Below, piece by piece: positions 1 to 64,000 of a stretch of 64,000 bases of DNA. Every line of letters begins with the position of its first letter. Positions within the stretch are counted from its first letter, which is position 1. Position numbers and translations under genes: made by a program. This DNA is from Bartonella kosoyi (lineage in GTDB: Bacteria; Pseudomonadota; Alphaproteobacteria; Rhizobiales; Rhizobiaceae), in assembly GCF_003606325.2 (NCBI RefSeq), contig NZ_CP031843.2:1426001-1490000 (forward strand). Direction: 5' to 3'. The notes below the pieces were generated by a model. That model was not told the origin of the DNA. It worked only from the letters and a program-made list of their open reading frames with translations, and made no database searches.

Positions 1-610
1 TAATGAATTTATTCGTCTTCTTGGTAAGCGTGTTGCGGATGGTCTCCGGGTGACTTGTGTTGCTACTTCACGATATTCTGAACAACTCTGTCATAAGTTT
101 GGGGTACCTGTTCGCACTTTAGAACAAATACCTGAACTGGATCTTGATATTGACGGAGCAGATGAAATTGGTCCCCAGATGATGCTCATTAAAGGAGGAG
201 GGGGAGCATTGTTATATGAAAAAATTGTTGCATCTGCATCTCGTGCAATGCTTGTCATTGCTGATGAAACAAAGATAGTCAAAAGACTTGGTGCTTTTGC
301 ACTACCGATTGAAGTGAATCCATTTGGTGTCCATACAACACGCAAAGCCATCGAAAAAGTCGCGGGGGATTTAGGACTTTCTGGAGAAATTGCATTGCGA
401 ATGAATGGAAAAAATCCTTTTAAAACAGATGGTGGTCATTTTATTCTTGATGCATTTTGGGGATGCATTTTGCAGCCCAAATTATTATCGGATGCGCTTC
501 TTGCCATTCCTGGTGTTGTTGAACATGGTCTTTTTTTGGGATTGGCTTCACGTGCAATTGTCGCTATGTCTGATGGTCAAATAAAAGTTTTAGAACCATT
601 TGATTTTTAG
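1..610 (+). CDS. rpiA: Ribose-5-phosphate isomerase A, 3' part
   Basis: This enzyme interconverts ribose-5-phosphate and ribulose-5-phosphate in the pentose phosphate pathway. The frame is open from the first bases of the window, so the 5' end is missing. A GTG at 50 is internal, because upstream in-frame residues ([14 protein letters not shown]) fit the family. Visible family motifs are DIDGADE (active-site aspartates) and [14 protein letters not shown] (phosphate and substrate loop). The C-terminus ends [16 protein letters not shown], as usual for RpiA. The partial protein is about 202 residues against roughly 230 for the full enzyme. Identification is secure. Confidence 0.95.
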
Positions 611-706
611 AAAAGACATTTACATGGTGATATGTTAGCACAATAAAAAAGATTTTGGGTAGAATAACGAATTTAAATTATAATTAGCGATTGGGGTAAT
701 CATTAA

Positions 707-1264
707 ATGAGAATAATATTTTCTTTTCAGCGTTTTTTCATATATTTGGGTGCAATAATCATTTTTCTTGTGAATATTGGAATGGTTTATGCACAAGGTG
801 TGAGTGATCAACATTTAGATTCAGCTCGAAAGGCGATTAGGGCCATTCATGCAACGGATCAATTTGATAGTTTTTTACCGAACGCAGTCCATGATTTTAA
901 AAATGAACTGATCAGTGATGATCCGAATTTGGCAACAGCTATTTCTGATATCGTTGATAAGCAAGCGCTTGCTTTAATTAAAAGGCGCTCTGATCTAGAA
1001 AAAGAGATTGCTCATGTGTATGCAAAATATTTTACGCAAAAAGAGCTTGATGCAATCACAGCATTTTATAATTCTGATACCGGTAAAAAGTTTTTGACAG
1101 AAGTTCCTAATATTGCACGTGATTCCTATTCTGCATTTGATGTATGGCGTTCTGCTCTTATGCAGGATCTTGTAGAAAATGTGAAAAAAGAAATGTCTGA
1201 AACACTTAATTTGAATAATTCTACGATGCCTATAAAATCAGAAGCTCCAGAAAATAAAAAATAA
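707..1264 (+). CDS. Secreted DUF2059-domain protein
   Basis: A 185-residue protein of unknown function. It starts with a basic end and a hydrophobic stretch (about residues 10-28) ending in VYA-QG, which looks like a cleavable signal peptide, so the mature protein is probably periplasmic. The middle part (about 75-150), with FTQKELDAITAFYNSDTGKKF, is the DUF2059 signature found in many proteobacteria. The C-terminus is charged and low complexity. It stands alone between rpiA and gor and is followed by a clear intrinsic terminator. Family assignment is good; the role is unknown. Confidence 0.8.
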   Translation: MRIIFSFQRFFIYLGAIIIFLVNIGMVYAQGVSDQHLDSARKAIRAIHATDQFDSFLPNAVHDFKNELISDDPNLATAISDIVDKQALALIKRRSDLEKEIAHVYAKYFTQKELDAITAFYNSDTGKKFLTEVPNIARDSYSAFDVWRSALMQDLVENVKKEMSETLNLNNSTMPIKSEAPENKK

Positions 1265-1312
1265 CTTGATTGATATCATGACAGCAATCAGCAATTTCTG
1301 ATTTTTTAAAAG

Positions 1313-1335
1313 CGGCGGTTTTTCCGCCGTTTTTA
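1313..1335 (+). terminator. Rho-independent terminator
   Basis: A perfect 6-bp GC stem (CGGCGG / CCGCCG) with a five-T loop, preceded by an A run and followed by a T run. It lies about 50 bp after the stop of the DUF2059 gene and is a textbook intrinsic terminator. Confidence 0.88.
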
Positions 1336-1466
1336 ATATTTTATGAAGAGTCTGTCCTTTTAGACTATTGCTTTATAGAAAAATATTCTTTTAAAAGAAA
1401 AAAGACTTTCATTTAATAATAAATGACTTTAGCCTATCGTTGCAAATATATGAGAAGGAATAGTTT

Positions 1467-2858
1467 GTGGGCTCTTTTGATTTTGATTTATTTGTTATTG
1501 GAAGTGGTTCTGGTGGGGTACGTGCAGCAAGGCTTGCTGGAGGTCTTGGTAAGCGTGTCGCTATAGCAGAAGAATATCGTATAGGGGGGACTTGTGTTAT
1601 TCGTGGTTGTGTTCCCAAAAAGCTTTATGTTTATGCTTCACGATATGCAAAAGAATTTAAAGAAAGCGTTGGTTTTGGGTGGAAATATGCGGATCCAATT
1701 TTTAGCTGGGAAAAGTTGGTTGCGGCTAAAAATAAAGAAATATCAAGATTAGAAGGGCTGTATCGTCAGGGGTTAGAAAATAACAATGTGCGTATTTATG
1801 AAAGTCGTGCTACTTTTATCGATGATCACACATTAAAGCTTTCTGCTACGGGTGAGCGGGTAACTGCGGAAAAAATTTTGATTGCAACGGGGGCAAAAGT
1901 TGCACCAAATACGACTGTAGAAGGCGGTGATTTTTGTCTGACTTCTAATGAGATTTTTGATCTTGATGAACTCCCAAAATCAATAGTCATTGTTGGTGGA
2001 GGGTATATTGGTGTTGAATTTGCTAATATTTTTCATGAGTTAGGTGTAAAAACGACACTCCTTCATCGAGGTGATTTAATTCTTCGTGATTTTGATCACG
2101 ATTTGCGACAATTGCTCAACGATGCAATGATTGAAAAAGGGATTTCTATTCTCTATGAGGTAACAGTTTCTCAAGTGCAGGCGGCAGAAAATTACTATAA
2201 TGTTCTTTTATCAAATGGGCAAACGATCAGCACCGACCAAGTTATGTTAGCCACAGGGCGTATGCCCAATACAGTGGGGTTAGGACTTGAGAAGGCAGGT
2301 GTAGAAGTTAATGCGTTTGGGGCTGTTATTGTTGATGAGAAAATGACAACAAATATCCCTCATATTTGGGCTGTAGGGGATGTAACGGGGCATATTCAAT
2401 TAACACCTGTTGCGATACACGATGCAATGTGTTTTGTTAAGACAGCATTTGAAAATATTCCCACAAAACCTAATTATGATTTAATTACAACAGCAGTTTT
2501 TTCACAGCCCGAGATTGGAACGGTAGGTCTTTCAGAAGAAGAGGCGATACAGCGTTATAAGAGTCTTGAAATTTATCGGACAGTTTTTCGTCCTATGCGT
2601 AATGTTCTTTCCGGTAGTTCAGAGAAAATGTTTATGAAGCTCATTGTTGATGGTGAAAGTCGTATTGTTGTAGGCGCTCATATTTTAGGAGAAAATGCTG
2701 GTGAAATGGCACAGCTTATTGGAATATCGCTCAAGGGGAAGCTGACGAAGGATATCTTTGATGAAACGATGGCGGTGCATCCAACGATGGCAGAAGAATT
2801 GGTAACGATGTATAAACCAAGTTATATATATGAAAATGGAAAGAAAATAGAAAATTAA
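1467..2858 (+). CDS. gor: Glutathione-disulfide reductase
   Basis: Reduces oxidised glutathione with NADPH, using FAD and a redox-active disulfide. The start is GTG at 1467, with a purine-rich ribosome site (GAGAAGGAA) just upstream. The N-terminal FAD loop is IGSGSGG (residues 11-17). The redox pair is Cys43/Cys48 in GGTCVIRGCVPKK, the form typical of glutathione reductase rather than lipoamide dehydrogenase. The NADPH loop is IVGGGYIGVEF, followed by HRGDLILRDFD with arginines that fit NADPH. The catalytic His438 and Glu443 lie in HPTMAEE. At 463 residues it has normal length. It is a soluble cytosolic flavoenzyme. Confidence 0.95.
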   Translation: MGSFDFDLFVIGSGSGGVRAARLAGGLGKRVAIAEEYRIGGTCVIRGCVPKKLYVYASRYAKEFKESVGFGWKYADPIFSWEKLVAAKNKEISRLEGLYRQGLENNNVRIYESRATFIDDHTLKLSATGERVTAEKILIATGAKVAPNTTVEGGDFCLTSNEIFDLDELPKSIVIVGGGYIGVEFANIFHELGVKTTLLHRGDLILRDFDHDLRQLLNDAMIEKGISILYEVTVSQVQAAENYYNVLLSNGQTISTDQVMLATGRMPNTVGLGLEKAGVEVNAFGAVIVDEKMTTNIPHIWAVGDVTGHIQLTPVAIHDAMCFVKTAFENIPTKPNYDLITTAVFSQPEIGTVGLSEEEAIQRYKSLEIYRTVFRPMRNVLSGSSEKMFMKLIVDGESRIVVGAHILGENAGEMAQLIGISLKGKLTKDIFDETMAVHPTMAEELVTMYKPSYIYENGKKIEN

Positions 2859-2930
2859 ACAACACCCCATAGTGTGGTAAAAAGTTTTTGATATGCTAAG
2901 CTTGGAAGCTTCATTTTTAGAGAGAGTATA

Positions 2931-4310
2931 ATGATAAAAGAATGGGCGCCTGACTCTTGGAGAGAAAGGCCAATTAAGCAAGTTCCGACTTATCCGGATA
3001 AGTCTATGTTGGAAGATGTAGAACGAAAGCTGAGAAGCTATCCCCCTTTGGTTTTTGCCGGTGAAGCACGTGATTTAAAAAATGAATTAGCAGCTGTTGC
3101 GAAAGGCAGAGCTTTTTTATTGCAAGGTGGTGATTGTGCTGAAAGCTTTGCAGAACATGAAGCTGATAATATTCGTGACTTTTTTCGTGTATTTTTGCAA
3201 ATGGCGATTGTTTTAACCTTTGGGAGTTCTAAACCCGTTGTTAAAATTGGTCGTATTGCTGGTCAATTTGCAAAGCCCCGCTCTTCTGATGTCGAAAGCA
3301 AAGAGGGAGTCGAGCTTCCTTCTTATCGGGGGGATATTATTAATGGTATTGAATTTGGAGCCGATTCTCGTATTCCAGATCCGCAACGGATGTCTATGGC
3401 TTATCGCCAATCTGCGGCAACACTTAATCTGTTGCGTGCTTTTTCACAAGGTGGTTATGCTAATTTAGAAAATGTTCACACATGGATGTTGAGTTTCATT
3501 TCTAACAGTCCGCAGGGGGAACGTTATGAATTATTGGCAGAGCGTATTTCTGAAGCAATTGATTTTATGCGTTCCATAGGGATTACATCCAAAACGCATT
3601 CTTCATTGCGTGAGACATCTTTTTATACCAGTCATGAAGCGCTTTTGCTTGGTTATGAAGAGGCTTTGACTCGGATTGATTCAACTTCAGGGCATTGGTA
3701 TGCAACATCCGGTCATATGTTATGGATTGGTGACCGTACACGTCAGATTGACCATGCTCATGTTGAATATTGTCGCGGTATTAAAAATCCTATAGGATTA
3801 AAGTGTGGTCCTTCCATGGAGTCTGGTGAGCTTCTAAAATTAATTGATATTTTAAATCCTGAAAATGAGCCGGGGCGGCTTACTCTTATTACGCGCTTTG
3901 GTTATGATAAGGTTGAAAGTTATCTGCCTAAACTCATCCGTGCCGTTGAACGCGAGAAGCGTGAGGTTATATGGTCATGTGATCCAATGCATGGCAATAC
4001 AATTACTGCCAATGGTTATAAGACGCGTCCCTTTGATTATGTTTTAAAAGAAGTAGAGAATTTTTTTGCAGTGCATCATGGAGAGGGAACCTATCCAGGA
4101 GGCATTCATATTGAGATGACAGGTCGTGATGTAACGGAATGTACGGGCGGGGCGCATGCTATTTCTATTGATGACTTATCTGATCGTTATCATACGCAAT
4201 GTGATCCACGATTAAATGCAGATCAAGCGTTAGAATTAGCTTTTCTTGTTGCTGAACTTCTTAAAAAAAATCGTGTGACTGATTCATTAGCACTTGTTGC
4301 TGGTGGGTAG
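2931..4310 (+). CDS. aroG: Class II 3-deoxy-7-phosphoheptulonate synthase
   Basis: First enzyme of the shikimate pathway, condensing phosphoenolpyruvate with erythrose-4-phosphate. The 459 residues match the class II (plant and actinobacterial type) family, not the E. coli AroF/G/H type. Visible motifs are [11 protein letters not shown] with the metal-binding Cys69, [18 protein letters not shown] with the metal histidine, [15 protein letters not shown] with the metal glutamate, and CDPRLN with the aspartate. A GAGAGAG ribosome site precedes ATG 2931, and a small AAGCTT-GG-AAGCTT hairpin lies 20 bp further upstream. The symbol is the usual alphaproteobacterial label; aroA or aroF are also used. 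Confidence 0.93.
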
Positions 4311-4435
4311 GAAAAAATTTTTCTGGCATTTTTTATTTTAGATCGTTATGGCCGAAAAGAATTAAAAAAAATAATATTTTCGATGGTGAAGAATAAAGTT
4401 GTGGTTGCCAAACTGATGAAGTGATACAAAGACTT

Positions 4436-6097
4436 ATGAAAGATAACTTTCGGGTAGCCGTTGCCCAATTAAATCCTATTGTCGGTGATATTGAAGGGAA
4501 TTTTTCTCTAGCCGTTATGGCGCATCAAAAGGCTAAAGAAGAGGGGGCTGATCTTGTTTTATTCACAGAGCTTTTCATAAGTGCTTATCCCCCTGAAGAT
4601 CTTGTTTTAAAGCCTTCTTTTACAAAAACATGTGAAGAGGCTGTTGAGAAATTAGCAAAAATAACTGTAGGCGGACCAGGAATTGTCATTGGTCTTCCTT
4701 TAAGGCGTAATGGCAATATTTATAACGGTGTCATGCTTCTTGATGAGGGGCGAGGCATTGCCGAAAGCTTTAAATTTGATTTACCTAATTACGCTGAGTT
4801 TGATGAAAAGCGTCTATTTTCTTCCGGAGCACGTCCTGAACCTATCGTTTATCATGGGATAAAATTGGGAATAGTCATTTGTGAAGATATTTGGAATGAT
4901 TCGTCTTTATGTGTAGAGCTTGGCAATAAAGGCGCTGAAATGATTTTGGTCCTTAACGGATCTCCCTACTATCGTAATAAAACCTTAAAACGTATAGACG
5001 TTGTTCATACGCAAGCACTTCAATCTGGAGTGCCAATTATCTATGCTAATCAAGTTGGTGGGCAAGATGAGCTAGTTTTTGATGGGGGGTCTTTTGCCTT
5101 GAATGGACAAGGTCAAAAGGTGTTTCAAATGAAACACTTTGATAGCCATCTTGCTTTGAGTCATTGGCAACGAACAACGACAGGGTGGCACTGTGTTTCA
5201 GGTCCGAAAGAAAATCTTTTCAATGGATTAGCCGCTGATTATCAAGCTTGTGTTTTAGGTTTGAAAGATTACGTTAATAAAAACGGTTTTAAGGATGTTA
5301 TTCTTGGTCTTTCAGGAGGAATTGATTCTGCCCTGTGTACGGCAATGGCGGTGGATGCTCTTGGTGCTGAGAGGGTTCGCACTCTTATGATGCCTTATCA
5401 TTATACTTCACAAGAATCATTAAACGATGCCAAAAAATGTGCCCATCTTTTGGGATGTCACTATGAAATCATACCGATTGAGCAAGCTGTTGAGGCTTTT
5501 TTGAATATAGTATCGCCTCTTTTTTTAGGCTTACCCTCTGATATAACAGAAGAAAATCTTCAAAGTCGTATACGCGGTACACTTTTAATGGCTCTGTCAA
5601 ATAAATTTGGTTCAATGGTGGTGACAACAGGCAATAAGTCAGAAATGGCTGTGGGATATGCAACACTTTATGGGGATATGAATGGAGGTTTTAATCCTCT
5701 TAAAGATATTTATAAAATGCAAGTTTATGCATTAGCTGAGTGGCGCAATAAAAATTATTTGTATCATTTAAAGGGACCAGAAGGAATTGTCATGCCCCCC
5801 AATATTATAGAAAAAGCACCTTCTGCAGAGCTGCGGGAAAATCAAAAAGATGAAGATTCTCTACCCCCTTATCCTATTCTAGATGATATTTTGCAATCTC
5901 TTGTAGAAAATGACATGAGTATTTGTGATGTTGTTCAACGTGGGCATGTCCGAGAAACTGTTGAGAAAATTGAACAGCTTCTTTATGGTGCTGAATATAA
6001 AAGGCGACAATCTGCACCCGGTGTAAAAATCACTTACAAGAATTTCGGACGCGATCGTCGTTATCCTATTGTCAATCATTTTCGCGATAAAAATTGA
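4436..6097 (+). CDS. nadE: Glutamine-dependent NAD+ synthetase
   Basis: Makes NAD+ from nicotinate adenine dinucleotide and ATP, taking ammonia from glutamine. The N-terminal nitrilase-type glutaminase domain (about residues 1-260) has the triad Glu45, Lys113 and Cys149 (VICEDIW). The C-terminal synthetase domain carries the PP-loop LSGGIDSAL near residue 290 and the STTGNKSE-like motif [15 protein letters not shown] prefer ATG 4436 over the in-frame GTG at 4421 because conserved homology starts at [10 protein letters not shown]. The 553-residue two-domain length is normal. gltX follows after 10 bp, so the two are probably cotranscribed. Confidence 0.94.
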
Positions 6098-6107
6098 GTA
6101 TTCTTTT

Positions 6108-7481
6108 ATGGTTAAAGTTCGTTTTGCTCCCTCTCCAACAGGTTATATTCATATTGGCAATATCCGTAGTGCGCTTTTCAATTGGCTTTATGCACGGGCG
6201 CATAAAGGAAAGTTTATTTTGCGCTATGATGATACAGATATTGAGCGTTCTAAACAGGAATATATCGATGCTATTGCTGTTGATCTTGAATGGCTTGGTA
6301 TTCAACCAGATGCAATTTATTACCAATCTAAACGATTTAATCGATATGATGAAGTGGCAGAAATTCTCAAACAACGTGGTTTGCTTTATCCCTGTTATGA
6401 AACAGCAGAAGAATTAGAGCGACGCCGTAAAATAAAGCTTTCACGCAAACTGCCTCCCATTTATGACCGTGCAGCATTGAAGTTGACAGCAGAAGAGAAA
6501 AAAAACTTTGAATCACAAGGTCGTAAACCCCATTGGCGTTTTCTTCTTCCTAATTTTGAAAATAATCCTTTGCAAACAAAGCGAACAGAAGTTTGCTGGA
6601 ATGATGCTGTAAAGGGAAAGCAGACGATAGATTTAGCTTCTCTTTCAGATCCTATTCTTATTCGTGAAGATGGAACCTATCTTTATACATTACCGTCTGT
6701 TGTGGATGATGTCGATATGGCCATTACACATATTATTCGTGGCGATGATCATGTTACAAATACAGGAGCTCAGATTGCTCTTTTTAAAGCTCTTGGTGCG
6801 GAATTACCGGTTTTTGGTCATTTCAATTTATTGGCAACAGTTTTAGGAAAAGGATTTTCAAAACGTAACAATGATCTTTCTATTCGTTCCCTACGGGAAG
6901 AAGGATTTGAATCGATAGCTGTTCAGTGTCTTGCTGTTTTGATTGGGACATCACAAAATGTGCATCCCTACCCCCATCAAGAAGCGCTTTTAGAACATTT
7001 TAATTTACAAAATACATCAAAATCCATTGCAAAATTTGATATTTCTGATCTTTATACTTTGAATAGTCATCTTGTTCATGAACTAAATTATGAGGATGTT
7101 AAAACGCGCCTTCAAAATCTTTCTATTAAAGGAGAAAAGGCGGAATATTTCTGGAATGCGATAAGAAGCAATATTGATAAAGTCAATGATGCTGTCTTGT
7201 GGTGGAAAATTATTCATGAAGAAAAGAGTTTTGATACTGTGGCACGAGAGGACCATGAATTTGTACAGCAGTCACTCAATTTCTTACCTGAGGGGGTATT
7301 GAAGGATGAAAGTTGGCAAGTCTGGACAAAAGTATTAAAAGAAAAAACGGGGCGGAAAGGAAAGTCTTTATTTATGCCATTACGTCAAGCACTTACGGGT
7401 ATGGATCATGGACCAGAAATGGGAAAGCTTTTACAGCTTTTAGGGCGCGAAAAGGTAATAGAAAGACTCTCTAGGAAATAA
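6108..7481 (+). CDS. gltX: Glutamyl-tRNA synthetase (second-copy type)
   Basis: Class I aminoacyl-tRNA synthetase charging tRNA with glutamate. The Rossmann domain starts at once with [14 protein letters not shown] (HIGH motif at 15-18). The second signature is KGFSKRN near residue 249, a KMSKR variant. At 457 residues it has full length. An in-frame upstream start at 6069 would overlap nadE, and the family starts at [12 protein letters not shown], so 6108 is chosen. Related bacteria carry two gltX genes, one of which may charge tRNA-Gln for later amidation; which copy this is cannot be settled here. Likely in an operon with nadE. Confidence 0.92.
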
Positions 7482-7538
7482 GAGAAACTTTTTAAAAGCG
7501 TTTTTTATTTATTTTTACGTGTAGAATGAAACACGGGT

Positions 7539-8942
7539 TTATCTACGCGTTTTTATGAGCATGAATGCAGGAATATCGTCACCAAATCCAAGAGGCACGT
7601 AATTCCTATTTTTTCGTGAGTGTTGTTGCTCGGATGGATTTTCTTTACGTTTCACATTTTTGATATAATCTACTTTATTCTCTTTTACAGTCTTTTTAGG
7701 GGGGGCAAGAGCCTCTTTGGCAGCAGTTTTCTTTGATGATTGTGAAGATTTTTTCTTTACAACACTATCTTCTGTTTGATCATCGGTACTTAAAGTCGAA
7801 AGATCTCCATTGAGCCATTCAATTTTTTCATTGCTTATTTCTTCAATGGCGTTGATATATTTTTGATCATCTTTTGTTACGATTGTAAAGGCTTTTCCAC
7901 GACGATTTGCACGTCCTGTACGACCAATTCGATGGATATAGTCTTCAGCATGTGTAGGAACATCATAATTAAATACATGACTTACCGCTGGGATATCAAG
8001 TCCACGGGCCGCAACATCAGAAGCAACCAGAAGTGTCAGTTTATTATTTTTAAAGTCGGCTAAGGTATTCATGCGTGAATATTGGTCCATATCCCCATGA
8101 AGCGCCCCTACATTAAAGTTATGTTTGATGAGTGATCTAAAAAGTTCAGAGATGTCTCTCTTTCGATTACAGAAAATAATAGCATTTTGAAGCTTAGAAC
8201 CTTCATTTTGGATAAGCTCTCGTAAAACCGCTCTTTTATCCCATGACTTATTTCCAGATTTGACAAGCCGTTGTGTAATTGTGGTCGCTGTTGAAGATGC
8301 TTTTGTCACTTCAACAGAAACAGGAGAATGTAAAAATTGTTTTGTTAACTTTGTAATTTCTGGCGCCATTGTAGCGGAAAAGAACAAAGTTTGACGCGTG
8401 AAAGGGGTTAGTTTACAGATCCGTTCAATATCAGGAATAAAGCCCATATCCAACATGCGATCAGCTTCATCAATAACAAGGATTTCAACGCCCATCAGGA
8501 GTAATTTACCACGCTCGAAATGATCAAGAAGACGCCCTGGTGTTGCAATAAGTACATCCGCTCCTCGTTCCAACTTACGATCTTGGTGTTCAAAAGAAAC
8601 ACCACCAATTAAAAGAGCAACATTTAAACGATGATTTATTCCGTATTTATCAAAATTTTCTTCAACTTGAGCTGCAATTTCTCGCGTTGGTTCTAAAATG
8701 AGTGTACGGGGCATTCGTGCTCTTGCACGACCTTTTTCAAGGAGAGTGAGCATAGGCAATACGAAAGAGGCGGTTTTACCCGTTCCTGTTTGAGCGATTC
8801 CTAGAACATCTTTTCTTTGAAGGACATGAGGAATTGTTTCACTTTGAATAGGTGTTGGAACTGTATATCCCGCTGACTTTACTGCATTAATAACCTTTGC
8901 GGAAAGACCTAAATCATCAAAACTATTCAAAGATGGTATCAT
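7539..8942 (-). CDS. DEAD-box ATP-dependent RNA helicase (RhlE-like)
   Basis: Unwinds short RNA duplexes; such proteins act in ribosome assembly and mRNA decay. Motifs in order: Q motif TPIQSETIP, Walker A AQTGTGKT, PTREIAAQ, TPGRLLD, DEAD box VIDEADRMLDMGF, SATM, then helicase C with SDVAARGLDIP and HRIGRTGRANR. The last 100 residues are a basic, lysine-rich, low-complexity tail, typical for RhlE-type helicases and likely to bind RNA. It runs opposite to gltX, with which it converges at about 7481-7539. Whether it is RhlE or another paralogue is not certain. Confidence 0.9.
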   Translation of the reverse strand: MIPSLNSFDDLGLSAKVINAVKSAGYTVPTPIQSETIPHVLQRKDVLGIAQTGTGKTASFVLPMLTLLEKGRARARMPRTLILEPTREIAAQVEENFDKYGINHRLNVALLIGGVSFEHQDRKLERGADVLIATPGRLLDHFERGKLLLMGVEILVIDEADRMLDMGFIPDIERICKLTPFTRQTLFFSATMAPEITKLTKQFLHSPVSVEVTKASSTATTITQRLVKSGNKSWDKRAVLRELIQNEGSKLQNAIIFCNRKRDISELFRSLIKHNFNVGALHGDMDQYSRMNTLADFKNNKLTLLVASDVAARGLDIPAVSHVFNYDVPTHAEDYIHRIGRTGRANRRGKAFTIVTKDDQKYINAIEEISNEKIEWLNGDLSTLSTDDQTEDSVVKKKSSQSSKKTAAKEALAPPKKTVKENKVDYIKNVKRKENPSEQQHSRKNRNYVPLGFGDDIPAFMLIKTRR

Positions 8943-9087
8943 TTTTTTATCAATTGCTCTGTGCTTTTAACTTCGCTATCTCAATAATAAGTACAACCAA
9001 TACTCTCTACTCTTAAAGAGTATTAAGATGCTTTCAAAAAAAGCCAACTATAACAATCATATACATATAAAGCGCATAATACAATCA

Positions 9088-9861
9088 TTAATAGCGAAAT
9101 TGTTCTGATAAAATGCGTTCATCCCATGAATGACTTGAGTCAAAAAGGATTGAAGCTGTTACTTCTGTTGCCATTGAAATAGTCACTGAATGGACAGACT
9201 TAACCTCAACATTATCTGCAGCAGCATTGACAGGACGTTTGTCAGGTTCGAGCATATCAAAACGCACTGTTACTGTATCGGGAAGCAATGCGCCATGCCA
9301 ACGTCTTGGGCGAAAAGGGCTAACAGGGGTGAGGGCCATAAGGGGGGCCATAAGGGGGAGAATAGGTCCTTGTGCTGATAAATTATAGGCAGTTGATCCT
9401 GCCGGTGTCGCGACGAGGATACCATCACAACTTAACTGTTCCATGCGTATGTTGTTATCAATGGTAATGCGAATTTTTGCTGCTTGATAAGATTGCCGAA
9501 AGAGGGATACTTCATTAATTGCAAGTGCCTCGATCGATTCTTGATATTCAGCTTTTGCAATCATGCGTAAGGGATGAATTTCTTTTTTATGGGCGACAGC
9601 AATACGATTGGGCAATTTTTTTTCATGAAATTCATTCATAAGAAATCCTACAGAACCTTGATTCATACCGTAAATGGGTTTTCCAGTGTTCATAACATCT
9701 CGTACGGTTTGTAACATTGTTCCATCACCACCGATTGCAACAACAATATCAGTTTCTTCCAGAGAAGAATGACCGTAGACGGAAATTAATTTCTGGGTAG
9801 CTTTGAGAGCTTCCTCAGTTTCTGCGGAAATAAAATGAAAGCGACTTGGTAATGTAGTCAT
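9088..9861 (-). CDS. nadK: NAD kinase
   Basis: Phosphorylates NAD+ to NADP+. The family's catalytic GGDGTML motif is at residues 44-50, the NEVSLFR motif follows, and the glycine-rich GSTAYNLSAQGPIL motif lies in the second domain. The 257-residue length is normal for alphaproteobacterial NAD kinases. It is a cytosolic enzyme. It lies upstream of the helicase on the same strand with a 145-bp gap that contains a weak inverted repeat (around 8998-9024) without a clear U-tract, so a shared transcript is possible. Confidence 0.93.
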   Translation of the reverse strand: MTTLPSRFHFISAETEEALKATQKLISVYGHSSLEETDIVVAIGGDGTMLQTVRDVMNTGKPIYGMNQGSVGFLMNEFHEKKLPNRIAVAHKKEIHPLRMIAKAEYQESIEALAINEVSLFRQSYQAAKIRITIDNNIRMEQLSCDGILVATPAGSTAYNLSAQGPILPLMAPLMALTPVSPFRPRRWHGALLPDTVTVRFDMLEPDKRPVNAAADNVEVKSVHSVTISMATEVTASILFDSSHSWDERILSEQFRY

Positions 9862-10133
9862 TTAAGAATTATCCTAATACTTATAATTTATCTTGTAACT
9901 TATTTTTTGAGAGTTTTGAAGTTATCATCAAAGCTCTTTTTATAATAAAAAGAGTATTGAAAACAAAAAGAGAAGCTATTTCAAGATAAAGTATCATTGT
10001 AGAAAAGAAAGAAGATTGCGTTGTTAGATAAATTACAAATAAGTAATTTTTTTATGAGAATGATCATTTAAACATTGAAGCTAATCGTATGATTAGTTAA
10101 AAGATCACAATTGATTTTGATAATCGGTGTAAA

Positions 10134-10210
<77 letters not shown>

Positions 10211-10317
10211 AATGCCTCAACTTGATTTGATATCATCTTCAATAATAATCTTAGCTAAAAAGAAGAAAATTTCTTCATTAATCATCTTGATGTTATCGAT
10301 ATTATGGCAGTGTTTAA

Positions 10318-10503
10318 GGCTTTTTTTGCTTTTTTTCCCACACGCCAATCCTCTCTGCCAGACAATTTGGAGCAGAACTAGCCCTTTATTATCACTGGGC
10401 GCCTTCAGAGATTAACCAGATGGATTGGCTGGAAGTGATTGCTTATCGAGAAGAACTCGCGCGCCTTAAACAACAAGAATATGAAAGCCAAATGTTAGGA
10501 TAA
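10318..10503 (+). pseudogene. Truncated P2 gpE-like tail assembly gene
   Basis: An open frame without a usable start, ending at TAA 10501-10503. It contains ALYYHWAPSEINQMDWLEVIAYREELARL, quoted here in two parts because of length: ALYYHWAPSEINQMDW and LEVIAYREELARL. This resembles the C-terminal half of P2 gpE (a WPPSEMDGM..EL..WRE pattern), a short protein made just before the tape measure in P2-like phages and thought to help tail assembly. Stop codons at 10279, 10288 and 10315 block extension. The 9-bp spacing to the tape measure gene is as expected for this position. The 5' half was probably lost when the remnant decayed or recombined near the tRNA. Confidence 0.7.
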
Positions 10504-10512
10504 GATGCAATC

Positions 10513-12846
10513 ATGGATGTTTCTCTTGTTGTCCGTTTTGTCAATCATCTGCAAGAGGGGATCGCCTCTGCCAAGCGAGACTTAAGAGCCTTTAGCCTCG
10601 ATATTGCGCATTTCCAAAACCAAACACGAAAGCATTTTAAAGGGTGGTTTGACCCTGAGCACTTGAAGGAATCTACAGAAAAAGCGCAAAATGCTTATAT
10701 TCATGCGCGTGGGCGCATGGTGGGGGCGCTTGCTCAAACGGCAACCTTAATTGCCCCTCTCTATAAAGCCATGCAATTTGACCAATCAATGAAGGGCTTG
10801 GAAAAGGTTCTAGATAGCCCCCTTGATCGTTTAAAAGAATTGCGCCGTTTTGCTTTGGAAACCTCTACAAAAATCCCTTTGGCTGCCCGTGAAGTCTTAG
10901 AATTGATGACCAGTGCCAGCCAAGCAGGCATTGGTGAACAAGATCTCGAGGCTTTTAGTATTTATGCTGCCAAGGCAGCGGTCGCCTTTGATATGACGGG
11001 GGATCAAATTGGGGAACGCTTTGCCAAATTGCGCAATGTCTTTAAGCTTAATCAAGCAGGTATTGAAGATCTAGGGGATGCCATCAACCATCTTTCCAAC
11101 CACATGGCAGCCAAGGCGAGTGAGGTGTCTGACTTTACCAATCGTGCCACCGGTGCGGCAACCATGTTTAAACTGACAGCCTGCGAAACAGCAGCCTTTG
11201 GGACGGCGATGATTTCTGCTGGTATTGTCCCAGAGAGTGCAGCACGTGGTTTTAATGCTATGAGTGCGCGTATTCAAGCAGGGGGTAAACATATTGAAGA
11301 TGCTTTTACCAATATTGGTCTCTCTCGCCAAAAATTTATGGAAGATTTGGAGAAAGATGCCACCGGTACCTTGGTGCGTTTTTTTGATGTGTTGGGCAAA
11401 TCCGAACAGGGAATGCGTTCGCTGATTGCCATTGCGGGGCGCGACTTTACCGGTGATTTTGCCAAATTGGTTGGCAATCCCGAATTGCTAGGGCAAGCAT
11501 TAGATTATGTGAAAGACCCAAAAGTCTTTAAAGGCTCTGTCGAACAAGAGGCAGATAAACAAGCAACCGGTGCCATGCGGCAATTTGAACTGTTGCAAAA
11601 CCGCATTGTGGCTTTAGGGGTTACCATTGGTGAGGTTTTGTTGCCCCATGTGAACAGTTTAATGGAAACTGTTGGTGGTTTTTTAAACGTTCTGATGGCA
11701 TGGGCTAATGAACACCCTGTTTTGACCGGTGTGATCATCAAAACCATTGCCGCCCTGATGGCTTTTAACATCGCTTTACGGGTTGTACGTTTTACCATGG
11801 CGGGAACCCGCCTTGGGATCCTGCAATTGATTGCCTCTTTTATCAAGCTTGGATCTATTAGCCGCATGCTGAAGGCAAGTTGGCGCGGGCTCTTGGCTTC
11901 AGGGCGCTCACTGGGCTTGCTCACCGCAGGGTTTGGGGCACGTTTCCTCAAACTTTTGCGCCCCATGACCTTGTTGGTGGGTGCTTTGCGGGGGATTGCT
12001 GTCTCAGGGGCGGCATTTGCGAGGAGCTTTGGTTTGATAGGAACCGTGATCGAAGTGGTTGGGGCAAGCCTGTCCTCTGTTGTGGGGGGGCTTTTTACTC
12101 CGGTAGGGGCTGTGATTGCTGCTGTTGTGGCTATCATATTGGCTGCTGGTTTTGCTTTGTGGAAATATTGGGACCGTGTTTCTTCTTTTATAAAGGGCTT
12201 TGCACGGGGGATAACACGGGCTTTTGGCCAAGCCTTTGAAGCCGTCATGCGTTTTTTTGGGGCTGATACCAGCACCATCACCCGTTGGAAGAATATCATT
12301 GCTGCTGCTTTTGATTTCTCTCAAAATTGGCAAAAGTTTAAACAAGGTCTTGCCTCTGTTGCTCAAATTTGTGAAAGCTTGTGGGAGGGGATTAAACAAA
12401 GCCTTTCCAATTTTTGGCAATGGTTGAAGCGTTTTTTTTCTCAAGAAAAGCTCACGGATAGTGCCAAGGCTGGTATGGAACAAGCCGGGGAAGATTTAGC
12501 GAATTGGATTGTTAATGGTTTTATGTCGTCCATCTCACAATTGACAGATTTTTGTAAATCTTTACCTCACCGCATAAAGGGGTGGATTGGGTCGATTGAT
12601 GTAAGAGATTATTTGCCAAGTTTTTTAGGAGGCAAAACGCCTCAGCCCCTTGTACAATTTGCGGTGGCTGGTCGTGCCAATGTGCCTCTCACAGAAGCAA
12701 AAGACAAAGAACGCGTCCCCATCACGCACCATCAAAATGTCACGGTGCATGTCAATGGCGCGCGTGATCCCATTGCCACTGGTCGTGCGGTTAGTCACGC
12801 CATTCAACGCGCACGCGCCAATGCGCTGCATGGAGGGACCGAATAA
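10513..12846 (+). CDS. Phage tail tape measure protein
   Basis: Sets tail length and is threaded inside the tail tube. The 777 residues show the TP901-type tape measure core at about residues 80-330 (for example LETSTKIPLAAREVLELMTSA and ATGAATMF..ISAGIVPESAARGFNAMSARI). Several hydrophobic segments follow at about 380-560 and a tail region after 600. The C-terminus NVTVHVNGARDP...AIQRARANALHGGTE is partly duplicated in the next short frame. It is part of the P2-like remnant and fully open, so it could still be translated. Function is inferred from family and position. Confidence 0.88.
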   Translation: MDVSLVVRFVNHLQEGIASAKRDLRAFSLDIAHFQNQTRKHFKGWFDPEHLKESTEKAQNAYIHARGRMVGALAQTATLIAPLYKAMQFDQSMKGLEKVLDSPLDRLKELRRFALETSTKIPLAAREVLELMTSASQAGIGEQDLEAFSIYAAKAAVAFDMTGDQIGERFAKLRNVFKLNQAGIEDLGDAINHLSNHMAAKASEVSDFTNRATGAATMFKLTACETAAFGTAMISAGIVPESAARGFNAMSARIQAGGKHIEDAFTNIGLSRQKFMEDLEKDATGTLVRFFDVLGKSEQGMRSLIAIAGRDFTGDFAKLVGNPELLGQALDYVKDPKVFKGSVEQEADKQATGAMRQFELLQNRIVALGVTIGEVLLPHVNSLMETVGGFLNVLMAWANEHPVLTGVIIKTIAALMAFNIALRVVRFTMAGTRLGILQLIASFIKLGSISRMLKASWRGLLASGRSLGLLTAGFGARFLKLLRPMTLLVGALRGIAVSGAAFARSFGLIGTVIEVVGASLSSVVGGLFTPVGAVIAAVVAIILAAGFALWKYWDRVSSFIKGFARGITRAFGQAFEAVMRFFGADTSTITRWKNIIAAAFDFSQNWQKFKQGLASVAQICESLWEGIKQSLSNFWQWLKRFFSQEKLTDSAKAGMEQAGEDLANWIVNGFMSSISQLTDFCKSLPHRIKGWIGSIDVRDYLPSFLGGKTPQPLVQFAVAGRANVPLTEAKDKERVPITHHQNVTVHVNGARDPIATGRAVSHAIQRARANALHGGTE

Positions 12847-12859
12847 TGGCAGGAAGGCA

Positions 12860-13009
12860 ATGAGGGGAGGGACACACAAACTTATGCATCGCACTCAAAA
12901 TGTCACGGTGCATGTCAATGGCGCTCGTGATCCTGTTGCTAATGGTCGAACGGTTACTCACACCATTCAACGGGCACGCGCTAATGCATTGCATGAGGGA
13001 ATAGAATAA
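12860..13009 (+). CDS. Duplicated tape measure C-terminus, 49 aa
   Basis: A short frame starting at ATG 12860 after an AGGAAGG ribosome site. Residues 14-49 (NVTVHVNGARDPVANGR... through RARANALHEGIE) copy the last 36 residues of the tape measure protein just upstream. The two DNA copies (about 12737-12846 and 12900-13009) differ at scattered sites, so the duplication is not recent. It has no obvious function of its own. Translation is possible, because the ribosome site and the TAATG junction to the next gene are intact. Confidence 0.5.
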   Translation: MRGGTHKLMHRTQNVTVHVNGARDPVANGRTVTHTIQRARANALHEGIE

Positions 13010-13020
13010 TGGGAGGGAGC

Positions 13021-13467
13021 ATGCAAGATCCTTTGATGATGTTAGGTCCACATCAATTTTATGTGGACTGGCTTAATTTCCAATCTTTTGAAGAGGAATT
13101 CTCTGCCTCATGGGTTTGCTTAGAGCGTTTTGGCAAGTCGCCTAGTTTGCAATTTACTGGCTATGGCAATGATCCCAAAACCATTCATGGCGTTTGGTTT
13201 CCAGAAGAATTTGGTGATCGTGTAGCCATTGATGCCATCACCACAACGATCAAGAGAGCAAAGCCGGTCCAGATGCTTCGTTGGATCAATGATACCACCT
13301 ATAGTGTCCTTCTCCATGGACCCGTGGTGATCACCAGTATCACGAAAGACCACGACTTTATCAGTCGCTCCGGTCAATCCCAGCGTATCCGCTATTCCAT
13401 CAGTCTCTTACCCTTTTTTAATGGCGGAAAACCGCAAGGACAATATCAGGTGGGGCAAACTTTATGA
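13021..13467 (+). CDS. P2 gpU-like tail protein
   Basis: Tail terminator or tail-end protein of contractile P2-like phages. The start MQDPLMMLGPHQFYVDWLNFQSF and the middle SPSLQFTGYGNDPKTIHGVWFPEEFGD follow the gpU pattern (short LG.FQF start, then LQFTG.GND.I.L.G..YPE). I place the start at ATG 13021 because GGAGGG lies 5-9 bp before it; an in-frame ATG at 13009 overlaps the previous stop. The protein has 148 residues, close to the usual length. gpX overlaps its end by 4 bp. Confidence 0.82.
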   Translation: MQDPLMMLGPHQFYVDWLNFQSFEEEFSASWVCLERFGKSPSLQFTGYGNDPKTIHGVWFPEEFGDRVAIDAITTTIKRAKPVQMLRWINDTTYSVLLHGPVVITSITKDHDFISRSGQSQRIRYSISLLPFFNGGKPQGQYQVGQTL

Positions 13468-13718
13468 AGATACCAGAAAAGCGTGTTGTTGTAGAGCTGG
13501 AGGATATGAGTCTCGATCTCCTCTGCTTTCAACATGCCATGGCTGTGTTAGGGGACCGTTCTCAAGTTGGATTATTAAATGGCTATTGTGAAGCCACATT
13601 GGAAGCCAATCCAGAGATTGCCAAATATGGTCCAATTTTACCGCGAGGCTTAACGGTCATTCTGCCTGAATTTATCCCCCAAGAAAAGAACCGCGTGGTG
13701 AAACGGTTATGGGATTAA
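13464..13718 (+). CDS. P2 gpX-like tail protein (LysM-type)
   Basis: A small 84-residue tail protein in the position of P2 gpX, overlapping gpU by 4 bp and gpD by 10 bp. The pattern DLLCFQHAMAVLGDRSQVGLLNGYCEATLEANPEIAKYGPILPRGLTVILPEF fits the LysM-like fold (written here only as landmarks: LEANPEIAKYGPILPRGLTV). In P2 the protein joins baseplate and tube. The match is to the family pattern and gene order; exact function is inferred. Confidence 0.78.
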   Translation: MKIPEKRVVVELEDMSLDLLCFQHAMAVLGDRSQVGLLNGYCEATLEANPEIAKYGPILPRGLTVILPEFIPQEKNRVVKRLWD

Positions 13719-14719
13719 TGCGCACACACCCTTTTATTGTGGTTAAGGTGGGAGAAAAACCTGTTCATGAAGTTTTTTACCAACGTCTTTTAACGGCAAC
13801 CATCACAGACAATGCGGGTAATGAAGCCGATACATTCGAGGCGGAATTTGATGATAGCGGCAATGATTTAGAGATTCCCTCCAGTAACAGTGCGCTCCAT
13901 GTCACCTTTGGCTATCAGGACAGCATTCGTGCCTTTATGGGGCGTTTTGTTGTGGAGACGGTGATCAGTTGTGGGGGCAGTGATGGAGAGATTTTGCGCC
14001 TTTGTGGCAAAAGTGCCTCGATGTGTGCGGAGATCAAAGAACAGGCGAGTGAACATTTTGACCACAAAACCATTGCTGAGATTGTTGAGACCCTTGCCAA
14101 ACGCCATGGTTATCAAGCAAAGGTCAGTCCACAATTGACCAAACAAACCTTGCCTTATGTGGTGCGCACCGATCAATCGGCGATTGATTTTTTAACTAGG
14201 CTTGCGGATCGCATGCGGGCGCGTTTTTTAATCAAAGACCATAAGTTTTTATTTTTAAGCGGGGACAATCTCCCCCTCCAGACCATTCATCAACATGAGT
14301 GTTCCCATTGGGAATTCACCCTAGAGCCGCGTACGCAATACGGCATCATTGAAGCTTCTTATTTTGATCGCGCAAAAGGGCAACAATGCCAAGTCAAGCA
14401 TCAAACAGGGTTTACTGGCCCCATTCGCCGTCTGCGCAGTTGTTATCCAAGTCAAGAAGAAGCACAAGCGGCGGCTGCTTCCGAGTCGGATCGCTTATGC
14501 CGTGCTGTAGGCAGTGGCTCCTTAACTCTTGCGGGATACCCTGAAATCATGGCGGGTCAACCGCTTCTCCTGCAAGGGTTTCGAGGCGAAATCAATGGTC
14601 CATGGAAGGCTGCTACCGTGACCCATCGCTATGAAAAGCAAAGCGGCTACATCACAGAAATAACCTTTGAGGCACCAGATAAGGGAAACAAAACAGGAGA
14701 AAAGAAAACCTCTGAGTGA
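13709..14719 (+). CDS. P2 gpD-like late control / baseplate hub protein
   Basis: Member of the phage late-control D family, which forms the trimeric hub at the tail tip. The 336 residues include the typical N-terminal strand region (ADTFEAEFDD..NDLEIP, FGYQDSIRAFMGRFVVE), the middle KTIAEIVETLAKRHGYQAKV with TDQSAIDFLTRLADRMRARF, and a C-terminal ITEITFEAP end. It is the last intact gene of the P2-like tail remnant. The name late control is historical and need not mean transcription control here. Confidence 0.85.
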   Translation: MGLMRTHPFIVVKVGEKPVHEVFYQRLLTATITDNAGNEADTFEAEFDDSGNDLEIPSSNSALHVTFGYQDSIRAFMGRFVVETVISCGGSDGEILRLCGKSASMCAEIKEQASEHFDHKTIAEIVETLAKRHGYQAKVSPQLTKQTLPYVVRTDQSAIDFLTRLADRMRARFLIKDHKFLFLSGDNLPLQTIHQHECSHWEFTLEPRTQYGIIEASYFDRAKGQQCQVKHQTGFTGPIRRLRSCYPSQEEAQAAAASESDRLCRAVGSGSLTLAGYPEIMAGQPLLLQGFRGEINGPWKAATVTHRYEKQSGYITEITFEAPDKGNKTGEKKTSE

Positions 14720-15451
14720 CAGAAAATCAAAGGGTAATGTTTACCCTGTGATCGGTGATGATGAACATTTAGAGCAATTGGTGCAATTTGCACCAATTGC
14801 TAAAAGGAGCAATAGTGCAAACATTGCACAATTGCATGATGAAGAAAAATTGGGTCAAGTTGATCCTATTTTTGAAATATTCAGATCACAATGAAATTTT
14901 ATGTGAAGGAAATGGAAGATCAAAAGTGCAACCTGCTCCTTTGATCAGTTGTAATGCTTTCTGAGATCAACGTGCAATGTTTGCACTTTGGGTGGGAGAG
15001 AGCAATGGGGACAACTTGTCCCTATTCCTTAAAGGTACAATAGGATCAAGTTGATCCAATTGCATGAGTTCAGCAATAGGGTAATGTTTACCCAATTCCT
15101 CAAACGCTTCTCTTTATAATAATGTACTTGAATAATATACTTGGGATACGGAAAAACGATCAGTCAATTTATGCTAAAAGAAGTCATATCCTTTTATGTA
15201 TGTTGCTTCTCAAATAATGCGATTCCTGTCATACGATTCCAGCTCAATGATTGATCATCAAAAATTGCGGTCTTTAAGAGAGAAAAATAAAGACTCATTA
15301 AAGAGGCTCTAAATGATCTTTGAAAGGTCTTTGAAGACCCTTTGAAAACACCTTAAAAACCCTTAAAAGAAAATAAATTGGTACAAAACCTGGTGGCAAA
15401 ATATACAAAACCTGCTGGCAAGCTACAGCTGGCAAGCTACAACAAGCTACA
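14720..15451. other. Degenerate stretch with palindromes and decayed frames
   Basis: About 730 bp between gpD and attL. A 75-codon frame (14667-14894) and short frames after it carry fragments such as GNVYPV, LGQVDPIF, SNGDNLSLFLK and SNRVMFTQFLK, which look like variants of one peptide repeat broken by stops. At least seven 15-bp palindromes lie between 14732 and 15093. Further right are two direct copies of ACAAAACCTG(G/C)TGGCAA (about 15384 and 15408) and repeats of CAAGCTAC. I read it as remnants of a repeat-bearing phage gene; no intact gene is supported. Confidence 0.5.
14732..15093. repeat. Family of 15-bp palindromes with varying arms
   Basis: Seven dyads of the same size: 14732-14746 (GGGTAA-TGT-TTACCC), 14815-14829 (GTGCAA-ACA-TTGCAC), 14972-14986 (GTGCAA-TGT-TTGCAC), 15008-15022 (GGGACAA-C-TTGTCCC), 15043-15057 (GGATCAA-G-TTGATCC), 15079-15093 (GGGTAA-TGT-TTACCC), and a longer one at 14775-14799 with 12-bp arms around one base. 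An imperfect one is at 14852-14866. All share the inner AA...TT; the outer 4 bases change but stay complementary. Flanks AGCAAT on the left and ATTCCT on the right recur. Confidence 0.8.
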
Positions 15452-15518
15452 TTAAAAAAAGACATATAGAATCAAGAAGTTAGAGCACGATAAAAGCGCT
15501 GTGGCGGAGGGGGTGGGA
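15452..15518. repeat. attL, left prophage junction
   Basis: A 67-bp sequence matching 50411-50477 with one mismatch (C/T near position 12 of the repeat). Its last part, from about 15502, is the 3' end of a tRNA-Ser gene read on the minus strand, including the CCA complement (TGGCGGAGGGGGTGGGA). The match ends abruptly at 15518/50477, where the right copy continues into the tRNA T arm and the left does not. Confidence 0.92.
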
Positions 15519-15602
15519 ATGCTATATTTATATGTAATCAATAACTTATATAAGGGTAAGGGAATTTTAATTCCATTGATTTTATTAACTTATTTCTCTG
15601 TC

Positions 15603-15615
15603 TATCCCGAACCTT
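15603..15615 (+). promoter_or_regulatory. Candidate integrase arm site, left
   Basis: TATCCCGAACCTT, found here 85 bp inside attL. The same 13-mer recurs at 50400-50412 next to attR, and a one-step variant is at 50379-50391. Matching short direct repeats on both sides of a core are what arm-type integrase sites look like. This is inference from position and repetition. Confidence 0.45.
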
Positions 15616-15675
15616 TTTGTAGCTTATTCTCAATCATTTTATCCAAATATGTAACCAGATTTTCCAGTACCTTAC

Positions 15676-15716
15676 TTGACTCTTATTTTTATTAATCGTA
15701 TAGTGTTGATATACGA
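15676..15716 (+). promoter_or_regulatory. higBA promoter and operator
   Basis: A -35 box TTGACT (15676-15681) and a -10 box TATAGT (15699-15704) are 17 bp apart. The inverted repeat TCGTATA-N7-TATACGA (15696-15716) covers the -10 box. It lies directly upstream of higB, where HigA-type antitoxins usually bind to repress their own operon. Confidence 0.7.
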
Positions 15717-15728
15717 CAAGGGGTGCTA

Positions 15729-16010
15729 ATGGCAATTGTGAGTTTCAAACATAAGGGCTTAAAATTATTTTATACAACAGGTTCCACAAAAGCTATTCGA
15801 CCAGATCACGTAAAGAAATTACGCGTTATCTTAACGGCTTTAACAAGTGCTACGACACCCGATATGTTGCGAGCACCTGCCTTTAAAATGCATCCTCTTA
15901 AAGGTGAACTTACAGGATATTATTCTATATGGGTGAATGGAAATTGGCGTGTTACTTTTCGCTTTATAGGAACAGATGTGGAGCTTGTTGATTATCAAGA
16001 TTACCATTGA
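15729..16010 (+). CDS. higB: HigB-type toxin (RelE fold)
   Basis: Toxin of a type II module; HigB proteins cut mRNA on the ribosome. The 93 residues follow the family closely: SFKHKGLKLFYTTGST near the start, KLRVILTAL, FKMHPLKGELTGYYSIWVNGNWRVTF (landmark HPLKGEL), and the end DYQDYH. An AAGGGG ribosome site 5 bp before ATG 15729 favours that start over GTG 15723. It is followed by its antitoxin after 18 bp, toxin first, as is typical for HigBA. The pair lies just inside attL, where it could stabilise the prophage. Confidence 0.9.
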   Translation: MAIVSFKHKGLKLFYTTGSTKAIRPDHVKKLRVILTALTSATTPDMLRAPAFKMHPLKGELTGYYSIWVNGNWRVTFRFIGTDVELVDYQDYH

Positions 16011-16028
16011 TGAAAGGAACGAAAACAA

Positions 16029-16328
16029 ATGATGCATAACCCCGCACATCCGGGCGAAGTTCTAAAAGTAGCTTTCTTAGAAGAAATGGGGATAACGATA
16101 CAAAAGTTAGCGGATCATCTCCATATGACAAGAGCTTCTCTATCAAGAGTGATTAACGGTCATGCTTCTATGAGTACCGAACTTGCAATTAAATTAGAAT
16201 TAGCTGGTTTTAGTAAAGCAAAATTTTGGTTGGATATGCAAACAAACTATAATTTATGGCAAACAATGCAACAGACACAACCACCTATTTCTCCTCTGGT
16301 TTCTGATGTACCTCAAACGCAGCTTTGA
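16029..16328 (+). CDS. higA: HigA-type antitoxin (XRE helix-turn-helix)
   Basis: Neutralises HigB and represses the operon. The 99 residues open with HNPAHPGEVLKVAFLEEMGITIQKLADHL, of which HPGEVL is the HigA hallmark, and have a helix-turn-helix at about residues 24-45 (KLADHLHMTRASLSRVINGH). The C-terminus is a flexible tail. ATG 16029 is followed by a second ATG at 16032; either may be used. It converges with the integrase gene. Confidence 0.9.
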   Translation: MMHNPAHPGEVLKVAFLEEMGITIQKLADHLHMTRASLSRVINGHASMSTELAIKLELAGFSKAKFWLDMQTNYNLWQTMQQTQPPISPLVSDVPQTQL

Positions 16329-16384
16329 TTTCGTTCATAATTTTGACGAGGCTTTGGTTTGTTTTTTAGCTGCCGCACATTGCT

Positions 16385-17422
16385 CTAACCTTTTTGAAGT
16401 TTTTTTATGGCTTCTATTGCAAGGCGTTTTCTATCGGCTGTTTTAGTATAAAGGGATGCCATTTTATCTTCTGACCAGCCAAAAAGCGCTTTCATTTGCG
16501 AAACTGTAGCACCAGCATTGGCGGCGCGTGTTGCTGCTAATTTTCGCAAGCCGTGTGCCGATTTTTTAATCCCTGCTGCATTACATGCTTCACGAAACAG
16601 ATTACCAAAACTTTCTTTTACGAGCTTATTTCCACCTTTTCCGCAAATGAATGTTTCATCACCTACGGGACCAACTTTAAGAGTTTCTGCGAGTTCTGGT
16701 AAAATAGGGAGAAAAACATCTGTTTTAAATTGGCTCTTTTCTGTTTTGAGATGAATGATATTATCTTTTACATCTTTCCAACCGATACGAACGGCATCTC
16801 CACGGCGCAAGCCCGTATAAAGAAGCACATCAACCCATACGCGTTCATGGGTACCAATAGCCCATTGTTTATAATATTTATCGATATCCTCTTCTAACCA
16901 TGGCGCTAATCCTTCGCTGTTAAGAGATTTTGGTGCTTTTACATTAAAAGCAGGATTTCTGTTTAAAAGGGCATTATCAACTGCCCAATTAAAGAGACCG
17001 TTTAAAGAAGTCAAAAAATGTTTTGCTGCTGCGGGAGTCTCACGTCTTCTTTCTACGGCATCAAGAATATGATGTTTTCCTATGCTTTTATATGCGCGTT
17101 CACCGATATGTTTAGAAACATTGTTCAGAATTCTATACTTAACTTTTTTAGTAGATTCTGATTGATTATGCCATTGCATGCTTTGTAAATATTGATGCAA
17201 CAACCAATCGAAAGAGCCCTCTACAAGTCTGGTTTGTTTTCTTTTCTTGGAGGTGCCATTTTGCGCTTGCTTAAGAGCAAGCGTATAATTATCGACAAAC
17301 TCTTGCGTTCCATAGGTTCCTTCAATCCGAAATCGTGGTCCATGACCAATACGTACATACCATATGATTTTACCATGGCGTGTGCGTTCACAAACAAGAT
17401 ATGGTGGACGACGTTTTGGCAT
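16385..17422 (-). CDS. int: Prophage integrase (tyrosine recombinase)
   Basis: Catalyses recombination between attP and attB. Counting from the preferred start at 17422 (345 residues), the catalytic residues are Arg206 (TGLRRGD), His290 and Arg293 (AHGLRKLAA) and Tyr325 (LYTKTA). Position 316, usually histidine, is tryptophan (FGWSEDK), a common variant. The N-terminal 90 residues hold the arm-binding domain, and a SAM-like core-binding domain follows. A longer frame begins at 17455, but the conserved start is MPKRRPPYLV. It lies beside attL, as expected, and the tRNA-Ser repeats are its likely target. Confidence 0.93.
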   Translation of the reverse strand: MPKRRPPYLVCERTRHGKIIWYVRIGHGPRFRIEGTYGTQEFVDNYTLALKQAQNGTSKKRKQTRLVEGSFDWLLHQYLQSMQWHNQSESTKKVKYRILNNVSKHIGERAYKSIGKHHILDAVERRRETPAAAKHFLTSLNGLFNWAVDNALLNRNPAFNVKAPKSLNSEGLAPWLEEDIDKYYKQWAIGTHERVWVDVLLYTGLRRGDAVRIGWKDVKDNIIHLKTEKSQFKTDVFLPILPELAETLKVGPVGDETFICGKGGNKLVKESFGNLFREACNAAGIKKSAHGLRKLAATRAANAGATVSQMKALFGWSEDKMASLYTKTADRKRLAIEAIKKLQKG

Positions 17423-17424
17423 GG

Positions 17425-17673
17425 CTAAAACTTTATACCGTCGACAGAACGACAAGTTTTGCTGGTATCGTAGTCTTCTTGTTCATTTTCAAGCGGTGGA
17501 AAATCGTCAATGCTATAAGTATTATCTGCCGTTTTGGGTGTTGCGATTTTATTGATATGAATTAATAATTCACCAGTAGGCTTGATTTCTACAACCTCTG
17601 CTCCTTGCTTTTTAGCTTCTCTTAAAGCCCGCGCAATGGCTGGTTGCGTGATAGTAGGTGGGCGGTGTGCCAT
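17425..17673 (-). CDS. Small protein upstream of integrase
   Basis: An 82-residue protein whose stop lies next to the integrase start. The first half, with TQPAIARALREAKKQGAEVVEIKPTGEL (landmarks QPAIARALREAKKQG and VEIKPTGELLI), resembles short hypothetical proteins often found beside integrases in rhizobial prophages. It has no helix-turn-helix that I can recognise. A role as excisionase or integrase partner is possible from position only. An ATTCAC-N7-GTGAAT dyad lies 27 bp before its start, the same element as ahead of the ERF gene. Confidence 0.65.
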   Translation of the reverse strand: MAHRPPTITQPAIARALREAKKQGAEVVEIKPTGELLIHINKIATPKTADNTYSIDDFPPLENEQEDYDTSKTCRSVDGIKF

Positions 17674-17699
17674 ATCTGTTCCCCTTGATTTTAGCTACA

Positions 17700-17718
17700 A
17701 TTCACCCGTGTTGTGAAT
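17700..17718. promoter_or_regulatory. ATTCAC-N7-GTGAAT dyad, copy 1
   Basis: An inverted repeat ATTCAC CCGTGTT GTGAAT, 27 bp upstream of the small gene before int. A near-identical copy (spacer CCGTGGC) is at 19210-19228. It is probably an operator for a prophage or host regulator; the regulator is unknown. Confidence 0.55.
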
Positions 17719-17750
17719 CATATATTTGTTGAAAGTTATAGTAAGAGGGT

Positions 17751-17778
17751 GGGGGTGCTGGGAGGAGAGAGCACCCCC
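17751..17778 (-). terminator. Strong hairpin after the exonuclease gene
   Basis: A perfect 9-bp GC-rich stem (GGGGGTGCT / AGCACCCCC) with a 10-nt loop, 7 bp past the stop of the YqaJ gene. It lacks an immediate U-tract on the minus strand, so it may be a terminator, an mRNA-stabilising hairpin or an attenuator between the recombination genes and int. Confidence 0.5.
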
Positions 17779-17784
17779 ATAGGT

Positions 17785-18408
17785 TTAAGCAGCTTTTGCC
17801 AAAATCTTTTGCATCTCTTGTTCTATTTCTGCTAAAAAGGCTTCGACCGCTTGATTAATCTGTTCAATTTGTTCTTCATCACGGTGGATGCGTTTGATTT
17901 TCATACGCAAGTATGTTGATTGCCTCGTAAAACGTGGGTCATAACTGATAAAATCACACCATTTACGCCCCGTACAAGCCATTTGAAATTGCATTTGCGC
18001 ACGATATTCAGGCTTTATATTGTCATCTATAAAGAAGCGTAAATGGTTTGGGGATTGTGGGCATTTGACTTCAACTAAACCGTCATCACCAACAAACCCA
18101 TCAGGACTAGCACCAGCCATTTTGATTGTGGGATGTTGGATAAAACCGCATTGAGAGACTTCAGTATCATAAATGAATGCATATTCTTTTAGGGCATCTT
18201 CTTCATGTTCAATGCCCCATTGCATAGCAGGCGTTGTATAAAATTGGCTTACTTCTTCTGTTAAACGCTCTGTAATGAGTTTAATTTTATAGTCTTCATA
18301 TTTGCTTGTAGGGGTTCCCTTTGCTGTTTTACTAATAACGTTGTAAACGTTTGAAGCGGTAACTTTGCCTAAACGGGCTTGAAACCACTCTGCTGTTCTT
18401 TGTTCCAT
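17785..18408 (-). CDS. YqaJ / lambda-exonuclease-type 5'-3' exonuclease
   Basis: Phage recombination exonuclease that resects double-stranded DNA ends. The 207 residues start MEQRTAEWFQARLGKVTAS, typical of the YqaJ family. The active-site set is visible: an acidic residue near 67-70 (WGIEHEE), Asp103 (GASPDGFVG), and Glu113 with Lys115 (LVEVKCP), followed by the QFQMACTG helix. It starts 2 bp after the ERF gene stop, so the two are translated together and form a Red-like exonuclease plus annealing pair, used for phage recombination or replication. Confidence 0.9.
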   Translation of the reverse strand: MEQRTAEWFQARLGKVTASNVYNVISKTAKGTPTSKYEDYKIKLITERLTEEVSQFYTTPAMQWGIEHEEDALKEYAFIYDTEVSQCGFIQHPTIKMAGASPDGFVGDDGLVEVKCPQSPNHLRFFIDDNIKPEYRAQMQFQMACTGRKWCDFISYDPRFTRQSTYLRMKIKRIHRDEEQIEQINQAVEAFLAEIEQEMQKILAKAA

Positions 18409-18409
18409 T

Positions 18410-19186
18410 TCACACCGCCGTTTGTTGTTCTTGTGATGGTAAAGAGTGTTCCGTTTCTACCTTTTGCTTGTTTTGTTTACTTTTCAAAAGATGTAACACC
18501 GTTTGTGCTTGTCCATTAGACATATCGTCAAGCTTTTCAACGTTTGCATAAGCAAGTATTTTTTCCTCTTCTGTTTGGGTTTGTGATATGAGGCTTCTGA
18601 TTTCATTGATCTGTTGTGGAACAGCAGATTTGATAGGCATGTTTCCATCTGTATCGTCTTCTTTGCTTGCTACATTAAGAAGCATTCCTAAGAGATATCT
18701 ACGTGCGTAGGTGATGGTGGAGCCTACCGATTGGATAGTTGATTTGCATCCTTTAACATCATAAGGAAATTTCCCTTCTGTTGATATTTTGTTTCCTGAA
18801 GGATGTGTCAACGTCATTTCTATGACGATAGTGTCATGACTTTGTTCTTTGATACGAGAAAACAAAGCGAAGTGGTATTTTGACAGAGTTTCCTTTACAG
18901 CATCAATATGTTGGTCAAGGGTCGCATATTGGCTATTTGTATGGGCATTCTTAGCGTTTTTATGTATTTTTTGATATTCCATTTGCATAGCAGAAAGATC
19001 AGAAACAAAGTATTGATAGTTTTGTCGTTCTATTTCTTTTTCTCGCAATGCGATAAGACGCTCGAGACGGTCCATATCGACGTCGTTTTCTAAGGCTCTT
19101 GTTAAAATAAGTTCCATAGCTGTAGATTTGACTTCACAATTGTTTGTTTTGTTTACTTCTGTTAAGTTCGTGTTTTGTTCATTCAT
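18410..19186 (-). CDS. ERF-family single-strand annealing protein
   Basis: Anneals complementary single strands made by the partner exonuclease. The ERF signature is clear: YQKIHKNAKN, YATLDQHIDAVKETLSKYHFAL, and KSTIQSVGSTITYARRYLLGMLL with EDDTDGN. I choose ATG 19186 (258 residues) because GGAGGAAAG lies just before it; a longer frame from 19231 has no ribosome site. The C-terminus is a polar linker. The gene is preceded by the ATTCAC dyad at 19210 and lies in the leftward operon from PL. Confidence 0.88.
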   Translation of the reverse strand: MNEQNTNLTEVNKTNNCEVKSTAMELILTRALENDVDMDRLERLIALREKEIERQNYQYFVSDLSAMQMEYQKIHKNAKNAHTNSQYATLDQHIDAVKETLSKYHFALFSRIKEQSHDTIVIEMTLTHPSGNKISTEGKFPYDVKGCKSTIQSVGSTITYARRYLLGMLLNVASKEDDTDGNMPIKSAVPQQINEIRSLISQTQTEEEKILAYANVEKLDDMSNGQAQTVLHLLKSKQNKQKVETEHSLPSQEQQTAV

Positions 19187-19209
19187 TTTGCTTTCCTCCA
19201 TTGCGCGCA

Positions 19210-19228
19210 ATTCACCCGTGGCGTGAAT
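19210..19228. promoter_or_regulatory. ATTCAC-N7-GTGAAT dyad, copy 2
   Basis: ATTCAC CCGTGGC GTGAAT, 24 bp upstream of the chosen ERF start. It agrees with the copy at 17700-17718 in both arms and 5 of 7 spacer bases. The same position ahead of two genes suggests a shared regulator. Confidence 0.55.
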
Positions 19229-19262
19229 CACGCTTGTGCTTAAAAGTTGTTTGGTTTGGTTG

Positions 19263-19634
19263 TTAAAAATTGAATTTCAGAGGCGGTATGATGTCATCAG
19301 TTTCTAATATTGATATAAATCTACGTCTATCATTAGACGTAAGTGCAATAAAGATTTTTTCTTTATCATTAGAAAATCGTCCTATTTCAAATCCAATACA
19401 TCTAAATACTTTGCTTACGTATGATGCATAGGTACATCTAGGTGTGTGATTTGACACCATTTTCTTAAAATTATCTTCACCTAAAAGGTCCTTCATGACG
19501 TCTTTAGGAATTATGGTATCTACATAGGGGTCATCTTCATATCCAGAGATAGTAATACAAAGTTCTCCGAGGTTTTGAGCACTTCTCACAACTGTCTGTA
19601 CACACCAAGTAGGTTTAATTTCATATTTATACAT
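19263..19634 (-). CDS. Hypothetical prophage protein, 123 aa
   Basis: I do not recognise this protein. It is a soluble-looking mix of strands and helices with a cysteine-containing centre (HTPRCTYASYVSKVFRCIGFEIGRF) and no transmembrane segment. It sits 3 bp after the third beta-helix gene and before the ERF gene in the leftward early operon, so it is probably expressed early. No enzyme motif is visible. Confidence 0.65.
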   Translation of the reverse strand: MYKYEIKPTWCVQTVVRSAQNLGELCITISGYEDDPYVDTIIPKDVMKDLLGEDNFKKMVSNHTPRCTYASYVSKVFRCIGFEIGRFSNDKEKIFIALTSNDRRRFISILETDDIIPPLKFNF

Positions 19635-19637
19635 GAT

Positions 19638-20108
19638 TTATTTTCTTTCGTTTGTTGTGATACGACTTTCTCCGCAGATCTCTGAATCTCCGTAAATTTT
19701 TGCGTCGCCATAAACTCTTGCATTGGGATAAACAATTGCATTTCCGTAAATCTGCGCATTTTCATAAATCACTGTACCGGAAACACATGCGTTGTCGTAG
19801 ATACGTGCATTATCGGAAACTTTAGCACCATTGGTAACCTGCGCATTACCAAAAACCTTGGCATTTTTACTAACTTGCGAGGCAACATCAACTATCGCAT
19901 TATCACAAACTACAGCATCATCATAAACAGCGGACAAACCACGAACCCAACAATTTCCATTATGCGAGAGGTTTCTTTCGTGCTCTACAAAACCACCTAA
20001 ATCACCAGCCTTTACATCTCCAAAATCTCTCAATGCACGAATGCGATAAGTTAACTTATTTCCGTATATCCAAGTTGTCTCATCAGTTAGTTCGTATTTT
20101 TTCACCAT
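19638..20108 (-). CDS. YdcK-like left-handed beta-helix protein, copy 3
   Basis: A 156-residue member of a three-gene tandem family. The N-terminal cap of about 50 residues (YELTDET..YRIRALRDFG, KAGDLGGFVEHERNLSHNGNCWV) is shared by all three. After it come hexapeptide-like repeats such as ARIYDN, AQIYGN and ARVYGD, which form a left-handed beta-helix in known families such as YdcK and acyltransferases. No catalytic histidine motif of an acetyltransferase is evident. It overlaps the previous copy by 7 bp. Function unknown. Confidence 0.75.
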   Translation of the reverse strand: MVKKYELTDETTWIYGNKLTYRIRALRDFGDVKAGDLGGFVEHERNLSHNGNCWVRGLSAVYDDAVVCDNAIVDVASQVSKNAKVFGNAQVTNGAKVSDNARIYDNACVSGTVIYENAQIYGNAIVYPNARVYGDAKIYGDSEICGESRITTNERK

Positions 20109-20503
20109 GCTTTTTCTCCAGTGGACATGATATCATCGCCATCAATATCCGCATCACGATAAATTTTTGCGTCACCATAAATACGTGCATTACCGGAAAC
20201 CGTTGCCATTCCATAAATTTCGGCAAAACCGTAAACATGTGCATTATGTTTAATTCGTGCACTACCATAAACTTCAGCATCATCATAAACTTGAGCATTA
20301 TCGTAAACGCAAGCACAAGATAAGACGAATGCATTACCACCTACCCAGCAATTACCATGATGCGATAGGTTGTTTTCATGTTCTATAAAGCCGCCTAAAT
20401 TACCTTTTTTAATAACTCCAAAGTCTCTTAAAGCTCGGATACGGTGAAGAGTTACCCCTTTAAACTCAGCTTTCTCATCTGTAAGTTCGTACTTCTTTTC
20501 CAT
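20102..20503 (-). CDS. YdcK-like left-handed beta-helix protein, copy 2
   Basis: A 133-residue paralogue with the same cap (KKYELTDEKAEF, HRIRALRDFGVIKKGNLGGFIE, NNLSHHGNCWV) and a shorter run of repeats such as AQVYDDAEVYGSA and AEIYGMATVSGNA. It starts within the stop of copy 1 (TAATG overlap) and overlaps copy 3, so the three are translationally coupled. The N-terminus is the most conserved part and the repeat number differs, as expected when helices grow or shrink by whole turns. Confidence 0.75.
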   Translation of the reverse strand: MEKKYELTDEKAEFKGVTLHRIRALRDFGVIKKGNLGGFIEHENNLSHHGNCWVGGNAFVLSCACVYDNAQVYDDAEVYGSARIKHNAHVYGFAEIYGMATVSGNARIYGDAKIYRDADIDGDDIMSTGEKAW

Positions 20504-21042
20504 TAGTTTGCTCCAGTGGATATTCTGCTATTGCCGCCAATCCAATCTTCATAACGTAAATCCGCATTACCATAAATTTTTACATTTCCGTAAATGTGTG
20601 TATTACCGCCAACTTTTGCATTTCCATAAACGCTTGCCTTATCGTAAACACGTGCTTCACAATAAACATGAGAATTGCCATAAACATGTGCATGATCAAA
20701 AACTTTAGTGTCGCCGTAAACGTATGCATCACCGTAAATTTCCGCATAATTGTAAACGTATGCTTCATCAGAAACGAGTGCATCTCCATAAACCCGCGCA
20801 TCACCATAAACATAGGCATAACCGGAAATATGTGCATTTTGATAAACACGAGCATTATCATAAACCCTAGCATAATCTCCAACCCAACAATCGCCCCCAT
20901 GACTAAGATTGCCTTCCTTTTCAATAAAACCGCCAAGGTCACCTTTTTTGACATTTCCAAAATCTTTTAAGGCACGTATGCGGTAAAGCGTGTGTCCTCC
21001 AACTTCATCCATTTCATCAGTCAATTCGTACTTCTTTTCCAT
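20503..21042 (-). CDS. YdcK-like left-handed beta-helix protein, copy 1
   Basis: The longest paralogue (179 residues) and first of the three. The cap MEKKYELTDEMDEVGG, YRIRALKDFGNVKKGDLGGFIE and NLSHGGDCWV is followed by about 18 hexapeptide repeats (for example ARVYGD, AYVYGD, AHVYGN, AKVGGN) from residue 57 to 165. Such a regular rod is seen in YdcK-type and phage proteins of unknown role. An AAAGGAAAT ribosome site precedes it. Its regular codon pattern also leaves long open frames on the other strand, which I regard as shadows. Confidence 0.78.
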   Translation of the reverse strand: MEKKYELTDEMDEVGGHTLYRIRALKDFGNVKKGDLGGFIEKEGNLSHGGDCWVGDYARVYDNARVYQNAHISGYAYVYGDARVYGDALVSDEAYVYNYAEIYGDAYVYGDTKVFDHAHVYGNSHVYCEARVYDKASVYGNAKVGGNTHIYGNVKIYGNADLRYEDWIGGNSRISTGAN

Positions 21043-21135
21043 GGTTTATTTCCTTTAAGTTGACTCTCCCTTTGCCGCTCTTTCTCAAGAACGGCATTGG
21101 TTTGTGTTGTAATTTTTTGAGAAAAGAGGGGGCTT

Positions 21136-21543
21136 TTAAAAACCCTTTATGTAGTATGATGAATAGTTAGGAATGACATCACAAAGACGCAACTTGTTTT
21201 GTTCTTCATAAGTCCCGTAGATCTCATCATTATATTTTTCGTCTGCTAACTCAGATAAAAGATCGTGGTAAGCATTACTTTCACCTACAAAGTAATGAAC
21301 CTCACTATCCTCATAGAGATCTTCAATATTTGCTTCTACATATGCTTCTGCAATATCTTCAGAGATATCTTCACAACTCTTCTCAGAAGGATTGATGCGA
21401 AAGATTTGGATTGCATCATCTACCTCATCAACAATGCTTAAAACTTGGCTTGCATCAAGTGGTCCAGACTCTGCAATGTATTGCTCTTTATCGTAGGCAA
21501 CTAATAAAATTTCATCGGAATGAATGAGAATTGGCTTATCCAT
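21136..21543 (-). CDS. Acidic early protein, 135 aa, unknown
   Basis: First gene of the leftward operon, directly behind promoter PL. Strongly acidic (many Asp and Glu, for example SEKSCEDISEDIAEAYVEANIEDLYEDSE), without transmembrane or DNA-binding motifs that I can see. A strong GGGAGGGG ribosome site precedes ATG 21543. The position matches where phages place antitermination, anti-repressor or host-takeover genes, and the acidic charge fits a DNA mimic or protein inhibitor, but this is speculation. Confidence 0.7.
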   Translation of the reverse strand: MDKPILIHSDEILLVAYDKEQYIAESGPLDASQVLSIVDEVDDAIQIFRINPSEKSCEDISEDIAEAYVEANIEDLYEDSEVHYFVGESNAYHDLLSELADEKYNDEIYGTYEEQNKLRLCDVIPNYSSYYIKGF

Positions 21544-21598
21544 AATTTCCCCTCCCTAACGCCTCTTGGCGATTGTTTGCGCGTGGTTTATGGATATA

Positions 21599-21627
21599 TT
21601 AGTACATTATGAACGATATATAGTCAA
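21599..21627 (-). promoter_or_regulatory. Leftward early promoter PL
   Basis: Read on the minus strand: -35 TTGACT (21622-21627), 17-bp spacer, -10 TACTAA (21599-21604). It faces the recombination and integrase operon. An operator overlaps each end. Confidence 0.6.
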
Positions 21628-21641
21628 GTACATAATGTACT
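21601..21641. promoter_or_regulatory. Left operators of the prophage repressor
   Basis: A perfect 15-bp dyad AGTACAT-A-ATGTACT at 21627-21641 and an imperfect copy at 21601-21615 (AGTACAT-T-ATGAACG). They flank and overlap PL. Related dyads occur at 22408-22422 and 22466-22480 on the other side of the repressor gene, so the repressor encoded between them probably binds all four. Confidence 0.65.
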
Positions 21642-21788
21642 ATTTTTTTAAAAAAAAGTAAAAAATGACGAATCATTGCCTAATTTAGGGAATCAAAAAT
21701 CTGTAGTTGACTGATAAAAATCAATCAAATTCGTTTCAATCTTTTGATAGTATCTAATTAATAATGTGAACGAAGAAGCGTATTCTGT

Positions 21789-22421
21789 TTACATATCAAG
21801 AATAGTACGTCGTACACGACCTATTATAGAGATAGAACCTTCAAGTTTTGGAGCTTTTATTGTTTTGTCGTATGAAGCAGGCTGAAAAGGCGGATCATCA
21901 TTAGGTCTGTATCGTTTATATGTCGCTTGTCCAGATTCATCTGCAATTACATAGCAGGCATTAGGTACAAGTTTTTTGTCTCGCATATTTACAAATATTA
22001 TAGAATCTGGAGGGCTAATTTTATTCATAGATGCGCCATCTACACGCAAAGCAATCCATTCACCGGCGGGAAGATTAATAGCCTCTGTTATAGGACAATC
22101 TGAAAAGTCCATTATCCCATCTTGCTCGCTTAACTCTCCAGCACTAATCCATGAAACGAGAGGAATGCTTATATTGAGGCTTGGATTTTCTTGAGGAGAT
22201 TCACCATACAAAATCCATCCCGGATCTACATTAAATACTTGTCCATAGAGCTCTGCTATTTGGCGTGAAATACCACGATTTCCATTTTCGTGACTAATTA
22301 GGGTATTTTGATTAAGAGCTGGTATAGCGCGCGCAGCTTCGCTTGGTGTTGCATATCCAGCATTTTTACGCGCTATTTTAAGTCTATCTTTTGGCAAATA
22401 AGTCATCTGTACATTATCCAC
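21789..22421 (-). CDS. cI-like prophage repressor (HTH plus S24 peptidase)
   Basis: Keeps the lytic promoters off. The N-terminal helix-turn-helix is at about residues 11-52 (LKIARKNAGYATPSEAARAI...ISHENGNRG). The C-terminal S24/LexA-type domain has the cleavage dipeptide Ala94-Gly95 (WISAGEL), catalytic Ser131 (VDGASMN) and Lys169 (ATYKRY), so RecA-stimulated self-cleavage after DNA damage is expected. The longest frame starts at GTG 22421; ATG 22406 is an alternative and both lack a ribosome site, so translation from a leaderless message is possible, as for lambda cI. Confidence 0.9.
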   Translation of the reverse strand: MDNVQMTYLPKDRLKIARKNAGYATPSEAARAIPALNQNTLISHENGNRGISRQIAELYGQVFNVDPGWILYGESPQENPSLNISIPLVSWISAGELSEQDGIMDFSDCPITEAINLPAGEWIALRVDGASMNKISPPDSIIFVNMRDKKLVPNACYVIADESGQATYKRYRPNDDPPFQPASYDKTIKAPKLEGSISIIGRVRRTILDM

Positions 22422-22480
22422 TATTTTTTTAATTCATTGTGTACGATTTTATCTTGATTTAAAATTGTACGTAATGTACT
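22408..22480. promoter_or_regulatory. Right operators of the prophage repressor
   Basis: Two dyads related to the left operators: 22408-22422 (TGTACAT-T-ATCCACT), overlapping the repressor start, and 22466-22480 (TGTACGT-A-ATGTACT), overlapping the rightward -10 box. A half-site GTGTAC lies between them at 22439-22444. Confidence 0.6.
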
Positions 22481-22482
22481 AT
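22454..22482 (+). promoter_or_regulatory. Rightward early promoter PR
   Basis: -35 TTGATT (22454-22459), 17-bp spacer, -10 TACTAT (22477-22482). Transcription would begin near 22489, which is also an ATG of the next gene, so that gene may be leaderless. Confidence 0.6.
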
Positions 22483-22488
22483 TTTGTC

Positions 22489-22863
22489 ATGGTTAATGAT
22501 TTTTGTGTCAAAAGTTTGATGGAGTCTTGGGGATCTATACGCCAATTTGCAAAGGAAGTTGGTTGTAGCTATGAGGCTGCGCGTAAAATGCGCGATCGCA
22601 ATAGTATTTCTCCAAAATACTGGAATATGATTATTCAGTTGTCTAAAGCAAAAGGACTATCTTGGGTTACACTAGATTGGTTTCTTCATAATTATGGGAG
22701 CAAATCCCATAGAGTTATTTGTTCAATGACAAAACGAAGAAAAGATACATTTCATCTAGTGGAGAAAGTTAGTGCACTAAATGAATCACAAACAGTAATG
22801 CCTTCTCATATTACTGCTTCTACAGAAAAGAATGAACATCAACAGCATCATTCACACTCTTAA
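22489..22863 (+). CDS. Cro-position DNA-binding protein
   Basis: First gene rightward of the repressor. The N-terminal part SWGSIRQFAKEVGCSYEAARKMRDRNSISPKYW has the spacing of a small helix-turn-helix (helices around AKEVG and YEAARKMRDR), so it probably acts as the Cro-like or early regulator. The C-terminal half is polar and ends histidine-rich. Three in-frame starts exist (22465, 22489, 22519). I choose 22489 because it falls at the expected transcription start; ATG 22519 is the shortest that keeps the helix-turn-helix. No clear ribosome site is seen. Confidence 0.7.
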   Translation: MVNDFCVKSLMESWGSIRQFAKEVGCSYEAARKMRDRNSISPKYWNMIIQLSKAKGLSWVTLDWFLHNYGSKSHRVICSMTKRRKDTFHLVEKVSALNESQTVMPSHITASTEKNEHQQHHSHS

Positions 22864-22906
22864 ACAGGCAAAAATAAAGAGCTCAAATTAATTTAAGGGG
22901 GGGATT

Positions 22907-23386
22907 ATGATCACTAATGCACAAACCATTCTTTGTCTTGATCTAGGTACCAAGACTGGCTGGGCGCTTCGTGATGCAGATGGTTTTATCACAAGTGATA
23001 CAGAAGATTTTCAATCACGCCGTTTTGAAGGCGGTGGTATGCGTTATCTGCGCTTTAAGAAATGGCTTTCTGAACTAAAGAGGTCTGTTGATGAAATTGA
23101 TGCAGTGTATTTTGAAGAGGTACGTCGGCATGTGGGTACAGACGCTTCTCATGTTTATGGGGGCTTTCTAGCAACATTAACAGCTTGGTGTGAACATCAT
23201 CAGATACCGTATGAAGGCATTCCCGTTGGTACCATTAAGAAAGCGACGACAGGAAAAGGAAATGCTTCAAAAGAAGAAATGATTAAGGCAATGCGTGCAA
23301 AAGGTCACGCGCCTTGTGATGACAATGAAGCAGATGCTTTGGCAATTTTATATTTAAAGAAAGAAGGGGGTATGCATGTCCAGTAA
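22907..23386 (+). CDS. RuvC-like Holliday junction resolvase
   Basis: An RNase H-fold nuclease of the RuvC type, expected to resolve branched DNA from phage recombination before packaging. The 159 residues show the acidic set: Asp12 in LCLDLGTKTGWA, Glu70 in VYFEEV, and DDNEADALAIL with Asp138, Asp139 and Asp143. The central lysine-rich loop IKKATTGKGNASKEEM is usual for this family. A GGGGGG ribosome site precedes ATG 22907. It overlaps the next gene by 11 bp. Confidence 0.88.
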   Translation: MITNAQTILCLDLGTKTGWALRDADGFITSDTEDFQSRRFEGGGMRYLRFKKWLSELKRSVDEIDAVYFEEVRRHVGTDASHVYGGFLATLTAWCEHHQIPYEGIPVGTIKKATTGKGNASKEEMIKAMRAKGHAPCDDNEADALAILYLKKEGGMHVQ

Positions 23387-24521
23387 AATACCATGGACAA
23401 GGCTTTTTGCTGATAAATGGATTCTTGATCTCACTTATTTGTCTTCTATTGAAGGCAATATATATATGAGATTACGGTTGCAAATGCTTCACACAGGTGA
23501 ACCTCTTTTAAATAACATTAAGGTTTGGGCTAATTATACTGGCTATTCAGTAAAAGCATTTGTCAAAGCATTAGATGTTTTACAGAGTACGGGTCATATT
23601 ATTCGTTTAGCAGACGGTCGTTTATGGAATCTAGATGTTGAAGCAGAATTAAGTGATAGCGCCGGAAAATCAGAAGCGGCATCAAAAGCTGTTAGTGCTA
23701 GATGGAAAAAATCTAAAGAAAAAGACGTAAAGCATAATACGAAATCTATACAAGCTAAATACGAAGGCGATACGAATTCTATACGGAATGAATACGAAAG
23801 CGATACGGAAACGATACCATATAACATTAACAATAACATATATAATAAAAAAACTAATACTATCGTATTAGCAAAAAAAGAAACTGATTTTGAAGATTTA
23901 GAAACAACCGATTTGGTTGAAGAGTCAATCGAGGTTGATGCTCTCAAAAGCCAATCAGAACAAATCGAAACGGTAGCAGATAACCAACCATCCCTTCACG
24001 AGCAAGCAAGCGTTCCTAAGAAAGCCAAGCGGTCAAAAGCTAATCGGGGTTGTCGATTGCCTGCGGATTTTGAACCCGATTACGACTTTGCAATCGAAGA
24101 GGGCTTGCCTCCAGAGCGTGTGAAAGTGGAAATCGCAAAGTTTCGAGATTACTGGCATTCAAAAGCTGGAGCAAATGCAACCAAAATCGATTGGCAAGCA
24201 ACGTGGCGTAACTGGGTGCGAAAGGCTATCGAAAATTTAGAAAAAACAAAAAACACGAACAACAATGGTGAAAACAATGGAAACTTTTCAAAAGATCAGA
24301 AAACTTGTGGTGGTACCGGAGAGACAATCCGTAACCTTATCCGTGAAGCAGGATTTAGTGAATCCACTTCAAAACATTGCACAACAGATGGCGCAATACG
24401 TCACAAAGGAGTATCCGTGGACCTTGATCAGTGGCATGAAATTGACACCAGTACTGGAGGAACAAGCTTTCGGAGTGTATCAGACAGTCCAAAACTTGCT
24501 TACCTTGAAAGCGTCTGTTGA
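23376..24521 (+). CDS. DUF1376-type phage replication protein
   Basis: A 381-residue protein. The N-terminal 100 residues (PWTRLFADKWILDLTYLSSIEGNIYMRLRL, landmark SSIEGNIYMRLRLQML) fit the DUF1376 / YdaU-type replication initiator region. A long charged linker follows. A second conserved block around residues 235-290 (RLPADFEPDYDFAIEEGLPP...DWQATWRNWVRKA) resembles DnaT-like ends. The last 80 or so residues overlap the next gene out of frame and look unlike the family, so a frameshift near 24270 is possible. Early gene, probably for replication initiation or helicase loading. Confidence 0.75.
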   Translation: MSSKIPWTRLFADKWILDLTYLSSIEGNIYMRLRLQMLHTGEPLLNNIKVWANYTGYSVKAFVKALDVLQSTGHIIRLADGRLWNLDVEAELSDSAGKSEAASKAVSARWKKSKEKDVKHNTKSIQAKYEGDTNSIRNEYESDTETIPYNINNNIYNKKTNTIVLAKKETDFEDLETTDLVEESIEVDALKSQSEQIETVADNQPSLHEQASVPKKAKRSKANRGCRLPADFEPDYDFAIEEGLPPERVKVEIAKFRDYWHSKAGANATKIDWQATWRNWVRKAIENLEKTKNTNNNGENNGNFSKDQKTCGGTGETIRNLIREAGFSESTSKHCTTDGAIRHKGVSVDLDQWHEIDTSTGGTSFRSVSDSPKLAYLESVC

Positions 24522-24891
24522 AGATATTGCTGAGGCTCTTGATATGCTTGAAAGCGGTTTGACAATGAAAAAAGTTTCAAATCCAGAGGCACGTGCAAAG
24601 GCTTATATCACAGCTCTTAACGGCATTTCACTCTGGTCTTTGTTGCAAGCTGTTAAAAATCTTATACGGGGAGAAGCCAAAGGCATGTCAACAACCTTTG
24701 TCCCCTCTTGTGCTGATCTTGTGCAGTATTGTCGCGATTTAGAAAGCGGGCTTTATGGCACTGCTGAGAAAGTTTTTATCGCTGTTGAAAATACGCGTAA
24801 CCTAGCCTTAGGAGGCAAGCGCATTTCATTCATGAGAATAGGCAAGCCTAGTGAAGAGTGTCATGACAGTAGCAGTTCCAAAGCAGCCTAA
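24277..24891 (+). CDS. Prophage early protein, 204 aa, unknown
   Basis: Starts at ATG 24277 (METFQKIRKL), deep inside the previous gene (245-bp overlap). The central part, ASVEDIAEALDMLESGLTMKKVSNPEARAKAYITALNG (landmarks EDIAEALDMLE and NPEARAKAYITAL), resembles hypothetical proteins that follow replication genes in rhizobial phages. Helical, soluble, no catalytic motif that I recognise. The compact, conserved-looking sequence across the overlap suggests that this frame, rather than the other, is the real one there. Confidence 0.65.
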   Translation: METFQKIRKLVVVPERQSVTLSVKQDLVNPLQNIAQQMAQYVTKEYPWTLISGMKLTPVLEEQAFGVYQTVQNLLTLKASVEDIAEALDMLESGLTMKKVSNPEARAKAYITALNGISLWSLLQAVKNLIRGEAKGMSTTFVPSCADLVQYCRDLESGLYGTAEKVFIAVENTRNLALGGKRISFMRIGKPSEECHDSSSSKAA

Positions 24892-25012
24892 AAACAGCAA
24901 AATAGTGAAAAGTGCTGATCGTTTTGTAATTAGATATGCGTTTAAATCGATAAAAAGGCGCCGTACAAAGCGATTTAAAGATTTTATGATGAAAACCACA
25001 TCCGTAATATAA
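24863..25012 (+). CDS. Small basic protein, 49 aa
   Basis: A short frame overlapping the end of the previous gene by 29 bp, with a GAAGAG ribosome site before ATG 24863. The product is very basic (KSIKRRRTKRFKDFMMK near its end). Tight packing with the previous gene and the ribosome site support it as a gene; I know no homologue. It might bind nucleic acid. Confidence 0.45.
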   Translation: MTVAVPKQPKNSKIVKSADRFVIRYAFKSIKRRRTKRFKDFMMKTTSVI

Positions 25013-25026
25013 AACGCTCTGTACGG
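24961..25026. repeat. Imperfect inverted repeat, 12-bp arms
   Basis: CCGTACAAAGCG at 24961-24972 and CGCTCTGTACGG at 25015-25026 match as an inverted repeat in 11 of 12 positions with a 42-bp spacer. The left arm lies in the small basic gene and the right arm just before the next gene. Purpose unknown. Confidence 0.5.
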
Positions 25027-25071
25027 TCAAATTTGAGATAAATAAACCTATTGGTAAAAATAGGAATTAAA

Positions 25072-25539
25072 ATGGAAATATTAAAACGACGATTCTTTAA
25101 AAAACGTAAACAGCCTATGCAAGTAATGCACAAAAAATTTATTGCAACGGCTGTTGGGTATGTTCCTTGGGGAGATGGGGCGGCAGAGTATTTTTACAAT
25201 CTCTACGAATATGAAGATGGCACAAGAGAGTGTGAAAAGTTTGACGGCGGTCAGTATTACATCATACCAGAAAATGCAGATTTTAGCACCAAAGCGCAAG
25301 TAAAAGCATGGGTTTACGGGGGCGCTATTCCTACAAGCGTATTGAGTTATGAAGCGTTAATAGACAGTGCAAATAAGAAGATAGAAAAGCACGGTCAAGA
25401 TACACTGATTTGTGAGATTACAGATGATGGTGAGATAGGGTACCCATTGTCTTGTGATGAAATGGACCGTGAACTAGAAAAAGCACTTGATATTCAATTG
25501 AGTAGATACAAAAAAAGAAAACAAAATACAAAACATTAA
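25072..25539 (+). CDS. Hypothetical prophage protein, 155 aa
   Basis: I do not recognise this protein. ATG 25072 follows an AGGAATT ribosome site; an upstream TTG at 25051 is unlikely. The N-terminus is basic (KRRFFKKRKQ), the middle has a strand-rich part (FIATAVGYVPWGDGAAEYFYNLYEYEDG) and the C-terminus is charged helical. No membrane segment. It is the last rightward gene before the BrnTA module. Confidence 0.6.
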   Translation: MEILKRRFFKKRKQPMQVMHKKFIATAVGYVPWGDGAAEYFYNLYEYEDGTRECEKFDGGQYYIIPENADFSTKAQVKAWVYGGAIPTSVLSYEALIDSANKKIEKHGQDTLICEITDDGEIGYPLSCDEMDRELEKALDIQLSRYKKRKQNTKH

Positions 25540-25636
25540 TCAAAGAAGCAAAACAGATTTTAGCAAGACCAATTGTAAAAGCGGCTTAGTTTTTTAATAT
25601 AACTCTCTAATCCTTGCTTTTTAGAGGAGGGAGAGG

Positions 25637-25942
25637 TCAACGCATTGAACGAAGCATAGCATCACGTAAAATGGCGTTAATCCGCGTCTGGTAGCCTTTT
25701 CCTTGACTCTTAAGCCATGCTAATACGTCTGAATCTACACGCACTGTTGTGATAGTTTTCGTTGGTTTATAGAATGGATTACGAACAGCATTTTTCCAGA
25801 ATGCATCATCTAATGTTGGAATATCACTATGATCAATTGCACTGTCCGGCATTGCCGCTAGTTCATCAATTTCAACCCTTTGTTTATCCGTCAAAGGCGA
25901 TAAATTACCTACGTCAATCTCATAACGAAATTTCTTCTTCAT
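25637..25942 (-). CDS. brnA: BrnA-family antitoxin
   Basis: Antitoxin of the BrnTA module. The 101 residues end in a ribbon-helix-helix-like DNA-binding part with TKTITTVRVDSDVLAWLKSQGKGYQTRINAILRDAM (landmarks VRVDSDVLAWLK and GKGYQTRINAIL), the BrnA signature. The N-terminal half wraps the toxin in known pairs. It overlaps the end of brnT by 23 bp and is translated second, so supply is coupled to the toxin. Confidence 0.9.
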   Translation of the reverse strand: MKKKFRYEIDVGNLSPLTDKQRVEIDELAAMPDSAIDHSDIPTLDDAFWKNAVRNPFYKPTKTITTVRVDSDVLAWLKSQGKGYQTRINAILRDAMLRSMR

Positions 25943-26219
25943 AACGTTTCCTCTCTTTCAAGTTGGCGCGCCGCGCTGAAATAATACGGATAACCTCTAT
26001 GCCATCTTTATCATCATGGACAGTATGTGCTACAAGGAGTAATAAAAAACCGTCCACAAGCCCTAAAGTTTGCCAACGATATTCTCCGTTTTCAATACGG
26101 TCTTGTTTAACCATGGCGAATGGGTCTGCAAAAACACGTGCTGCTATTTCAAAGCTTACACGATGCTTTCTAAGATTAATTTTTGCTTTAGCTTCATCCC
26201 ATTCAAATCTTATTTTCAT
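25920..26219 (-). CDS. brnT: BrnT-family toxin
   Basis: A small toxin with a RelE-like ribonuclease fold that blocks translation. The family pattern is clear: FEWDEAKAKINLRKHRVSFEIAARVFADP (landmarks WDEAKA, NLRKHRVSFE), RWQTLGLVDG, and the end IRIISARRANLKERKRYEE. 99 residues, normal length. ATG 26219 has no ribosome site but lies at the expected transcription start of the promoter at 26225-26253, so it may be leaderless. Confidence 0.92.
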   Translation of the reverse strand: MKIRFEWDEAKAKINLRKHRVSFEIAARVFADPFAMVKQDRIENGEYRWQTLGLVDGFLLLLVAHTVHDDKDGIEVIRIISARRANLKERKRYEEEISL

Positions 26220-26224
26220 ATCTT

Positions 26225-26253
26225 ATGTTAATACATTTATGTATGTATATCAA
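26225..26253 (-). promoter_or_regulatory. brnTA promoter with internal palindrome
   Basis: Minus strand: -35 TTGATA (26248-26253), 17-bp spacer, -10 TAACAT (26225-26230). The spacer contains ATACAT-TT-ATGTAT (26231-26244), a likely autoregulation site for BrnA. Confidence 0.55.
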
Positions 26254-26435
26254 GAGTTTTAAATACAAGACTGAGGTATCTATATAACACATCTTTTTTA
26301 TGAATAATTTATCAAATAAAATTATAATGCAATACTTTAAAAAACTGTGATTAATTAACTGAAATAATTTAAAAAATAGATAAATTATGCTAGGATTTTG
26401 TACATATTTAAATACAAATTTAAGGTAACTAAAAC

Positions 26436-26882
26436 ATGCTAAATAAAGTAATGTTAATTGGCTATTTAGGGGATGATCCCGAAAGCAAAACGATGACTTC
26501 TGGAGCAGAAATAGTCAATTTTCGTATGGCAACTTCTGAAAGCTATACCGATAAAAAGACCAATCAAAAAATAGATAAAACGGAATGGCATTCCATTGTG
26601 GTTTTTAATCCGCATTTGGCAAAAATTGCTCTTCAATACCTCCATAAAGGTTCAAAGGTTTACGTAGAAGGCAAATTACAAACCCGTAAATGGCAAGATA
26701 AAAATGGTCATGACCGTTACACAACAGAGATTGTTTTACCACAATACAAAGGCGAGTTGCATTTGCTTGATGCAAAGAAAGAGCAATCTGCGTCCTCTTC
26801 ATCTGTCACTTCTCAAAGTTATGCTATTGCTTCAGGTGCTGATGATTATGGCATATCTGCTCATGACAGCATGCCATTTTGA
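26436..26882 (+). CDS. ssb: Single-stranded DNA-binding protein
   Basis: Coats single-stranded DNA during phage replication and recombination. OB-fold pattern: LNKVMLIGYLGDDPESKTMTSG at the start, VNFRMATSESYTDK, KTEWHSIVVF, and GSKVYVEGKLQTRKWQDKNG. The 148 residues end HDSMPF, a version of the acidic tip that binds partner proteins. A prophage copy, distinct from the chromosomal ssb expected elsewhere. Works with the ERF and exonuclease pair. Confidence 0.93.
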   Translation: MLNKVMLIGYLGDDPESKTMTSGAEIVNFRMATSESYTDKKTNQKIDKTEWHSIVVFNPHLAKIALQYLHKGSKVYVEGKLQTRKWQDKNGHDRYTTEIVLPQYKGELHLLDAKKEQSASSSSVTSQSYAIASGADDYGISAHDSMPF

Positions 26883-26935
26883 TTAAAAAATAGAGCAAAA
26901 ATAAGAATGTGGATTTCCACAGATACGGGGGATGT

Positions 26936-27430
26936 ATGAGAAAGAAAGATGCCTACATTTCACAAGTGAAAGTACGTCAAGATCCTGTTAATCAATTGGC
27001 AATTGAAATGCGTGCTAAACGCTTCTGTTTGACCATAGAAGAGGCTAAAAATCCGCTTGCTGGGTCTTATGTTGGGCGGCTTTGTTTGCAAGGCGTTCTT
27101 ACTCAAGATCAGTATGATGCTGCGCAAAAATATCTTGAAGTGAAAAATGACTATTCGTGTGCAAAAGGTTTGCCAAGCGCTGTTTATGATGAAATGCCAT
27201 CATCTTCTGATGACAAAGCAAGAGAGAAGTGGGTTGAACGTGCAACAGAACAGTTCTGTAACATGCAAGAGGTAATCAAAGAAACACAATACCTCTATAA
27301 ACAGTATAATCTTTATGCAGCTCTACAATATCTTGTTGTAGAAGATCAAATATTACCACATCTTGTAAATTCATTGCAGATTGCTCTGAATGCGCTTCAT
27401 AAATATTTTGATAAAAAAAATAAATGGTAG
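26936..27430 (+). CDS. Hypothetical prophage protein, 164 aa
   Basis: Start MRKKDAYISQ at 26936, after GGGGGATGT; an in-frame ATG at 26909 lacks a ribosome site. The helical product has a conserved-looking part PLAGSYVGRLCLQGVLTQDQYDAAQKYLEV (landmark GRLCLQGVLTQDQYDAA), seen in hypothetical proteins between ssb and late genes in rhizobial prophages. It may be a late regulator or replication accessory; no firm family. Confidence 0.65.
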   Translation: MRKKDAYISQVKVRQDPVNQLAIEMRAKRFCLTIEEAKNPLAGSYVGRLCLQGVLTQDQYDAAQKYLEVKNDYSCAKGLPSAVYDEMPSSSDDKAREKWVERATEQFCNMQEVIKETQYLYKQYNLYAALQYLVVEDQILPHLVNSLQIALNALHKYFDKKNKW

Positions 27431-27525
27431 ATGTTTATTGTTCTTTTTCCATAAAAGCGTGAAAAGCTCTTGAAGAATATGCATTAGAATGTTATATTTT
27501 TATATAATATTAAAGGGAGTGTTTT

Positions 27526-27783
27526 ATGCACACAACAAAATTACGTAAGGTTGGTGGGTCTGTTATGCTCTCTATACCGCCGGCATTACTTGATGTTCTT
27601 CATCTTACTGAAAACACGCAAGTGGGTTTAGCTATTGATAATGGACGATTGATTGTAAAGCCACAGTCACTACCAAATTACACTCTTGAAGAATTGTTAG
27701 CGCAATGTAATCCTTCGGACGATTTTGCGGATGATGATATGGAATGGTTTGATGCTAAACCTGTTGGTAGAGAGCTGTTGTGA
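27526..27783 (+). CDS. mazE: MazE/PemI-type antitoxin
   Basis: An 85-residue AbrB-like (swapped-hairpin) DNA-binding antitoxin. The N-terminus TTKLRKVGGSVMLSIPPALLDVL is the MazE/ChpI pattern, and the acidic tail (SDDFADDDMEWF) would block the toxin. Ribosome site AAAGGGAG precedes ATG 27526; TATAAT at 27503-27508 is a likely -10 box. It overlaps mazF by 1 bp (TGATG). Confidence 0.9.
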   Translation: MHTTKLRKVGGSVMLSIPPALLDVLHLTENTQVGLAIDNGRLIVKPQSLPNYTLEELLAQCNPSDDFADDDMEWFDAKPVGRELL

Positions 27784-28115
27784 TGAAGCGAGGCGAAATT
27801 TGGCTTGTATCTCTTGATCCATCTTCGGGTTATGAACAAAAAGGAACGCGTCCTGTATTAATTGTGTCACCAGAGCCATTTAATCGTGTAACAAAAACAC
27901 CTATTGTCTTGCCTATTACAAGCGGAGGAAATTTTGCGAGAACCGCAGGGTTTGCTGTTTCATTAATGGGAGTGGGATTACATACAACAGGTGTGATACG
28001 TTGTGATCAACCACGTGCTCTCGATATAGCAGCGCGTCAGGGGAAGAGAATGGAAGCAGTTCCCCCCATGATTATGAACGAAGTCCTTGCTAAACTAGCA
28101 ACATTTCTTACGTAA
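27783..28115 (+). CDS. mazF: MazF/PemK-type endoribonuclease toxin
   Basis: Toxin that cuts RNA at short sequences. The 110 residues show KRGEIWLVSLDPSSGYEQKGTRPVLIVSP (landmarks RGEIWLV, GTRPVLIVSP), LPITSGGNFARTAGFAV, and DQPRALDIAARQG, typical of the ChpB/PemK branch. ATG 27783 overlaps the antitoxin stop. Probably a prophage stability or anti-phage module. Confidence 0.92.
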   Translation: MKRGEIWLVSLDPSSGYEQKGTRPVLIVSPEPFNRVTKTPIVLPITSGGNFARTAGFAVSLMGVGLHTTGVIRCDQPRALDIAARQGKRMEAVPPMIMNEVLAKLATFLT

Positions 28116-28186
28116 CTTCTTGCGGCATTTATGAGAATGTTGCCAAAGCAAGCGATATGACGTGAAACGTTTTTCTGTACAATTCG

Positions 28187-28212
28187 TTGTATTTGTATTA
28201 CAATGAATACAA
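28187..28212. promoter_or_regulatory. Inverted repeat before the RHH antitoxin
   Basis: TTGTATT (28187-28193) and AATACAA (28206-28212) form an inverted repeat 17 bp upstream of the antitoxin start; it is a likely autoregulatory operator. Confidence 0.45.
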
Positions 28213-28228
28213 AGATGAGGACTGCGTT

Positions 28229-28456
28229 ATGACGATATCTATTCGGTTGCCAAGTGATCTCGAAACACGTTTGAATAATTTAGCTGCTAAGACAGGACGT
28301 ACAAAGTCTTTTTATTTACGCGAGATTATTGAACGTGGAATAGAGGAAGCGGAGGATTATTATTTAGCTTCACAAGTAAGAGAGTGCGTTCAAAGGGGAG
28401 AGGGTACTTTTTATAGCTCTGAAGAGGTGAGGAAAGAGCTTGGCTTGGACGATTAG
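28229..28456 (+). CDS. relB: RelB-type RHH antitoxin, toxin lost
   Basis: A 75-residue ribbon-helix-helix protein: TISIRLPSDLETRLNNLAAKTGRTKSFYLREII, with the DNA-binding strand SIRLP and helix GRTKSFYL, as in RelB/DinJ-type antitoxins. Start at ATG 28229 with a GAGGAC ribosome site. The partner toxin normally overlaps its end; here only a fragment of relE remains, so this is an orphan antitoxin that may still repress its own promoter or neutralise related toxins. Confidence 0.82.
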   Translation: MTISIRLPSDLETRLNNLAAKTGRTKSFYLREIIERGIEEAEDYYLASQVRECVQRGEGTFYSSEEVRKELGLDD

Positions 28457-28517
28457 ATATGAAAAACTAAGAAAAAATTTGCATAAATGTTTTTTAGAAA
28501 AATTTACAACTGCTTAG
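28440..28517 (+). pseudogene. Truncated relE toxin remnant
   Basis: Starting at TTG 28440 and overlapping the antitoxin end by 17 bp, the frame reads (M)AWTIRYEKLRKNLHK before turning into unrelated sequence and a stop at 28515-28517. AWTI.YEK is the typical RelE start, and the overlap with relB is the usual arrangement. Only about 15 of roughly 90 residues remain. It ends 3 bp from the last stop of the convergent cargo gene region, which probably replaced the rest. Confidence 0.65.
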
Positions 28518-28520
28518 ATA

Positions 28521-28727
28521 TCATAACAGATACTGTATCAAGTGTCCGTAAGATCTGTCGAAATTAAAATATTTATTTTTAAAAATCGCCTCTCGCATTT
28601 GAATATTAAACTGTCTGCTTTCTTCGTTGGAAGCCTCTTTCAATGTTTTCATTTTTTCAGCACTGAAGATTATATTTAGCTTCTCTTGTCCTATAAGTGT
28701 ATTCCAATAGCTTAACCTATCATAGCA
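28521..28727 (-). pseudogene. Possible frameshifted 3' end of the cargo gene
   Basis: Directly after the stop of the 338-residue gene, the next frame stays open for about 68 codons (CYDRLSYWNTLIGQEKL..., ending HLIQYLL). Composition and charge continue the style of the upstream protein, and there is no ATG near its beginning. One extra base at about 28731 would explain the break. Alternatively the 338-residue protein simply ends here. Confidence 0.4.
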
Positions 28728-29736
28728 TTGATTTAATTCTTTCTATTGCTCCTAGTTGATAAGCTCTCTCAAATGTTGGAATATCTTCAGAATTTTGTAG
28801 ATTATCTTTTTCTTTATACTCATTTAGTCGCCATTTCACCTCGTCGGCAGAGCAATCCTCATCTAAAGCAATATATCCTTCTGTAACAGCTTCAAGAAGA
28901 CTCTTATAATAAATAAACTTTTTTCTTGCTGCTTTATAAATATCGGAAATGTTATTTAACAACACTAGAAGTTCCTTTTTACAAATTAAAAGGGATTCGT
29001 ACTTAGGGACCAGATGGTATGGGAATTCTAGTATCTCTTCTATCTCTTCATATTCTGTATTTTTAGATATATTACGCCAGTAGATTTCCATAGATGTTAG
29101 CTCTTTATATACTCCTTTAGATTTGTCTTCTTGTTGTTGTTCATACAGAGACGCGATCATATCATCAACTACATATAGCCACCAATGCAACAACAACATT
29201 GTAGGCTTATGACATGTTTTTTCTGTAAGTGGATCTATGAACTTTTCAACAACTATCCCATTTTTTTTCATTAATCGCATTGCTTTTAGATAAGTTTTCT
29301 TAAAAATAGGGTGGGTGTGCATCATTAAAGCGTTGATTTTTTCGTTGTACTCAGGAGTAAGCTCTGTTTCTAGAGCTTTCTCATAGAGAAACAATATTTC
29401 TTTATATTCTTGAGTACAGATATCTTTTATGATGGGATGGTGGTGTTTACAATCTTCATCTATCATCATTGGATGTTTTATTCTTAGTATATCCCTTTCC
29501 CACAGCCTAATTTCTGTATTCCATTGCTTAATCCATTTTCGCGATATTTCTTGAGCCTTCTTTAAAAGACTTATATCCGATTTCGTAATTTGTTCTTTGT
29601 ATACTTCTATTTCTCGATCTTTCTGTTCCTGAAGTAACTCGAATTGTTCTTCATAGTCATTCATTCTTAAATAGCCCCTAAAAGACAGCAAAGTTGCTAT
29701 TATTAATATTCCTCCTATGACTATGATTATTTCCAT
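28720..29736 (-). CDS. Membrane-anchored coiled-coil protein, unknown
   Basis: A 338-residue protein I do not recognise. Residues 3-18 (IIIVIGGILIIATLLS) form one N-terminal transmembrane helix, followed by a charged coiled coil (about 27-75) and a long helical, mostly soluble domain with HHHPIIKDICTQEYKEI and LLLHWWLYVVDDMI. It faces against all neighbours, sits between toxin-antitoxin genes and the terminase, and is more AT-rich than the late genes, which together look like a cargo (moron) gene. Another open stretch in the next frame follows its stop (28521-28727), so the 3' end may be frameshifted. Superinfection exclusion or defence is a guess. Confidence 0.7.
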   Translation of the reverse strand: MEIIIVIGGILIIATLLSFRGYLRMNDYEEQFELLQEQKDREIEVYKEQITKSDISLLKKAQEISRKWIKQWNTEIRLWERDILRIKHPMMIDEDCKHHHPIIKDICTQEYKEILFLYEKALETELTPEYNEKINALMMHTHPIFKKTYLKAMRLMKKNGIVVEKFIDPLTEKTCHKPTMLLLHWWLYVVDDMIASLYEQQQEDKSKGVYKELTSMEIYWRNISKNTEYEEIEEILEFPYHLVPKYESLLICKKELLVLLNNISDIYKAARKKFIYYKSLLEAVTEGYIALDEDCSADEVKWRLNEYKEKDNLQNSEDIPTFERAYQLGAIERIKSML

Positions 29737-29884
29737 TATTCCCCCCGCTTTTTGCTAATCAATAACTTTGCGCTTCCATATAATTGATTCGTTTAGAAGG
29801 TACAATTGTGAGGTGTTGCTTGGTGCTAAAGACACTATATTTAGGTAATAAAATAAAAAAATATACAATATCGTGATTTTTTTG

Positions 29885-29913
29885 TTGACATGGTGTGAAT
29901 AATGGTGTTTTAT
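29885..29913 (+). promoter_or_regulatory. Candidate late promoter
   Basis: TTGACA (29885-29890), 17 bp, TTTTAT (29908-29913), pointing towards the terminase genes. The -35 is consensus, the -10 is weak. It lies about 90 bp before a terminator-like hairpin. The stretch 29737-30047 otherwise shows no gene; a minus-strand frame across it overlaps the small terminase gene and looks like a shadow. Confidence 0.3.
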
Positions 29914-30002
29914 GGTGCTGCTGTACTGGTCGAATTGCGTCTAAAATTACAGCAGAGAATTCCTCGTCAACTCCTTTTATTAAATTGACATGATGATTTA
30001 GA

Positions 30003-30026
30003 GCCCTGCGTTTTGCGGGGTTTTTT
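30003..30026 (+). terminator. Intrinsic terminator ahead of the late genes
   Basis: CCCTGC / GCGGGG stem (one wobble) with a short T-rich loop and a six-T tail, 20 bp before the small terminase start. It ends leftover rightward transcription or, if the promoter at 29885 is real, must be read through for late expression. Confidence 0.6.
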
Positions 30027-30047
30027 GTTATTTGGAGAAAGTATTTT

Positions 30048-30374
30048 ATGACAGCGAAAAATACAAAGCAGGCTCCACAATCCAAAAAAATGCCACCAAA
30101 GGCGGGGCAAGGGCGGGTTAAAGGCGTTCCCAATAAAACAACACGTCTTTTGAAAGAGGCTGTGCTTAAAGCAGCAGAGCGTGCTGGTAAAAAATATGGT
30201 GATGATGGTTTGATCTCTTATCTGGAAAAGCAGGCAATAAGATGCCCTGCGGCTTATTTAGCGTTGCTTGGGAAGATCTTGCCCTTGCAAGTGACGGGGG
30301 AAGATGGGGGCGCCATTAAGATGATAGGGCGTGTGGAAATAGCGCCTTTGGTTCATGACAACAAGACAGATTAA
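30048..30374 (+). CDS. Terminase small subunit (putative)
   Basis: A 108-residue basic protein directly before the large terminase and overlapping it by 20 bp. The N-terminus is lysine-rich with GQGRVKGVPNKTTRLLKEAVLKAAERAG (landmark GRVKGVPNKTT), a pattern common in small proteins ahead of PBSX-type terminases. It would recognise phage DNA for packaging. Assignment rests on position and composition more than on domain detail. Confidence 0.65.
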   Translation: MTAKNTKQAPQSKKMPPKAGQGRVKGVPNKTTRLLKEAVLKAAERAGKKYGDDGLISYLEKQAIRCPAAYLALLGKILPLQVTGEDGGAIKMIGRVEIAPLVHDNKTD

Positions 30375-31680
30375 GATTGTACCAAAACTTATCCCTATTT
30401 TTACAGGGGATGCTTTGGTACGAGCGGCTTGGGGTGGACGAGGCTCTGGGAAGACAAGATCATTTGCCTTAATGGCTGCTTTAAAAGGCTATCAATTTGG
30501 CATGCAGGGAATATCAGGGACTATTCTTTGTGCACGTCAGTTTCAAAATTCGCTTGCAGAAAGTTCTTTAGAGGAGATTAAGCGCGCCATTGAAGCCCAT
30601 GACTTTTTAAGGGACTATTACAAGGTTGGAGAGGCTTCGATTAAATCAAATGATGGTCGTATAGCGTTTCAGTTTTCTGGACTAGACCGCAATATAGCCA
30701 GTATCAAATCCATGGGGCGTATTTTGCTCTGTTGGGTTGATGAGGCAGAGCCCGTTACTGAGACAGCTTGGCAGACGCTTATACCGACTTTACGTGAAGA
30801 GGGAGAGGATTGGAGAGCAGAGTTATGGGTCACATGGAACCCGTTGCGAGATAATGCACCGGTTGAAAGGCGGTTTCGGTTTTCAGACAATGAAGCTATT
30901 AAGCGTGTAAAGATCAATTGGTCAGACAATCCGAAGTTTCCTAAGATCTTGAATGAAGCGCGGCTTGATGATTTGAGAAACCGCCCCGAGACTTATAAGC
31001 ATATATGGGAAGGGGCTTATCTTACAGCGGTTCAGGGCGCTTACTATCAAAAGGAAATGTTGGCAGCCGAGCAAGAGGGGCGGATAGGGCGTGTTGCGCG
31101 TGATCCTTTAATGCAGATACGGGCATTTTGGGATATTGGGGGCACAGGAGCCAAGGCAGATGCAACAGCGATATGGATAGCACAATTTGTAGGTAGAGAG
31201 ATCAGAGTGCTTGATTATTACGAAGCGCAAGGGCAGCCGTTATCCGAGCATATCGGTTGGTTGCGTCACAATGGCTATGAGAAGGCATTAATGGTTCTCC
31301 CCCATGATGGGGCAACAAGAGACCGTGTGCACAACGTGAGTTTTGAGAGTGCTTTAAATGATGCGGGTTTTGAAACGCAAGTCATCCCTAATCAAGGGGC
31401 TGGTGCTGTCAAAATGCGTATCGAGGCAGTGCGACGTATTTTGCCTTCAGTTTGGTTTCATGAGGAGACGACTGTAGCGGGGCGTAAGGCACTCAATTGG
31501 TATCACGAGAAGTGGGATGAGAAGCGGGGTATTGGTTTGGGGGCAGAGCATGATTGGTCCAGTCATGGTGCGGATGCCTTTGGATTGATGTGCATTGTTT
31601 ATGAAGCACCACGCATTAAACCGCAACAAGAACGTTATCGCGCTATAGAAAGAGAAGCGGCATCATGGATGGCATTCTAG
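30355..31680 (+). CDS. terL: Terminase large subunit (PBSX type)
   Basis: The packaging motor. Walker A GGRGSGKTR at residues 27-35, Walker B LLCWVDEAE at 124-132, and the coupling motif WVTWNPL. The C-terminal nuclease shows FWDIGGTGAKADATAIWI (landmark DIGGTGAKADA), VLPHDGATRD and WSSHGADAFG with the metal-binding aspartates. 441 residues, full length, so both ATPase and nuclease appear intact. It cuts concatemers and fills the P22-type procapsid. Confidence 0.93.
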   Translation: MTTRQIKIVPKLIPIFTGDALVRAAWGGRGSGKTRSFALMAALKGYQFGMQGISGTILCARQFQNSLAESSLEEIKRAIEAHDFLRDYYKVGEASIKSNDGRIAFQFSGLDRNIASIKSMGRILLCWVDEAEPVTETAWQTLIPTLREEGEDWRAELWVTWNPLRDNAPVERRFRFSDNEAIKRVKINWSDNPKFPKILNEARLDDLRNRPETYKHIWEGAYLTAVQGAYYQKEMLAAEQEGRIGRVARDPLMQIRAFWDIGGTGAKADATAIWIAQFVGREIRVLDYYEAQGQPLSEHIGWLRHNGYEKALMVLPHDGATRDRVHNVSFESALNDAGFETQVIPNQGAGAVKMRIEAVRRILPSVWFHEETTVAGRKALNWYHEKWDEKRGIGLGAEHDWSSHGADAFGLMCIVYEAPRIKPQQERYRAIEREAASWMAF

Positions 31681-33719
31681 GTTATAACTCTAAAAAAACG
31701 ACAGATTTTGATGAATATGAACTCTATAGGCGCTTAAAATCTTGGTATAAAGAAGATGTTGAACACGTCAATGAATGGCGTGAACAAGCGCGTGAAGATT
31801 TTGATTTTTATAATGGTCGTCAATGGGCTGAAGAAGATCTTGCGGTTTTGAAAGCACAACGCCGCCCTGTTATGACCTTTAACCGTATTGCCCCCCTTGT
31901 TAACGCAATTGTTGGGGCTGAGCGTAATAACAAGCGTGAAGTACAGTTTCAACCAAGGCAAGCAGGAGCCGCAATATCCAATGAATTACTCACTGGAGCA
32001 GCAGAATGGTTTCGTGATGAGGCAGAAGCGGAATATGCCGATTCCGATGCTTTTCAAGATATGGTCATTTGCGGCATGGGCTGGACAGATACACGGCTTG
32101 ATTATGAAACAGAACCTGAAGGAATTCCTGCTGTCCAGCGTTTAGATCCACTGAAAATGGTATGGGATGCCAATGCCGTAAGACCCAATCTCATTGATGC
32201 GCAGCGTATGTGGTATGTTGATCGTAAACCCATTGAGGATGCTAAAAGTCTTTTTCCTAATGTGGCAGTTGAAGATCTCCATGCTGATTGGACAACAGAT
32301 AATACAACCGCTTGTGAGGAGTATCATGTCTCACTTGATGCTTATAATGATCATGCCAATGCAGATTCTTTATCACAGTCGGCTTTTGAAAAAAGCTATG
32401 TTACGCTGGTTGAATGCCGTTGGTTTGAATATGAAGCTTATTTCAAGGCACCTGATCTTCAAACAGGACAGATGCGCAGTTATAGTAAACAAGAGTTTGA
32501 ACAGCTTCAAAGGGTTTCACCACAACTACAAGGGGTGCGTTTTAATAAAAAGGTGGTCAAGCGGGCTTTTCTGGGACGGCGTCTTTTAGCAAAGCCTGAT
32601 AAACCTTTAGCACCAGATGGACAGCTTGGCTGGGAATGTATCACAGGCACACTGGATAAGCTTAAAAACCAGTTTTACGGGATTGTTCGCCCCGCAAAAG
32701 ATCCGCAAAAATGGTCGAATAAATATTTTAGCCAAGTCATGTATATTTTAAACAGTCAAGCCAAAGGTGGTTTGATGGCAGAACGTGGAGCTTTTGATGA
32801 TGAGCGCCAAGCATTAGAAAATTGGACACGAACCGATACGATTACGTGGGTTAAAAACGGGGCGCTTACAGGAGGAAAAATCCAACCAAAGCCAAGTGCA
32901 CAATTCCCTAATGGCTTTTTTCAGTTGTTTAATGAATCGCGTGAAGCAATAACACATGTCACAGGATTGTCGGCAGAGTTTATAGGCACAAGAGAGGTTA
33001 ATCAAGCGAATGTGTTAGAAAATACACGCCGGCAATCAACGCTTAATTTGCTTGCGGGCTTATTTGATAATCTTAAGCTTTATCGATGTCGACAGGGAAA
33101 GATTATCCTTTATCTGATTCAAAACTATCTTTCCGATGGGCGTTTGGTTCGAATTTCTGGACCAGAAAATGCGCAGTATGTTCCATTAACACGTGAAGCT
33201 GTCACAACGCTTGAATACGACATTATTGTCGATGATTCACCAACAAGCCCCAATGAAAAAGAGAGAACTTTTGCGGCAATTACGCAAATGTTGCCGTTGC
33301 TTGGTGGTTTCTTAACACCGGAGATGATTCCAGATCTTTTAAAGCTTTCTCCACTACCGGCAACATTGGTGGCAAATTTAACAGCAAAAGCCCAGCAGGC
33401 ACAACAAGAACAACAACAGCAGCAAATGATGCAACAAAACCAAGGAGCACAATTAACTCCAGAGCAACAAGCAAAGATTGCTGCTCTCCAGCAAGAAGCA
33501 CAAGCAAAGGGCACACTTTATCAACTTGATGCACAACAAAAGCAGGTAGCGTTGCAGCAGAAAAATATTGAACTTTTCTTGAAACAAGAACAAGCCCGCA
33601 TGCAGCTAGAACTTCAACAGGCAAAAAATGAGATAGCGCAGCGCGACCTAGAGCGAAAGGCGTATCGAGCGCAGTTGGAACAGTATCGAGCAACAACAGC
33701 AAGAGCGCAAATCTATTAA
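31665..33719 (+). CDS. P22-like portal protein
   Basis: A 684-residue portal, the 12-fold ring through which DNA passes. The large size and the start region (DFDFYNGRQWAEEDLAVLKAQRRPVMTFNRI..VNAIVGAERNNK, landmarks FYNGRQW, RPVMTFNRI) fit the P22-type portal family rather than the shorter HK97 type. The C-terminal 130 residues are a glutamine-rich helix (QQEQQQQQMMQQ), like the P22 portal barrel. It overlaps terL by 16 bp. Confidence 0.9.
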   Translation: MDGILGYNSKKTTDFDEYELYRRLKSWYKEDVEHVNEWREQAREDFDFYNGRQWAEEDLAVLKAQRRPVMTFNRIAPLVNAIVGAERNNKREVQFQPRQAGAAISNELLTGAAEWFRDEAEAEYADSDAFQDMVICGMGWTDTRLDYETEPEGIPAVQRLDPLKMVWDANAVRPNLIDAQRMWYVDRKPIEDAKSLFPNVAVEDLHADWTTDNTTACEEYHVSLDAYNDHANADSLSQSAFEKSYVTLVECRWFEYEAYFKAPDLQTGQMRSYSKQEFEQLQRVSPQLQGVRFNKKVVKRAFLGRRLLAKPDKPLAPDGQLGWECITGTLDKLKNQFYGIVRPAKDPQKWSNKYFSQVMYILNSQAKGGLMAERGAFDDERQALENWTRTDTITWVKNGALTGGKIQPKPSAQFPNGFFQLFNESREAITHVTGLSAEFIGTREVNQANVLENTRRQSTLNLLAGLFDNLKLYRCRQGKIILYLIQNYLSDGRLVRISGPENAQYVPLTREAVTTLEYDIIVDDSPTSPNEKERTFAAITQMLPLLGGFLTPEMIPDLLKLSPLPATLVANLTAKAQQAQQEQQQQQMMQQNQGAQLTPEQQAKIAALQQEAQAKGTLYQLDAQQKQVALQQKNIELFLKQEQARMQLELQQAKNEIAQRDLERKAYRAQLEQYRATTARAQIY

Positions 33720-33735
33720 AGGAGCAAAAGAGAAT

Positions 33736-34632
33736 ATGGAAGAAGAGTTTACACCTGAAGAACAAGCAATTTATGACGAACATTTTGCCAGTGATCATGC
33801 TGTTGAGTTAGTCGAGCCTGAGCAAGTTGAAGAGGAGTTTGAAGCAGAAGAAAGTTCTGAACAGCCCCCTGTCGAACCGGTTGGCGAAGAGCCCCATTCT
33901 GGTGTGATAGAGCAAGAACGACAAGCACGCCAAAAGGCAGAGCAAAATGCTATGGAAGCGCGTGAACTTGCCATTGAGTTTGCGCAGAAATATGCACAAA
34001 TGCAAGAAGAGGCGGTAAGACGCCGCGATGAAAATATTCCTACCCTAGAAGATGATCCAAAAGCACATGTTGCATGGCTTAGTCATAAGGTACAGGAACA
34101 ACAGAAATTGCTTGATGAGTTTTCTCGTATAAGAGAGAGCCAAGAACGTTTGAATCAAGAGGAATATGAACGCCAGCAGTTAGGGGATTATTTTGAAGAA
34201 TCCAAAGCGCAGGTACAAGATAAATATCCAGATTTAGACAGTATCACCGATTATCTCTACGAAAGAGCAGATAGTGTCCTACAAGCGCAGGCAGATCTTT
34301 ATCCACAATGGAAAGACCCTGTAGCACGGCAACAGCAAATTGGTGCTGAATTACGTCAAATATGCCAGCAGTGTCAGAAAGCCAGTATAAACCCAATAGA
34401 GGTGCTGGTGCAAAAAGCAAAGGCTTTTGGCTATAGTGGAGCACCAATAAAGGATGACGTGGAAACCCTTCAAGAGCGTTCTCAAGCAGCGCGGACACTT
34501 ACAGCGCGTGGTGGACAAGTTCCAACAGGTGGTATGGACGTGAAAACACTCTTTTCCATGCCAGAAGCCGAATTTGCTGTATGGGTGGAGAAAAATCCCG
34601 AAAAATTTGAGCAAATTATGAGCAGAGCGTGA
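33736..34632 (+). CDS. Scaffold-like protein
   Basis: A 298-residue, very acidic, helical protein between portal and capsid genes, where P22-type phages keep the scaffolding protein. The first 60 residues are Glu/Pro-rich, a coiled coil spans about 55-145, and the C-terminus is compact (TLFSMPEAEFAVWVEKNPEKFEQI). No protease is fused. Role inferred from order and composition. Confidence 0.7.
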   Translation: MEEEFTPEEQAIYDEHFASDHAVELVEPEQVEEEFEAEESSEQPPVEPVGEEPHSGVIEQERQARQKAEQNAMEARELAIEFAQKYAQMQEEAVRRRDENIPTLEDDPKAHVAWLSHKVQEQQKLLDEFSRIRESQERLNQEEYERQQLGDYFEESKAQVQDKYPDLDSITDYLYERADSVLQAQADLYPQWKDPVARQQQIGAELRQICQQCQKASINPIEVLVQKAKAFGYSGAPIKDDVETLQERSQAARTLTARGGQVPTGGMDVKTLFSMPEAEFAVWVEKNPEKFEQIMSRA

Positions 34633-34656
34633 GATGTGCGTGGTGGCGCAACAGAG

Positions 34657-34686
34657 ATAACCAAGTGATTGTTATCGTTTGGTTAT
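34657..34686. other. Hairpin before the capsid gene
   Basis: ATAACCAA / TTGGTTAT, an 8-bp perfect stem around 14 nt, in the 97-bp gap before the capsid gene. It could stabilise or separate the capsid message. Confidence 0.4.
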
Positions 34687-34729
34687 GCCGCAAGGCGAGT
34701 TTTAAAAACCAAGAAAGGCATTGTTTGAA

Positions 34730-35872
34730 ATGGCAGTAACACAGGTAAATCTTAATGACCCATTAGCCGTTGGCGTTTGGGCTAAGATGCTAAACACAGA
34801 AACTTCAAAGGCGTTGCCCATTGCACCGCTGATGGGAAAAGGCAAAAACAGCATTATCCAAGTATTAGATATGTTAGGAAAATCCGCTGGTGACTCTGTG
34901 ACGAGCGGATTACGAGTTCAACTGATGGGGGACGGCGTTAGCGAGGGACAAACGCTGGAGGGGAATGAAGAAGCACTCCAATTTATGAATGAAACGGTGC
35001 GTATTAACGAGCTTTCTCATGCTGTACGCGTAAAATATGAAGGCACCATTGATCAACAACGTGTCTTATTTAATTTACGAACAGAAGCAAAGGATGGACT
35101 TGTTGATTGGTATGCAGACCGCTTAAGTTTGATGTTCTTTATTCAGGCAGCAGGTTATACAGCACCATGGATTCACTTTGAAGGACGTACCATAACCCTT
35201 AAACCCGTACATTATGGTTTTAATGCTCCATTAGAGCCAAGCAAATTGCGTATTATTCGCCCGAATAAGAAAAAAACTGATGAAGAACTTACAAAAGACG
35301 ATGTTTTTACATTAGATCTTATAGATCAGGCTGTCGAACGCGCTAAACTTGCTAATCCACGTTTGCGCCCTGTTCGTGTTGATGGAAAATCTGCTTATGT
35401 GATGTATCTCCACCCAACACAAGTGACCCAATTACGGACCAATACCAAGAGCGGGCAGTGGTTAGACATTACCAAAGCAGCTTATGATGGTTCACGGTCT
35501 CAGAACCCAATTTTTGATGGCTCTTTGGGGATGTATAACGGTGTCATCTTACGTGAAGCTGAACATGTTCCCAATGGTATCAATTCAAAGACACAAGAAC
35601 CTGTAACATCTGTTCGCCGTGCCGTGTTGCTTGGTGCGCAAAGCGTTATCATGGCTTATGGGCGCGTTGGTAATGGAGCAACAGGAGGCGATGGGAAAGG
35701 GGGAACACGCTATAAACTTGTTGAAGAACTGTTTGATTATCAACGTGAATTTGGGGTTGCAGCAAAAACCATTATCGGCATGAAAAAGTCACGCTATGCC
35801 TTGCCAAATTCTGATCAAGGGGGACAAGATTTTGGCACGATTGTTATCCCTTCTTTTTCTGAAGCAAGCTAA
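34730..35872 (+). CDS. Major capsid protein (N4-gp56 type)
   Basis: Main shell protein. The 380 residues follow the N4-gp56-like capsid pattern: start NLNDPLAVGVWAKMLNTE, then NEEALQFMNETVRINELSHAVR, FNLRTEAKDGLVDWYADRL, VMYLHPTQVTQLRTNT and VLREAEHV-like VILREAEHV, RRAVLLGAQSVIMAYG. HK97 fold by family. I choose ATG 34730; TTG 34721 in frame lies within the leader. It lies between the scaffold and a small capsid-associated gene. Confidence 0.9.
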   Translation: MAVTQVNLNDPLAVGVWAKMLNTETSKALPIAPLMGKGKNSIIQVLDMLGKSAGDSVTSGLRVQLMGDGVSEGQTLEGNEEALQFMNETVRINELSHAVRVKYEGTIDQQRVLFNLRTEAKDGLVDWYADRLSLMFFIQAAGYTAPWIHFEGRTITLKPVHYGFNAPLEPSKLRIIRPNKKKTDEELTKDDVFTLDLIDQAVERAKLANPRLRPVRVDGKSAYVMYLHPTQVTQLRTNTKSGQWLDITKAAYDGSRSQNPIFDGSLGMYNGVILREAEHVPNGINSKTQEPVTSVRRAVLLGAQSVIMAYGRVGNGATGGDGKGGTRYKLVEELFDYQREFGVAAKTIIGMKKSRYALPNSDQGGQDFGTIVIPSFSEAS

Positions 35873-35891
35873 TTATTAAAGGATGACAATT

Positions 35892-36341
35892 ATGGCAGAA
35901 AAATCGCTAATTACACAGGAGCCTGTTGAACCTGTTGAAACCGTTGAGACTGTTGGCATGATAGATGAGGGATTGCCACCTCCTTTGCAAGGACGCAACA
36001 ATTGTACACAGCAGGTTAGTTTTTTTCGGGCACGTGTTAAATGTACAGACCAAGGGTTGATCACGAAAATTGGTGTTTTACCCCGAGGGGCTTTTATCAA
36101 AAGCATTAAAGTTTATGCTATGGAGGATTTTGAAGATGTAACAGCTACATTTGGAAAAGAGCCTCATGGTGATGATTATGGAACAAAAGCACTTACTCAA
36201 AATACCGATGGCAATGTGTATGTGCCCATGGAAGTACGAGATGTTCCATTAGAAGCTGAAAATACGATTTATATGACACGAGACAAGAAAAGCACCAAAG
36301 GTGATGCTGAGGTGATTGTTGAGTTTTACACCAATCGTTAA
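35892..36341 (+). CDS. Capsid-associated protein, putative decoration
   Basis: A 149-residue protein directly after the capsid gene. The first 40 residues are disordered with repeated Glu-Pro-Val-Glu-(Pro/Thr) units; the rest is strand-rich (VSFFRARVKCTDQGLITKIGVLPRGAFI) and ends DAEVIVEFYTNR. In N4-gp56 capsid clusters a gene in this place often makes a head decoration or fibre-like protein. An in-frame ATG at 35883 is closer to the AAAGG ribosome site and may be the real start. Confidence 0.6.
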   Translation: MAEKSLITQEPVEPVETVETVGMIDEGLPPPLQGRNNCTQQVSFFRARVKCTDQGLITKIGVLPRGAFIKSIKVYAMEDFEDVTATFGKEPHGDDYGTKALTQNTDGNVYVPMEVRDVPLEAENTIYMTRDKKSTKGDAEVIVEFYTNR

Positions 36342-36349
36342 AGGCATAA

Positions 36350-36374
36350 GGGGGCGTTTGTTTTTTGCGTCCCC
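36350..36374 (+). terminator. Possible terminator after the head genes
   Basis: GGGGGCG / CGTCCCC (one G-T pair) with an 11-nt T-rich loop, between the head genes and the tail adaptor gene. The downstream tract is only moderately T-rich (TCTTCTCT), so it may be partial. Confidence 0.4.
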
Positions 36375-36415
36375 TCTTCTCTCAAGATATTCTAAGGCAT
36401 TTGGAAGAGAGTCAT

Positions 36416-37114
36416 ATGACAATAATAGTACAGACGGGTGGTCCGATTGGAGACAAACAGACCATTGTTCCTCATGATAAAAATTTCATTCAGATGGTGA
36501 ATGATATTCAGGATGAAATTGATGATCAAACAGATGAATATATTGACCAAGTTCAAAAGGCGATATTTTCGGCTATTCGGTTTTGTGAACGATTGCCTTT
36601 TTATTTCAATGAAAGCCGTGAAGTTGTTTTGACCACTATGAATGGCAAAAGCCGTTATGGAGCTGAGGAAAATCCAGTTATTCCAGCTGCTGTTCGTATT
36701 GTTGATGCGTACATTTATGAGGATAATCACAGCAAATCAAAGCTTTTGCATACCGACCCGCTTGTTATTGAGAGCCTTGTGAATGATTGTAACCATAGCA
36801 TGCCTACGCGATACAGTTATTTTGAACAAAAGCTTATTTTGTATCCAATCCCAGACCGAATTTATTCTATCAGGCTTATTTTTGATCCGATAAGAATAAA
36901 AGACATTGAGAGTGCGCAAGAAGCTTCAATATGGTTTTTGGAAGCCTATGAACTGATCAAAACCCGCGCAAAATATGAAATTTACACAAATATTATTAAA
37001 GAACCACAGATGGCAGCAGCAGCCTTTGCTATGTTTCAAGAGCAACTTGATGCGCTACAAATTGAGACTTCACGGCGCAAGAATTTGTTGAGAGTTCAAC
37101 ATACGGATTTCTGA
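36416..37114 (+). CDS. Head-tail adaptor protein (gp4-like position)
   Basis: A 232-residue, mostly helical protein before the gp10-like gene. The pattern FIQMVNDIQDEIDDQTDEYIDQVQKAIFSAIRFCERLPFYFNES (landmarks MVNDIQDEI, QKAIFSAI), then PVIPAAVRIVDAYIY and FEQKLILYPIPD, resembles phage adaptor proteins that attach below the portal. GGAAGAG precedes ATG 36416; the frame extends to 36365 without a ribosome site. It overlaps the next start by 1 bp. Confidence 0.65.
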   Translation: MTIIVQTGGPIGDKQTIVPHDKNFIQMVNDIQDEIDDQTDEYIDQVQKAIFSAIRFCERLPFYFNESREVVLTTMNGKSRYGAEENPVIPAAVRIVDAYIYEDNHSKSKLLHTDPLVIESLVNDCNHSMPTRYSYFEQKLILYPIPDRIYSIRLIFDPIRIKDIESAQEASIWFLEAYELIKTRAKYEIYTNIIKEPQMAAAAFAMFQEQLDALQIETSRRKNLLRVQHTDF

Positions 37115-38571
37115 TGACCTTTATTCCTATTGCTGAGTTTAGACCAGATGTTGCATTTATTAATAGTGGTTATTCTTGCGAGATCGTGAATGTTTTGCCA
37201 GCACCCAATTCCTATATTCCAGTTCCCAAAGTTGCACCGGTTTCAGAACCTTTTCCGGATGTTATTTTGGGAGTCTATGCAGTAAGATCATTGAGTGGTG
37301 TGCGGATTATTGTAGGGACGTCAACAAAACTTTATGAATATGATAACAGCACGCGCGGCTGGAAAGATATTAGCAAGCTTGGGGAACAATATCACGCCAA
37401 TGAAACGGCACCTTGGTCTTTTGCCGTCTTTGGTGATTATATCATTGCCGTTAATAACAATGATACACCGCAAATATTCGCCTTAAAGACAGCAGAGAGA
37501 TTTGAGGATTTAGGAGGGAATCCCCCGCGTGCTGGACTTGTTCGTATTTGGGGAGATTTTGTCTGTTTGATGAAATTAACAGATAAGCCAAATCGCGTTC
37601 ATTGGTCAGGTCTCAATGATGCAACACACTGGAAGGTTGGTGAGAAAAGTTGCGATTATCAGGATTTTCCAGATGGAGAATATATACAAGGAGCAACGCA
37701 AGCAACTAACCCGCTTATTTTTATGCGTTCTGCTATTTATCATGCAACCTTTGTTCCGGGATCTAAAATAATATTTAGTTTTGTCAAAATAAAAGACAAA
37801 ATAGGGGCAAAAAGTAGCACGGCAATTACAAGTCGTGGAGACTATACTTTTTTTGTTTCTGATGATGGTTTTTATCAAATCAACAATACCGGTGAGATGT
37901 TGCCTATTGGCTTTGGCAAAGTCGATAAAACAATCTTTACGCTGTACAATAACTTTGCCATTGATGAGATGAGAGCCTGTATTGATCCGGTCTATTCACG
38001 CGTTTATTTTTCTATAAATGACGATATGATGGGGATGAGTATCTATGTTTATGATTGGCTTTTGCAAATATGGAGCGTCATCAAAGGTCAGAGACTTCTC
38101 TTATTTCCTCTCTTTGCGGCAGGTTATACATTAGAAGGTTTAGACGAAGTACAAGAATGCTTGAGAGATTTACGTGCTTCTCTTGATAGTAAAATGTGGC
38201 AAAATGGCGCGCCAATGTTGGGAGCGTTTACAGAAGACAATAGATTTGGTTTTTTTGCTGGTTCTCCTATGGAAGCTGTCATTGCTTCACAAACTGTAGG
38301 AGATACAGGCAGACAGATTAATCTTATGAGTGAGGCTTTTGTTCAAGCAGATACGACAAATGGTCTTTTAAGCGTTGGAGCTGCTTTTATCATTGATAAT
38401 AGAAGTCAATTAAATTGGGCGAAAGAGCGTTATGCGGGCTATAGCAGTGGGATGTACAATATTCGCTCTAGGGCACGCTATCACGCTTTGCGACTTAGGA
38501 TACCAGAAAGCACACCATGGACTCATATAACAGGCTTTGATGTGACGCTAAAACCCGCAGGCATAAGATGA
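37114..38571 (+). CDS. gp10-like tail stabilisation protein
   Basis: A 485-residue beta-rich protein with repeated strand blocks (GVYAVRSLSGVRIIVGTSTKLYEYD, WSFAVFGDYIIAVNNND, RIWGDFVCLM, DYTFFVSDDGFYQI) that look like propeller blades. In P22, gp10 of about this size is a propeller-like plug protein that closes the portal and carries the tail needle. The neighbouring gp4-position gene and the size support this. Overlaps the next gene by 4 bp. Confidence 0.75.
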   Translation: MTFIPIAEFRPDVAFINSGYSCEIVNVLPAPNSYIPVPKVAPVSEPFPDVILGVYAVRSLSGVRIIVGTSTKLYEYDNSTRGWKDISKLGEQYHANETAPWSFAVFGDYIIAVNNNDTPQIFALKTAERFEDLGGNPPRAGLVRIWGDFVCLMKLTDKPNRVHWSGLNDATHWKVGEKSCDYQDFPDGEYIQGATQATNPLIFMRSAIYHATFVPGSKIIFSFVKIKDKIGAKSSTAITSRGDYTFFVSDDGFYQINNTGEMLPIGFGKVDKTIFTLYNNFAIDEMRACIDPVYSRVYFSINDDMMGMSIYVYDWLLQIWSVIKGQRLLLFPLFAAGYTLEGLDEVQECLRDLRASLDSKMWQNGAPMLGAFTEDNRFGFFAGSPMEAVIASQTVGDTGRQINLMSEAFVQADTTNGLLSVGAAFIIDNRSQLNWAKERYAGYSSGMYNIRSRARYHALRLRIPESTPWTHITGFDVTLKPAGIR

Positions 38572-38996
38572 ATTTTAAAATTTATAACACCGAAAAATGG
38601 AGTGTTGAACAAATGGCGCCCTATTTGGATAAGGTTATAAAATCAATATCTTATTTTCATAAAAAATTCCCTGATGATTATACTCCAGAGATTATTTTAA
38701 ATGATATTTTGAAGGGAGATAAGCTTCTCTGGATTATTGTGGATGAGCAGGAAAACTTTATGGCACATGTCACAACAGAGTTACAAAAACTTGTCACTGG
38801 AGTGTTGCGAGCGGTTATTATTACGCTTGGGGGAAAAGGAGGAGCGCCCTTAACGAAGCTTATTCCCCAAATTGAAGCCTATTACAAAGAAAAAGGGGCG
38901 AAAGAACTTATCATTATCGGTCGGCGTGGGTGGGAAAAATCCCTTAAATCGCATGGCTATTTCGTTAATCTTTTAGAATATAGAAAGCAGCTTTAA
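38568..38996 (+). CDS. GNAT-like small virion protein
   Basis: A 142-residue protein with an acetyltransferase-like topology (LLWIIVDEQENFMAHVTTEL, then VLRAVIITLGGKG, and AKELIIIGRRGWEKSLKSHGYFV). Such GNAT-fold proteins occur in podovirus tail or ejection clusters. A clear acetyl-CoA binding motif (Q/R-x-x-G-x-G/A) is not present, so an enzyme role is uncertain. Confidence 0.55.
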   Translation: MNFKIYNTEKWSVEQMAPYLDKVIKSISYFHKKFPDDYTPEIILNDILKGDKLLWIIVDEQENFMAHVTTELQKLVTGVLRAVIITLGGKGGAPLTKLIPQIEAYYKEKGAKELIIIGRRGWEKSLKSHGYFVNLLEYRKQL

Positions 38997-38997
38997 C

Positions 38998-40053
38998 ATG
39001 GGAAAAAGTTCAAAACCAATTCAGACGACGCAAAATACCACGCAAACAAATGCACCACCTGAATGGGCAAAAGGCATCTTTGAACGTGCTGCTAAAGATG
39101 CCATGAATTTTTATAATCAAGGCAGTGGAAAAGCCGTCTATGATGGACAGCGTGTAGCAGGTTTAAGTGATCAAACAAAGAATGCGATTAATGGGCTTAG
39201 CAATAATACGCATAACTATGATAATAACACTTTAAATGGATTAGCCACAGGGCAAAATTCAACCAGCCAAAATTTAAAGAACATGGCTTCAGGGCAGCAA
39301 ATAGGCAACAACCCTTACTTTAATGAAGCACTTCAAAACACGTTAAATAAAGCTTCAGACACAATTAACAGTTCATTGGCGGGCGCGGGGCGTTATGGTT
39401 CTGGTGCACATACGGGTGTTTTAGCAGATGAGTTGGGCGGCATAGCAACCCAAGCTCTCTCACAGCAATATAACCAAGACGTCAACAATATGATGCAAGC
39501 CAATGGAATGATTGATCAAGCCAATCAAAATCAATTGGCGGGCGCTAATAACTTTTTTCAAGGTCAAAGTCAGGCTAATATCAATGCATTGGCGGGAGGC
39601 GGTTTGCTTGATGCCAATCATCAACAACAATTAGATGCAGAACGACAGAAATGGGAACAGCAGAATAATCTTGATTGGGACCAGTTAAGTAAGTTGCTTG
39701 CAGCTGGTACGGCTTCTGCTGGAAATTACGGGATGCAAACGGGACAAACGACAACATTGACTCCGCAGCCAAAACCAAACCCATGGGAGATCGTTGGAAA
39801 TGTTGGAACTATCCTTGGTACTTTTGCTGGGCTTAGTGACATCAGAGCAAAAGAAAACATCACAGAAGCTGGGCAGAGAAATGGCTATACACTTTACGAA
39901 TACAACTACAAGGGTTATCCAGAGCGCTATCGCGGGGTGATGGCACAAGATGTTTTGAAATCAAAACCTGAAGCTGTTTTTTACAATAATGCGACAGGTT
40001 TTTTGCATGTGGATTATAGCAAGCTTGGATTTGAAATGGAAAGGGTGCAGTGA
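38998..40053 (+). CDS. Asn/Gln-rich virion protein with S74 chaperone domain
   Basis: A 351-residue protein. Residues 1-265 are rich in Asn, Gln, Ala and Gly (TGQNSTSQNLKNMASGQQIG), like phage ejection or tail-tip proteins. The last 75 residues are an intramolecular chaperone (peptidase S74) domain: GLSDIRAKENITEAG, YTLYEYNYKGYPERYRGVMAQDV and LHVDYSKLG. The Ser and Lys of the self-cleaving dyad (SDIRAK) are present, so the domain probably trims itself after folding. S74 domains are usually on tailspikes; here the carrier sits in the ejection-gene region. Confidence 0.75.
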   Translation: MGKSSKPIQTTQNTTQTNAPPEWAKGIFERAAKDAMNFYNQGSGKAVYDGQRVAGLSDQTKNAINGLSNNTHNYDNNTLNGLATGQNSTSQNLKNMASGQQIGNNPYFNEALQNTLNKASDTINSSLAGAGRYGSGAHTGVLADELGGIATQALSQQYNQDVNNMMQANGMIDQANQNQLAGANNFFQGQSQANINALAGGGLLDANHQQQLDAERQKWEQQNNLDWDQLSKLLAAGTASAGNYGMQTGQTTTLTPQPKPNPWEIVGNVGTILGTFAGLSDIRAKENITEAGQRNGYTLYEYNYKGYPERYRGVMAQDVLKSKPEAVFYNNATGFLHVDYSKLGFEMERVQ

Positions 40054-42002
40054 TGGAACAAGAAAACACGAATTCTCTTTTAAAGTTGCTTGATCCAAAA
40101 GTTTTGCGTCCTTTAATACATCAGGGTCTTTTTCAGTTACCTAAATATTTTTTTCAAAAACATTCCACGCCTTCAAACACACCGTTTGAAGGACGATACA
40201 AGCCCAGTTTTTTGGAACGCGCTGCTTTTTGCACAAATCCTTTTGATGCGAGCGACGAGTCTAATAAGCCAGAAAAAGTCGATTTTAGTGGGCTTATTCG
40301 TGGCTCTCAAACAGGAAGAGAAGTTGGGAAAAAAACGCCAGCAGAATTGATTATGTCTACGGATGATTTAAAAAACCAAATGCCTCCCTTGCCGGATTAT
40401 TCAAATTATTTTGTCAAAGAGAAAGAGGGTGTAGAGCAAGACAAGCATGGCATTTCAGAGCAAGAAGTCGTTGAAACATTGCCTTTTCAATCTTCGTTTG
40501 TTGCTAACACAGATAAAGCTGATGAGAATGGAGTACAGAAACAGCAGAAAGATGCCATGGATTATATTGCGCAAAGCAATAGGCAGTTTATGACAGAAAA
40601 TCCGCAAGGAAGCAGCCCTATCAATGAAGAAACACTTTCTCATACGCCTATTTCAGAAGAAGAACATTTAAAAACAAATGATATGCCAGAACAAGCAACG
40701 GATTATGTAAACGCCGTTGGGAACTTTATCCATAAAGACGAAAATCCAAGCAACTTATGGGAGCGTTTTAGAAAATCAGAATTTTCCGAGCATCTCATGG
40801 ATTTTTTTGCGGGGCTTGCGTTAGGAAAGACACCACAGGAAAGTTTTTCAAATGCATCTATTCTTATGCGGCAGGGCAACAAGGAACGCGCACAACATAA
40901 ACAAACTTTGCAATTTTTACAGTCTAAAGGATATAGCGATGAAGATGCGCAAGCTATCACGCAATATCCAGATCTTGCCATGAAAATCATTGGCAGCACA
41001 TTAAGCCCTCAGACAAGCGATAGTCAGAAAACTTTAGAGTTTTTGCGTTCAAAAGGGTATAGTAATGAAGACGCACAAGCAGTTGCGCAATATCCAGATC
41101 TTGCTCAGAAGGTCATAGGCAACACGTTAAGCCCCCAAGAAGGCTATAGAACACTCACAGCGGAAGAAAAGGCAGAGCAGGGATTGCCTGAGGATATGGC
41201 TTTCCAAGTCTCAACAAGCACCGGAAAAATTATCCCAGTCCAAGGGGGACAACGTTCTACTGCTTCTGGATTAGGGGGAAATACTGATAGCATGCTGTCA
41301 AAGCCCGAAGCAGGTTATATGTTTGTTAAGGATGAAAATGCCCCTAACGGCATACGTGCGATGCCAATTGCAGGCAGTGGTGCAGAACATAAATTAATCC
41401 AAGAGCAACGCGAACAGGAAATTAAAAATCAAAAAATACAAATGCAAATTCTGGATACAACGGAGAGGTCCAATCGTATACTCTCGGCATCTAAAGAATT
41501 GCTAAAAATTGTTGAGGAACACCCGCATGTTACTGGTTTTACGGGTTATTGGGGGTCGTTCGTACCTGGTTTTAAGGCAAAAGATTTTGGGCATATGCTT
41601 GATTCATTAAAGGCGAATATTGGGATTGATGCCTTGAGAAAAGCGAAAGCATTTTCACCAAATGGTGCATCTGGCTTTGGGAACTTGTCTAATATGGAAT
41701 TGCAAACCTTACAAAACTCTGTAGCGGCACTGTATCAAAACCTTTCCGCAGAGCAAATGAAGAAATCTTTAAAAACCGTTATTGACACTTTCAATAAATC
41801 CAATGCGGCAACACGAGCAATTCTTTTTGGTGGCGCAGAGGCAACAAGCGAACTCGTCCGAGCAGCCTATGGAGAAGATGCTTATAAGGAAAATAACACG
41901 CAGTCCGATGTTTCACTAGAAAAACAGATAGAAGCATTGCCGGAAGGCATACTGTTTATTGATAGTGATGGACGCATTAAGGAGAAACAAACCAATGGCT
42001 GA
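40053..42002 (+). CDS. Ejection / internal virion protein A
   Basis: A 649-residue low-complexity, helical protein in the place of DNA ejection proteins. Notable is a repeated unit: QFLQSKGYSDEDAQAITQYP (about residue 286) and EFLRSKGYSNEDAQAVAQYP (about residue 326), each followed by DLA.K.IG.TLSPQ. The C-terminal half is helical (LLKIVEEHPHVTGFTGYW, NMELQTLQNSVAALYQNLS). It begins inside the previous stop (TGATG). Confidence 0.6.
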   Translation: MEQENTNSLLKLLDPKVLRPLIHQGLFQLPKYFFQKHSTPSNTPFEGRYKPSFLERAAFCTNPFDASDESNKPEKVDFSGLIRGSQTGREVGKKTPAELIMSTDDLKNQMPPLPDYSNYFVKEKEGVEQDKHGISEQEVVETLPFQSSFVANTDKADENGVQKQQKDAMDYIAQSNRQFMTENPQGSSPINEETLSHTPISEEEHLKTNDMPEQATDYVNAVGNFIHKDENPSNLWERFRKSEFSEHLMDFFAGLALGKTPQESFSNASILMRQGNKERAQHKQTLQFLQSKGYSDEDAQAITQYPDLAMKIIGSTLSPQTSDSQKTLEFLRSKGYSNEDAQAVAQYPDLAQKVIGNTLSPQEGYRTLTAEEKAEQGLPEDMAFQVSTSTGKIIPVQGGQRSTASGLGGNTDSMLSKPEAGYMFVKDENAPNGIRAMPIAGSGAEHKLIQEQREQEIKNQKIQMQILDTTERSNRILSASKELLKIVEEHPHVTGFTGYWGSFVPGFKAKDFGHMLDSLKANIGIDALRKAKAFSPNGASGFGNLSNMELQTLQNSVAALYQNLSAEQMKKSLKTVIDTFNKSNAATRAILFGGAEATSELVRAAYGEDAYKENNTQSDVSLEKQIEALPEGILFIDSDGRIKEKQTNG

Positions 42003-44205
42003 ATTAATTCCTCCTCTCATTCATAGAAAAAATACGAGAGTCATTGGGCATGTAAGTGACTATACACCAGAACAGCTTCAAGAGCTTTTTTCAAAAAATA
42101 AGGAAAAGTTGAGTGGTTCTTTTACAGAAAATAAAGGTACCACAAAAGAAACAGAAGAAGATGGTCCACATCCAAGTGCTGCGGGTGCTTTTGGATGGGG
42201 AGCTCTTCATGGGTTAACTATGGGCTATGATGATGAACTAGCTGGAATATTAGAAGCAGGGTTTTGGGATTATTGGAAGGGAGATGAAAAGGCGGTTAAA
42301 AAATATAATGAAGTGACAAAGCGATGGCGTGACTATCAAAGGGCGGCGAACCGAGATCATTTTTATGCATCTCTTCTGGGAAATGTAACGGGTGCTGCGG
42401 CACCCGTAATTGCTTCTGCCCTCTTTCCACCCGCAGCAGCAGCTACAGCTGCTAGTCGTGCGGCAATTGGAGCTGATGTGCTTTTGGGAAGCAGAGCAGG
42501 TGCCACAGGAGCACAAATAACCAGTAAAGCTCTAGCAGCAGGAGAAAGGGCGGTGCAATCTGCTTTGGCAGAAGGTGCAGAACGCACAGCAGCAAAAGCG
42601 GCAGGTGAAGCAGCAATAAAAGCCGCAGCAAGTAAAGAGGCGGCAAAGTTTAGCTTGGGGCGTGCAGCAAAAACTGGAGCTATTTATGGCGGAATAGCAG
42701 GCAGTGGTGAGGGAGAAGGGTTTGCAGATACTCTCATGTCTGCTGGGTTTGGTGCAGGGCTAGGTGGTGCAACGCCATTTGTTGCCAGTGGTGTGTCAAA
42801 AGTGACACCTTTTGTAACAAAATCACTCAAAGCAGCATTGAGAGGACCGGTAAGTCCAGCTGAAATGGCGGCAAAAGCCGCGCAAATGGCAGAAAAAGAA
42901 GCATTTCAGATAAGCGATAGAGCGCTTAGGGATGTAAGCCAAACTTTAGGGGATGAAGGTGTCGATAAGCTTGAGAGAGCATTAAAACAGCGTGGTCCTG
43001 ATTCAATGATTATTGATCTTCATAATGAGCTTGCAGACAGAGCTTTTAGAGCGGCAAAAAAAGATTCTGATACATATTCGCTCATAAGTAATCGTTTGAA
43101 TGAAAGGCAAGATGCGAGTGCACTACGGGTAAAGGATGCATTGACAGATGTGATGGGTCCAAAGGTCGATACGCTTAATTTAAAGCAAGAGATTATCAAA
43201 CAAGCACAGAAAAAAGCTGAACCATTTTATGAAAGGGCGAAAGCTTCTCCTATTTCCAATGCTGTCAGTAAAGATTTATCGCAATTGCAAAAAACTCCTG
43301 CCTTTCAAAAAGCCTATAAAAAAGCAATTGCGCAAATGCCCAATGAAGCGGATGCAACAGTTGTAGGAAGCAATGGATATCCAAAGCTGAATATGCGGAT
43401 TTTACATAAGATGAAAGAGGTTTTGGATGATCAAATTAATTCTGCGCGTCTCAAAGGAAAACGAGGGTATGCGCGAGATTTGACTCTGTTCAAACAACGC
43501 ATTCTGGACATTTTGGATACGTCATCTCCAGATTATGCTAAAGCACGGAAAATTTATTATGACGAGCGTACTATTGGCGATGCCCTAGAGCAAGGAGAGC
43601 AAGCGCTGAAGAAGAGCGTTAATCTCGATACAATTAAAAGTCAACTTTCGGATTTTGGGGTGATGGAAAAAGATGCCTTTCAAAAAGGTGTACGCTCACA
43701 ACTAGAACATGCGGCAGGCAATGCAAGAAATTTTGACCATAATCTTTTGAGTTTGTTTGATACGCAAAATGGTCAAGAAAAATTACAGCATATTTTTGGT
43801 GAGGATAAAGCCAAACAGCTTATGAAAGTGTTGCGACCAGAGGTGGAGAGATCAAGGCTTTTTGCACGCTTGCCAAACCATATGGGTGAAGTAGAAGAAA
43901 AGACAATAGAAGGGGTGAGTATAGGAAAGATTGGTCTCATCAAGGCAGCTATGAAAACTTTTGCAAGGGAATGGAGACGCAAACTCTTAGGCATTCATAA
44001 AGAGACTGAAAGGGATATTGTGGCTCTCATAACAGCGCGTGAAAAAGGGGAGTTTGGGTTAGCAAGAGAAAAAGCCGTTGAATTAATTAAAAAGTTTCAT
44101 GAAGCAGAAAAGAAACGCTTAATAACCAAAGAAGATCACACAAAACTCATCAATTTTGTTGGCATTCTTTTGAATAGCAGTGTTGATAGAACGGTTATAA
44201 ACTAA
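41995..44205 (+). CDS. Ejection / internal virion protein B
   Basis: A 736-residue protein with a hydrophobic, alanine-rich centre (GNVTGAAAPVIASALFPPAAAAT, TGAIYGGIAGSGEGEGF) typical of phage proteins that enter the cell envelope during DNA injection, and long charged helices on both sides. The start at ATG 41995 has AAGGAG; the frame opens earlier at 41959. It overlaps its neighbours on both sides, indicating tight coexpression with the transglycosylase. Confidence 0.65.
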   Translation: MAELIPPLIHRKNTRVIGHVSDYTPEQLQELFSKNKEKLSGSFTENKGTTKETEEDGPHPSAAGAFGWGALHGLTMGYDDELAGILEAGFWDYWKGDEKAVKKYNEVTKRWRDYQRAANRDHFYASLLGNVTGAAAPVIASALFPPAAAATAASRAAIGADVLLGSRAGATGAQITSKALAAGERAVQSALAEGAERTAAKAAGEAAIKAAASKEAAKFSLGRAAKTGAIYGGIAGSGEGEGFADTLMSAGFGAGLGGATPFVASGVSKVTPFVTKSLKAALRGPVSPAEMAAKAAQMAEKEAFQISDRALRDVSQTLGDEGVDKLERALKQRGPDSMIIDLHNELADRAFRAAKKDSDTYSLISNRLNERQDASALRVKDALTDVMGPKVDTLNLKQEIIKQAQKKAEPFYERAKASPISNAVSKDLSQLQKTPAFQKAYKKAIAQMPNEADATVVGSNGYPKLNMRILHKMKEVLDDQINSARLKGKRGYARDLTLFKQRILDILDTSSPDYAKARKIYYDERTIGDALEQGEQALKKSVNLDTIKSQLSDFGVMEKDAFQKGVRSQLEHAAGNARNFDHNLLSLFDTQNGQEKLQHIFGEDKAKQLMKVLRPEVERSRLFARLPNHMGEVEEKTIEGVSIGKIGLIKAAMKTFAREWRRKLLGIHKETERDIVALITAREKGEFGLAREKAVELIKKFHEAEKKRLITKEDHTKLINFVGILLNSSVDRTVIN

Positions 44206-45197
44206 TGATCAATTTTCATCCCAATGTGAAACGTGCTATCTCACAGGCAGCACAAAAATATGGTTTGCCAGAAAGCTTTCTTGAACGGGTTGCTATGATA
44301 GAAAGTAAGGGCAATCCAAATGCAAGAAATAGCAAAAGTAATGCAGGAGGGCTGTATCAATTTCTCGATTCAACAGCAAAACAGTATCAACTGAATAATA
44401 AGTTTGATCCCTTTCAAGCAACTGATGCTATGGCGCGATTAACGAAGGACAACACGCGTTATTTAGCCACAGCATTAGGCAGAGAGCCATCACCAGCAGA
44501 ACTTTATTTGGCGCACCAACAAGGACCAGCAGGGGCTGTAAAACTTATCAAAAATCCCAATATGCCAGCAAGCCAGCTTTTAGGGCATCAAGCAGTTGTC
44601 CTTAACGGAGGAAATGTGGAGGCAACCGCAGGGGATTTTATGAATCATATTTATGGACTTTACAATAAAACGGGAGGTGCTTCGAAGGGTATGACACAAT
44701 CCCCCCAAGGCAACTTCCAAACCACGCCTAATGAAACGTTTGCCTTGCGCGGTGTTGAGAGATTTCAAAAGGCGATTCAAGGTGATCAAGCAAGAGAGCC
44801 GTTGATAGCATATGACACGCCATTACCAAACAGAATGCATGCTCATGAAAGTGGAGATACTCTCATAGGACGGTCTATGGGAAATATGCCATTGCAGAAA
44901 AATACATCATTGCAGGGGCAAAAGATTGATGCTGGTGCGCTTAAAAAGGGGGTGATGAATCTGGTTGATTTGATAAGACGGAATAAAGATGCACAAAATC
45001 AACAAATAGAGATGGCACATCAACAAATGATGCAACAACCAATGATGGCGGGGTTTTCACAATCAAGTGCACGCCCGATAGATTTAACGCCTCTTATTGA
45101 TCCTTCAAGGAGAAATTCTGTTCGCTCATATGGGCAGCAAAAAGAGCAACAATTACGAGAAGAATTATTAAGAAGAACGGGGGCTTATCATGTCTAA
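44205..45197 (+). CDS. Virion lytic transglycosylase (SLT type)
   Basis: Cuts cell-wall glycan for DNA entry. The N-terminal SLT domain has AAQKYGLPESFLERVAMIESKGNPNARNSKSNAGGLYQF, with catalytic Glu33 in MIESKGN and the GGLYQF strand. The remaining part is a Gln/Met-rich tail (QQMMQQPMMAG). 330 residues. It is the third ejection-module gene, as in podoviruses where an ejected protein carries this activity. Not the endolysin, which is at 48620. Confidence 0.85.
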   Translation: MINFHPNVKRAISQAAQKYGLPESFLERVAMIESKGNPNARNSKSNAGGLYQFLDSTAKQYQLNNKFDPFQATDAMARLTKDNTRYLATALGREPSPAELYLAHQQGPAGAVKLIKNPNMPASQLLGHQAVVLNGGNVEATAGDFMNHIYGLYNKTGGASKGMTQSPQGNFQTTPNETFALRGVERFQKAIQGDQAREPLIAYDTPLPNRMHAHESGDTLIGRSMGNMPLQKNTSLQGQKIDAGALKKGVMNLVDLIRRNKDAQNQQIEMAHQQMMQQPMMAGFSQSSARPIDLTPLIDPSRRNSVRSYGQQKEQQLREELLRRTGAYHV

Positions 45198-46170
45198 TAT
45201 TTATGATTGGTCGTTAACAGCTGATAAAAATGCGCATTCAGATAGCATGATTAATTGGGCAGAGGGACAACCACCTAGTTCTGTCAATGATAGTGCGCGG
45301 GTCATGATGCAGCGTATACGTGAATATCTTGCCGATAATGGTGGTTCTCTTGATACAAAATTTATGGTGAATGGGGAAGATAAAACAACATCCATAACGT
45401 TAACAACGGTTTCACCTCTAGAAAAATATAAAAATGATATCATTCTACGCTTTAAAGCGGGTGGTACAAATGTGGGACCTGCGACAATCAATGTGAATAA
45501 TATAGGAGCAAAGTCACTCTATAAAGCAACCAATACGGGGATAGTGCCATTGATAGGCGGTGAGTTACAAACGGGGGGAATTTATGAAATAGTCTATAAT
45601 GATGGTGTATCAACAAAAGATCGTGATGGTTGGTATCTTTTAAATCCTACCCCCATTCCACCACCAAAGGTCGAAACCTTTCCTTGCGGGTTTATTGCAA
45701 CTTTTGCTATGCAAGAAGTCCCAAATGGTTGGCTCTTGTGTGATGGTGCAAGCTATAAACGAAAAGATTATCCGCAATTATTCGAGGCAATAGGGGATAA
45801 ATGGGGAAAAGATAGCGATACAACCTTTAAAGTTCCAGACTTTAGAGGAATGTTTTTACGGGGCTTTGATGATGGACGCGGTTTAGATAGGAATAGACAA
45901 TTTGCCGATATACAGCAAGATTGCCTTAAATCGCATACGCATGTTGCCACCATTGAAGAAGCAGGGCAGCATACACACGAGTTTCAGTATAATGGAGTGG
46001 GATGGAGTGCCAACGATATTGGTAGAAGAAATCCCTCTTATCACTATGCCGTTCTTGGAGGAACAACACAACCTGCTGGAGTGCACACGCATAAGGTAAC
46101 GATTTCTTCAACGGGCGAGGCAGAAACACGCCCTGTTAATATACCGGTTGTTTATGCCATAAAATCATAA
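45190..46170 (+). CDS. Tail collar / short tail fibre protein
   Basis: A 326-residue receptor-side protein. The C-terminal part has the phage tail collar pattern: GFIATFAMQEVPNGWLLCDGASY, YPQLFEAIGDKWG, FKVPDFRGMFLRGFD, with later histidines (SHTHVAT, HTHEFQY, HTHKVTI) that bind metal in related fibres. The N-terminus, DWSLTADKNAHSDSMINWAEGQPPSSVNDSARVMM, is a common virion-attachment start. Overlaps the previous gene by 8 bp. Confidence 0.85.
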   Translation: MSNIYDWSLTADKNAHSDSMINWAEGQPPSSVNDSARVMMQRIREYLADNGGSLDTKFMVNGEDKTTSITLTTVSPLEKYKNDIILRFKAGGTNVGPATINVNNIGAKSLYKATNTGIVPLIGGELQTGGIYEIVYNDGVSTKDRDGWYLLNPTPIPPPKVETFPCGFIATFAMQEVPNGWLLCDGASYKRKDYPQLFEAIGDKWGKDSDTTFKVPDFRGMFLRGFDDGRGLDRNRQFADIQQDCLKSHTHVATIEEAGQHTHEFQYNGVGWSANDIGRRNPSYHYAVLGGTTQPAGVHTHKVTISSTGEAETRPVNIPVVYAIKS

Positions 46171-46179
46171 GGTTTTCAG

Positions 46180-46431
46180 ATGATCAATAATCCGTCTGCT
46201 ATTGATGATATTGCGGACGCGGAGCAAATTCGCGTCCTTTTTTATGCAAGCAATAGAATGGTCCACGCACCTTTAAATAAGGTGCTTGATCTTGTCAAAA
46301 GCGACATACAGCATGATCTTTTAAGCGCTTTGGCAGAATATAAAGAAGCGACAGATAAACGCATAGAGACCATGCAAAAACTTATTGATGAATTGCAATC
46401 CTCTCTCTCACACAACAAGACAACGAACTGA
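46180..46431 (+). CDS. Small coiled-coil protein, 83 aa
   Basis: Lies between collar and fibre genes. A short N-terminal strand region (EQIRVLFYASNRMVHAPL) is followed by a coiled coil (EYKEATDKRIETMQKLIDELQSS). Probably a fibre adaptor or trimerisation protein; no family recognised. Confidence 0.6.
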   Translation: MINNPSAIDDIADAEQIRVLFYASNRMVHAPLNKVLDLVKSDIQHDLLSALAEYKEATDKRIETMQKLIDELQSSLSHNKTTN

Positions 46432-46448
46432 TTAAGGAATGAAACGCG

Positions 46449-48605
46449 ATGCCATTACCCTATCACACACATATATTTATGCTTGAACCAGCAACAAAAG
46501 AAGAAGTCAAAGAAGGTGTTTTAGATAGTAAGGCTCTTGCACCGGTTTCAGTGGGAAGTGCTGCGGCTTATGAGGTAGAATATTTTGCGAGTGCAGCTCA
46601 AGGAAAGAAAGCTGATGAGGCGCTTGCAAAGAGAGATAGTGGAGCTCTTGCTTACAAAGATAAGGTCACAATTCACGATATTGAAGCAAGTGGTGAAGCT
46701 TGTGAGAATACGATTTTATCAGGTGCTGGCTGGGTAAAAGTATCGCCTTTAGGACTTGGCGATATGAAGGCTGTTACATATGACCCCGATAATGTGGGTG
46801 CAAATGCATTTTCTATGGAAAATATGCACGAGGGTCCTACCAAAAAGATCTTAACCACAGAGGAAAGATCAAAGCTACGATGGTTGAGTTCTACTCAACC
46901 AACGATGGAAAAATGGCGGAAGGGAGATGAAGGTGTTTATTATCCCATATCTCCGGTAGATCTCAAAAACACCATTAGTTATTTTGTAGGGTCAAAGTCT
47001 TTCGGTATGTCAAAATCAGTCTATGATCCAGATAAAATAGAAAAAGATGCATTTGATATGGAGAATATGAAGGAGGGGAAAAAGCATCTTATCTTAACTC
47101 CTCCAGAACGTGCACAGATTGCAAAAATTGATAAAGTTGAAGACGATGTAGAACAAGGGATTCATGTTGCAAGTGAAGCAAAAAATGTTGCGGATGTTGC
47201 ATTAAATACAGCGAAAGATGCAAAAAATTATGCAGTAGATGCAAAAAAAACGGCTGAGACAGCAAAAAAAACGGGAGACAGTGCAAAAGCTGAGGCAAAT
47301 ATTGCACAAACAGAAGCCGATAAAGCGCAAGAGATAGCGCGCAGTGTACAGAAAAAAGTTGATCTCATTCAACCTCTTGCAGAACAAGATTGGATTGATG
47401 GCACAAAAACAATAAACGCGCTTATTTCACCAGCCAATCTGATGGCTTCAATCAAAGCCAATAGTAGCAATAGCAATGGCGGTGGCAACAATGGTGGTGG
47501 GGTTAGCAAACCTGTTGAAATTCTCATGACAGAAAGTGGGGATATTCGATTGCCGGATGGTATTACTGATGAGACCGATATCGAAGTATGGGCTTGGGGT
47601 GGTGGTGGTGGAGGCGTTAAGGATGGTGGAGGAGGAGGCGGTCAATGCGTGCATGTTAAAATAAAAGGTTCTGATTTAGATAAATTAAAAACAGCTTACA
47701 TTGGTCGTGGTGGTAAAGGCAATGACAGTAACATTTTGTGCAATGGTGGTAGGACAATGATTAAAGGGCTTGTTACAGCAGAAGGAGGATATTCCGTCTC
47801 TATGGCTCTGGTTAACTTTGGAGGGAAAGGTGGGGATGGAGGAGGAAACAGAGGGGGCATCAGTGGTGAGAGCTTTATTTTTTCTGGTGGGAATGGTGGA
47901 GGAAGTGGAATAGACGGAAAAAGAGCAGGTACCGGTGGAAGTTCTTTTCTTGGTGGAGGAGGGGGAGGTGGTGGTAAATGTATGGGGTCTATCATGGGGC
48001 AAGGTGGTGAGAGTTATAAAGGTGGTAAAGGGGGGCGCGGAGGGAATGGAGCTGGTGGTGGTGGAGGCGTTAAGGATGGTGGAGGAGGAGGCGGTCAATG
48101 CGTGCATGTTAAAATAAAAGGTTCTGATTTAGATAAATTAAAAACAGCTTACATTGGTCGTGGTGGTAAAGGCAATGACAGTAACATTTTGTGCAATGGT
48201 GGTAGGACAATGATTAAAGGGCTTGTTACAGCAGAAGGAGGATATTCCGTCTCTATGGCTCTGGTTAACTTTGGAGGGAAAGGTGGGGATGGAGGAGGAA
48301 ACAGAGGGGGCATCAGTGGTGAGAGCTTTATTTTTTCTGGTGGGAATGGTGGAGGAAGTGGAATAGACGGAAAAAGAGCAGGTACCGGTGGAAGTTCTTT
48401 TCTTGGTGGAGGAGGGGGAGGTGGTGGTAAATGTATGGGGTCTATCATGGGGCAAGGTGGTGAGAGTTATAAAGGTGGTAAAGGGGGGCGCGGAGGGAAT
48501 GGAGCTGGTGGTGGTGGCGGCGGATATTTCGATGGGAAACACGGTGGTGACAAAATTGGCGGCGATGGCGGTGATGGAGCAGTACTCATAAAGGTGTATT
48601 TATAG
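46449..48605 (+). CDS. Glycine-rich tail fibre / adhesin
   Basis: A 718-residue putative receptor-binding protein. The N-terminal part has two fibre motifs, TYDPDNVGANAFSMENM and VYDPDKIEKDAFDMENM, each followed by an LT..ER segment. A heptad coiled coil spans about 235-300. From about 380 on it is glycine-rich and contains two exact copies of a 151-residue unit (47611-48063 and 48064-48516). Poly-glycine modules of this type form compact adhesin tips in T4-like and other phages. It probably sets host range. Confidence 0.8.
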   Translation: MPLPYHTHIFMLEPATKEEVKEGVLDSKALAPVSVGSAAAYEVEYFASAAQGKKADEALAKRDSGALAYKDKVTIHDIEASGEACENTILSGAGWVKVSPLGLGDMKAVTYDPDNVGANAFSMENMHEGPTKKILTTEERSKLRWLSSTQPTMEKWRKGDEGVYYPISPVDLKNTISYFVGSKSFGMSKSVYDPDKIEKDAFDMENMKEGKKHLILTPPERAQIAKIDKVEDDVEQGIHVASEAKNVADVALNTAKDAKNYAVDAKKTAETAKKTGDSAKAEANIAQTEADKAQEIARSVQKKVDLIQPLAEQDWIDGTKTINALISPANLMASIKANSSNSNGGGNNGGGVSKPVEILMTESGDIRLPDGITDETDIEVWAWGGGGGGVKDGGGGGGQCVHVKIKGSDLDKLKTAYIGRGGKGNDSNILCNGGRTMIKGLVTAEGGYSVSMALVNFGGKGGDGGGNRGGISGESFIFSGGNGGGSGIDGKRAGTGGSSFLGGGGGGGGKCMGSIMGQGGESYKGGKGGRGGNGAGGGGGVKDGGGGGGQCVHVKIKGSDLDKLKTAYIGRGGKGNDSNILCNGGRTMIKGLVTAEGGYSVSMALVNFGGKGGDGGGNRGGISGESFIFSGGNGGGSGIDGKRAGTGGSSFLGGGGGGGGKCMGSIMGQGGESYKGGKGGRGGNGAGGGGGGYFDGKHGGDKIGGDGGDGAVLIKVYL
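47611..48516 (+). repeat. Exact 453-bp tandem duplication in the fibre gene
   Basis: Two adjacent copies with a period of 453 bp (151 codons), identical as far as I can read, in frame. The junction lies in GGTGGTGG tracts, which would promote slippage or unequal crossing-over. Confidence 0.92.
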
Positions 48606-48619
48606 GATGGAATAAAGTA

Positions 48620-49285
48620 ATGGCACGGAAAATAAATAAAGATTGTCTACATTGTTTAAAACAGTGGGAAGGTTTGCGATTACGGGCTTATCAAGATATC
48701 TCTGGTGTTTGGACTATTGGCTATGGACATACGGGGAAAGCTGGTAAACCAACCGTTGTTGAGGGCATGATGATTACAGAAAAAAAAGCTGAAAACATGC
48801 TTTTAGCAGATTTGCGGCAATATGAACAAGCTGTAGAAAAAGCAGTTGGTGTGATTTTAAGTGACGAGCAGTTTGGTGCTCTTGTTTCCTTTTGTTATAA
48901 TGTAGGTATTCCAGCTTTCCAAAATTCTACGTTACTTAAAAGACTGAACAAAGGCGATTATGAAGCAATACCTGCCGAATTACAAAAATGGACCAAAGCG
49001 GGTGGGAAACGTTTACAAGGTCTCGTACACCGGCGTGCAGCAGAAGCAGGCTTATGGGCGAAAGGTGCTTTTGTTTCCTCGAACTATCAAACGGTAGAAA
49101 CAAAGGATTCAACAGGTATTTTTAAAGCAGAAGCATTAGCACCTATTATTGGTTCTTTCTCAGGTCTTGGTGGTTTTTTAGCTGGCAATGGTCCTATTCA
49201 ATGGGCTTTCGCTGCTATTATGGTTTTAGCAGCAGGGGTTGGTATTTTCTTTGTTGCTAAGCGCTTTAAGGAACACTGTTTATGA
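48620..49285 (+). CDS. Endolysin, GH24 lysozyme
   Basis: Degrades peptidoglycan at lysis. The T4-type catalytic triad is present with standard spacing: Glu17 (QWEGLR), Asp26 (YQDISG) and Thr32 (WTIGYGHT). The domain spans about 1-150. A C-terminal hydrophobic segment (about 193-213, FAAIMVLAAGVGIFFVA) would anchor it in the membrane, an unusual position for an anchor in this family and possibly related to timing of lysis. Confidence 0.9.
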   Translation: MARKINKDCLHCLKQWEGLRLRAYQDISGVWTIGYGHTGKAGKPTVVEGMMITEKKAENMLLADLRQYEQAVEKAVGVILSDEQFGALVSFCYNVGIPAFQNSTLLKRLNKGDYEAIPAELQKWTKAGGKRLQGLVHRRAAEAGLWAKGAFVSSNYQTVETKDSTGIFKAEALAPIIGSFSGLGGFLAGNGPIQWAFAAIMVLAAGVGIFFVAKRFKEHCL

Positions 49286-49509
49286 TCTTATGGATGAAAA
49301 AAAATTTGATGTTAACAGGTGCGGCTTTAGCCGCTTTTTTTATAGTTTTAGCCAAAGCTTTCACTCTTGGAAAAAAGGCGGAACAGCAAAAGCAAACAGA
49401 AAATATTTTACAGACAGCAACAGCACGACTTGAGGTGGAAAATGAAGTTAATCAGAAAAGTGATGCTGATGTGCGTGCTGCTCTCTCTGACTGGTTGCGT
49501 GACCCATAA
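49282..49509 (+). CDS. Inner-membrane spanin-like protein
   Basis: 75 residues with an N-terminal membrane helix (TGAALAAFFIVLAKAF) and a short charged coiled coil (KKAEQQKQTENILQTATARLEVENEV), the layout of an i-spanin (Rz). It overlaps the endolysin stop (ATGA) and contains the start of the lipoprotein gene in another frame, the classic Rz/Rz1 pattern. Confidence 0.65.
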   Translation: MILWMKKNLMLTGAALAAFFIVLAKAFTLGKKAEQQKQTENILQTATARLEVENEVNQKSDADVRAALSDWLRDP

Positions 49510-49660
49510 ATATGCTTCTTCTTGTGTTGGTTGGTTGCCTATTTATTTAGACAAGAGAGATGTGAAGGTTATCAGTTCAAACTTAGCAAGAGAGATTTTA
49601 AAACATAATAAACAGGGTGAACGCTTATGTGGGTGGAAACATGGTAAGAAAAAAAGCTGA
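49442..49660 (+). CDS. Outer-membrane spanin-like lipoprotein
   Basis: Start MKLIRKVMLMCVLLSLTGC: a lipoprotein signal with lipobox LTGC (Cys19). The mature part (VTHKYASSCVGWLPIYLDKRD, then LAREILKHNKQGERLCGW) is about 54 residues. It is nested in the upstream gene for 68 bp in the +1 frame. Its place suits an Rz1-type o-spanin; the mature sequence is also like small lysis-cassette lipoproteins of unknown detail. Confidence 0.65.
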   Translation: MKLIRKVMLMCVLLSLTGCVTHKYASSCVGWLPIYLDKRDVKVISSNLAREILKHNKQGERLCGWKHGKKKS

Positions 49661-49859
49661 AAAACACACAGAGCTTACAGAAGCGGAAAAAGAAATGCTT
49701 CAAGAAATCATCATTACCTATCAAAGTGTGAAAGTGATGTCTCGTTTCATGAAGTGGATAGCCTTTTTTCTTTTTTTGCTTATCCTCGATTTTGCCCGCT
49801 TCATAGATGCGATAGATAATGTCATTGCACACTTAAAGCAGTGGTTTTCAAAAAATTAG
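49641..49859 (+). CDS. Small membrane protein, possible holin
   Basis: 72 residues with a charged N-terminus (EKHTELTEAEKEMLQ) and one membrane helix (about 42-60, WIAFFLFLLILDFARF). Being in the lysis cassette, it could be a holin or lysis regulator; one-helix holins exist but are fewer. An alternative start at GTG 49617 adds 8 residues. Confidence 0.5.
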   Translation: MVRKKAEKHTELTEAEKEMLQEIIITYQSVKVMSRFMKWIAFFLFLLILDFARFIDAIDNVIAHLKQWFSKN

Positions 49860-49925
49860 CTCCCCAAAAATCTTTCATAAAAGTTCTCAAAAAATACCTA
49901 GAAAAGAAGTTCTGATTCCTAATAA

Positions 49926-49978
49926 TTGAGAAAATCTCAAAAATATTTGCTAGAATCATAAGAAGATTTTTTTCTAGC
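49926..49978. promoter_or_regulatory. Inverted repeats before the right-end HTH gene
   Basis: TTGAGA-AAA-TCTCAA (49926-49940) and GCTAGAA...TTCTAGC (49949-49955 and 49972-49978) lie just upstream of ATG 49991. TAGAAT (49951-49956) could be a -10 box. Likely an autoregulated promoter. Confidence 0.4.
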
Positions 49979-49990
49979 AGGACTTTTTAT

Positions 49991-50359
49991 ATGCTTACAT
50001 CATTTGGCAAAATTTTACGAAAAATTCGCATTGATCGTTTCGAACGACTCTTAGATATGGCTGATAAACTAGGCATATCTGTAGCATTTTTATCTTCTGT
50101 TGAGATTGGCAAGAAATCCATTCCAGTAGGAATGGAAGACAAGATCATAGAGCTTTATGACTTAGATCGAGATATGGCTTCTCTCTTAAGAAAAGAGGCT
50201 GATATTTGTCGTAAGAATTTTACAATCAAACCTTCTGATTCATTTGGGCGTGAAGCTATGAGTATGTTTGTTAAAACTTTAGAGAATTTTTCACAACAGG
50301 ATTCGGCAGAATTTAAAAAATTGTTGGAGAAAGTTGGGAAAAAAGGAAGTGCTCTGTAG
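49991..50359 (+). CDS. XRE-like HTH protein at the right end
   Basis: 122 residues. The N-terminal helix-turn-helix is at about 12-50 (IRIDRFERLLDMADKLGISVAFLSSVEIGKKSIP, with the recognition helix near VAFLSSVEIGKK). The rest is helical and charged. It sits alone between the lysis genes and attR with its own probable promoter, so it may be expressed in the lysogen. No toxin partner is seen next to it. Confidence 0.75.
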   Translation: MLTSFGKILRKIRIDRFERLLDMADKLGISVAFLSSVEIGKKSIPVGMEDKIIELYDLDRDMASLLRKEADICRKNFTIKPSDSFGREAMSMFVKTLENFSQQDSAEFKKLLEKVGKKGSAL

Positions 50360-50378
50360 AGGTACATTGGAAAATTCT

Positions 50379-50412
50379 ATTCCCGAACCTTTATTTATTT
50401 ATCCCGAACCTT
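50379..50412 (+). promoter_or_regulatory. Candidate integrase arm sites, right
   Basis: ATTCCCGAACCTT (50379-50391) and TATCCCGAACCTT (50400-50412), 21 bp apart (two helical turns) and ending at the attR core. They match the site at 15603. Confidence 0.45.
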
Positions 50413-50477
50413 AAAAAAAGATATATAGAATCAAGAAGTTAGAGCACGATAAAAGCGCTGTGGCGGAGGGGGTGGGA
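50411..50477. repeat. attR, right prophage junction
   Basis: Matches attL in 66 of 67 positions and runs into the intact tRNA-Ser. The phage copy of the tRNA 3' end therefore restores a functional gene. Confidence 0.92.
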
Positions 50478-50550
50478 TTCGAACCCACGGTACAGTCTCC
50501 TGCACGCCGGTTTTCAAGACCGGTGCCTTAAACCGCTCGGCCACCCCTCC
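50461..50550 (-). tRNA. tRNA-Ser (anticodon TGA), prophage target
   Basis: A 90-nt class II tRNA with encoded CCA and a long variable arm. The acceptor GGAGGGG pairs with CCCCTCC; the anticodon stem CCGGT/ACCGG encloses CTTGAAA, giving TGA. The T arm GGGTTCGAATCCC is intact. Its 3' end is part of the attR repeat. Confidence 0.96.
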
Positions 50551-51493
50551 AAATTAGATACGCTTTTTGACAAACTTCTTACAAAAGGTCAATCATTTTA
50601 ATAGGCATTCTAAAGTGTTTTTTATAAAATTATTTAAATTTCAAGCAAAATAATCCCTCATAAGCCAATTCTTCGAGTGTGTTACCTTAATATTTTTACT
50701 TGTAAACATAATAATTCTTTTTGAAAAAATAAAAGGCAAATATGACAGTTATCATTTCATTTTCCTGTCTAAAAGTTTGTCAGAAAACAATATTTTTATT
50801 GTTAAAATTTCTGACAATCATTTTCGTAGTGATAAGATATGTTTAGTTGGGGATGTTTTATAAATTACAGTAATTTTTTTTCGGACGTATATTTTTGAAT
50901 TATTTTACCTTTCCAGATATTTACTCTATTTAGATCGTCCATATTGTGCGAAAAGAAGATATCATTGTTCTGACAGTTTATGAGAGATAAATTAGATATA
51001 TCGTATAATTAAAGATTTACTTCAAGAAAACAGCTGATTTATTCTCATAGAGAAAAAACTGAAAAATTCAGTAAATAATCACGGCAAAGTTTTTATTGAT
51101 TAACAGTGAGTTTTATTAATTCTTACACTATTTGAATAAAATTTTACGCAAGATTTGCAAGGGATTGATTTGAATAGAAGAACAAGCTTTTTGAGCGATA
51201 CACTTAGATCAATAGAGAGAAATCCTTTTATGAAAGAATCAAGCTTTCGTAATAACATCTTTTAATTTTTTGAATGATATTAAAGAGATGGAAAGCAATT
51301 CCGAAAATGCTAGAGCATTTGTTAAACTGTGTATTTTAAAGAATACAACTTAACAGTGCTAATCAGGCATAAACCAAAAGCATAAAGCTTAACAAAAAAA
51401 TTTCAAAAATCTACACCCTTACATTTATTCAGGGATTCCTCACTTCTCAAAAAATACGCAAAATCAGCAATTTAAATAAAAAGTAAAAGAGTA
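50551..51493. other. Gene-free AT-rich stretch
   Basis: About 940 bp between tRNA-Ser and tRNA-Val with no plausible coding frame. The only structure I see is the long inverted repeat at 50777-50816. It could hold a small RNA or be degraded sequence. Confidence 0.6.
50777..50816. repeat. Inverted repeat TTGTCAGAAA / TTTCTGACAA
   Basis: A perfect 10-bp arm pair (50777-50786 and 50807-50816) with a further inner pair ACAAT / ATTGT, in the gene-free stretch. It could be a transcriptional terminator-like hairpin or a binding site. Confidence 0.5.
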
Positions 51494-51569
51494 TGGTGGG
51501 CGATGAGAGACTCGAACTCCCGACATCCTCGGTGTAAACGAGGCGCTCTACCAGCTGAGCTAATCGCCC
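51494..51569 (-). tRNA. tRNA-Val (anticodon TAC)
   Basis: A 76-nt cloverleaf with encoded CCA. Acceptor GGGCGAT/ATCGCCC, anticodon stem CCTCG/CGAGG with loop TTTACAC (TAC). T arm GAGTTCGAGTCTC. All arms pair well. Confidence 0.96.
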
Positions 51570-51742
51570 AATGCAATGATCAGCAACTGAATAGGTCCTC
51601 TTTAAGGAAAAAATTTTCTAAACGCAAGAATAAAGATGTTATTTGATAATTTTTTTAAAAAATGCATAATCCTTCTTGACATAAACGAACGAACCCCTTA
51701 CACGACCGCTTGTACCGAGAATAAATTGGTGCGAAAGAATGC

Positions 51743-51819
51743 GCGGGTGTAGCTCAGTTGGTTAGAGTGCTGGCCTGTCACGCCGGAGGTCGCGGGTTCG
51801 AGCCCCGTCACTCGCGCCA
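51743..51819 (+). tRNA. tRNA-Asp (anticodon GTC)
   Basis: A 77-nt cloverleaf with encoded CCA. Acceptor GCGGGTG / CACTCGC (one G-T pair), anticodon stem CTGGC/GCCGG with loop CTGTCAC (GTC at 51777-51779), T loop GGTTCGAGCC. It lies upstream of the nuo operon. Confidence 0.96.
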
Positions 51820-52049
51820 TTTTATATTTCTTTATGGATTTCTTTTTACGATGTTCGTGTGCTGTGAATTAGGTGGAGTGTCTAATTTAGGGGGTATATA
51901 TTTTTTCTTCCTTTTTACATGGTTTGTAAGAATAGGGCTTGCGTCTTTTGTTGCTCTGCGTTACCTATGCCGATAAGAAAAGTATCGCTCTGTATACCTT
52001 TCAAGCAGTATGAGTAGAATTAATAGAGCGATTATTAAATTTGTCTGTT

Positions 52050-52078
52050 TGATCTCGCAATATCGGGTCATTATGTTA
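52050..52078 (+). promoter_or_regulatory. Candidate nuo operon promoter
   Basis: TTGATC, 17 bp, TATGTT, about 35 bp before the nuoA start. Weak match; the 290-bp gap from tRNA-Asp to nuoA must contain the promoter unless the tRNA transcript continues. Confidence 0.3.
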
Positions 52079-52111
52079 AATTCAGGCGTTTTATTAAGAT
52101 GGAAGAGGGTT

Positions 52112-52477
52112 ATGGCTTATTTATTGAGCTCTTATTTGCCAGTCTTGATTTTTATTATTGTCTCAGCGGTTATTGCTGGGGTTTTATTGATTACACCTTA
52201 CATTGTAGCGTATCGTTCTCCCGATCCTGAAAAGTTATCGGCGTATGAATGTGGGTTTAATTCATTTAGTGATGCACGTATGAAGTTTGATATTCGTTTC
52301 TATTTGGTTTCAATTTTGTTTATTATTTTTGATCTTGAAGTTGCTTTTCTTTTTCCTTGGGCTGTTTCATTCGAATCGATAGGTATGTTTGGCTTTTGGT
52401 CGATGATTGTGTTTTTAGCGATTTTGACTATTGGATTTATATATGAATGGAAAAAAGGAGCTCTTGAATGGAATTAA
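52112..52477 (+). CDS. nuoA: NADH-quinone oxidoreductase subunit A
   Basis: Membrane subunit of complex I, at the joint of the quinone site. 121 residues with three membrane helices. The conserved [25 protein letters not shown] loop (landmarks YECGF, FDIRFY) is present. GAAGAGGG precedes ATG 52112; the frame opens earlier at 52010 but without homology. Overlaps nuoB by 10 bp. Confidence 0.94.
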
Positions 52478-53049
52478 GATCTAATAATTCAACGATTACC
52501 GCTCCAAAACCAAAAGGAATCATTGACCCCAATACGGGTAAATTGATAGGATCAGATGATAAGTTTTTTCGTGATATTAATGCTGAATTATCAGATAAAG
52601 GTTTTTTAATTACCTCAGCAGATGCCTTGATTACTTGGGCACGTACTGGTTCTTTAATGTGGATGAGTTTTGGTTTGGCTTGTTGTGCTATTGAAATGAT
52701 GCAATGCTCAATGCCTCATTATGATAATGAGCGTTTTGGATATGCACCACGAGCTTCACCCCGTCAATCTGATGTGATGGTGGTCGCAGGGACTCTAACA
52801 AATAAGATGGCACCTGCTTTAAGAAAAGTATACGATCAGATGCCAGAGCCACGTTATGTGATTTCTATGGGGTCATGTGCAAACGGTGGGGGATATTATC
52901 ATTATTCCTATTCAGTGGTGCGTGGATGTGATCGTATCGTGCCTGTAGATATATATGTTCCAGGGTGTCCGCCTACAGCAGAGGCATTATTATACGGAAT
53001 ATTGTTGTTACAGAAAAAAATCCGTCGTACCGGATCCATAGAGCGTTAG
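52468..53049 (+). CDS. nuoB: NADH-quinone oxidoreductase subunit B
   Basis: Holds the last iron-sulfur cluster N2, which passes electrons to quinone. 193 residues; ligands in [10 protein letters not shown] (the tandem cysteines), GSCANGGG and [11 protein letters not shown]. Peripheral-arm subunit. Starts inside nuoA. Confidence 0.96.
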
Positions 53050-53063
53050 AGAGTTTTCGTGTT

Positions 53064-53675
53064 ATGATGGATGAAGCATTAGTTGAACTTGCGGTTTATT
53101 TGAAAAACAAGTTAGGCAATAAACTTGAAGAGTCCGTTCTTGCTTTTGGTGAATTAACCATTGTGGCACGTCTTGATGCAATTACCGATGTCTTAATGTT
53201 TGTTCGTGATGATTCTCGCTGTCAATTTATTAATCTTACAGATATTAGTGGTGTGGATTATCCTTCTCGCGATAAGCGCTTTGATGTCTCTTACCAATTA
53301 TTATCTCCTCGTGAGAATTTACGCTTACGTGTCAAAGTTCGCACAGATGAAAATACGCCTGTTACTTCAGCTTGCGCGGTTTATCCTGGTGCAGAGTGGT
53401 ATGAACGAGAAGCCTATGATATGTATGGGATTTTATTTTCAGATCATCCAGATTTGAGACGGATTTTAACAGATTATGGGTTTGAAGGCTATCCTTTACG
53501 CAAAGATTTTCCTGTAACAGGATTTGTTGAATGCCGTTATGATAACGAAGCAAAAAGGGTCATTTATGAGCCTGTTGTTTTGCGCCAAGAAATGCGTAAT
53601 TTTGATTTTCTTTCTCCTTGGGAAGGAGCAGAATATATTTTACCCTGTGATGGAAAAGAAGATGGAAAAAAATAA
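53064..53675 (+). CDS. nuoC: NADH-quinone oxidoreductase subunit C
   Basis: 30-kDa-type subunit at the base of the peripheral arm. 203 residues, ending with [41 protein letters not shown] (landmarks [18 protein letters not shown]), the family signature. Start ATG 53064 or 53067. Separate from nuoD, as in alphaproteobacteria, not fused as in E. coli. Confidence 0.94.
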
Positions 53676-53794
53676 GATTGGTTTTGATAAGGCATTATAT
53701 TAGAGTCGTGTATTTCTTAAGTAGTTAAATGTTTTTAGTATGATAGATTTTTTTAAGATTTGATATGAAGTTTTAAAAAAATAAGGGGTTGATT

Positions 53795-54985
53795 GTGGCT
53801 GAGGTCAATGTTCGAAACTTTAATATCAATTTTGGTCCGCAGCATCCTGCAGCGCATGGCGTTTTGCGCATGGTTTTGGAGTTGGACGGTGAAGTTGTTG
53901 AGCGTGTAGATCCACATATTGGGTTATTGCATCGCGGTACTGAAAAATTAATGGAAACAAAGACTTATCTTCAAGCGGGGCCTTATTTAGATCGTTTAGA
54001 TTATGTTGCTCCTATGAATCAGGAACATGCTTTTGTTCTTGCAATTGAAAAGTTGTTGGGTATTAAAGTTCCTAAAAGAGGGCAATTGATACGTGTTTTG
54101 TTTTCTGAAATTGGGCGTATTCTTAATCATTTGCTTAATGTAACGACACAAGCGATGGATGTTGGTGCTTTGACCCCACCGCTTTGGGGGTTTGAGCAAC
54201 GTGAAAGATTGATGATTTTTTATGAGCGTGCTTGTGGTGCTCGTCTTCATGCAAATTATTTTCGTCCCGGTGGTGTGCATCAAGACTTACCCGAATCTTT
54301 AGTTGAGGATATTGGTAATTTTATTGATCCGTTTCTTGTTTCTCTTGGAAAACTTGATGCGCTTGTGACACCAAATCGAATTTTTAAACAGCGTAATGTG
54401 GATATTGGTGTTGTCAGTATTGACGAAGCTTGGGCGCGTGGTTTTTCTGGGGTTATGATCCGTGGAGCTGGTGTGCCATGGGATTTGCGTAAAAGTCAAC
54501 CTTATGAATGTTATGATGAAATGGAATTTGATATTCCTATAGGTAAAAATAGTGATTGTTATGATCGTTATCTTATTCGTATGGAAGAAATGCGCCAATC
54601 AGCAAAAATTATGCGTCAATGCGTAGAACGATTATTGGGGACTGAAAAGAATGAACCCGTTTCGAGTTTGGATCGCAAAATTGTACCACCAAAGCGAAGT
54701 GAAATGAAAAGCTCGATGGAAGCGCTAATTCATCATTTTAAACTCTATACGGAAGGTTTTCATACGCCTCCTGGAGAAGTCTATGTTGCAGTAGAAGCGC
54801 CAAAGGGTGAGTTTGGTGTTTATCTTGTTTCTGATGGAACCAATAAGCCTTATCGTGTTAAGTTGCGTGCTCCTGGGTTTGCTCATCTTCAAGCTATGGA
54901 TTTTTTAACCAGAGGCCATATGTTGGCGGATGCTACAGCTATTTTGGGTTCAATTGATATTGTTTTTGGGGAGGTTGATCGCTAA
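53795..54985 (+). CDS. nuoD: NADH-quinone oxidoreductase subunit D
   Basis: 49-kDa-type subunit that forms the quinone pocket with NuoB. 396 residues. Start [21 protein letters not shown] has the quinone-site histidine; [11 protein letters not shown] and [14 protein letters not shown] follow. GTG 53795 has AAGGGG in good distance; TTG 53789 is less likely. A 119-bp gap precedes it. Overlaps nuoE by 1 bp. Confidence 0.95.
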
Positions 54986-55659
54986 TGTCCGTACGCCGTC
55001 TTGCAGATGATGTCTATCAGCCCACAGAATTTTCTTTTACAAAGGAAAATCAGATATGGGTGAAAAGTACTATAGAAAAGTATCCTGTAGGGCGCGAACA
55101 ATCGGCTGTTATTCCGTTATTAATGCGTGCACAAGAGCAAGATGGTTGGGTGACACGTGCTGCAATTGAGCATATTGCTCAAATTCTTTCTATGGCGTAT
55201 ATTCGTGTTTTAGAAGTTGCTACTTTTTATACTCAGTTTCAGCTTAAGCCTGTAGGAACAAAAGCGCATATTCAGGTGTGTGGTACGACTCCTTGTATGT
55301 TACGTGGTTCTGATGAATTGATTAAAGTTTGTCAGAAAAAAATTCATCATGAACCTTTTACGACTAATCAGGATGGAACATTATCATGGGAGGAGGTGGA
55401 GTGTCTTGGCGCTTGTGTGAATGCTCCTATGGTTATGATTTTTAAAGATACTTATGAAGATCTTACAGCAGAGCGTCTTGAAGAGATTATTGATGCATTT
55501 GAAGCAGGAAAAGGTTCTGAAATAACGGTGGGGCCACAAAACAGTCGTAAATCATCGGAACCGATTAGTGGTTTAACCTCTCTTCTTGAGGATGAAGAAA
55601 AAAGGAAATCTCTCAAATCTTCAAAGAAAAAGGATCATAAAGGAATGGGATCTGAGTGA
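54985..55659 (+). CDS. nuoE: NADH-quinone oxidoreductase subunit E
   Basis: 24-kDa-type subunit with the [2Fe-2S] cluster N1a. 224 residues; cysteines in VCGTTPCMLRG and ECLGACVNAPM. The C-terminal 45 residues are a charged lysine-rich extension, common in alphaproteobacteria. Functions beside NuoF near the NADH site. Confidence 0.94.
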   Translation: MSVRRLADDVYQPTEFSFTKENQIWVKSTIEKYPVGREQSAVIPLLMRAQEQDGWVTRAAIEHIAQILSMAYIRVLEVATFYTQFQLKPVGTKAHIQVCGTTPCMLRGSDELIKVCQKKIHHEPFTTNQDGTLSWEEVECLGACVNAPMVMIFKDTYEDLTAERLEEIIDAFEAGKGSEITVGPQNSRKSSEPISGLTSLLEDEEKRKSLKSSKKKDHKGMGSE

Positions 55660-55803
55660 GATATTTTTTTGAAAAGATATTTCATTATTTTATCCATATT
55701 ATAACGACGTTTAATTGAAAGTAGAGAGTTTTAAGAAGTTTTTTAAAAATTGCATTTGAGGAAAAGCTAAAAATGCTACGGGTAATAGAAAAAAAGGTGG
55801 GGT

Positions 55804-57111
55804 ATGCTTGCTGATAAAGATCGGATCTTCACCAATATTTATGGTTTAAAAGATAAATCATTAAAGGCTGCGATGTTGCGTGGGCATTGGAATGGCCTAA
55901 AAGAGATTATTGATAAAGGTCGTGATTGGATTATTGAAGAGGTGAAGGCGTCAGGTTTACGCGGTCGTGGTGGTGCTGGTTTTCCTACCGGAATGAAATG
56001 GTCCTTTATGCCAAAGCAGAATGATGGTCGTCCTCATTATTTGGTTGTTAATGCTGATGAATCAGAGCCTGGAACATGTAAAGACCGCGATATTTTACGC
56101 CATGATCCCCATACTTTGATTGAAGGATGTGCTATTGCTACGTTTGCAATGGGAGCAAATGTTGCTTTTATTTATATTCGTGGTGAATATATTCGTGAGC
56201 GTGAAGCGCTTCAAGCGGCTGTGGATGAATGTTATGAAGCAGGCTTGCTTGGAAAAAAAACAAAATATGGTCATGCTTGTGATATTATTATTCATCATGG
56301 GGCTGGTGCTTATATTTGTGGTGAAGAAACAGCACTTCTCGAAAGTCTTGAAGGGAAAAAAGGTCAACCTCGTCTCAAACCACCATTTCCGGCAAATATG
56401 GGGATTTATGGCTGTCCAACAACCGTCAACAATGTTGAATCGATAGCGGTTGTTCCAACGATTTTACGTCGAGGGGCTTCGTGGTTTTCATCAATTGGGC
56501 GTGCAAATAATGTCGGAACGAAGTTGTTTATGGTTTCTGGGCATGTGAATGCTCCTTGTACCTTTGAAGAAGCTCTCGGTATTTCTTTCCGTGAATTAAT
56601 TGAAAAACATACGGGGGGTATTCGTGGCGGATGGAATAATCTTTTAGCCGTTATTCCAGGTGGTGCTTCTTGTCCGGTTGTTCGCGGTGAAGATATGGTT
56701 GATGCAATCATGGATTTTGATGGGATGCGCGATGTCGGATCTTCTTTTGGCACAGGGGGTGTGATTGTGATGGATAAATCAACCGATATTATCAAGGCGA
56801 TTTGGCGGATATCAGCTTTTTTTAAGCATGAAAGTTGTGGTCAATGTACACCATGTCGTGAAGGTACGGGATGGATGATGCGCCTTTTAGGACGTATGGT
56901 TGAGGGAAGAGCGCAAAAGCGTGAAATTGATCTGCTATTTGAGGTTTCTAAACAGATTGAAGGGCACACGATCTGTGCACTTGGCGATGCTGCAGCATGG
57001 CCTGTACAAGGGTTGATCCGCAACTTTCGTCCGGAAATCGAGCGTAGGATTGATGAATATACACGAAATGTTGTTCAAAGAAAGAATATTGCTTTGGAAG
57101 CAGTGGGATAG
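55804..57111 (+). CDS. nuoF: NADH-quinone oxidoreductase subunit F
   Basis: 51-kDa-type subunit that binds NADH and FMN and carries cluster N3. 435 residues: FMN and NADH loops [16 protein letters not shown] and [14 protein letters not shown]; cluster ligands in [12 protein letters not shown] with a later cysteine in HTICALGD. A 144-bp gap without structure separates it from nuoE. Confidence 0.96.
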
Positions 57112-57174
57112 AAGATTTTTTTAAGAGCAACCGAATGCAAATTTTAAGTGGATTGTCCGCAGGTTGGATGGGTG

Positions 57175-59244
57175 ATGATAAATATCAAAGTTGATGGTAA
57201 AGAGATTGAAGTCCCTGATTACTACACGTTGCTTCAGGCAGCGGAGGCGGCTGGTGCTGAAGTCCCGCGTTTTTGTTTTCATGAAACTTTATCAATTGCT
57301 GGAAATTGTCGTATGTGCTTGGTTGAGGTCAAGGGTGGACCTCCAAAACCTCAGGCTTCTTGTGCGATGGGGGTTCGCGATTTACGACTGGGGCCTAATG
57401 GTGAAGCACCAGAAATTTTTACCAATACGGCGATGGTAAAAAAAGCGCGTGAAGGTGTGATGGAGTTTCTTCTCATCAATCATCCTTTGGATTGTCCTGT
57501 TTGTGATCAGGGAGGGGAATGTGACCTTCAAGATCAAGCAATGCTTTATGGGCGTGATTGTTCTCGTTATACAGAAAATAAACGTGCTGTAGAAGATAAA
57601 TATATTGGGCCTCTTGTCAAAACTGTTATGACACGATGTATTCATTGCACACGGTGTGTTCGTTTTACAACGGAAGTAGCAGGTATTTCTGAGCTTGGGT
57701 TGATTGGTCGTGGTGAAGATGCTGAGATTACGACATATCTTGAAAAAGCAATGACATCTGAATTACAGGGAAATGTTATTGATCTTTGTCCAGTAGGAGC
57801 TTTAACTTCAAAACCTTATGCCTTTCATGCGCGTCCTTGGGAATTGATTAAAACAGAATCGATTGACGTTATGGATGCGCTTGGCAGTGCGATCCGTATT
57901 GATAGCCGCGGCCGTGAAGTTATGCGAATTATGCCGCGTACGAATGAAGATATAAATGAGGAATGGATCTCTGATAAAACGCGTTTTATTTGGGATGGAT
58001 TACGGACTCAGCGGCTTGATAGGCCCTATGTACGTAAAGACGGAAAACTTAAACCTGTCAGTTGGACAGAAGCTTTTGCAAAAATTAAAATGATTCTCTC
58101 AAAAATCTCGCCAGAAAAAATTGGAGCTATTGCTGGGGATCTTGCTTCTGTTGAAGAAATGTATGCCCTTAAAGCATTGCTGATCTCGTTGGGTTCCAAG
58201 CTCTTTGATTGTCGTCAACGAGGGGTTTCTTTATCACCTGAGTTTGGGCGTTCGAGTTATATTTTTAATCCTACAATTGCAGGGATTGAACGGGCTGATG
58301 CCCTACTTATTGTGGGATCTAATCCACGCCATGAAGCTGCTGTTTTAAATGCGCGTATTTTAAAACGCCAACGGATGGGAAATTTTCCTATCGCGCTCAT
58401 TGGAGAGGAAGTCGATTTACGGTATCCTTATTCTTATCTTGGATCTGGGAGTGACGCATTAAAGACACTTATTCGGGGAGAGGATGCTTTTTTTAATGTT
58501 TTAAAAGAAGCAAAGAAGCCTCTTATTCTTATCGGAGAGGGGGCTGTTTGCGGAAATAAAGGGTTATCTGTTTTAAAAAGCCTTGCTAAATTAGCGGATA
58601 ATATTGGAGCTCTGAGTGAAGAATGGAATGGGTTTGGGGTTCTTCATAATGCAGCGTCGACCGTTGGAGGGTTGGACATAGGTTTTACGTCTCAACTTGG
58701 GGTTGCAAATATTCTTAAAACCTGTGAAGTTTTATTTTTGCTTGGTGCTGATGAAGTGGAATTGGCCAATATAAAAGCTTTTAAAATTTATATTGGTAGC
58801 CATGGTGATAATGGTGCACATGCTGCTGATGTTATTTTACCTGCATCGGCCTACACGGAAAAATCAGGGCTTTATGTGAATACAGAAGGGCGTGTTCAAA
58901 TGACAAATCGGGCTGGTTTTGCTCCAGGTGAAGCAAAAGAAGATTGGGCTATTTTACGTGCCTTATCGGATGTTTTAGGACAAAGGCTCCCCTTTGATTC
59001 TCTTTCTCAATTAAGGCAGTGCTTGTTTAATGATTATCCACATCTTGATGCGGTTGATGATATAATGCCTTCTGATATAAGTGATCTTAAGGCGCTTGGT
59101 TCAAAAATGGTTTCTCTAGAAAGTCAAGCATTTACTTCTATGGTTAAAGACTTTTATTTGACAAATCCAATAGCACGTGCTTCTGCCGTTATGGCTGAAT
59201 GTTCATCTCTTGCAAGAAGCCGTGCTATGCAAGCTGTAGAGTAA
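57175..59244 (+). CDS. nuoG: NADH-quinone oxidoreductase subunit G
   Basis: 75-kDa-type subunit with clusters N1b, N4 and N5. 689 residues. N-terminal ferredoxin-like ligands [16 protein letters not shown], then [17 protein letters not shown] and [11 protein letters not shown]. The C-terminal part is the degenerate molybdopterin-enzyme domain without cofactor. ATG 57175 chosen; the frame is open from 57148. Confidence 0.95.
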
Positions 59245-59263
59245 GGGCAAAGGAAAAGGAATA

Positions 59264-60313
59264 ATGATGTATGATTTCTTTATGACTTGGCTATTGCCAT
59301 TACTTATTATCGTTGGAAAAACACTTCTTCTTTTGGTCGTTTTGTTGGTTTTAGTTGCTTATCTTCTCTATGCAGATAGAAAGATTTGGGCTGCGGTACA
59401 ATTGCGGCGTGGTCCCAATGTTGTTGGTCCGTGGGGATTACTACAGTCTTTTGCAGATTTAATTAAATTTGTTGTGAAAGAACCTATTATCCCAGCAGGT
59501 GCAAATAAGGGGGTTTTTCTTTTAGCGCCTTTTGTTTCAGCGACACTTGCTTTATCAACTTGGGCTGTTATCCCTGTCAATGAGGGCTGGGAAGTTGCGA
59601 AGATTAATGTCGGCTTGCTTTACATTTTAGCCATTTCATCTCTTGAAGTTTATGGTGTTATTATGGGGGGATGGGCATCAAATTCAAAATATCCTTTTTT
59701 AGGAGCTCTTCGTTCAGCAGCACAAATGGTTTCTTATGAAGTTTCTATTGGTTTTGTGCTTGTGACTGTCATTTTAGTAAGTGGTTCATTGGATCTTACA
59801 ACAATTGTGCAGAAACAAAGTCACGGGCTTGGTACAACTCTTGGTCTTCCTTTTAATAGTTTTCTCGATTGGAATTGGTTTGTTCTTTTTCCAATGTTTA
59901 TTATATTTTTTATCTCCGCGCTAGCAGAGACAAACCGTCCTCCATTCGATTTGGTGGAAGCGGAGTCAGAGCTTGTTGCTGGTCATATGGTAGAATATTC
60001 TTCAACGCCTTACATGCTCTTCTTTCTTGGTGAGTATGTTGCTATTGTTTTAATGTGCGCTTTGACAACCATTTTATTTTTAGGGGGATGGCTGCCCCCT
60101 TTGGATGTTTGGTGGCTTAATTGGGTTCCTGGTGTTATTTGGTTTGTTTTAAAAGTTTGTTTTGTATTTTTTTGGTTTGCTATGGTCAAAGCGTTTGTTC
60201 CACGTTATCGCTATGATCAACTCATGCGGCTTGGTTGGAAGGTTTTTCTTCCTCTCTCACTAGCAATGGTTGTGATAACTGCGGCTTTTTTAAAGTTTAC
60301 GAATTTCGTTTAA
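59264..60313 (+). CDS. nuoH: NADH-quinone oxidoreductase subunit H
   Basis: Membrane subunit next to the quinone channel. 349 residues with about eight helices. Conserved loop parts: [21 protein letters not shown] and [29 protein letters not shown] precedes ATG 59264 (or 59267). Confidence 0.95.
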
Positions 60314-60327
60314 GAGGAGATTTTACG

Positions 60328-60819
60328 ATGTCAGGTTTTATTCAGGCGGCAAAGTCACTCCTTTTATTGGAGTTTGTGAGTGCTTTTTTCTTAGCCATGC
60401 GTCAATTTTTTTCGCCAAAGCCTACGATTAATTATCCTTATGAAAAGGGTTTTGTTTCTCAACGTTTTCGTGGTGAACATGCATTGCGTCGCTATCCGAA
60501 TGGTGAAGAACGATGTATTGCCTGTAAATTATGTGAAGCAATTTGCCCTGCGCAAGCGATAACAATTGAGGCAGGACCGCGACGTAATGATGGTACGCGG
60601 AGAACTGTTCGTTATGATATTGATATGGTTAAGTGTATTTACTGTGGTTTTTGTCAAGAAGCTTGTCCAGTAGAGGCTATTGTTGAAGGTCCAAATTTTG
60701 AATTTGCAACAGAAACGCGTGAAGAACTCTATTATGATAAAGAAAAGCTTTTAATGAATGGTGATCGTTGGGAGCGAGAAATTGCTCGCAATATATTGAT
60801 AGATGCACCTTATCGTTAA
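60328..60819 (+). CDS. nuoI: NADH-quinone oxidoreductase subunit I
   Basis: Ferredoxin-like subunit with clusters N6a and N6b. 163 residues: [16 protein letters not shown] and [16 protein letters not shown] give the eight ligands. AAGAGGAG precedes ATG 60328; upstream in-frame sequence belongs to nuoH. Confidence 0.96.
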
Positions 60820-60913
60820 GTGTATCGCTCAATGAGGTGTCGGATAATTTTCCGATAAAGTGTAATCTGGTATGAAGTTTGTACCAATTGTTTGAATAAT
60901 TAAGGAGAAGCCT

Positions 60914-61534
60914 ATGCTAACAGATCTAGCGGCGGCATTTTTCTATTTGTTTGCTTTTATGATGTTAACAAGTGCAGTGATTGTTATTACAGCACGCAAT
61001 CCTGTGCATTCTGTTTTATTTTTAATCCTTGCATTTTTTAATGCAGCGGCTTTATTTTTGCTTGCAGGAGCGGAGTTTTTGGGGCTTATTCTGCTTGTTG
61101 TTTATGTTGGAGCTGTTGCTGTTTTATTTTTATTTGTCGTTATGATGCTGGATGTTGATTTTGCTGAGTTAAAGAGTGGTGCTCTTCGATATGCACCTAT
61201 TGGAGCTCTTATTGGCATTATTATCGCTGTAGAATTGATTGTTGTTTTTGTGAGTAGCCATTTTTCTCCAGTTGTAAGAACGCATGTTACACAATCAATG
61301 CCGGATTTAGGACAGCGAACAAATACACAAGCATTAGGAGATATTCTCTATACGGATTATGTTTTCTATTTTCAAATTGCTGGAATAATTTTATTAGTTG
61401 CAATGATTGGTGCTATTGTTTTAACACTTCGCCATAAGTCGGGAGTCAAACGACAGTCTATTGCGGAGCAAGTTTCTAGAACGGTAGAAAGTGCTATTGA
61501 AATCAAGCAAGTTGAATCAGGTAAAGGTATTTAA
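60914..61534 (+). CDS. nuoJ: NADH-quinone oxidoreductase subunit J
   Basis: Membrane subunit with five helices. 206 residues; conserved [19 protein letters not shown] and [26 protein letters not shown] (landmarks [17 protein letters not shown], including the pi-bulge region). The gap of 94 bp from nuoI has a small TCGGA/TCCGA dyad. Confidence 0.94.
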
Positions 61535-61548
61535 GGGGGGCTATGGAT

Positions 61549-61857
61549 ATGTATATCGATATTGCGCATTATCTCACTGTTTCTGCTTTGATGTTTACAA
61601 TTGGCATTGCTGGAATTTTTCTCAACAGAAAAAATGTGATTATTATTTTGATGTCTATTGAGCTTATATTACTCTCTGTTAATATCAATTTTGTTGCATT
61701 TTCGGCATTTCTTCATGATCTCGTTGGTCAGATATTTGCTTTATTTGTCTTAACCGTCGCAGCTGCTGAAGCTGCCATTGGTTTAGCAATTCTTGTCGTT
61801 TTTTTCCGTAATCGTGGTTCCATTGCGGTTGAAGATGTTAATGTAATGAAAGGCTAA
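61549..61857 (+). CDS. nuoK: NADH-quinone oxidoreductase subunit K
   Basis: Small membrane subunit with three helices and two conserved glutamates ([13 protein letters not shown] and [12 protein letters not shown]). 102 residues. ATG 61549 is spaced 9 bp from AAGGGGG; ATG 61543 would be too near. Antiporter-related proton path. Confidence 0.95.
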
Positions 61858-61863
61858 CCAGTG

Positions 61864-63828
61864 ATGTATTATACGATTGTCTTTCTTCCGCTTTTGGGTT
61901 TTCTCACTGCCGCGCTAGGTGGAAAAACGATAGGAGATCGTGCGAGTGAATTGATAACCTGTAGCTTTATGGTGATTGTTGCCATATTGTCGTGGATAGC
62001 ATTTTTCAATCTTGCACTTGGTCATAGTTCAGCAATTGATGTATTAGTATTACATTGGCTCGCTGTTGGTAATTTAAGTTTTAATTGGGCTTTCCATATT
62101 GATACATTAACAGCTGTCATGCTTATTGTTGTAAACAGTGTTTCGGCATTGGTGCATATTTATTCAATTGGTTATATGCACCATGATCCTTCAAGGTCCC
62201 GTTTTTTTTCTTATCTTTCTTTGTTTACATTTATGATGCTTATGTTGGTGACATCCAATAATTTGATCCAGATGTTTTTTGGCTGGGAAGGTGTAGGACT
62301 TGCTTCTTATTTGCTTATTGGATTTTGGTTTCAGCGTGATTCTGCGAATAAAGCTGCAATGAAAGCTTTTGTGGTCAATCGTGTTGGAGATTTTGGTTTT
62401 CTCTTAGGAATATTTAGTGTTTTTGTTTTATTCCAATCGGTTGATTTTGCCTCTATTTTTGCAAAAGCTGCAGACAATAACTTTGTACAAAATATGACAT
62501 TTTTAGGCTGGCAGTTTGATGGACAGACAGCAATTACTGTTACATGTCTTTTATTATTTATTGGTGCGATGGGAAAATCAGCACAGTTTCTTTTACATAC
62601 TTGGCTTCCTGATGCAATGGAGGGACCAACACCTGTATCAGCACTTATTCATGCCGCTACAATGGTAACAGCGGGTGTTTTTATGGTTGCGCGTATGTCG
62701 CCAATTTTTGAACTTTCTTCGACTGCTTTGACCGTGATTATTATTGTTGGCGCAACAACGGCATTTTTTGCAGCAACTGTGGGGTTGGTACAGAATGATA
62801 TTAAGCGTGTTATTGCTTATTCTACCTGTTCTCAACTTGGTTATATGTTTGTGGCATTAGGTGTTGGAGCTTATGGAGCTGCTGTTTTTCATCTTTTTAC
62901 CCATGCTTTTTTTAAAGCCTTATTATTTCTTGGTGCGGGTTCTGTCATTCATGCTGTATCCGATGAACAAGATATGCGAAAAATGGGTGGCTTACGCAAG
63001 CATATAAAGGTCACTTATTGGATGATGATGGTCGGAACCATTGCATTAACCGGTGTTGGAATTCCAGGAACACTTTTTGGGACGGCTGGCTTTTTTTCAA
63101 AGGATGCGATTATAGAATCTGCTTTTGCATCGCATAATATTGCTTCAGGATATGCTTTTTATCTCCTTGTTTTTGCGGCCTTTTTAACAAGCTTTTATTC
63201 ATGGCGGCTTATCTTTATGACATTTCATGGGAAGCCACGGGCAACAGCTGATGTTATGCATCATGTTCATGAATCACCTCCAGTTATGTTAATGCCACTG
63301 TTTATTTTATCTCTTGGGGCAATATTTGCTGGTGTTGTGTTTCAACCTTACTTTTTTGGTGACTTTTATGATGCTTTTTGGAAGGGAGCATTGTTTACAA
63401 GCAGCCACAATTATATTCTTCATGATGCCCACCACGTTTTTAATTGGGTAAAATGGTCACCATTTATAGCAATGGTTCTTGGGTTTATGTTTGCCTATTT
63501 GTTCTATATTTCTTTTCCATCTCTTCCCAAGAAAATGGCTCGTTTTATGCCAGGATTATATCAATTTCTTTACCAAAAATGGTATTTTGATCAATTATAT
63601 AACTTTTTGTTTGTTCATCCTACCTTTAAGGTTGGTTCTTTTCTTTGGAAAGTGGGAGATGGTAAAATTATTGATGGTCTAGGTCCTAATGGTATCGCAG
63701 CGCGTGTTGTTGATATTACAAATAGAGTTGTTCGGATGCAAACAGGCTATCTTTACCACTATGCATTTGCGATGCTTATAGGTGTTGCATTGCTGATTAC
63801 ATGGATGATGATCGGGGGCGTAAACTAA
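61864..63828 (+). CDS. nuoL: NADH-quinone oxidoreductase subunit L
   Basis: Largest antiporter-like membrane subunit with the long lateral helix. 654 residues: [18 protein letters not shown] has the conserved glutamate, then [35 protein letters not shown] (landmarks [24 protein letters not shown]). ATG 61864 or GTG 61861. Confidence 0.96.
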
Positions 63829-64000
63829 TGACCGATTGGCCTATTCTTTCTACGGTTACATTTTTGCCACTTGTGGGTGTGCTTCTGATTTTGTTTATCA
63901 AAGATGATAGTGAAGCAGCACGCCATAATATACGCAATGTCGCATTTTTTACGACGATATTTGTTTTTGTTATTTCTTTAATTATTTGGATAGGATTTGA
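63828..64000 (+). CDS. nuoM: NADH-quinone oxidoreductase subunit M, 5' part
   Basis: Begins at ATG 63828 within the stop of nuoL (TAATG). The first 57 residues, [20 protein letters not shown] with a second helix, fit the start of NuoM. The rest lies beyond the window, presumably followed by nuoN. Confidence 0.9.
   Translation, partial: MTDWPILSTVTFLPLVGVLLILFIKDDSEAARHNIRNVAFFTTIFVFVISLIIWIGF

Follow-up and report, generated by a model that had tools for sequence, protein, structure and literature searches.

Putative parS-like palindromes in a Bartonella kosoyi prophage remnant, and a phage ParB-like protein that may carry its own site in its linker codons

Palindromic DNA that is also coding is known from the PARCELs (palindromic amphipathic repeat coding elements) and from the Rickettsia palindromic elements, the latter being palindromic DNA inserted in frame into genes. 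The PARCELs encode a 25-residue tandem protein repeat and, in the parts of their description drawn on here, are not tied to a binding protein of the same gene (PMC2996958).

Pairs of a ParB protein and a palindrome are already known, as are single intragenic sites. In the chromosomal ParB-parS and the Noc-NBS systems the box II and box III residues of ParB_N are combined with a helix-turn-helix (HTH) that reads a palindrome, and parS lies elsewhere near the gene. One parS of B. subtilis lies within spo0J. A putative parS within parA of M. bovis BCG appears in the accessible passages of another report (PMC2346475). RepB of repABC replicons and KorB of RK2 are ParB-family proteins of mobile elements, also with palindromic sites, and parS of repABC occurs in the operon and mainly in intergenic regions, not in a linker of the protein that binds it, according to the excerpt that we used (PMC9040568). 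The controller protein C.Kpn2I, an elongation roadblock, has its own site within its own coding region, and its authors suggested that such behaviour may be widespread among C.Kpn2I-like proteins; it belongs to a different protein family, and the portions of that paper considered here report neither an interdomain-linker site nor an array (PMC6237814).

The palindromes described here lie in a 64-kb stretch of the Bartonella kosoyi genome, referred to as the window (C1:1426001-1490000 of G000, 2.28 Mb). The phage ParB-like protein to which they lead resembles chromosomal ParB and Noc in its box II and III residues and its palindrome-reading HTH, with a weakly aligning helix register, but its presumed site is coded within the linker, and each phage tends to have a different one. 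RepB models match such proteins weakly, and the KorB fold matches them. We found no report of a family-wide, linker-coded own site with a readable code in that part of the open-access literature which our search covered.

The palindrome array of the window and its prophage setting

The array lies directly 3' of gpD, near the right edge of a tail block that runs, from 10513, in the order tape measure-U-X-D.

10513..13718, plus strand: tape-measure (PF10145), gpU (PF06995) and gpX (PF05489) genes, same tail block as gpD
13709..14719, plus strand: gpD phage tail gene (PF05954; phrog_52 tail protein); the array starts at its end
14732..14746: dyad 1, GGGTAATGTTTACCC, flank ATCAAA, base -6 G and base -3 A; GGGTAAA site class of HTH KESVKL, except base -1
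14773..14801: dyad 2, core GGTGCAATTTGCACC (14780-14794) inside a palindrome of 29 bp; site class of HTH QDVVKR
14815..14829: dyad 3, GTGCAAACATTGCAC, base -6 T and base -3 A
14852..14866: dyad 4, GGGTCAAGTTGATCC, single arm mismatch
14918..14946: degenerate ninth element, GATCAAA..TTTGATC, core mismatched
14972..14986: dyad 5, GTGCAATGTTTGCAC, base -6 T and base -3 A
15008..15022: dyad 6, GGGACAACTTGTCCC, site class of HTH [STP]KSV[RK]R
15043..15057: dyad 7, GGATCAAGTTGATCC, site class of HTH [EQ]VSVKR
15079..15093: dyad 8, GGGTAATGTTTACCC, same sequence and class fit as dyad 1
15382..15451: short direct repeats TACAAAACCTG.TGGCAA and GCTGGCAAGCTACA (repeats at 15382-15441), near the right edge of the block

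The original prediction, made from the window alone, was of seven or more dyads, and its observation is confirmed. A scan of the 64-kb window located eight 15-bp dyads of the pattern G(4)A(3)T(4)C within 362 bp (14732-15093), with all six outer pairs intact in seven and one mismatch in the dyad at 14852. When the six outer pairs were required and G..A..T..C was fixed, the 64 kb contained eight matches, seven in the array and an AT-rich one at 10262, versus 0-2 in each of 20 Markov-1 resamples of the window; a looser dyad scan gave 25 matches, eight of them at 14732-15093. The dyads have two main flank types, ATCAAA..TTTGAT or GGCAAA..TTTGCC on the one hand and GCAATN..NATTGC on the other. Flanks of AGCAAT and ATTCCT had been proposed for the family; only four of the eight dyads are preceded by AGCAAT, and only two are followed by ATTCCT. 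At the centre of a dyad stands either a single base (CAA-N-TTG) or a stretch of three bases that do not pair (TGT/ACA).

In the list of open reading frames no single frame is common to all eight dyads, and only the first four fall within one, of 75 residues. The first half of the array reads as a module string of the type found in parB (RKSKGNVYPVIG..EQLVQFAPIA..SANIAQLHDEEKLGQVDPI), which is why several frames of the window resembled one peptide motif. Cores of four HTH classes are represented (GGGTAA twice, GGTGCAA, GGGACAA and GGATCAA), and the remaining cores are GTGCAA (two) and GGGTCAA (one). Dyads 1 and 8 agree with the KESVKL site at all but base -1, and KESVKL is the helix of the only ParB-like match in this genome (L004). 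The degenerate element at 14918-14946 resembles a degenerate core of the genus, GGTGCAACCTGCTCC. This broken core occurs in 7/52 strand-counted type-A1 genus cores, as a fixed non-palindromic derivative. The 601-bp array region had no nucleotide match among 50,697 phage records.

The array is present three times in this genome. Compared with its two other copies, the tail block ceases to be homologous at 15427 and 15451, a zone that is probably the right edge of the prophage remnant. The window array sits outside parB, on the 3' side of gpD where a truncated prophage has its tail end, and is non-coding there. The direct repeats at 15382-15441 could be transposase-binding end repeats. Just past the remnant lie a HigB-like toxin (PF05015) and HTH antitoxin pair (15723-16328), followed by an integrase on the minus strand (16385-17455).

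An intact parB gene with a linker dyad, in Bartonella and beyond

Of 61 genomes from the genus (its own included), 30 contain matches to the array region, with the pieces often reordered, and several of these matches lie within an intact gene whose product is a ParB-like protein (PF02195; phrog_3264). An intact repeat-bearing gene in related prophages, as the original prediction had envisaged, thus exists in the form of parB arrays. In the Bartonella parB an in-frame, shuffled string of modules lies between ParB_N, which ends in KKYGEI..GGD, and the HTH (FAKHVADRIGLS). There are 37 distinct parB arrays in the genus, and most modules hold a 15-bp palindromic core. The repeated peptide proposed earlier holds for these arrays as G-[QN]-V-[DY]-P-[IV], but GDNLSLF belongs to another frame. 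Downstream of parB in this genome, with one small gene between (L054), is a Mu-type transposase (PF02914, PF09039, PF09299).

Across the 37 arrays the HTH class goes with the type of core. The core GGGTAAA is carried by 8/8 KESVKL genes, GGTGCAA by 11/12 QDVVKR genes (absent in one), GGGACAA by 8/10 [STP]KSV[RK]R genes (absent in two) and GGATCAA by 2/2 [EQ]VSVKR genes, in a table that leaves out cores starting with C (CGGTCAA, of the FGQVDRI module). The observed association was reached in 2 of 10000 label permutations. Most arrays also carry cores of other classes, GGGTAAA being present in 8/12 QDVVKR and GGTGCAA in 4/8 KESVKL genes. Such a mixture of cognate and foreign-class sites is as expected if recombination exchanged HTH and site cassettes.

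A tight pattern matched 9 of 14 genomes. About half of 20 contexts outside parB are gpD and the others are without a clear host gene; among the contexts examined, no open-frame copy was seen outside parB. Three loci (L131, L133, L136) have dyad arrays or pairs in surroundings where neither a gpD nor a parB frame can be recognised. Some Bartonella genomes (G036, G062) carry several near-identical Mu-like prophages or tail blocks.

In the order, 14 of 199 genomes matched at E<=1e-15, 13 of them from other families. Of the 14 homologues examined from the order and genus, one of which is a divergent same-genus copy (L101), seven have at the same place in the gene a long dyad of different sequence with an arm of at least 9 (for example AAAACTCCGACAAGTTGTCGGAGTTTT in L107), and seven do not. 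Among 12 phage and plasmid homologues, arms of 11-14 occur in the Sinorhizobium phages StopSmel and Aussie, in RcapMu, in a Pannonibacter plasmid and in a faecal phage, and the other seven are without a linker arm of at least 8. RcapMu, StopSmel and Aussie each have the site (<=3 mismatches) just once in the entire phage genome, inside the gene. A transposase is annotated beside the homologue in seven of nine phage records. None of the 11 phage or plasmid stretches with annotation shows a ParA within 1.5 kb, and elsewhere there is one exception, L403.

To avoid hand-picking, a larger sample was assembled by scanning viral contigs twice and genome contigs once, taking the best 80 each of 136, 176 and 203 loci. 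The scans ran on the narrower alignments A2 and A3, alignment A1 being too diverse for scanning; single-protein scans of the viral contigs with L107 and L112 gave no relative. The 240 loci contained 232 genes with boxes II and III, or 220 distinct genes once identical ones were removed. A perfect arm of at least 9, centred 30-60 residues past box III, is present in 77/220 genes, compared with 0-7 in ten synonymous-codon shuffles, and an arm of at least 7 at the linker position in 122/220, compared with 10-24 in ten codon shuffles; the other 98 genes are without a perfect linker arm of at least 7. Arms of at least 9 number 0-2 in six further 30-residue windows taken from these genes. Of all 92 such arms found anywhere in the 232 genes, 85 sit 20-75 residues past box III.

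Since a search with the phrog_3264 class was dominated by chromosomal ParB (271/289 genomes), it served as a control. Fifteen of 30 loci were readable by motif, 11 of them of chromosomal type, as judged by eye from the HTH, and four phage-like. Linker arms of at least 7 were found in 0/11 chromosomal-type genes (arms 3-6), and the phage-like genes from the same search have arms of 6 (L142), 11 (L143), 8 (L145) and 8 (L165). Of 29 control loci, 14 contained a parS with <=1 mismatch, in no case within the matched parB stretch.

Linker dyads also occur in two fusions of ParB_N-HTH with a methyltransferase, L328:1405-2676 (MT-A70, arm 12), in which the ParB_N match is below cut-off, and L330:1495-2775 (N6_N4_Mtase, arm 14). 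Dyads are present in L403, L404 and L406 as well, where the neighbours tested are not Mu genes. Because dyads occur in methyltransferase fusions and in such non-Mu neighbourhoods, the self-site is not bound to transposition. At L403:736-3681 the neighbours of the dyad-bearing ParB-like gene are an ATPase of the ParA type (PF13614) and another ParB (PF02195; PF17762 below cut-off).

The ParB-like proteins match PF02195 above cut-off in 5/5 Bartonella and 5/7 divergent sequences, L114 and L118 falling below it. Residues G59, H61, R62, E94, N95 and R98 are invariant in 14 sequences, so that G-x-[HR]-R and E-N-x-x-R are present, which we take to be the CTP-binding box II and box III, respectively. 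The closest solved structure to a model of the L227 protein is Noc 7nfu (E 7e-10), with ParB 6t1f and KorB 8qa8 at E 2e-7; TM-scores are modest, about 0.3-0.5. In this model an HTH is predicted after ParB_N, with the recognition helix at 167-179, and the dyad codons correspond to residues 130-141, inside the sole internal stretch with pLDDT <50 (129-147).

Pairing and the recognition-helix code

The earlier claim that arms differ and yet stay complementary was borne out in genus cores extracted by flank alone, with both strands counted: the six outer pairs are complementary in 68/93, 89/130 and 25/52 cores, against shuffled-arm means of 14, 16 and 7. One pair position of these cores displays all four Watson-Crick pairs. 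A simple repeat was rejected, as the arms vary while remaining complementary. Pairing also reaches positions that are silent in the parB frame. At strand-counted, flank-anchored sites, coding or not, the glycine codon GGT goes with GAy (Asp) three codons on in 43 cases and GGA with GTy (Val) in 34, with 2 exceptions (77/79). A silent base is tied in this way to a distant amino acid because of pairing; a constraint on the protein would not do so.

Of the 122 linker dyads with an arm of at least 7, 102 are odd-centred and share the approximate shape [CA]A[AT]nn[CG]GnCAAnTTGnC[CG]nn[AT]T[TG]. Positions ±9, 10 and 11, which played no part in dyad selection, are complementary in 91, 89 and 97% of these, and the dyad centres are spread over the three codon phases (59, 29 and 14). 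The dyad looks, from such comparisons, like a protein-binding site rather than an RNA stem or a peptide motif. It had been proposed that the repeats work both as DNA and as protein units; this double role stands for the parB copies, but the protein part seems to be a tolerated linker, given the low model confidence and the three codon phases.

The bases of the dyad follow the residues of the HTH encoded by the same gene. Similarity of the inner half-site tracks the first 25 alignment columns after the linker, which are the HTH (beta 0.74; 0/1000 permutations); the segment before the linker (N_b) has a weak effect (p 0.013) and four other segments have none. The strongest single link tested (1.22 bits) joins base -6 to one recognition-helix residue. 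Against this reading stands base -7, which with the second-highest score is linked to many pre-linker columns; we take this to reflect shared descent, so that physical linkage and shared descent both contribute. The code table covers the 102 odd-centred dyads, while the 20 even-centred ones enter the test on 40%-identity clusters. Residue 272 corresponds to base -6 (K with G 21/21, Q with C 29/31, E with C 16/17, R with G 14/15, F with T 10/10) and residue 273 to base -3 (R with C 71/74; L, K, Y, Q, M, H, N or D with A 26/27; a single E with C). For residue 269, R goes with G at base -5 in 71/72, but this residue was dropped as a predictor, its held-out score being 34/39 against 35/41 for a baseline of always G. 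The code residues stand at the start of the modelled recognition helix, and the Bartonella HTH classes differ at them (37 arrays).

Rules taken from 84 viral genes predicted base -6 in 32/36 and base -3 in 31/32 of 41 other genes, those without an applicable rule being left out of the counts and one near-copy of a training gene (L173, 99%) being included; shuffled helices were correct in at most 24 and 26 of 41. For the 23 genes with <50% identity to any training protein the scores were 15/19 and 14/15. Among 19 representatives of 40%-identity clusters, base -6 followed R with G in 6/6, E with C in 3/3 and Q with C in 4/5, and base -3 followed R with C in 11/11 and non-R with A in 7/8. The helix regex of the prediction tests found none in 28/220 and mis-assigned some (L345, L409, L180). 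In genes without a perfect arm of at least 7, the dyad predicted from the gene's own helix was present in the linker in 29/51, against a mean of 8.4 and a maximum of 13 for predictions from other genes' helices.

Through Noc 7ng0, a match of the second domain that is not significant alone, residues 268 and 273 align with Caulobacter ParB 173 and 178, and would thus be the equivalents of these DNA-contacting residues. In the relevant passages on Caulobacter ParB, R173 and N178 contact parS, and positions 173, 179, 184 and 201 switch specificity (PMC7383237).

Competing readings and the likely role of the site

That a diversified binding protein recognises these palindromes was one suggestion of the original prediction, and it is strongly supported, as the dyad bases co-vary with HTH residues of the ParB-like protein; its other suggestions fared less well, and its interpretation as a whole is partly supported. 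A coding mRNA hairpin that pauses ribosomes at the domain boundary, where any pairing sequence would suffice, would account for the position and for the long, perfect arms of variable sequence. We give it very little credence, because the central bases, which could not pair in a loop, are kept (AA-N-TT, with pair ±1 complementary in 75%), because among the 102 odd-centred dyads G-T mismatches at ±9, 10 and 11 (1, 0, 0) are not favoured over A-C (3, 5, 1), and because RNA pairing leaves the residue-base code unexplained. A mobile palindromic element of the Rickettsia type, inserted in frame and kept palindromic by hairpin-templated correction, fits the in-frame arrays, the shuffled modules, the two gene contexts and the copies at several Bartonella loci where no gpD or parB frame can be made out. 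Modules have clearly been moved by recombination, but in a limited test self-mobility was not needed: open-frame copies were seen in parB only, outside the genus one copy sits at one homologous position, each of the three whole phage genomes has no more than that one, and copying does not predict agreement with the HTH. A self-mobile element is thus highly improbable. It is just as improbable that another phage regulator (Ner, the c repressor, a small HTH protein or the neighbouring transposase) reads the dyad and that the match to the ParB HTH is due to linkage. The site does lie within the early operon beside such genes, only about 20-30 residues from the HTH codons, but the strongest links are with individual recognition-helix residues and persist below 40% identity, and dyads occur in the methyltransferase fusions and at loci without a Mu transposase among the tested neighbours.

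We therefore favour the reading that the palindromes are putative parS-like recognition sites of a phage ParB-like protein (ParB_N plus HTH, phrog_3264), which the comparisons make very probable, and we are, by a small step, surer still that this protein binds its own dyad. The palindrome is most likely the protein's own site because its bases follow the residues of that protein's own recognition helix. In intact genes the site would be embedded in the codons of a flexible interdomain linker, its bases having evolved in concert with that protein's own recognition helix, and a dimer would contact the dyad through the HTH. Nucleation of the ParB type at the dyad, as a CTP-dependent clamp, could then block or tune transcription of the protein's own operon, mark phage DNA, or both. 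In Mu-like phages the transposase would be next in the operon so regulated.

The likeliest use of the site is autoregulation or ParB nucleation. We are evenly divided on the proposal that the protein, once bound and perhaps loaded with CTP, slows the transcription that runs from its gene into the rest of the operon, in the manner of C.Kpn2I. A parS-like site might instead serve to pair or mark the ends of Mu-like phage DNA, for immunity, packaging or as a centromere, and this we consider credible but less likely than not. The homology between prophage copies of G036 ends on the left about 2.5 kb from the parB array and on the right 0.6-0.7 kb from the gpD array; these limits are probably the prophage ends, and parB and gpD, 33 kb apart, probably belong to one prophage. 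In G049 parB and gpD are 32 kb apart, but no array shows at gpD there among the matches listed, in which gpD is represented by a match of just 35 bp, and parB loci alone match the tight pattern. RcapMu, StopSmel and Aussie carry a single site, and the methyltransferase fusions have no phage ends to pair, which also argues against pairing of ends.

Under the preferred reading, as self-addressed sites of a ParB-like protein, single sites in Bartonella would have grown by recombination into arrays, mostly of the cognate site plus sites of other classes, and the window array would be a displaced, non-coding one that offers sites of four HTH classes. Since the site is kept in the linker, it always travels with the helix that reads it. 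More speculatively, and rather doubtfully, single-gene self-addressed systems may be widespread in Mu-like phages, in other elements and in ParB-methyltransferase fusions, the linker codons being the gene's own operator and protein and site being inherited and exchanged as a cassette; Bartonella would have piled up such cassettes, and the tail-end array would be a multi-specificity bait or mark for the ParBs of competing Mu-like phages.

How HTHs of the ParB family gain new specificities is an open question for which, in the portions of the literature considered here, few pairs have been available so far (ParB and Noc; PMC7383237). In the present family a single gene encodes the protein and carries what is probably its site, and two simple sequence rules predict two bases of the site in unseen genes. 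The site also suggests a role for the ParB-like proteins of Mu-like phages; one report notes that ParB and transposases might function in integration and, in the passage concerned, comments no further (PMC5488378). More generally, a conserved palindrome in coding DNA can be a candidate protein-binding site, and is not necessarily an RNA hairpin or a mobile repeat.
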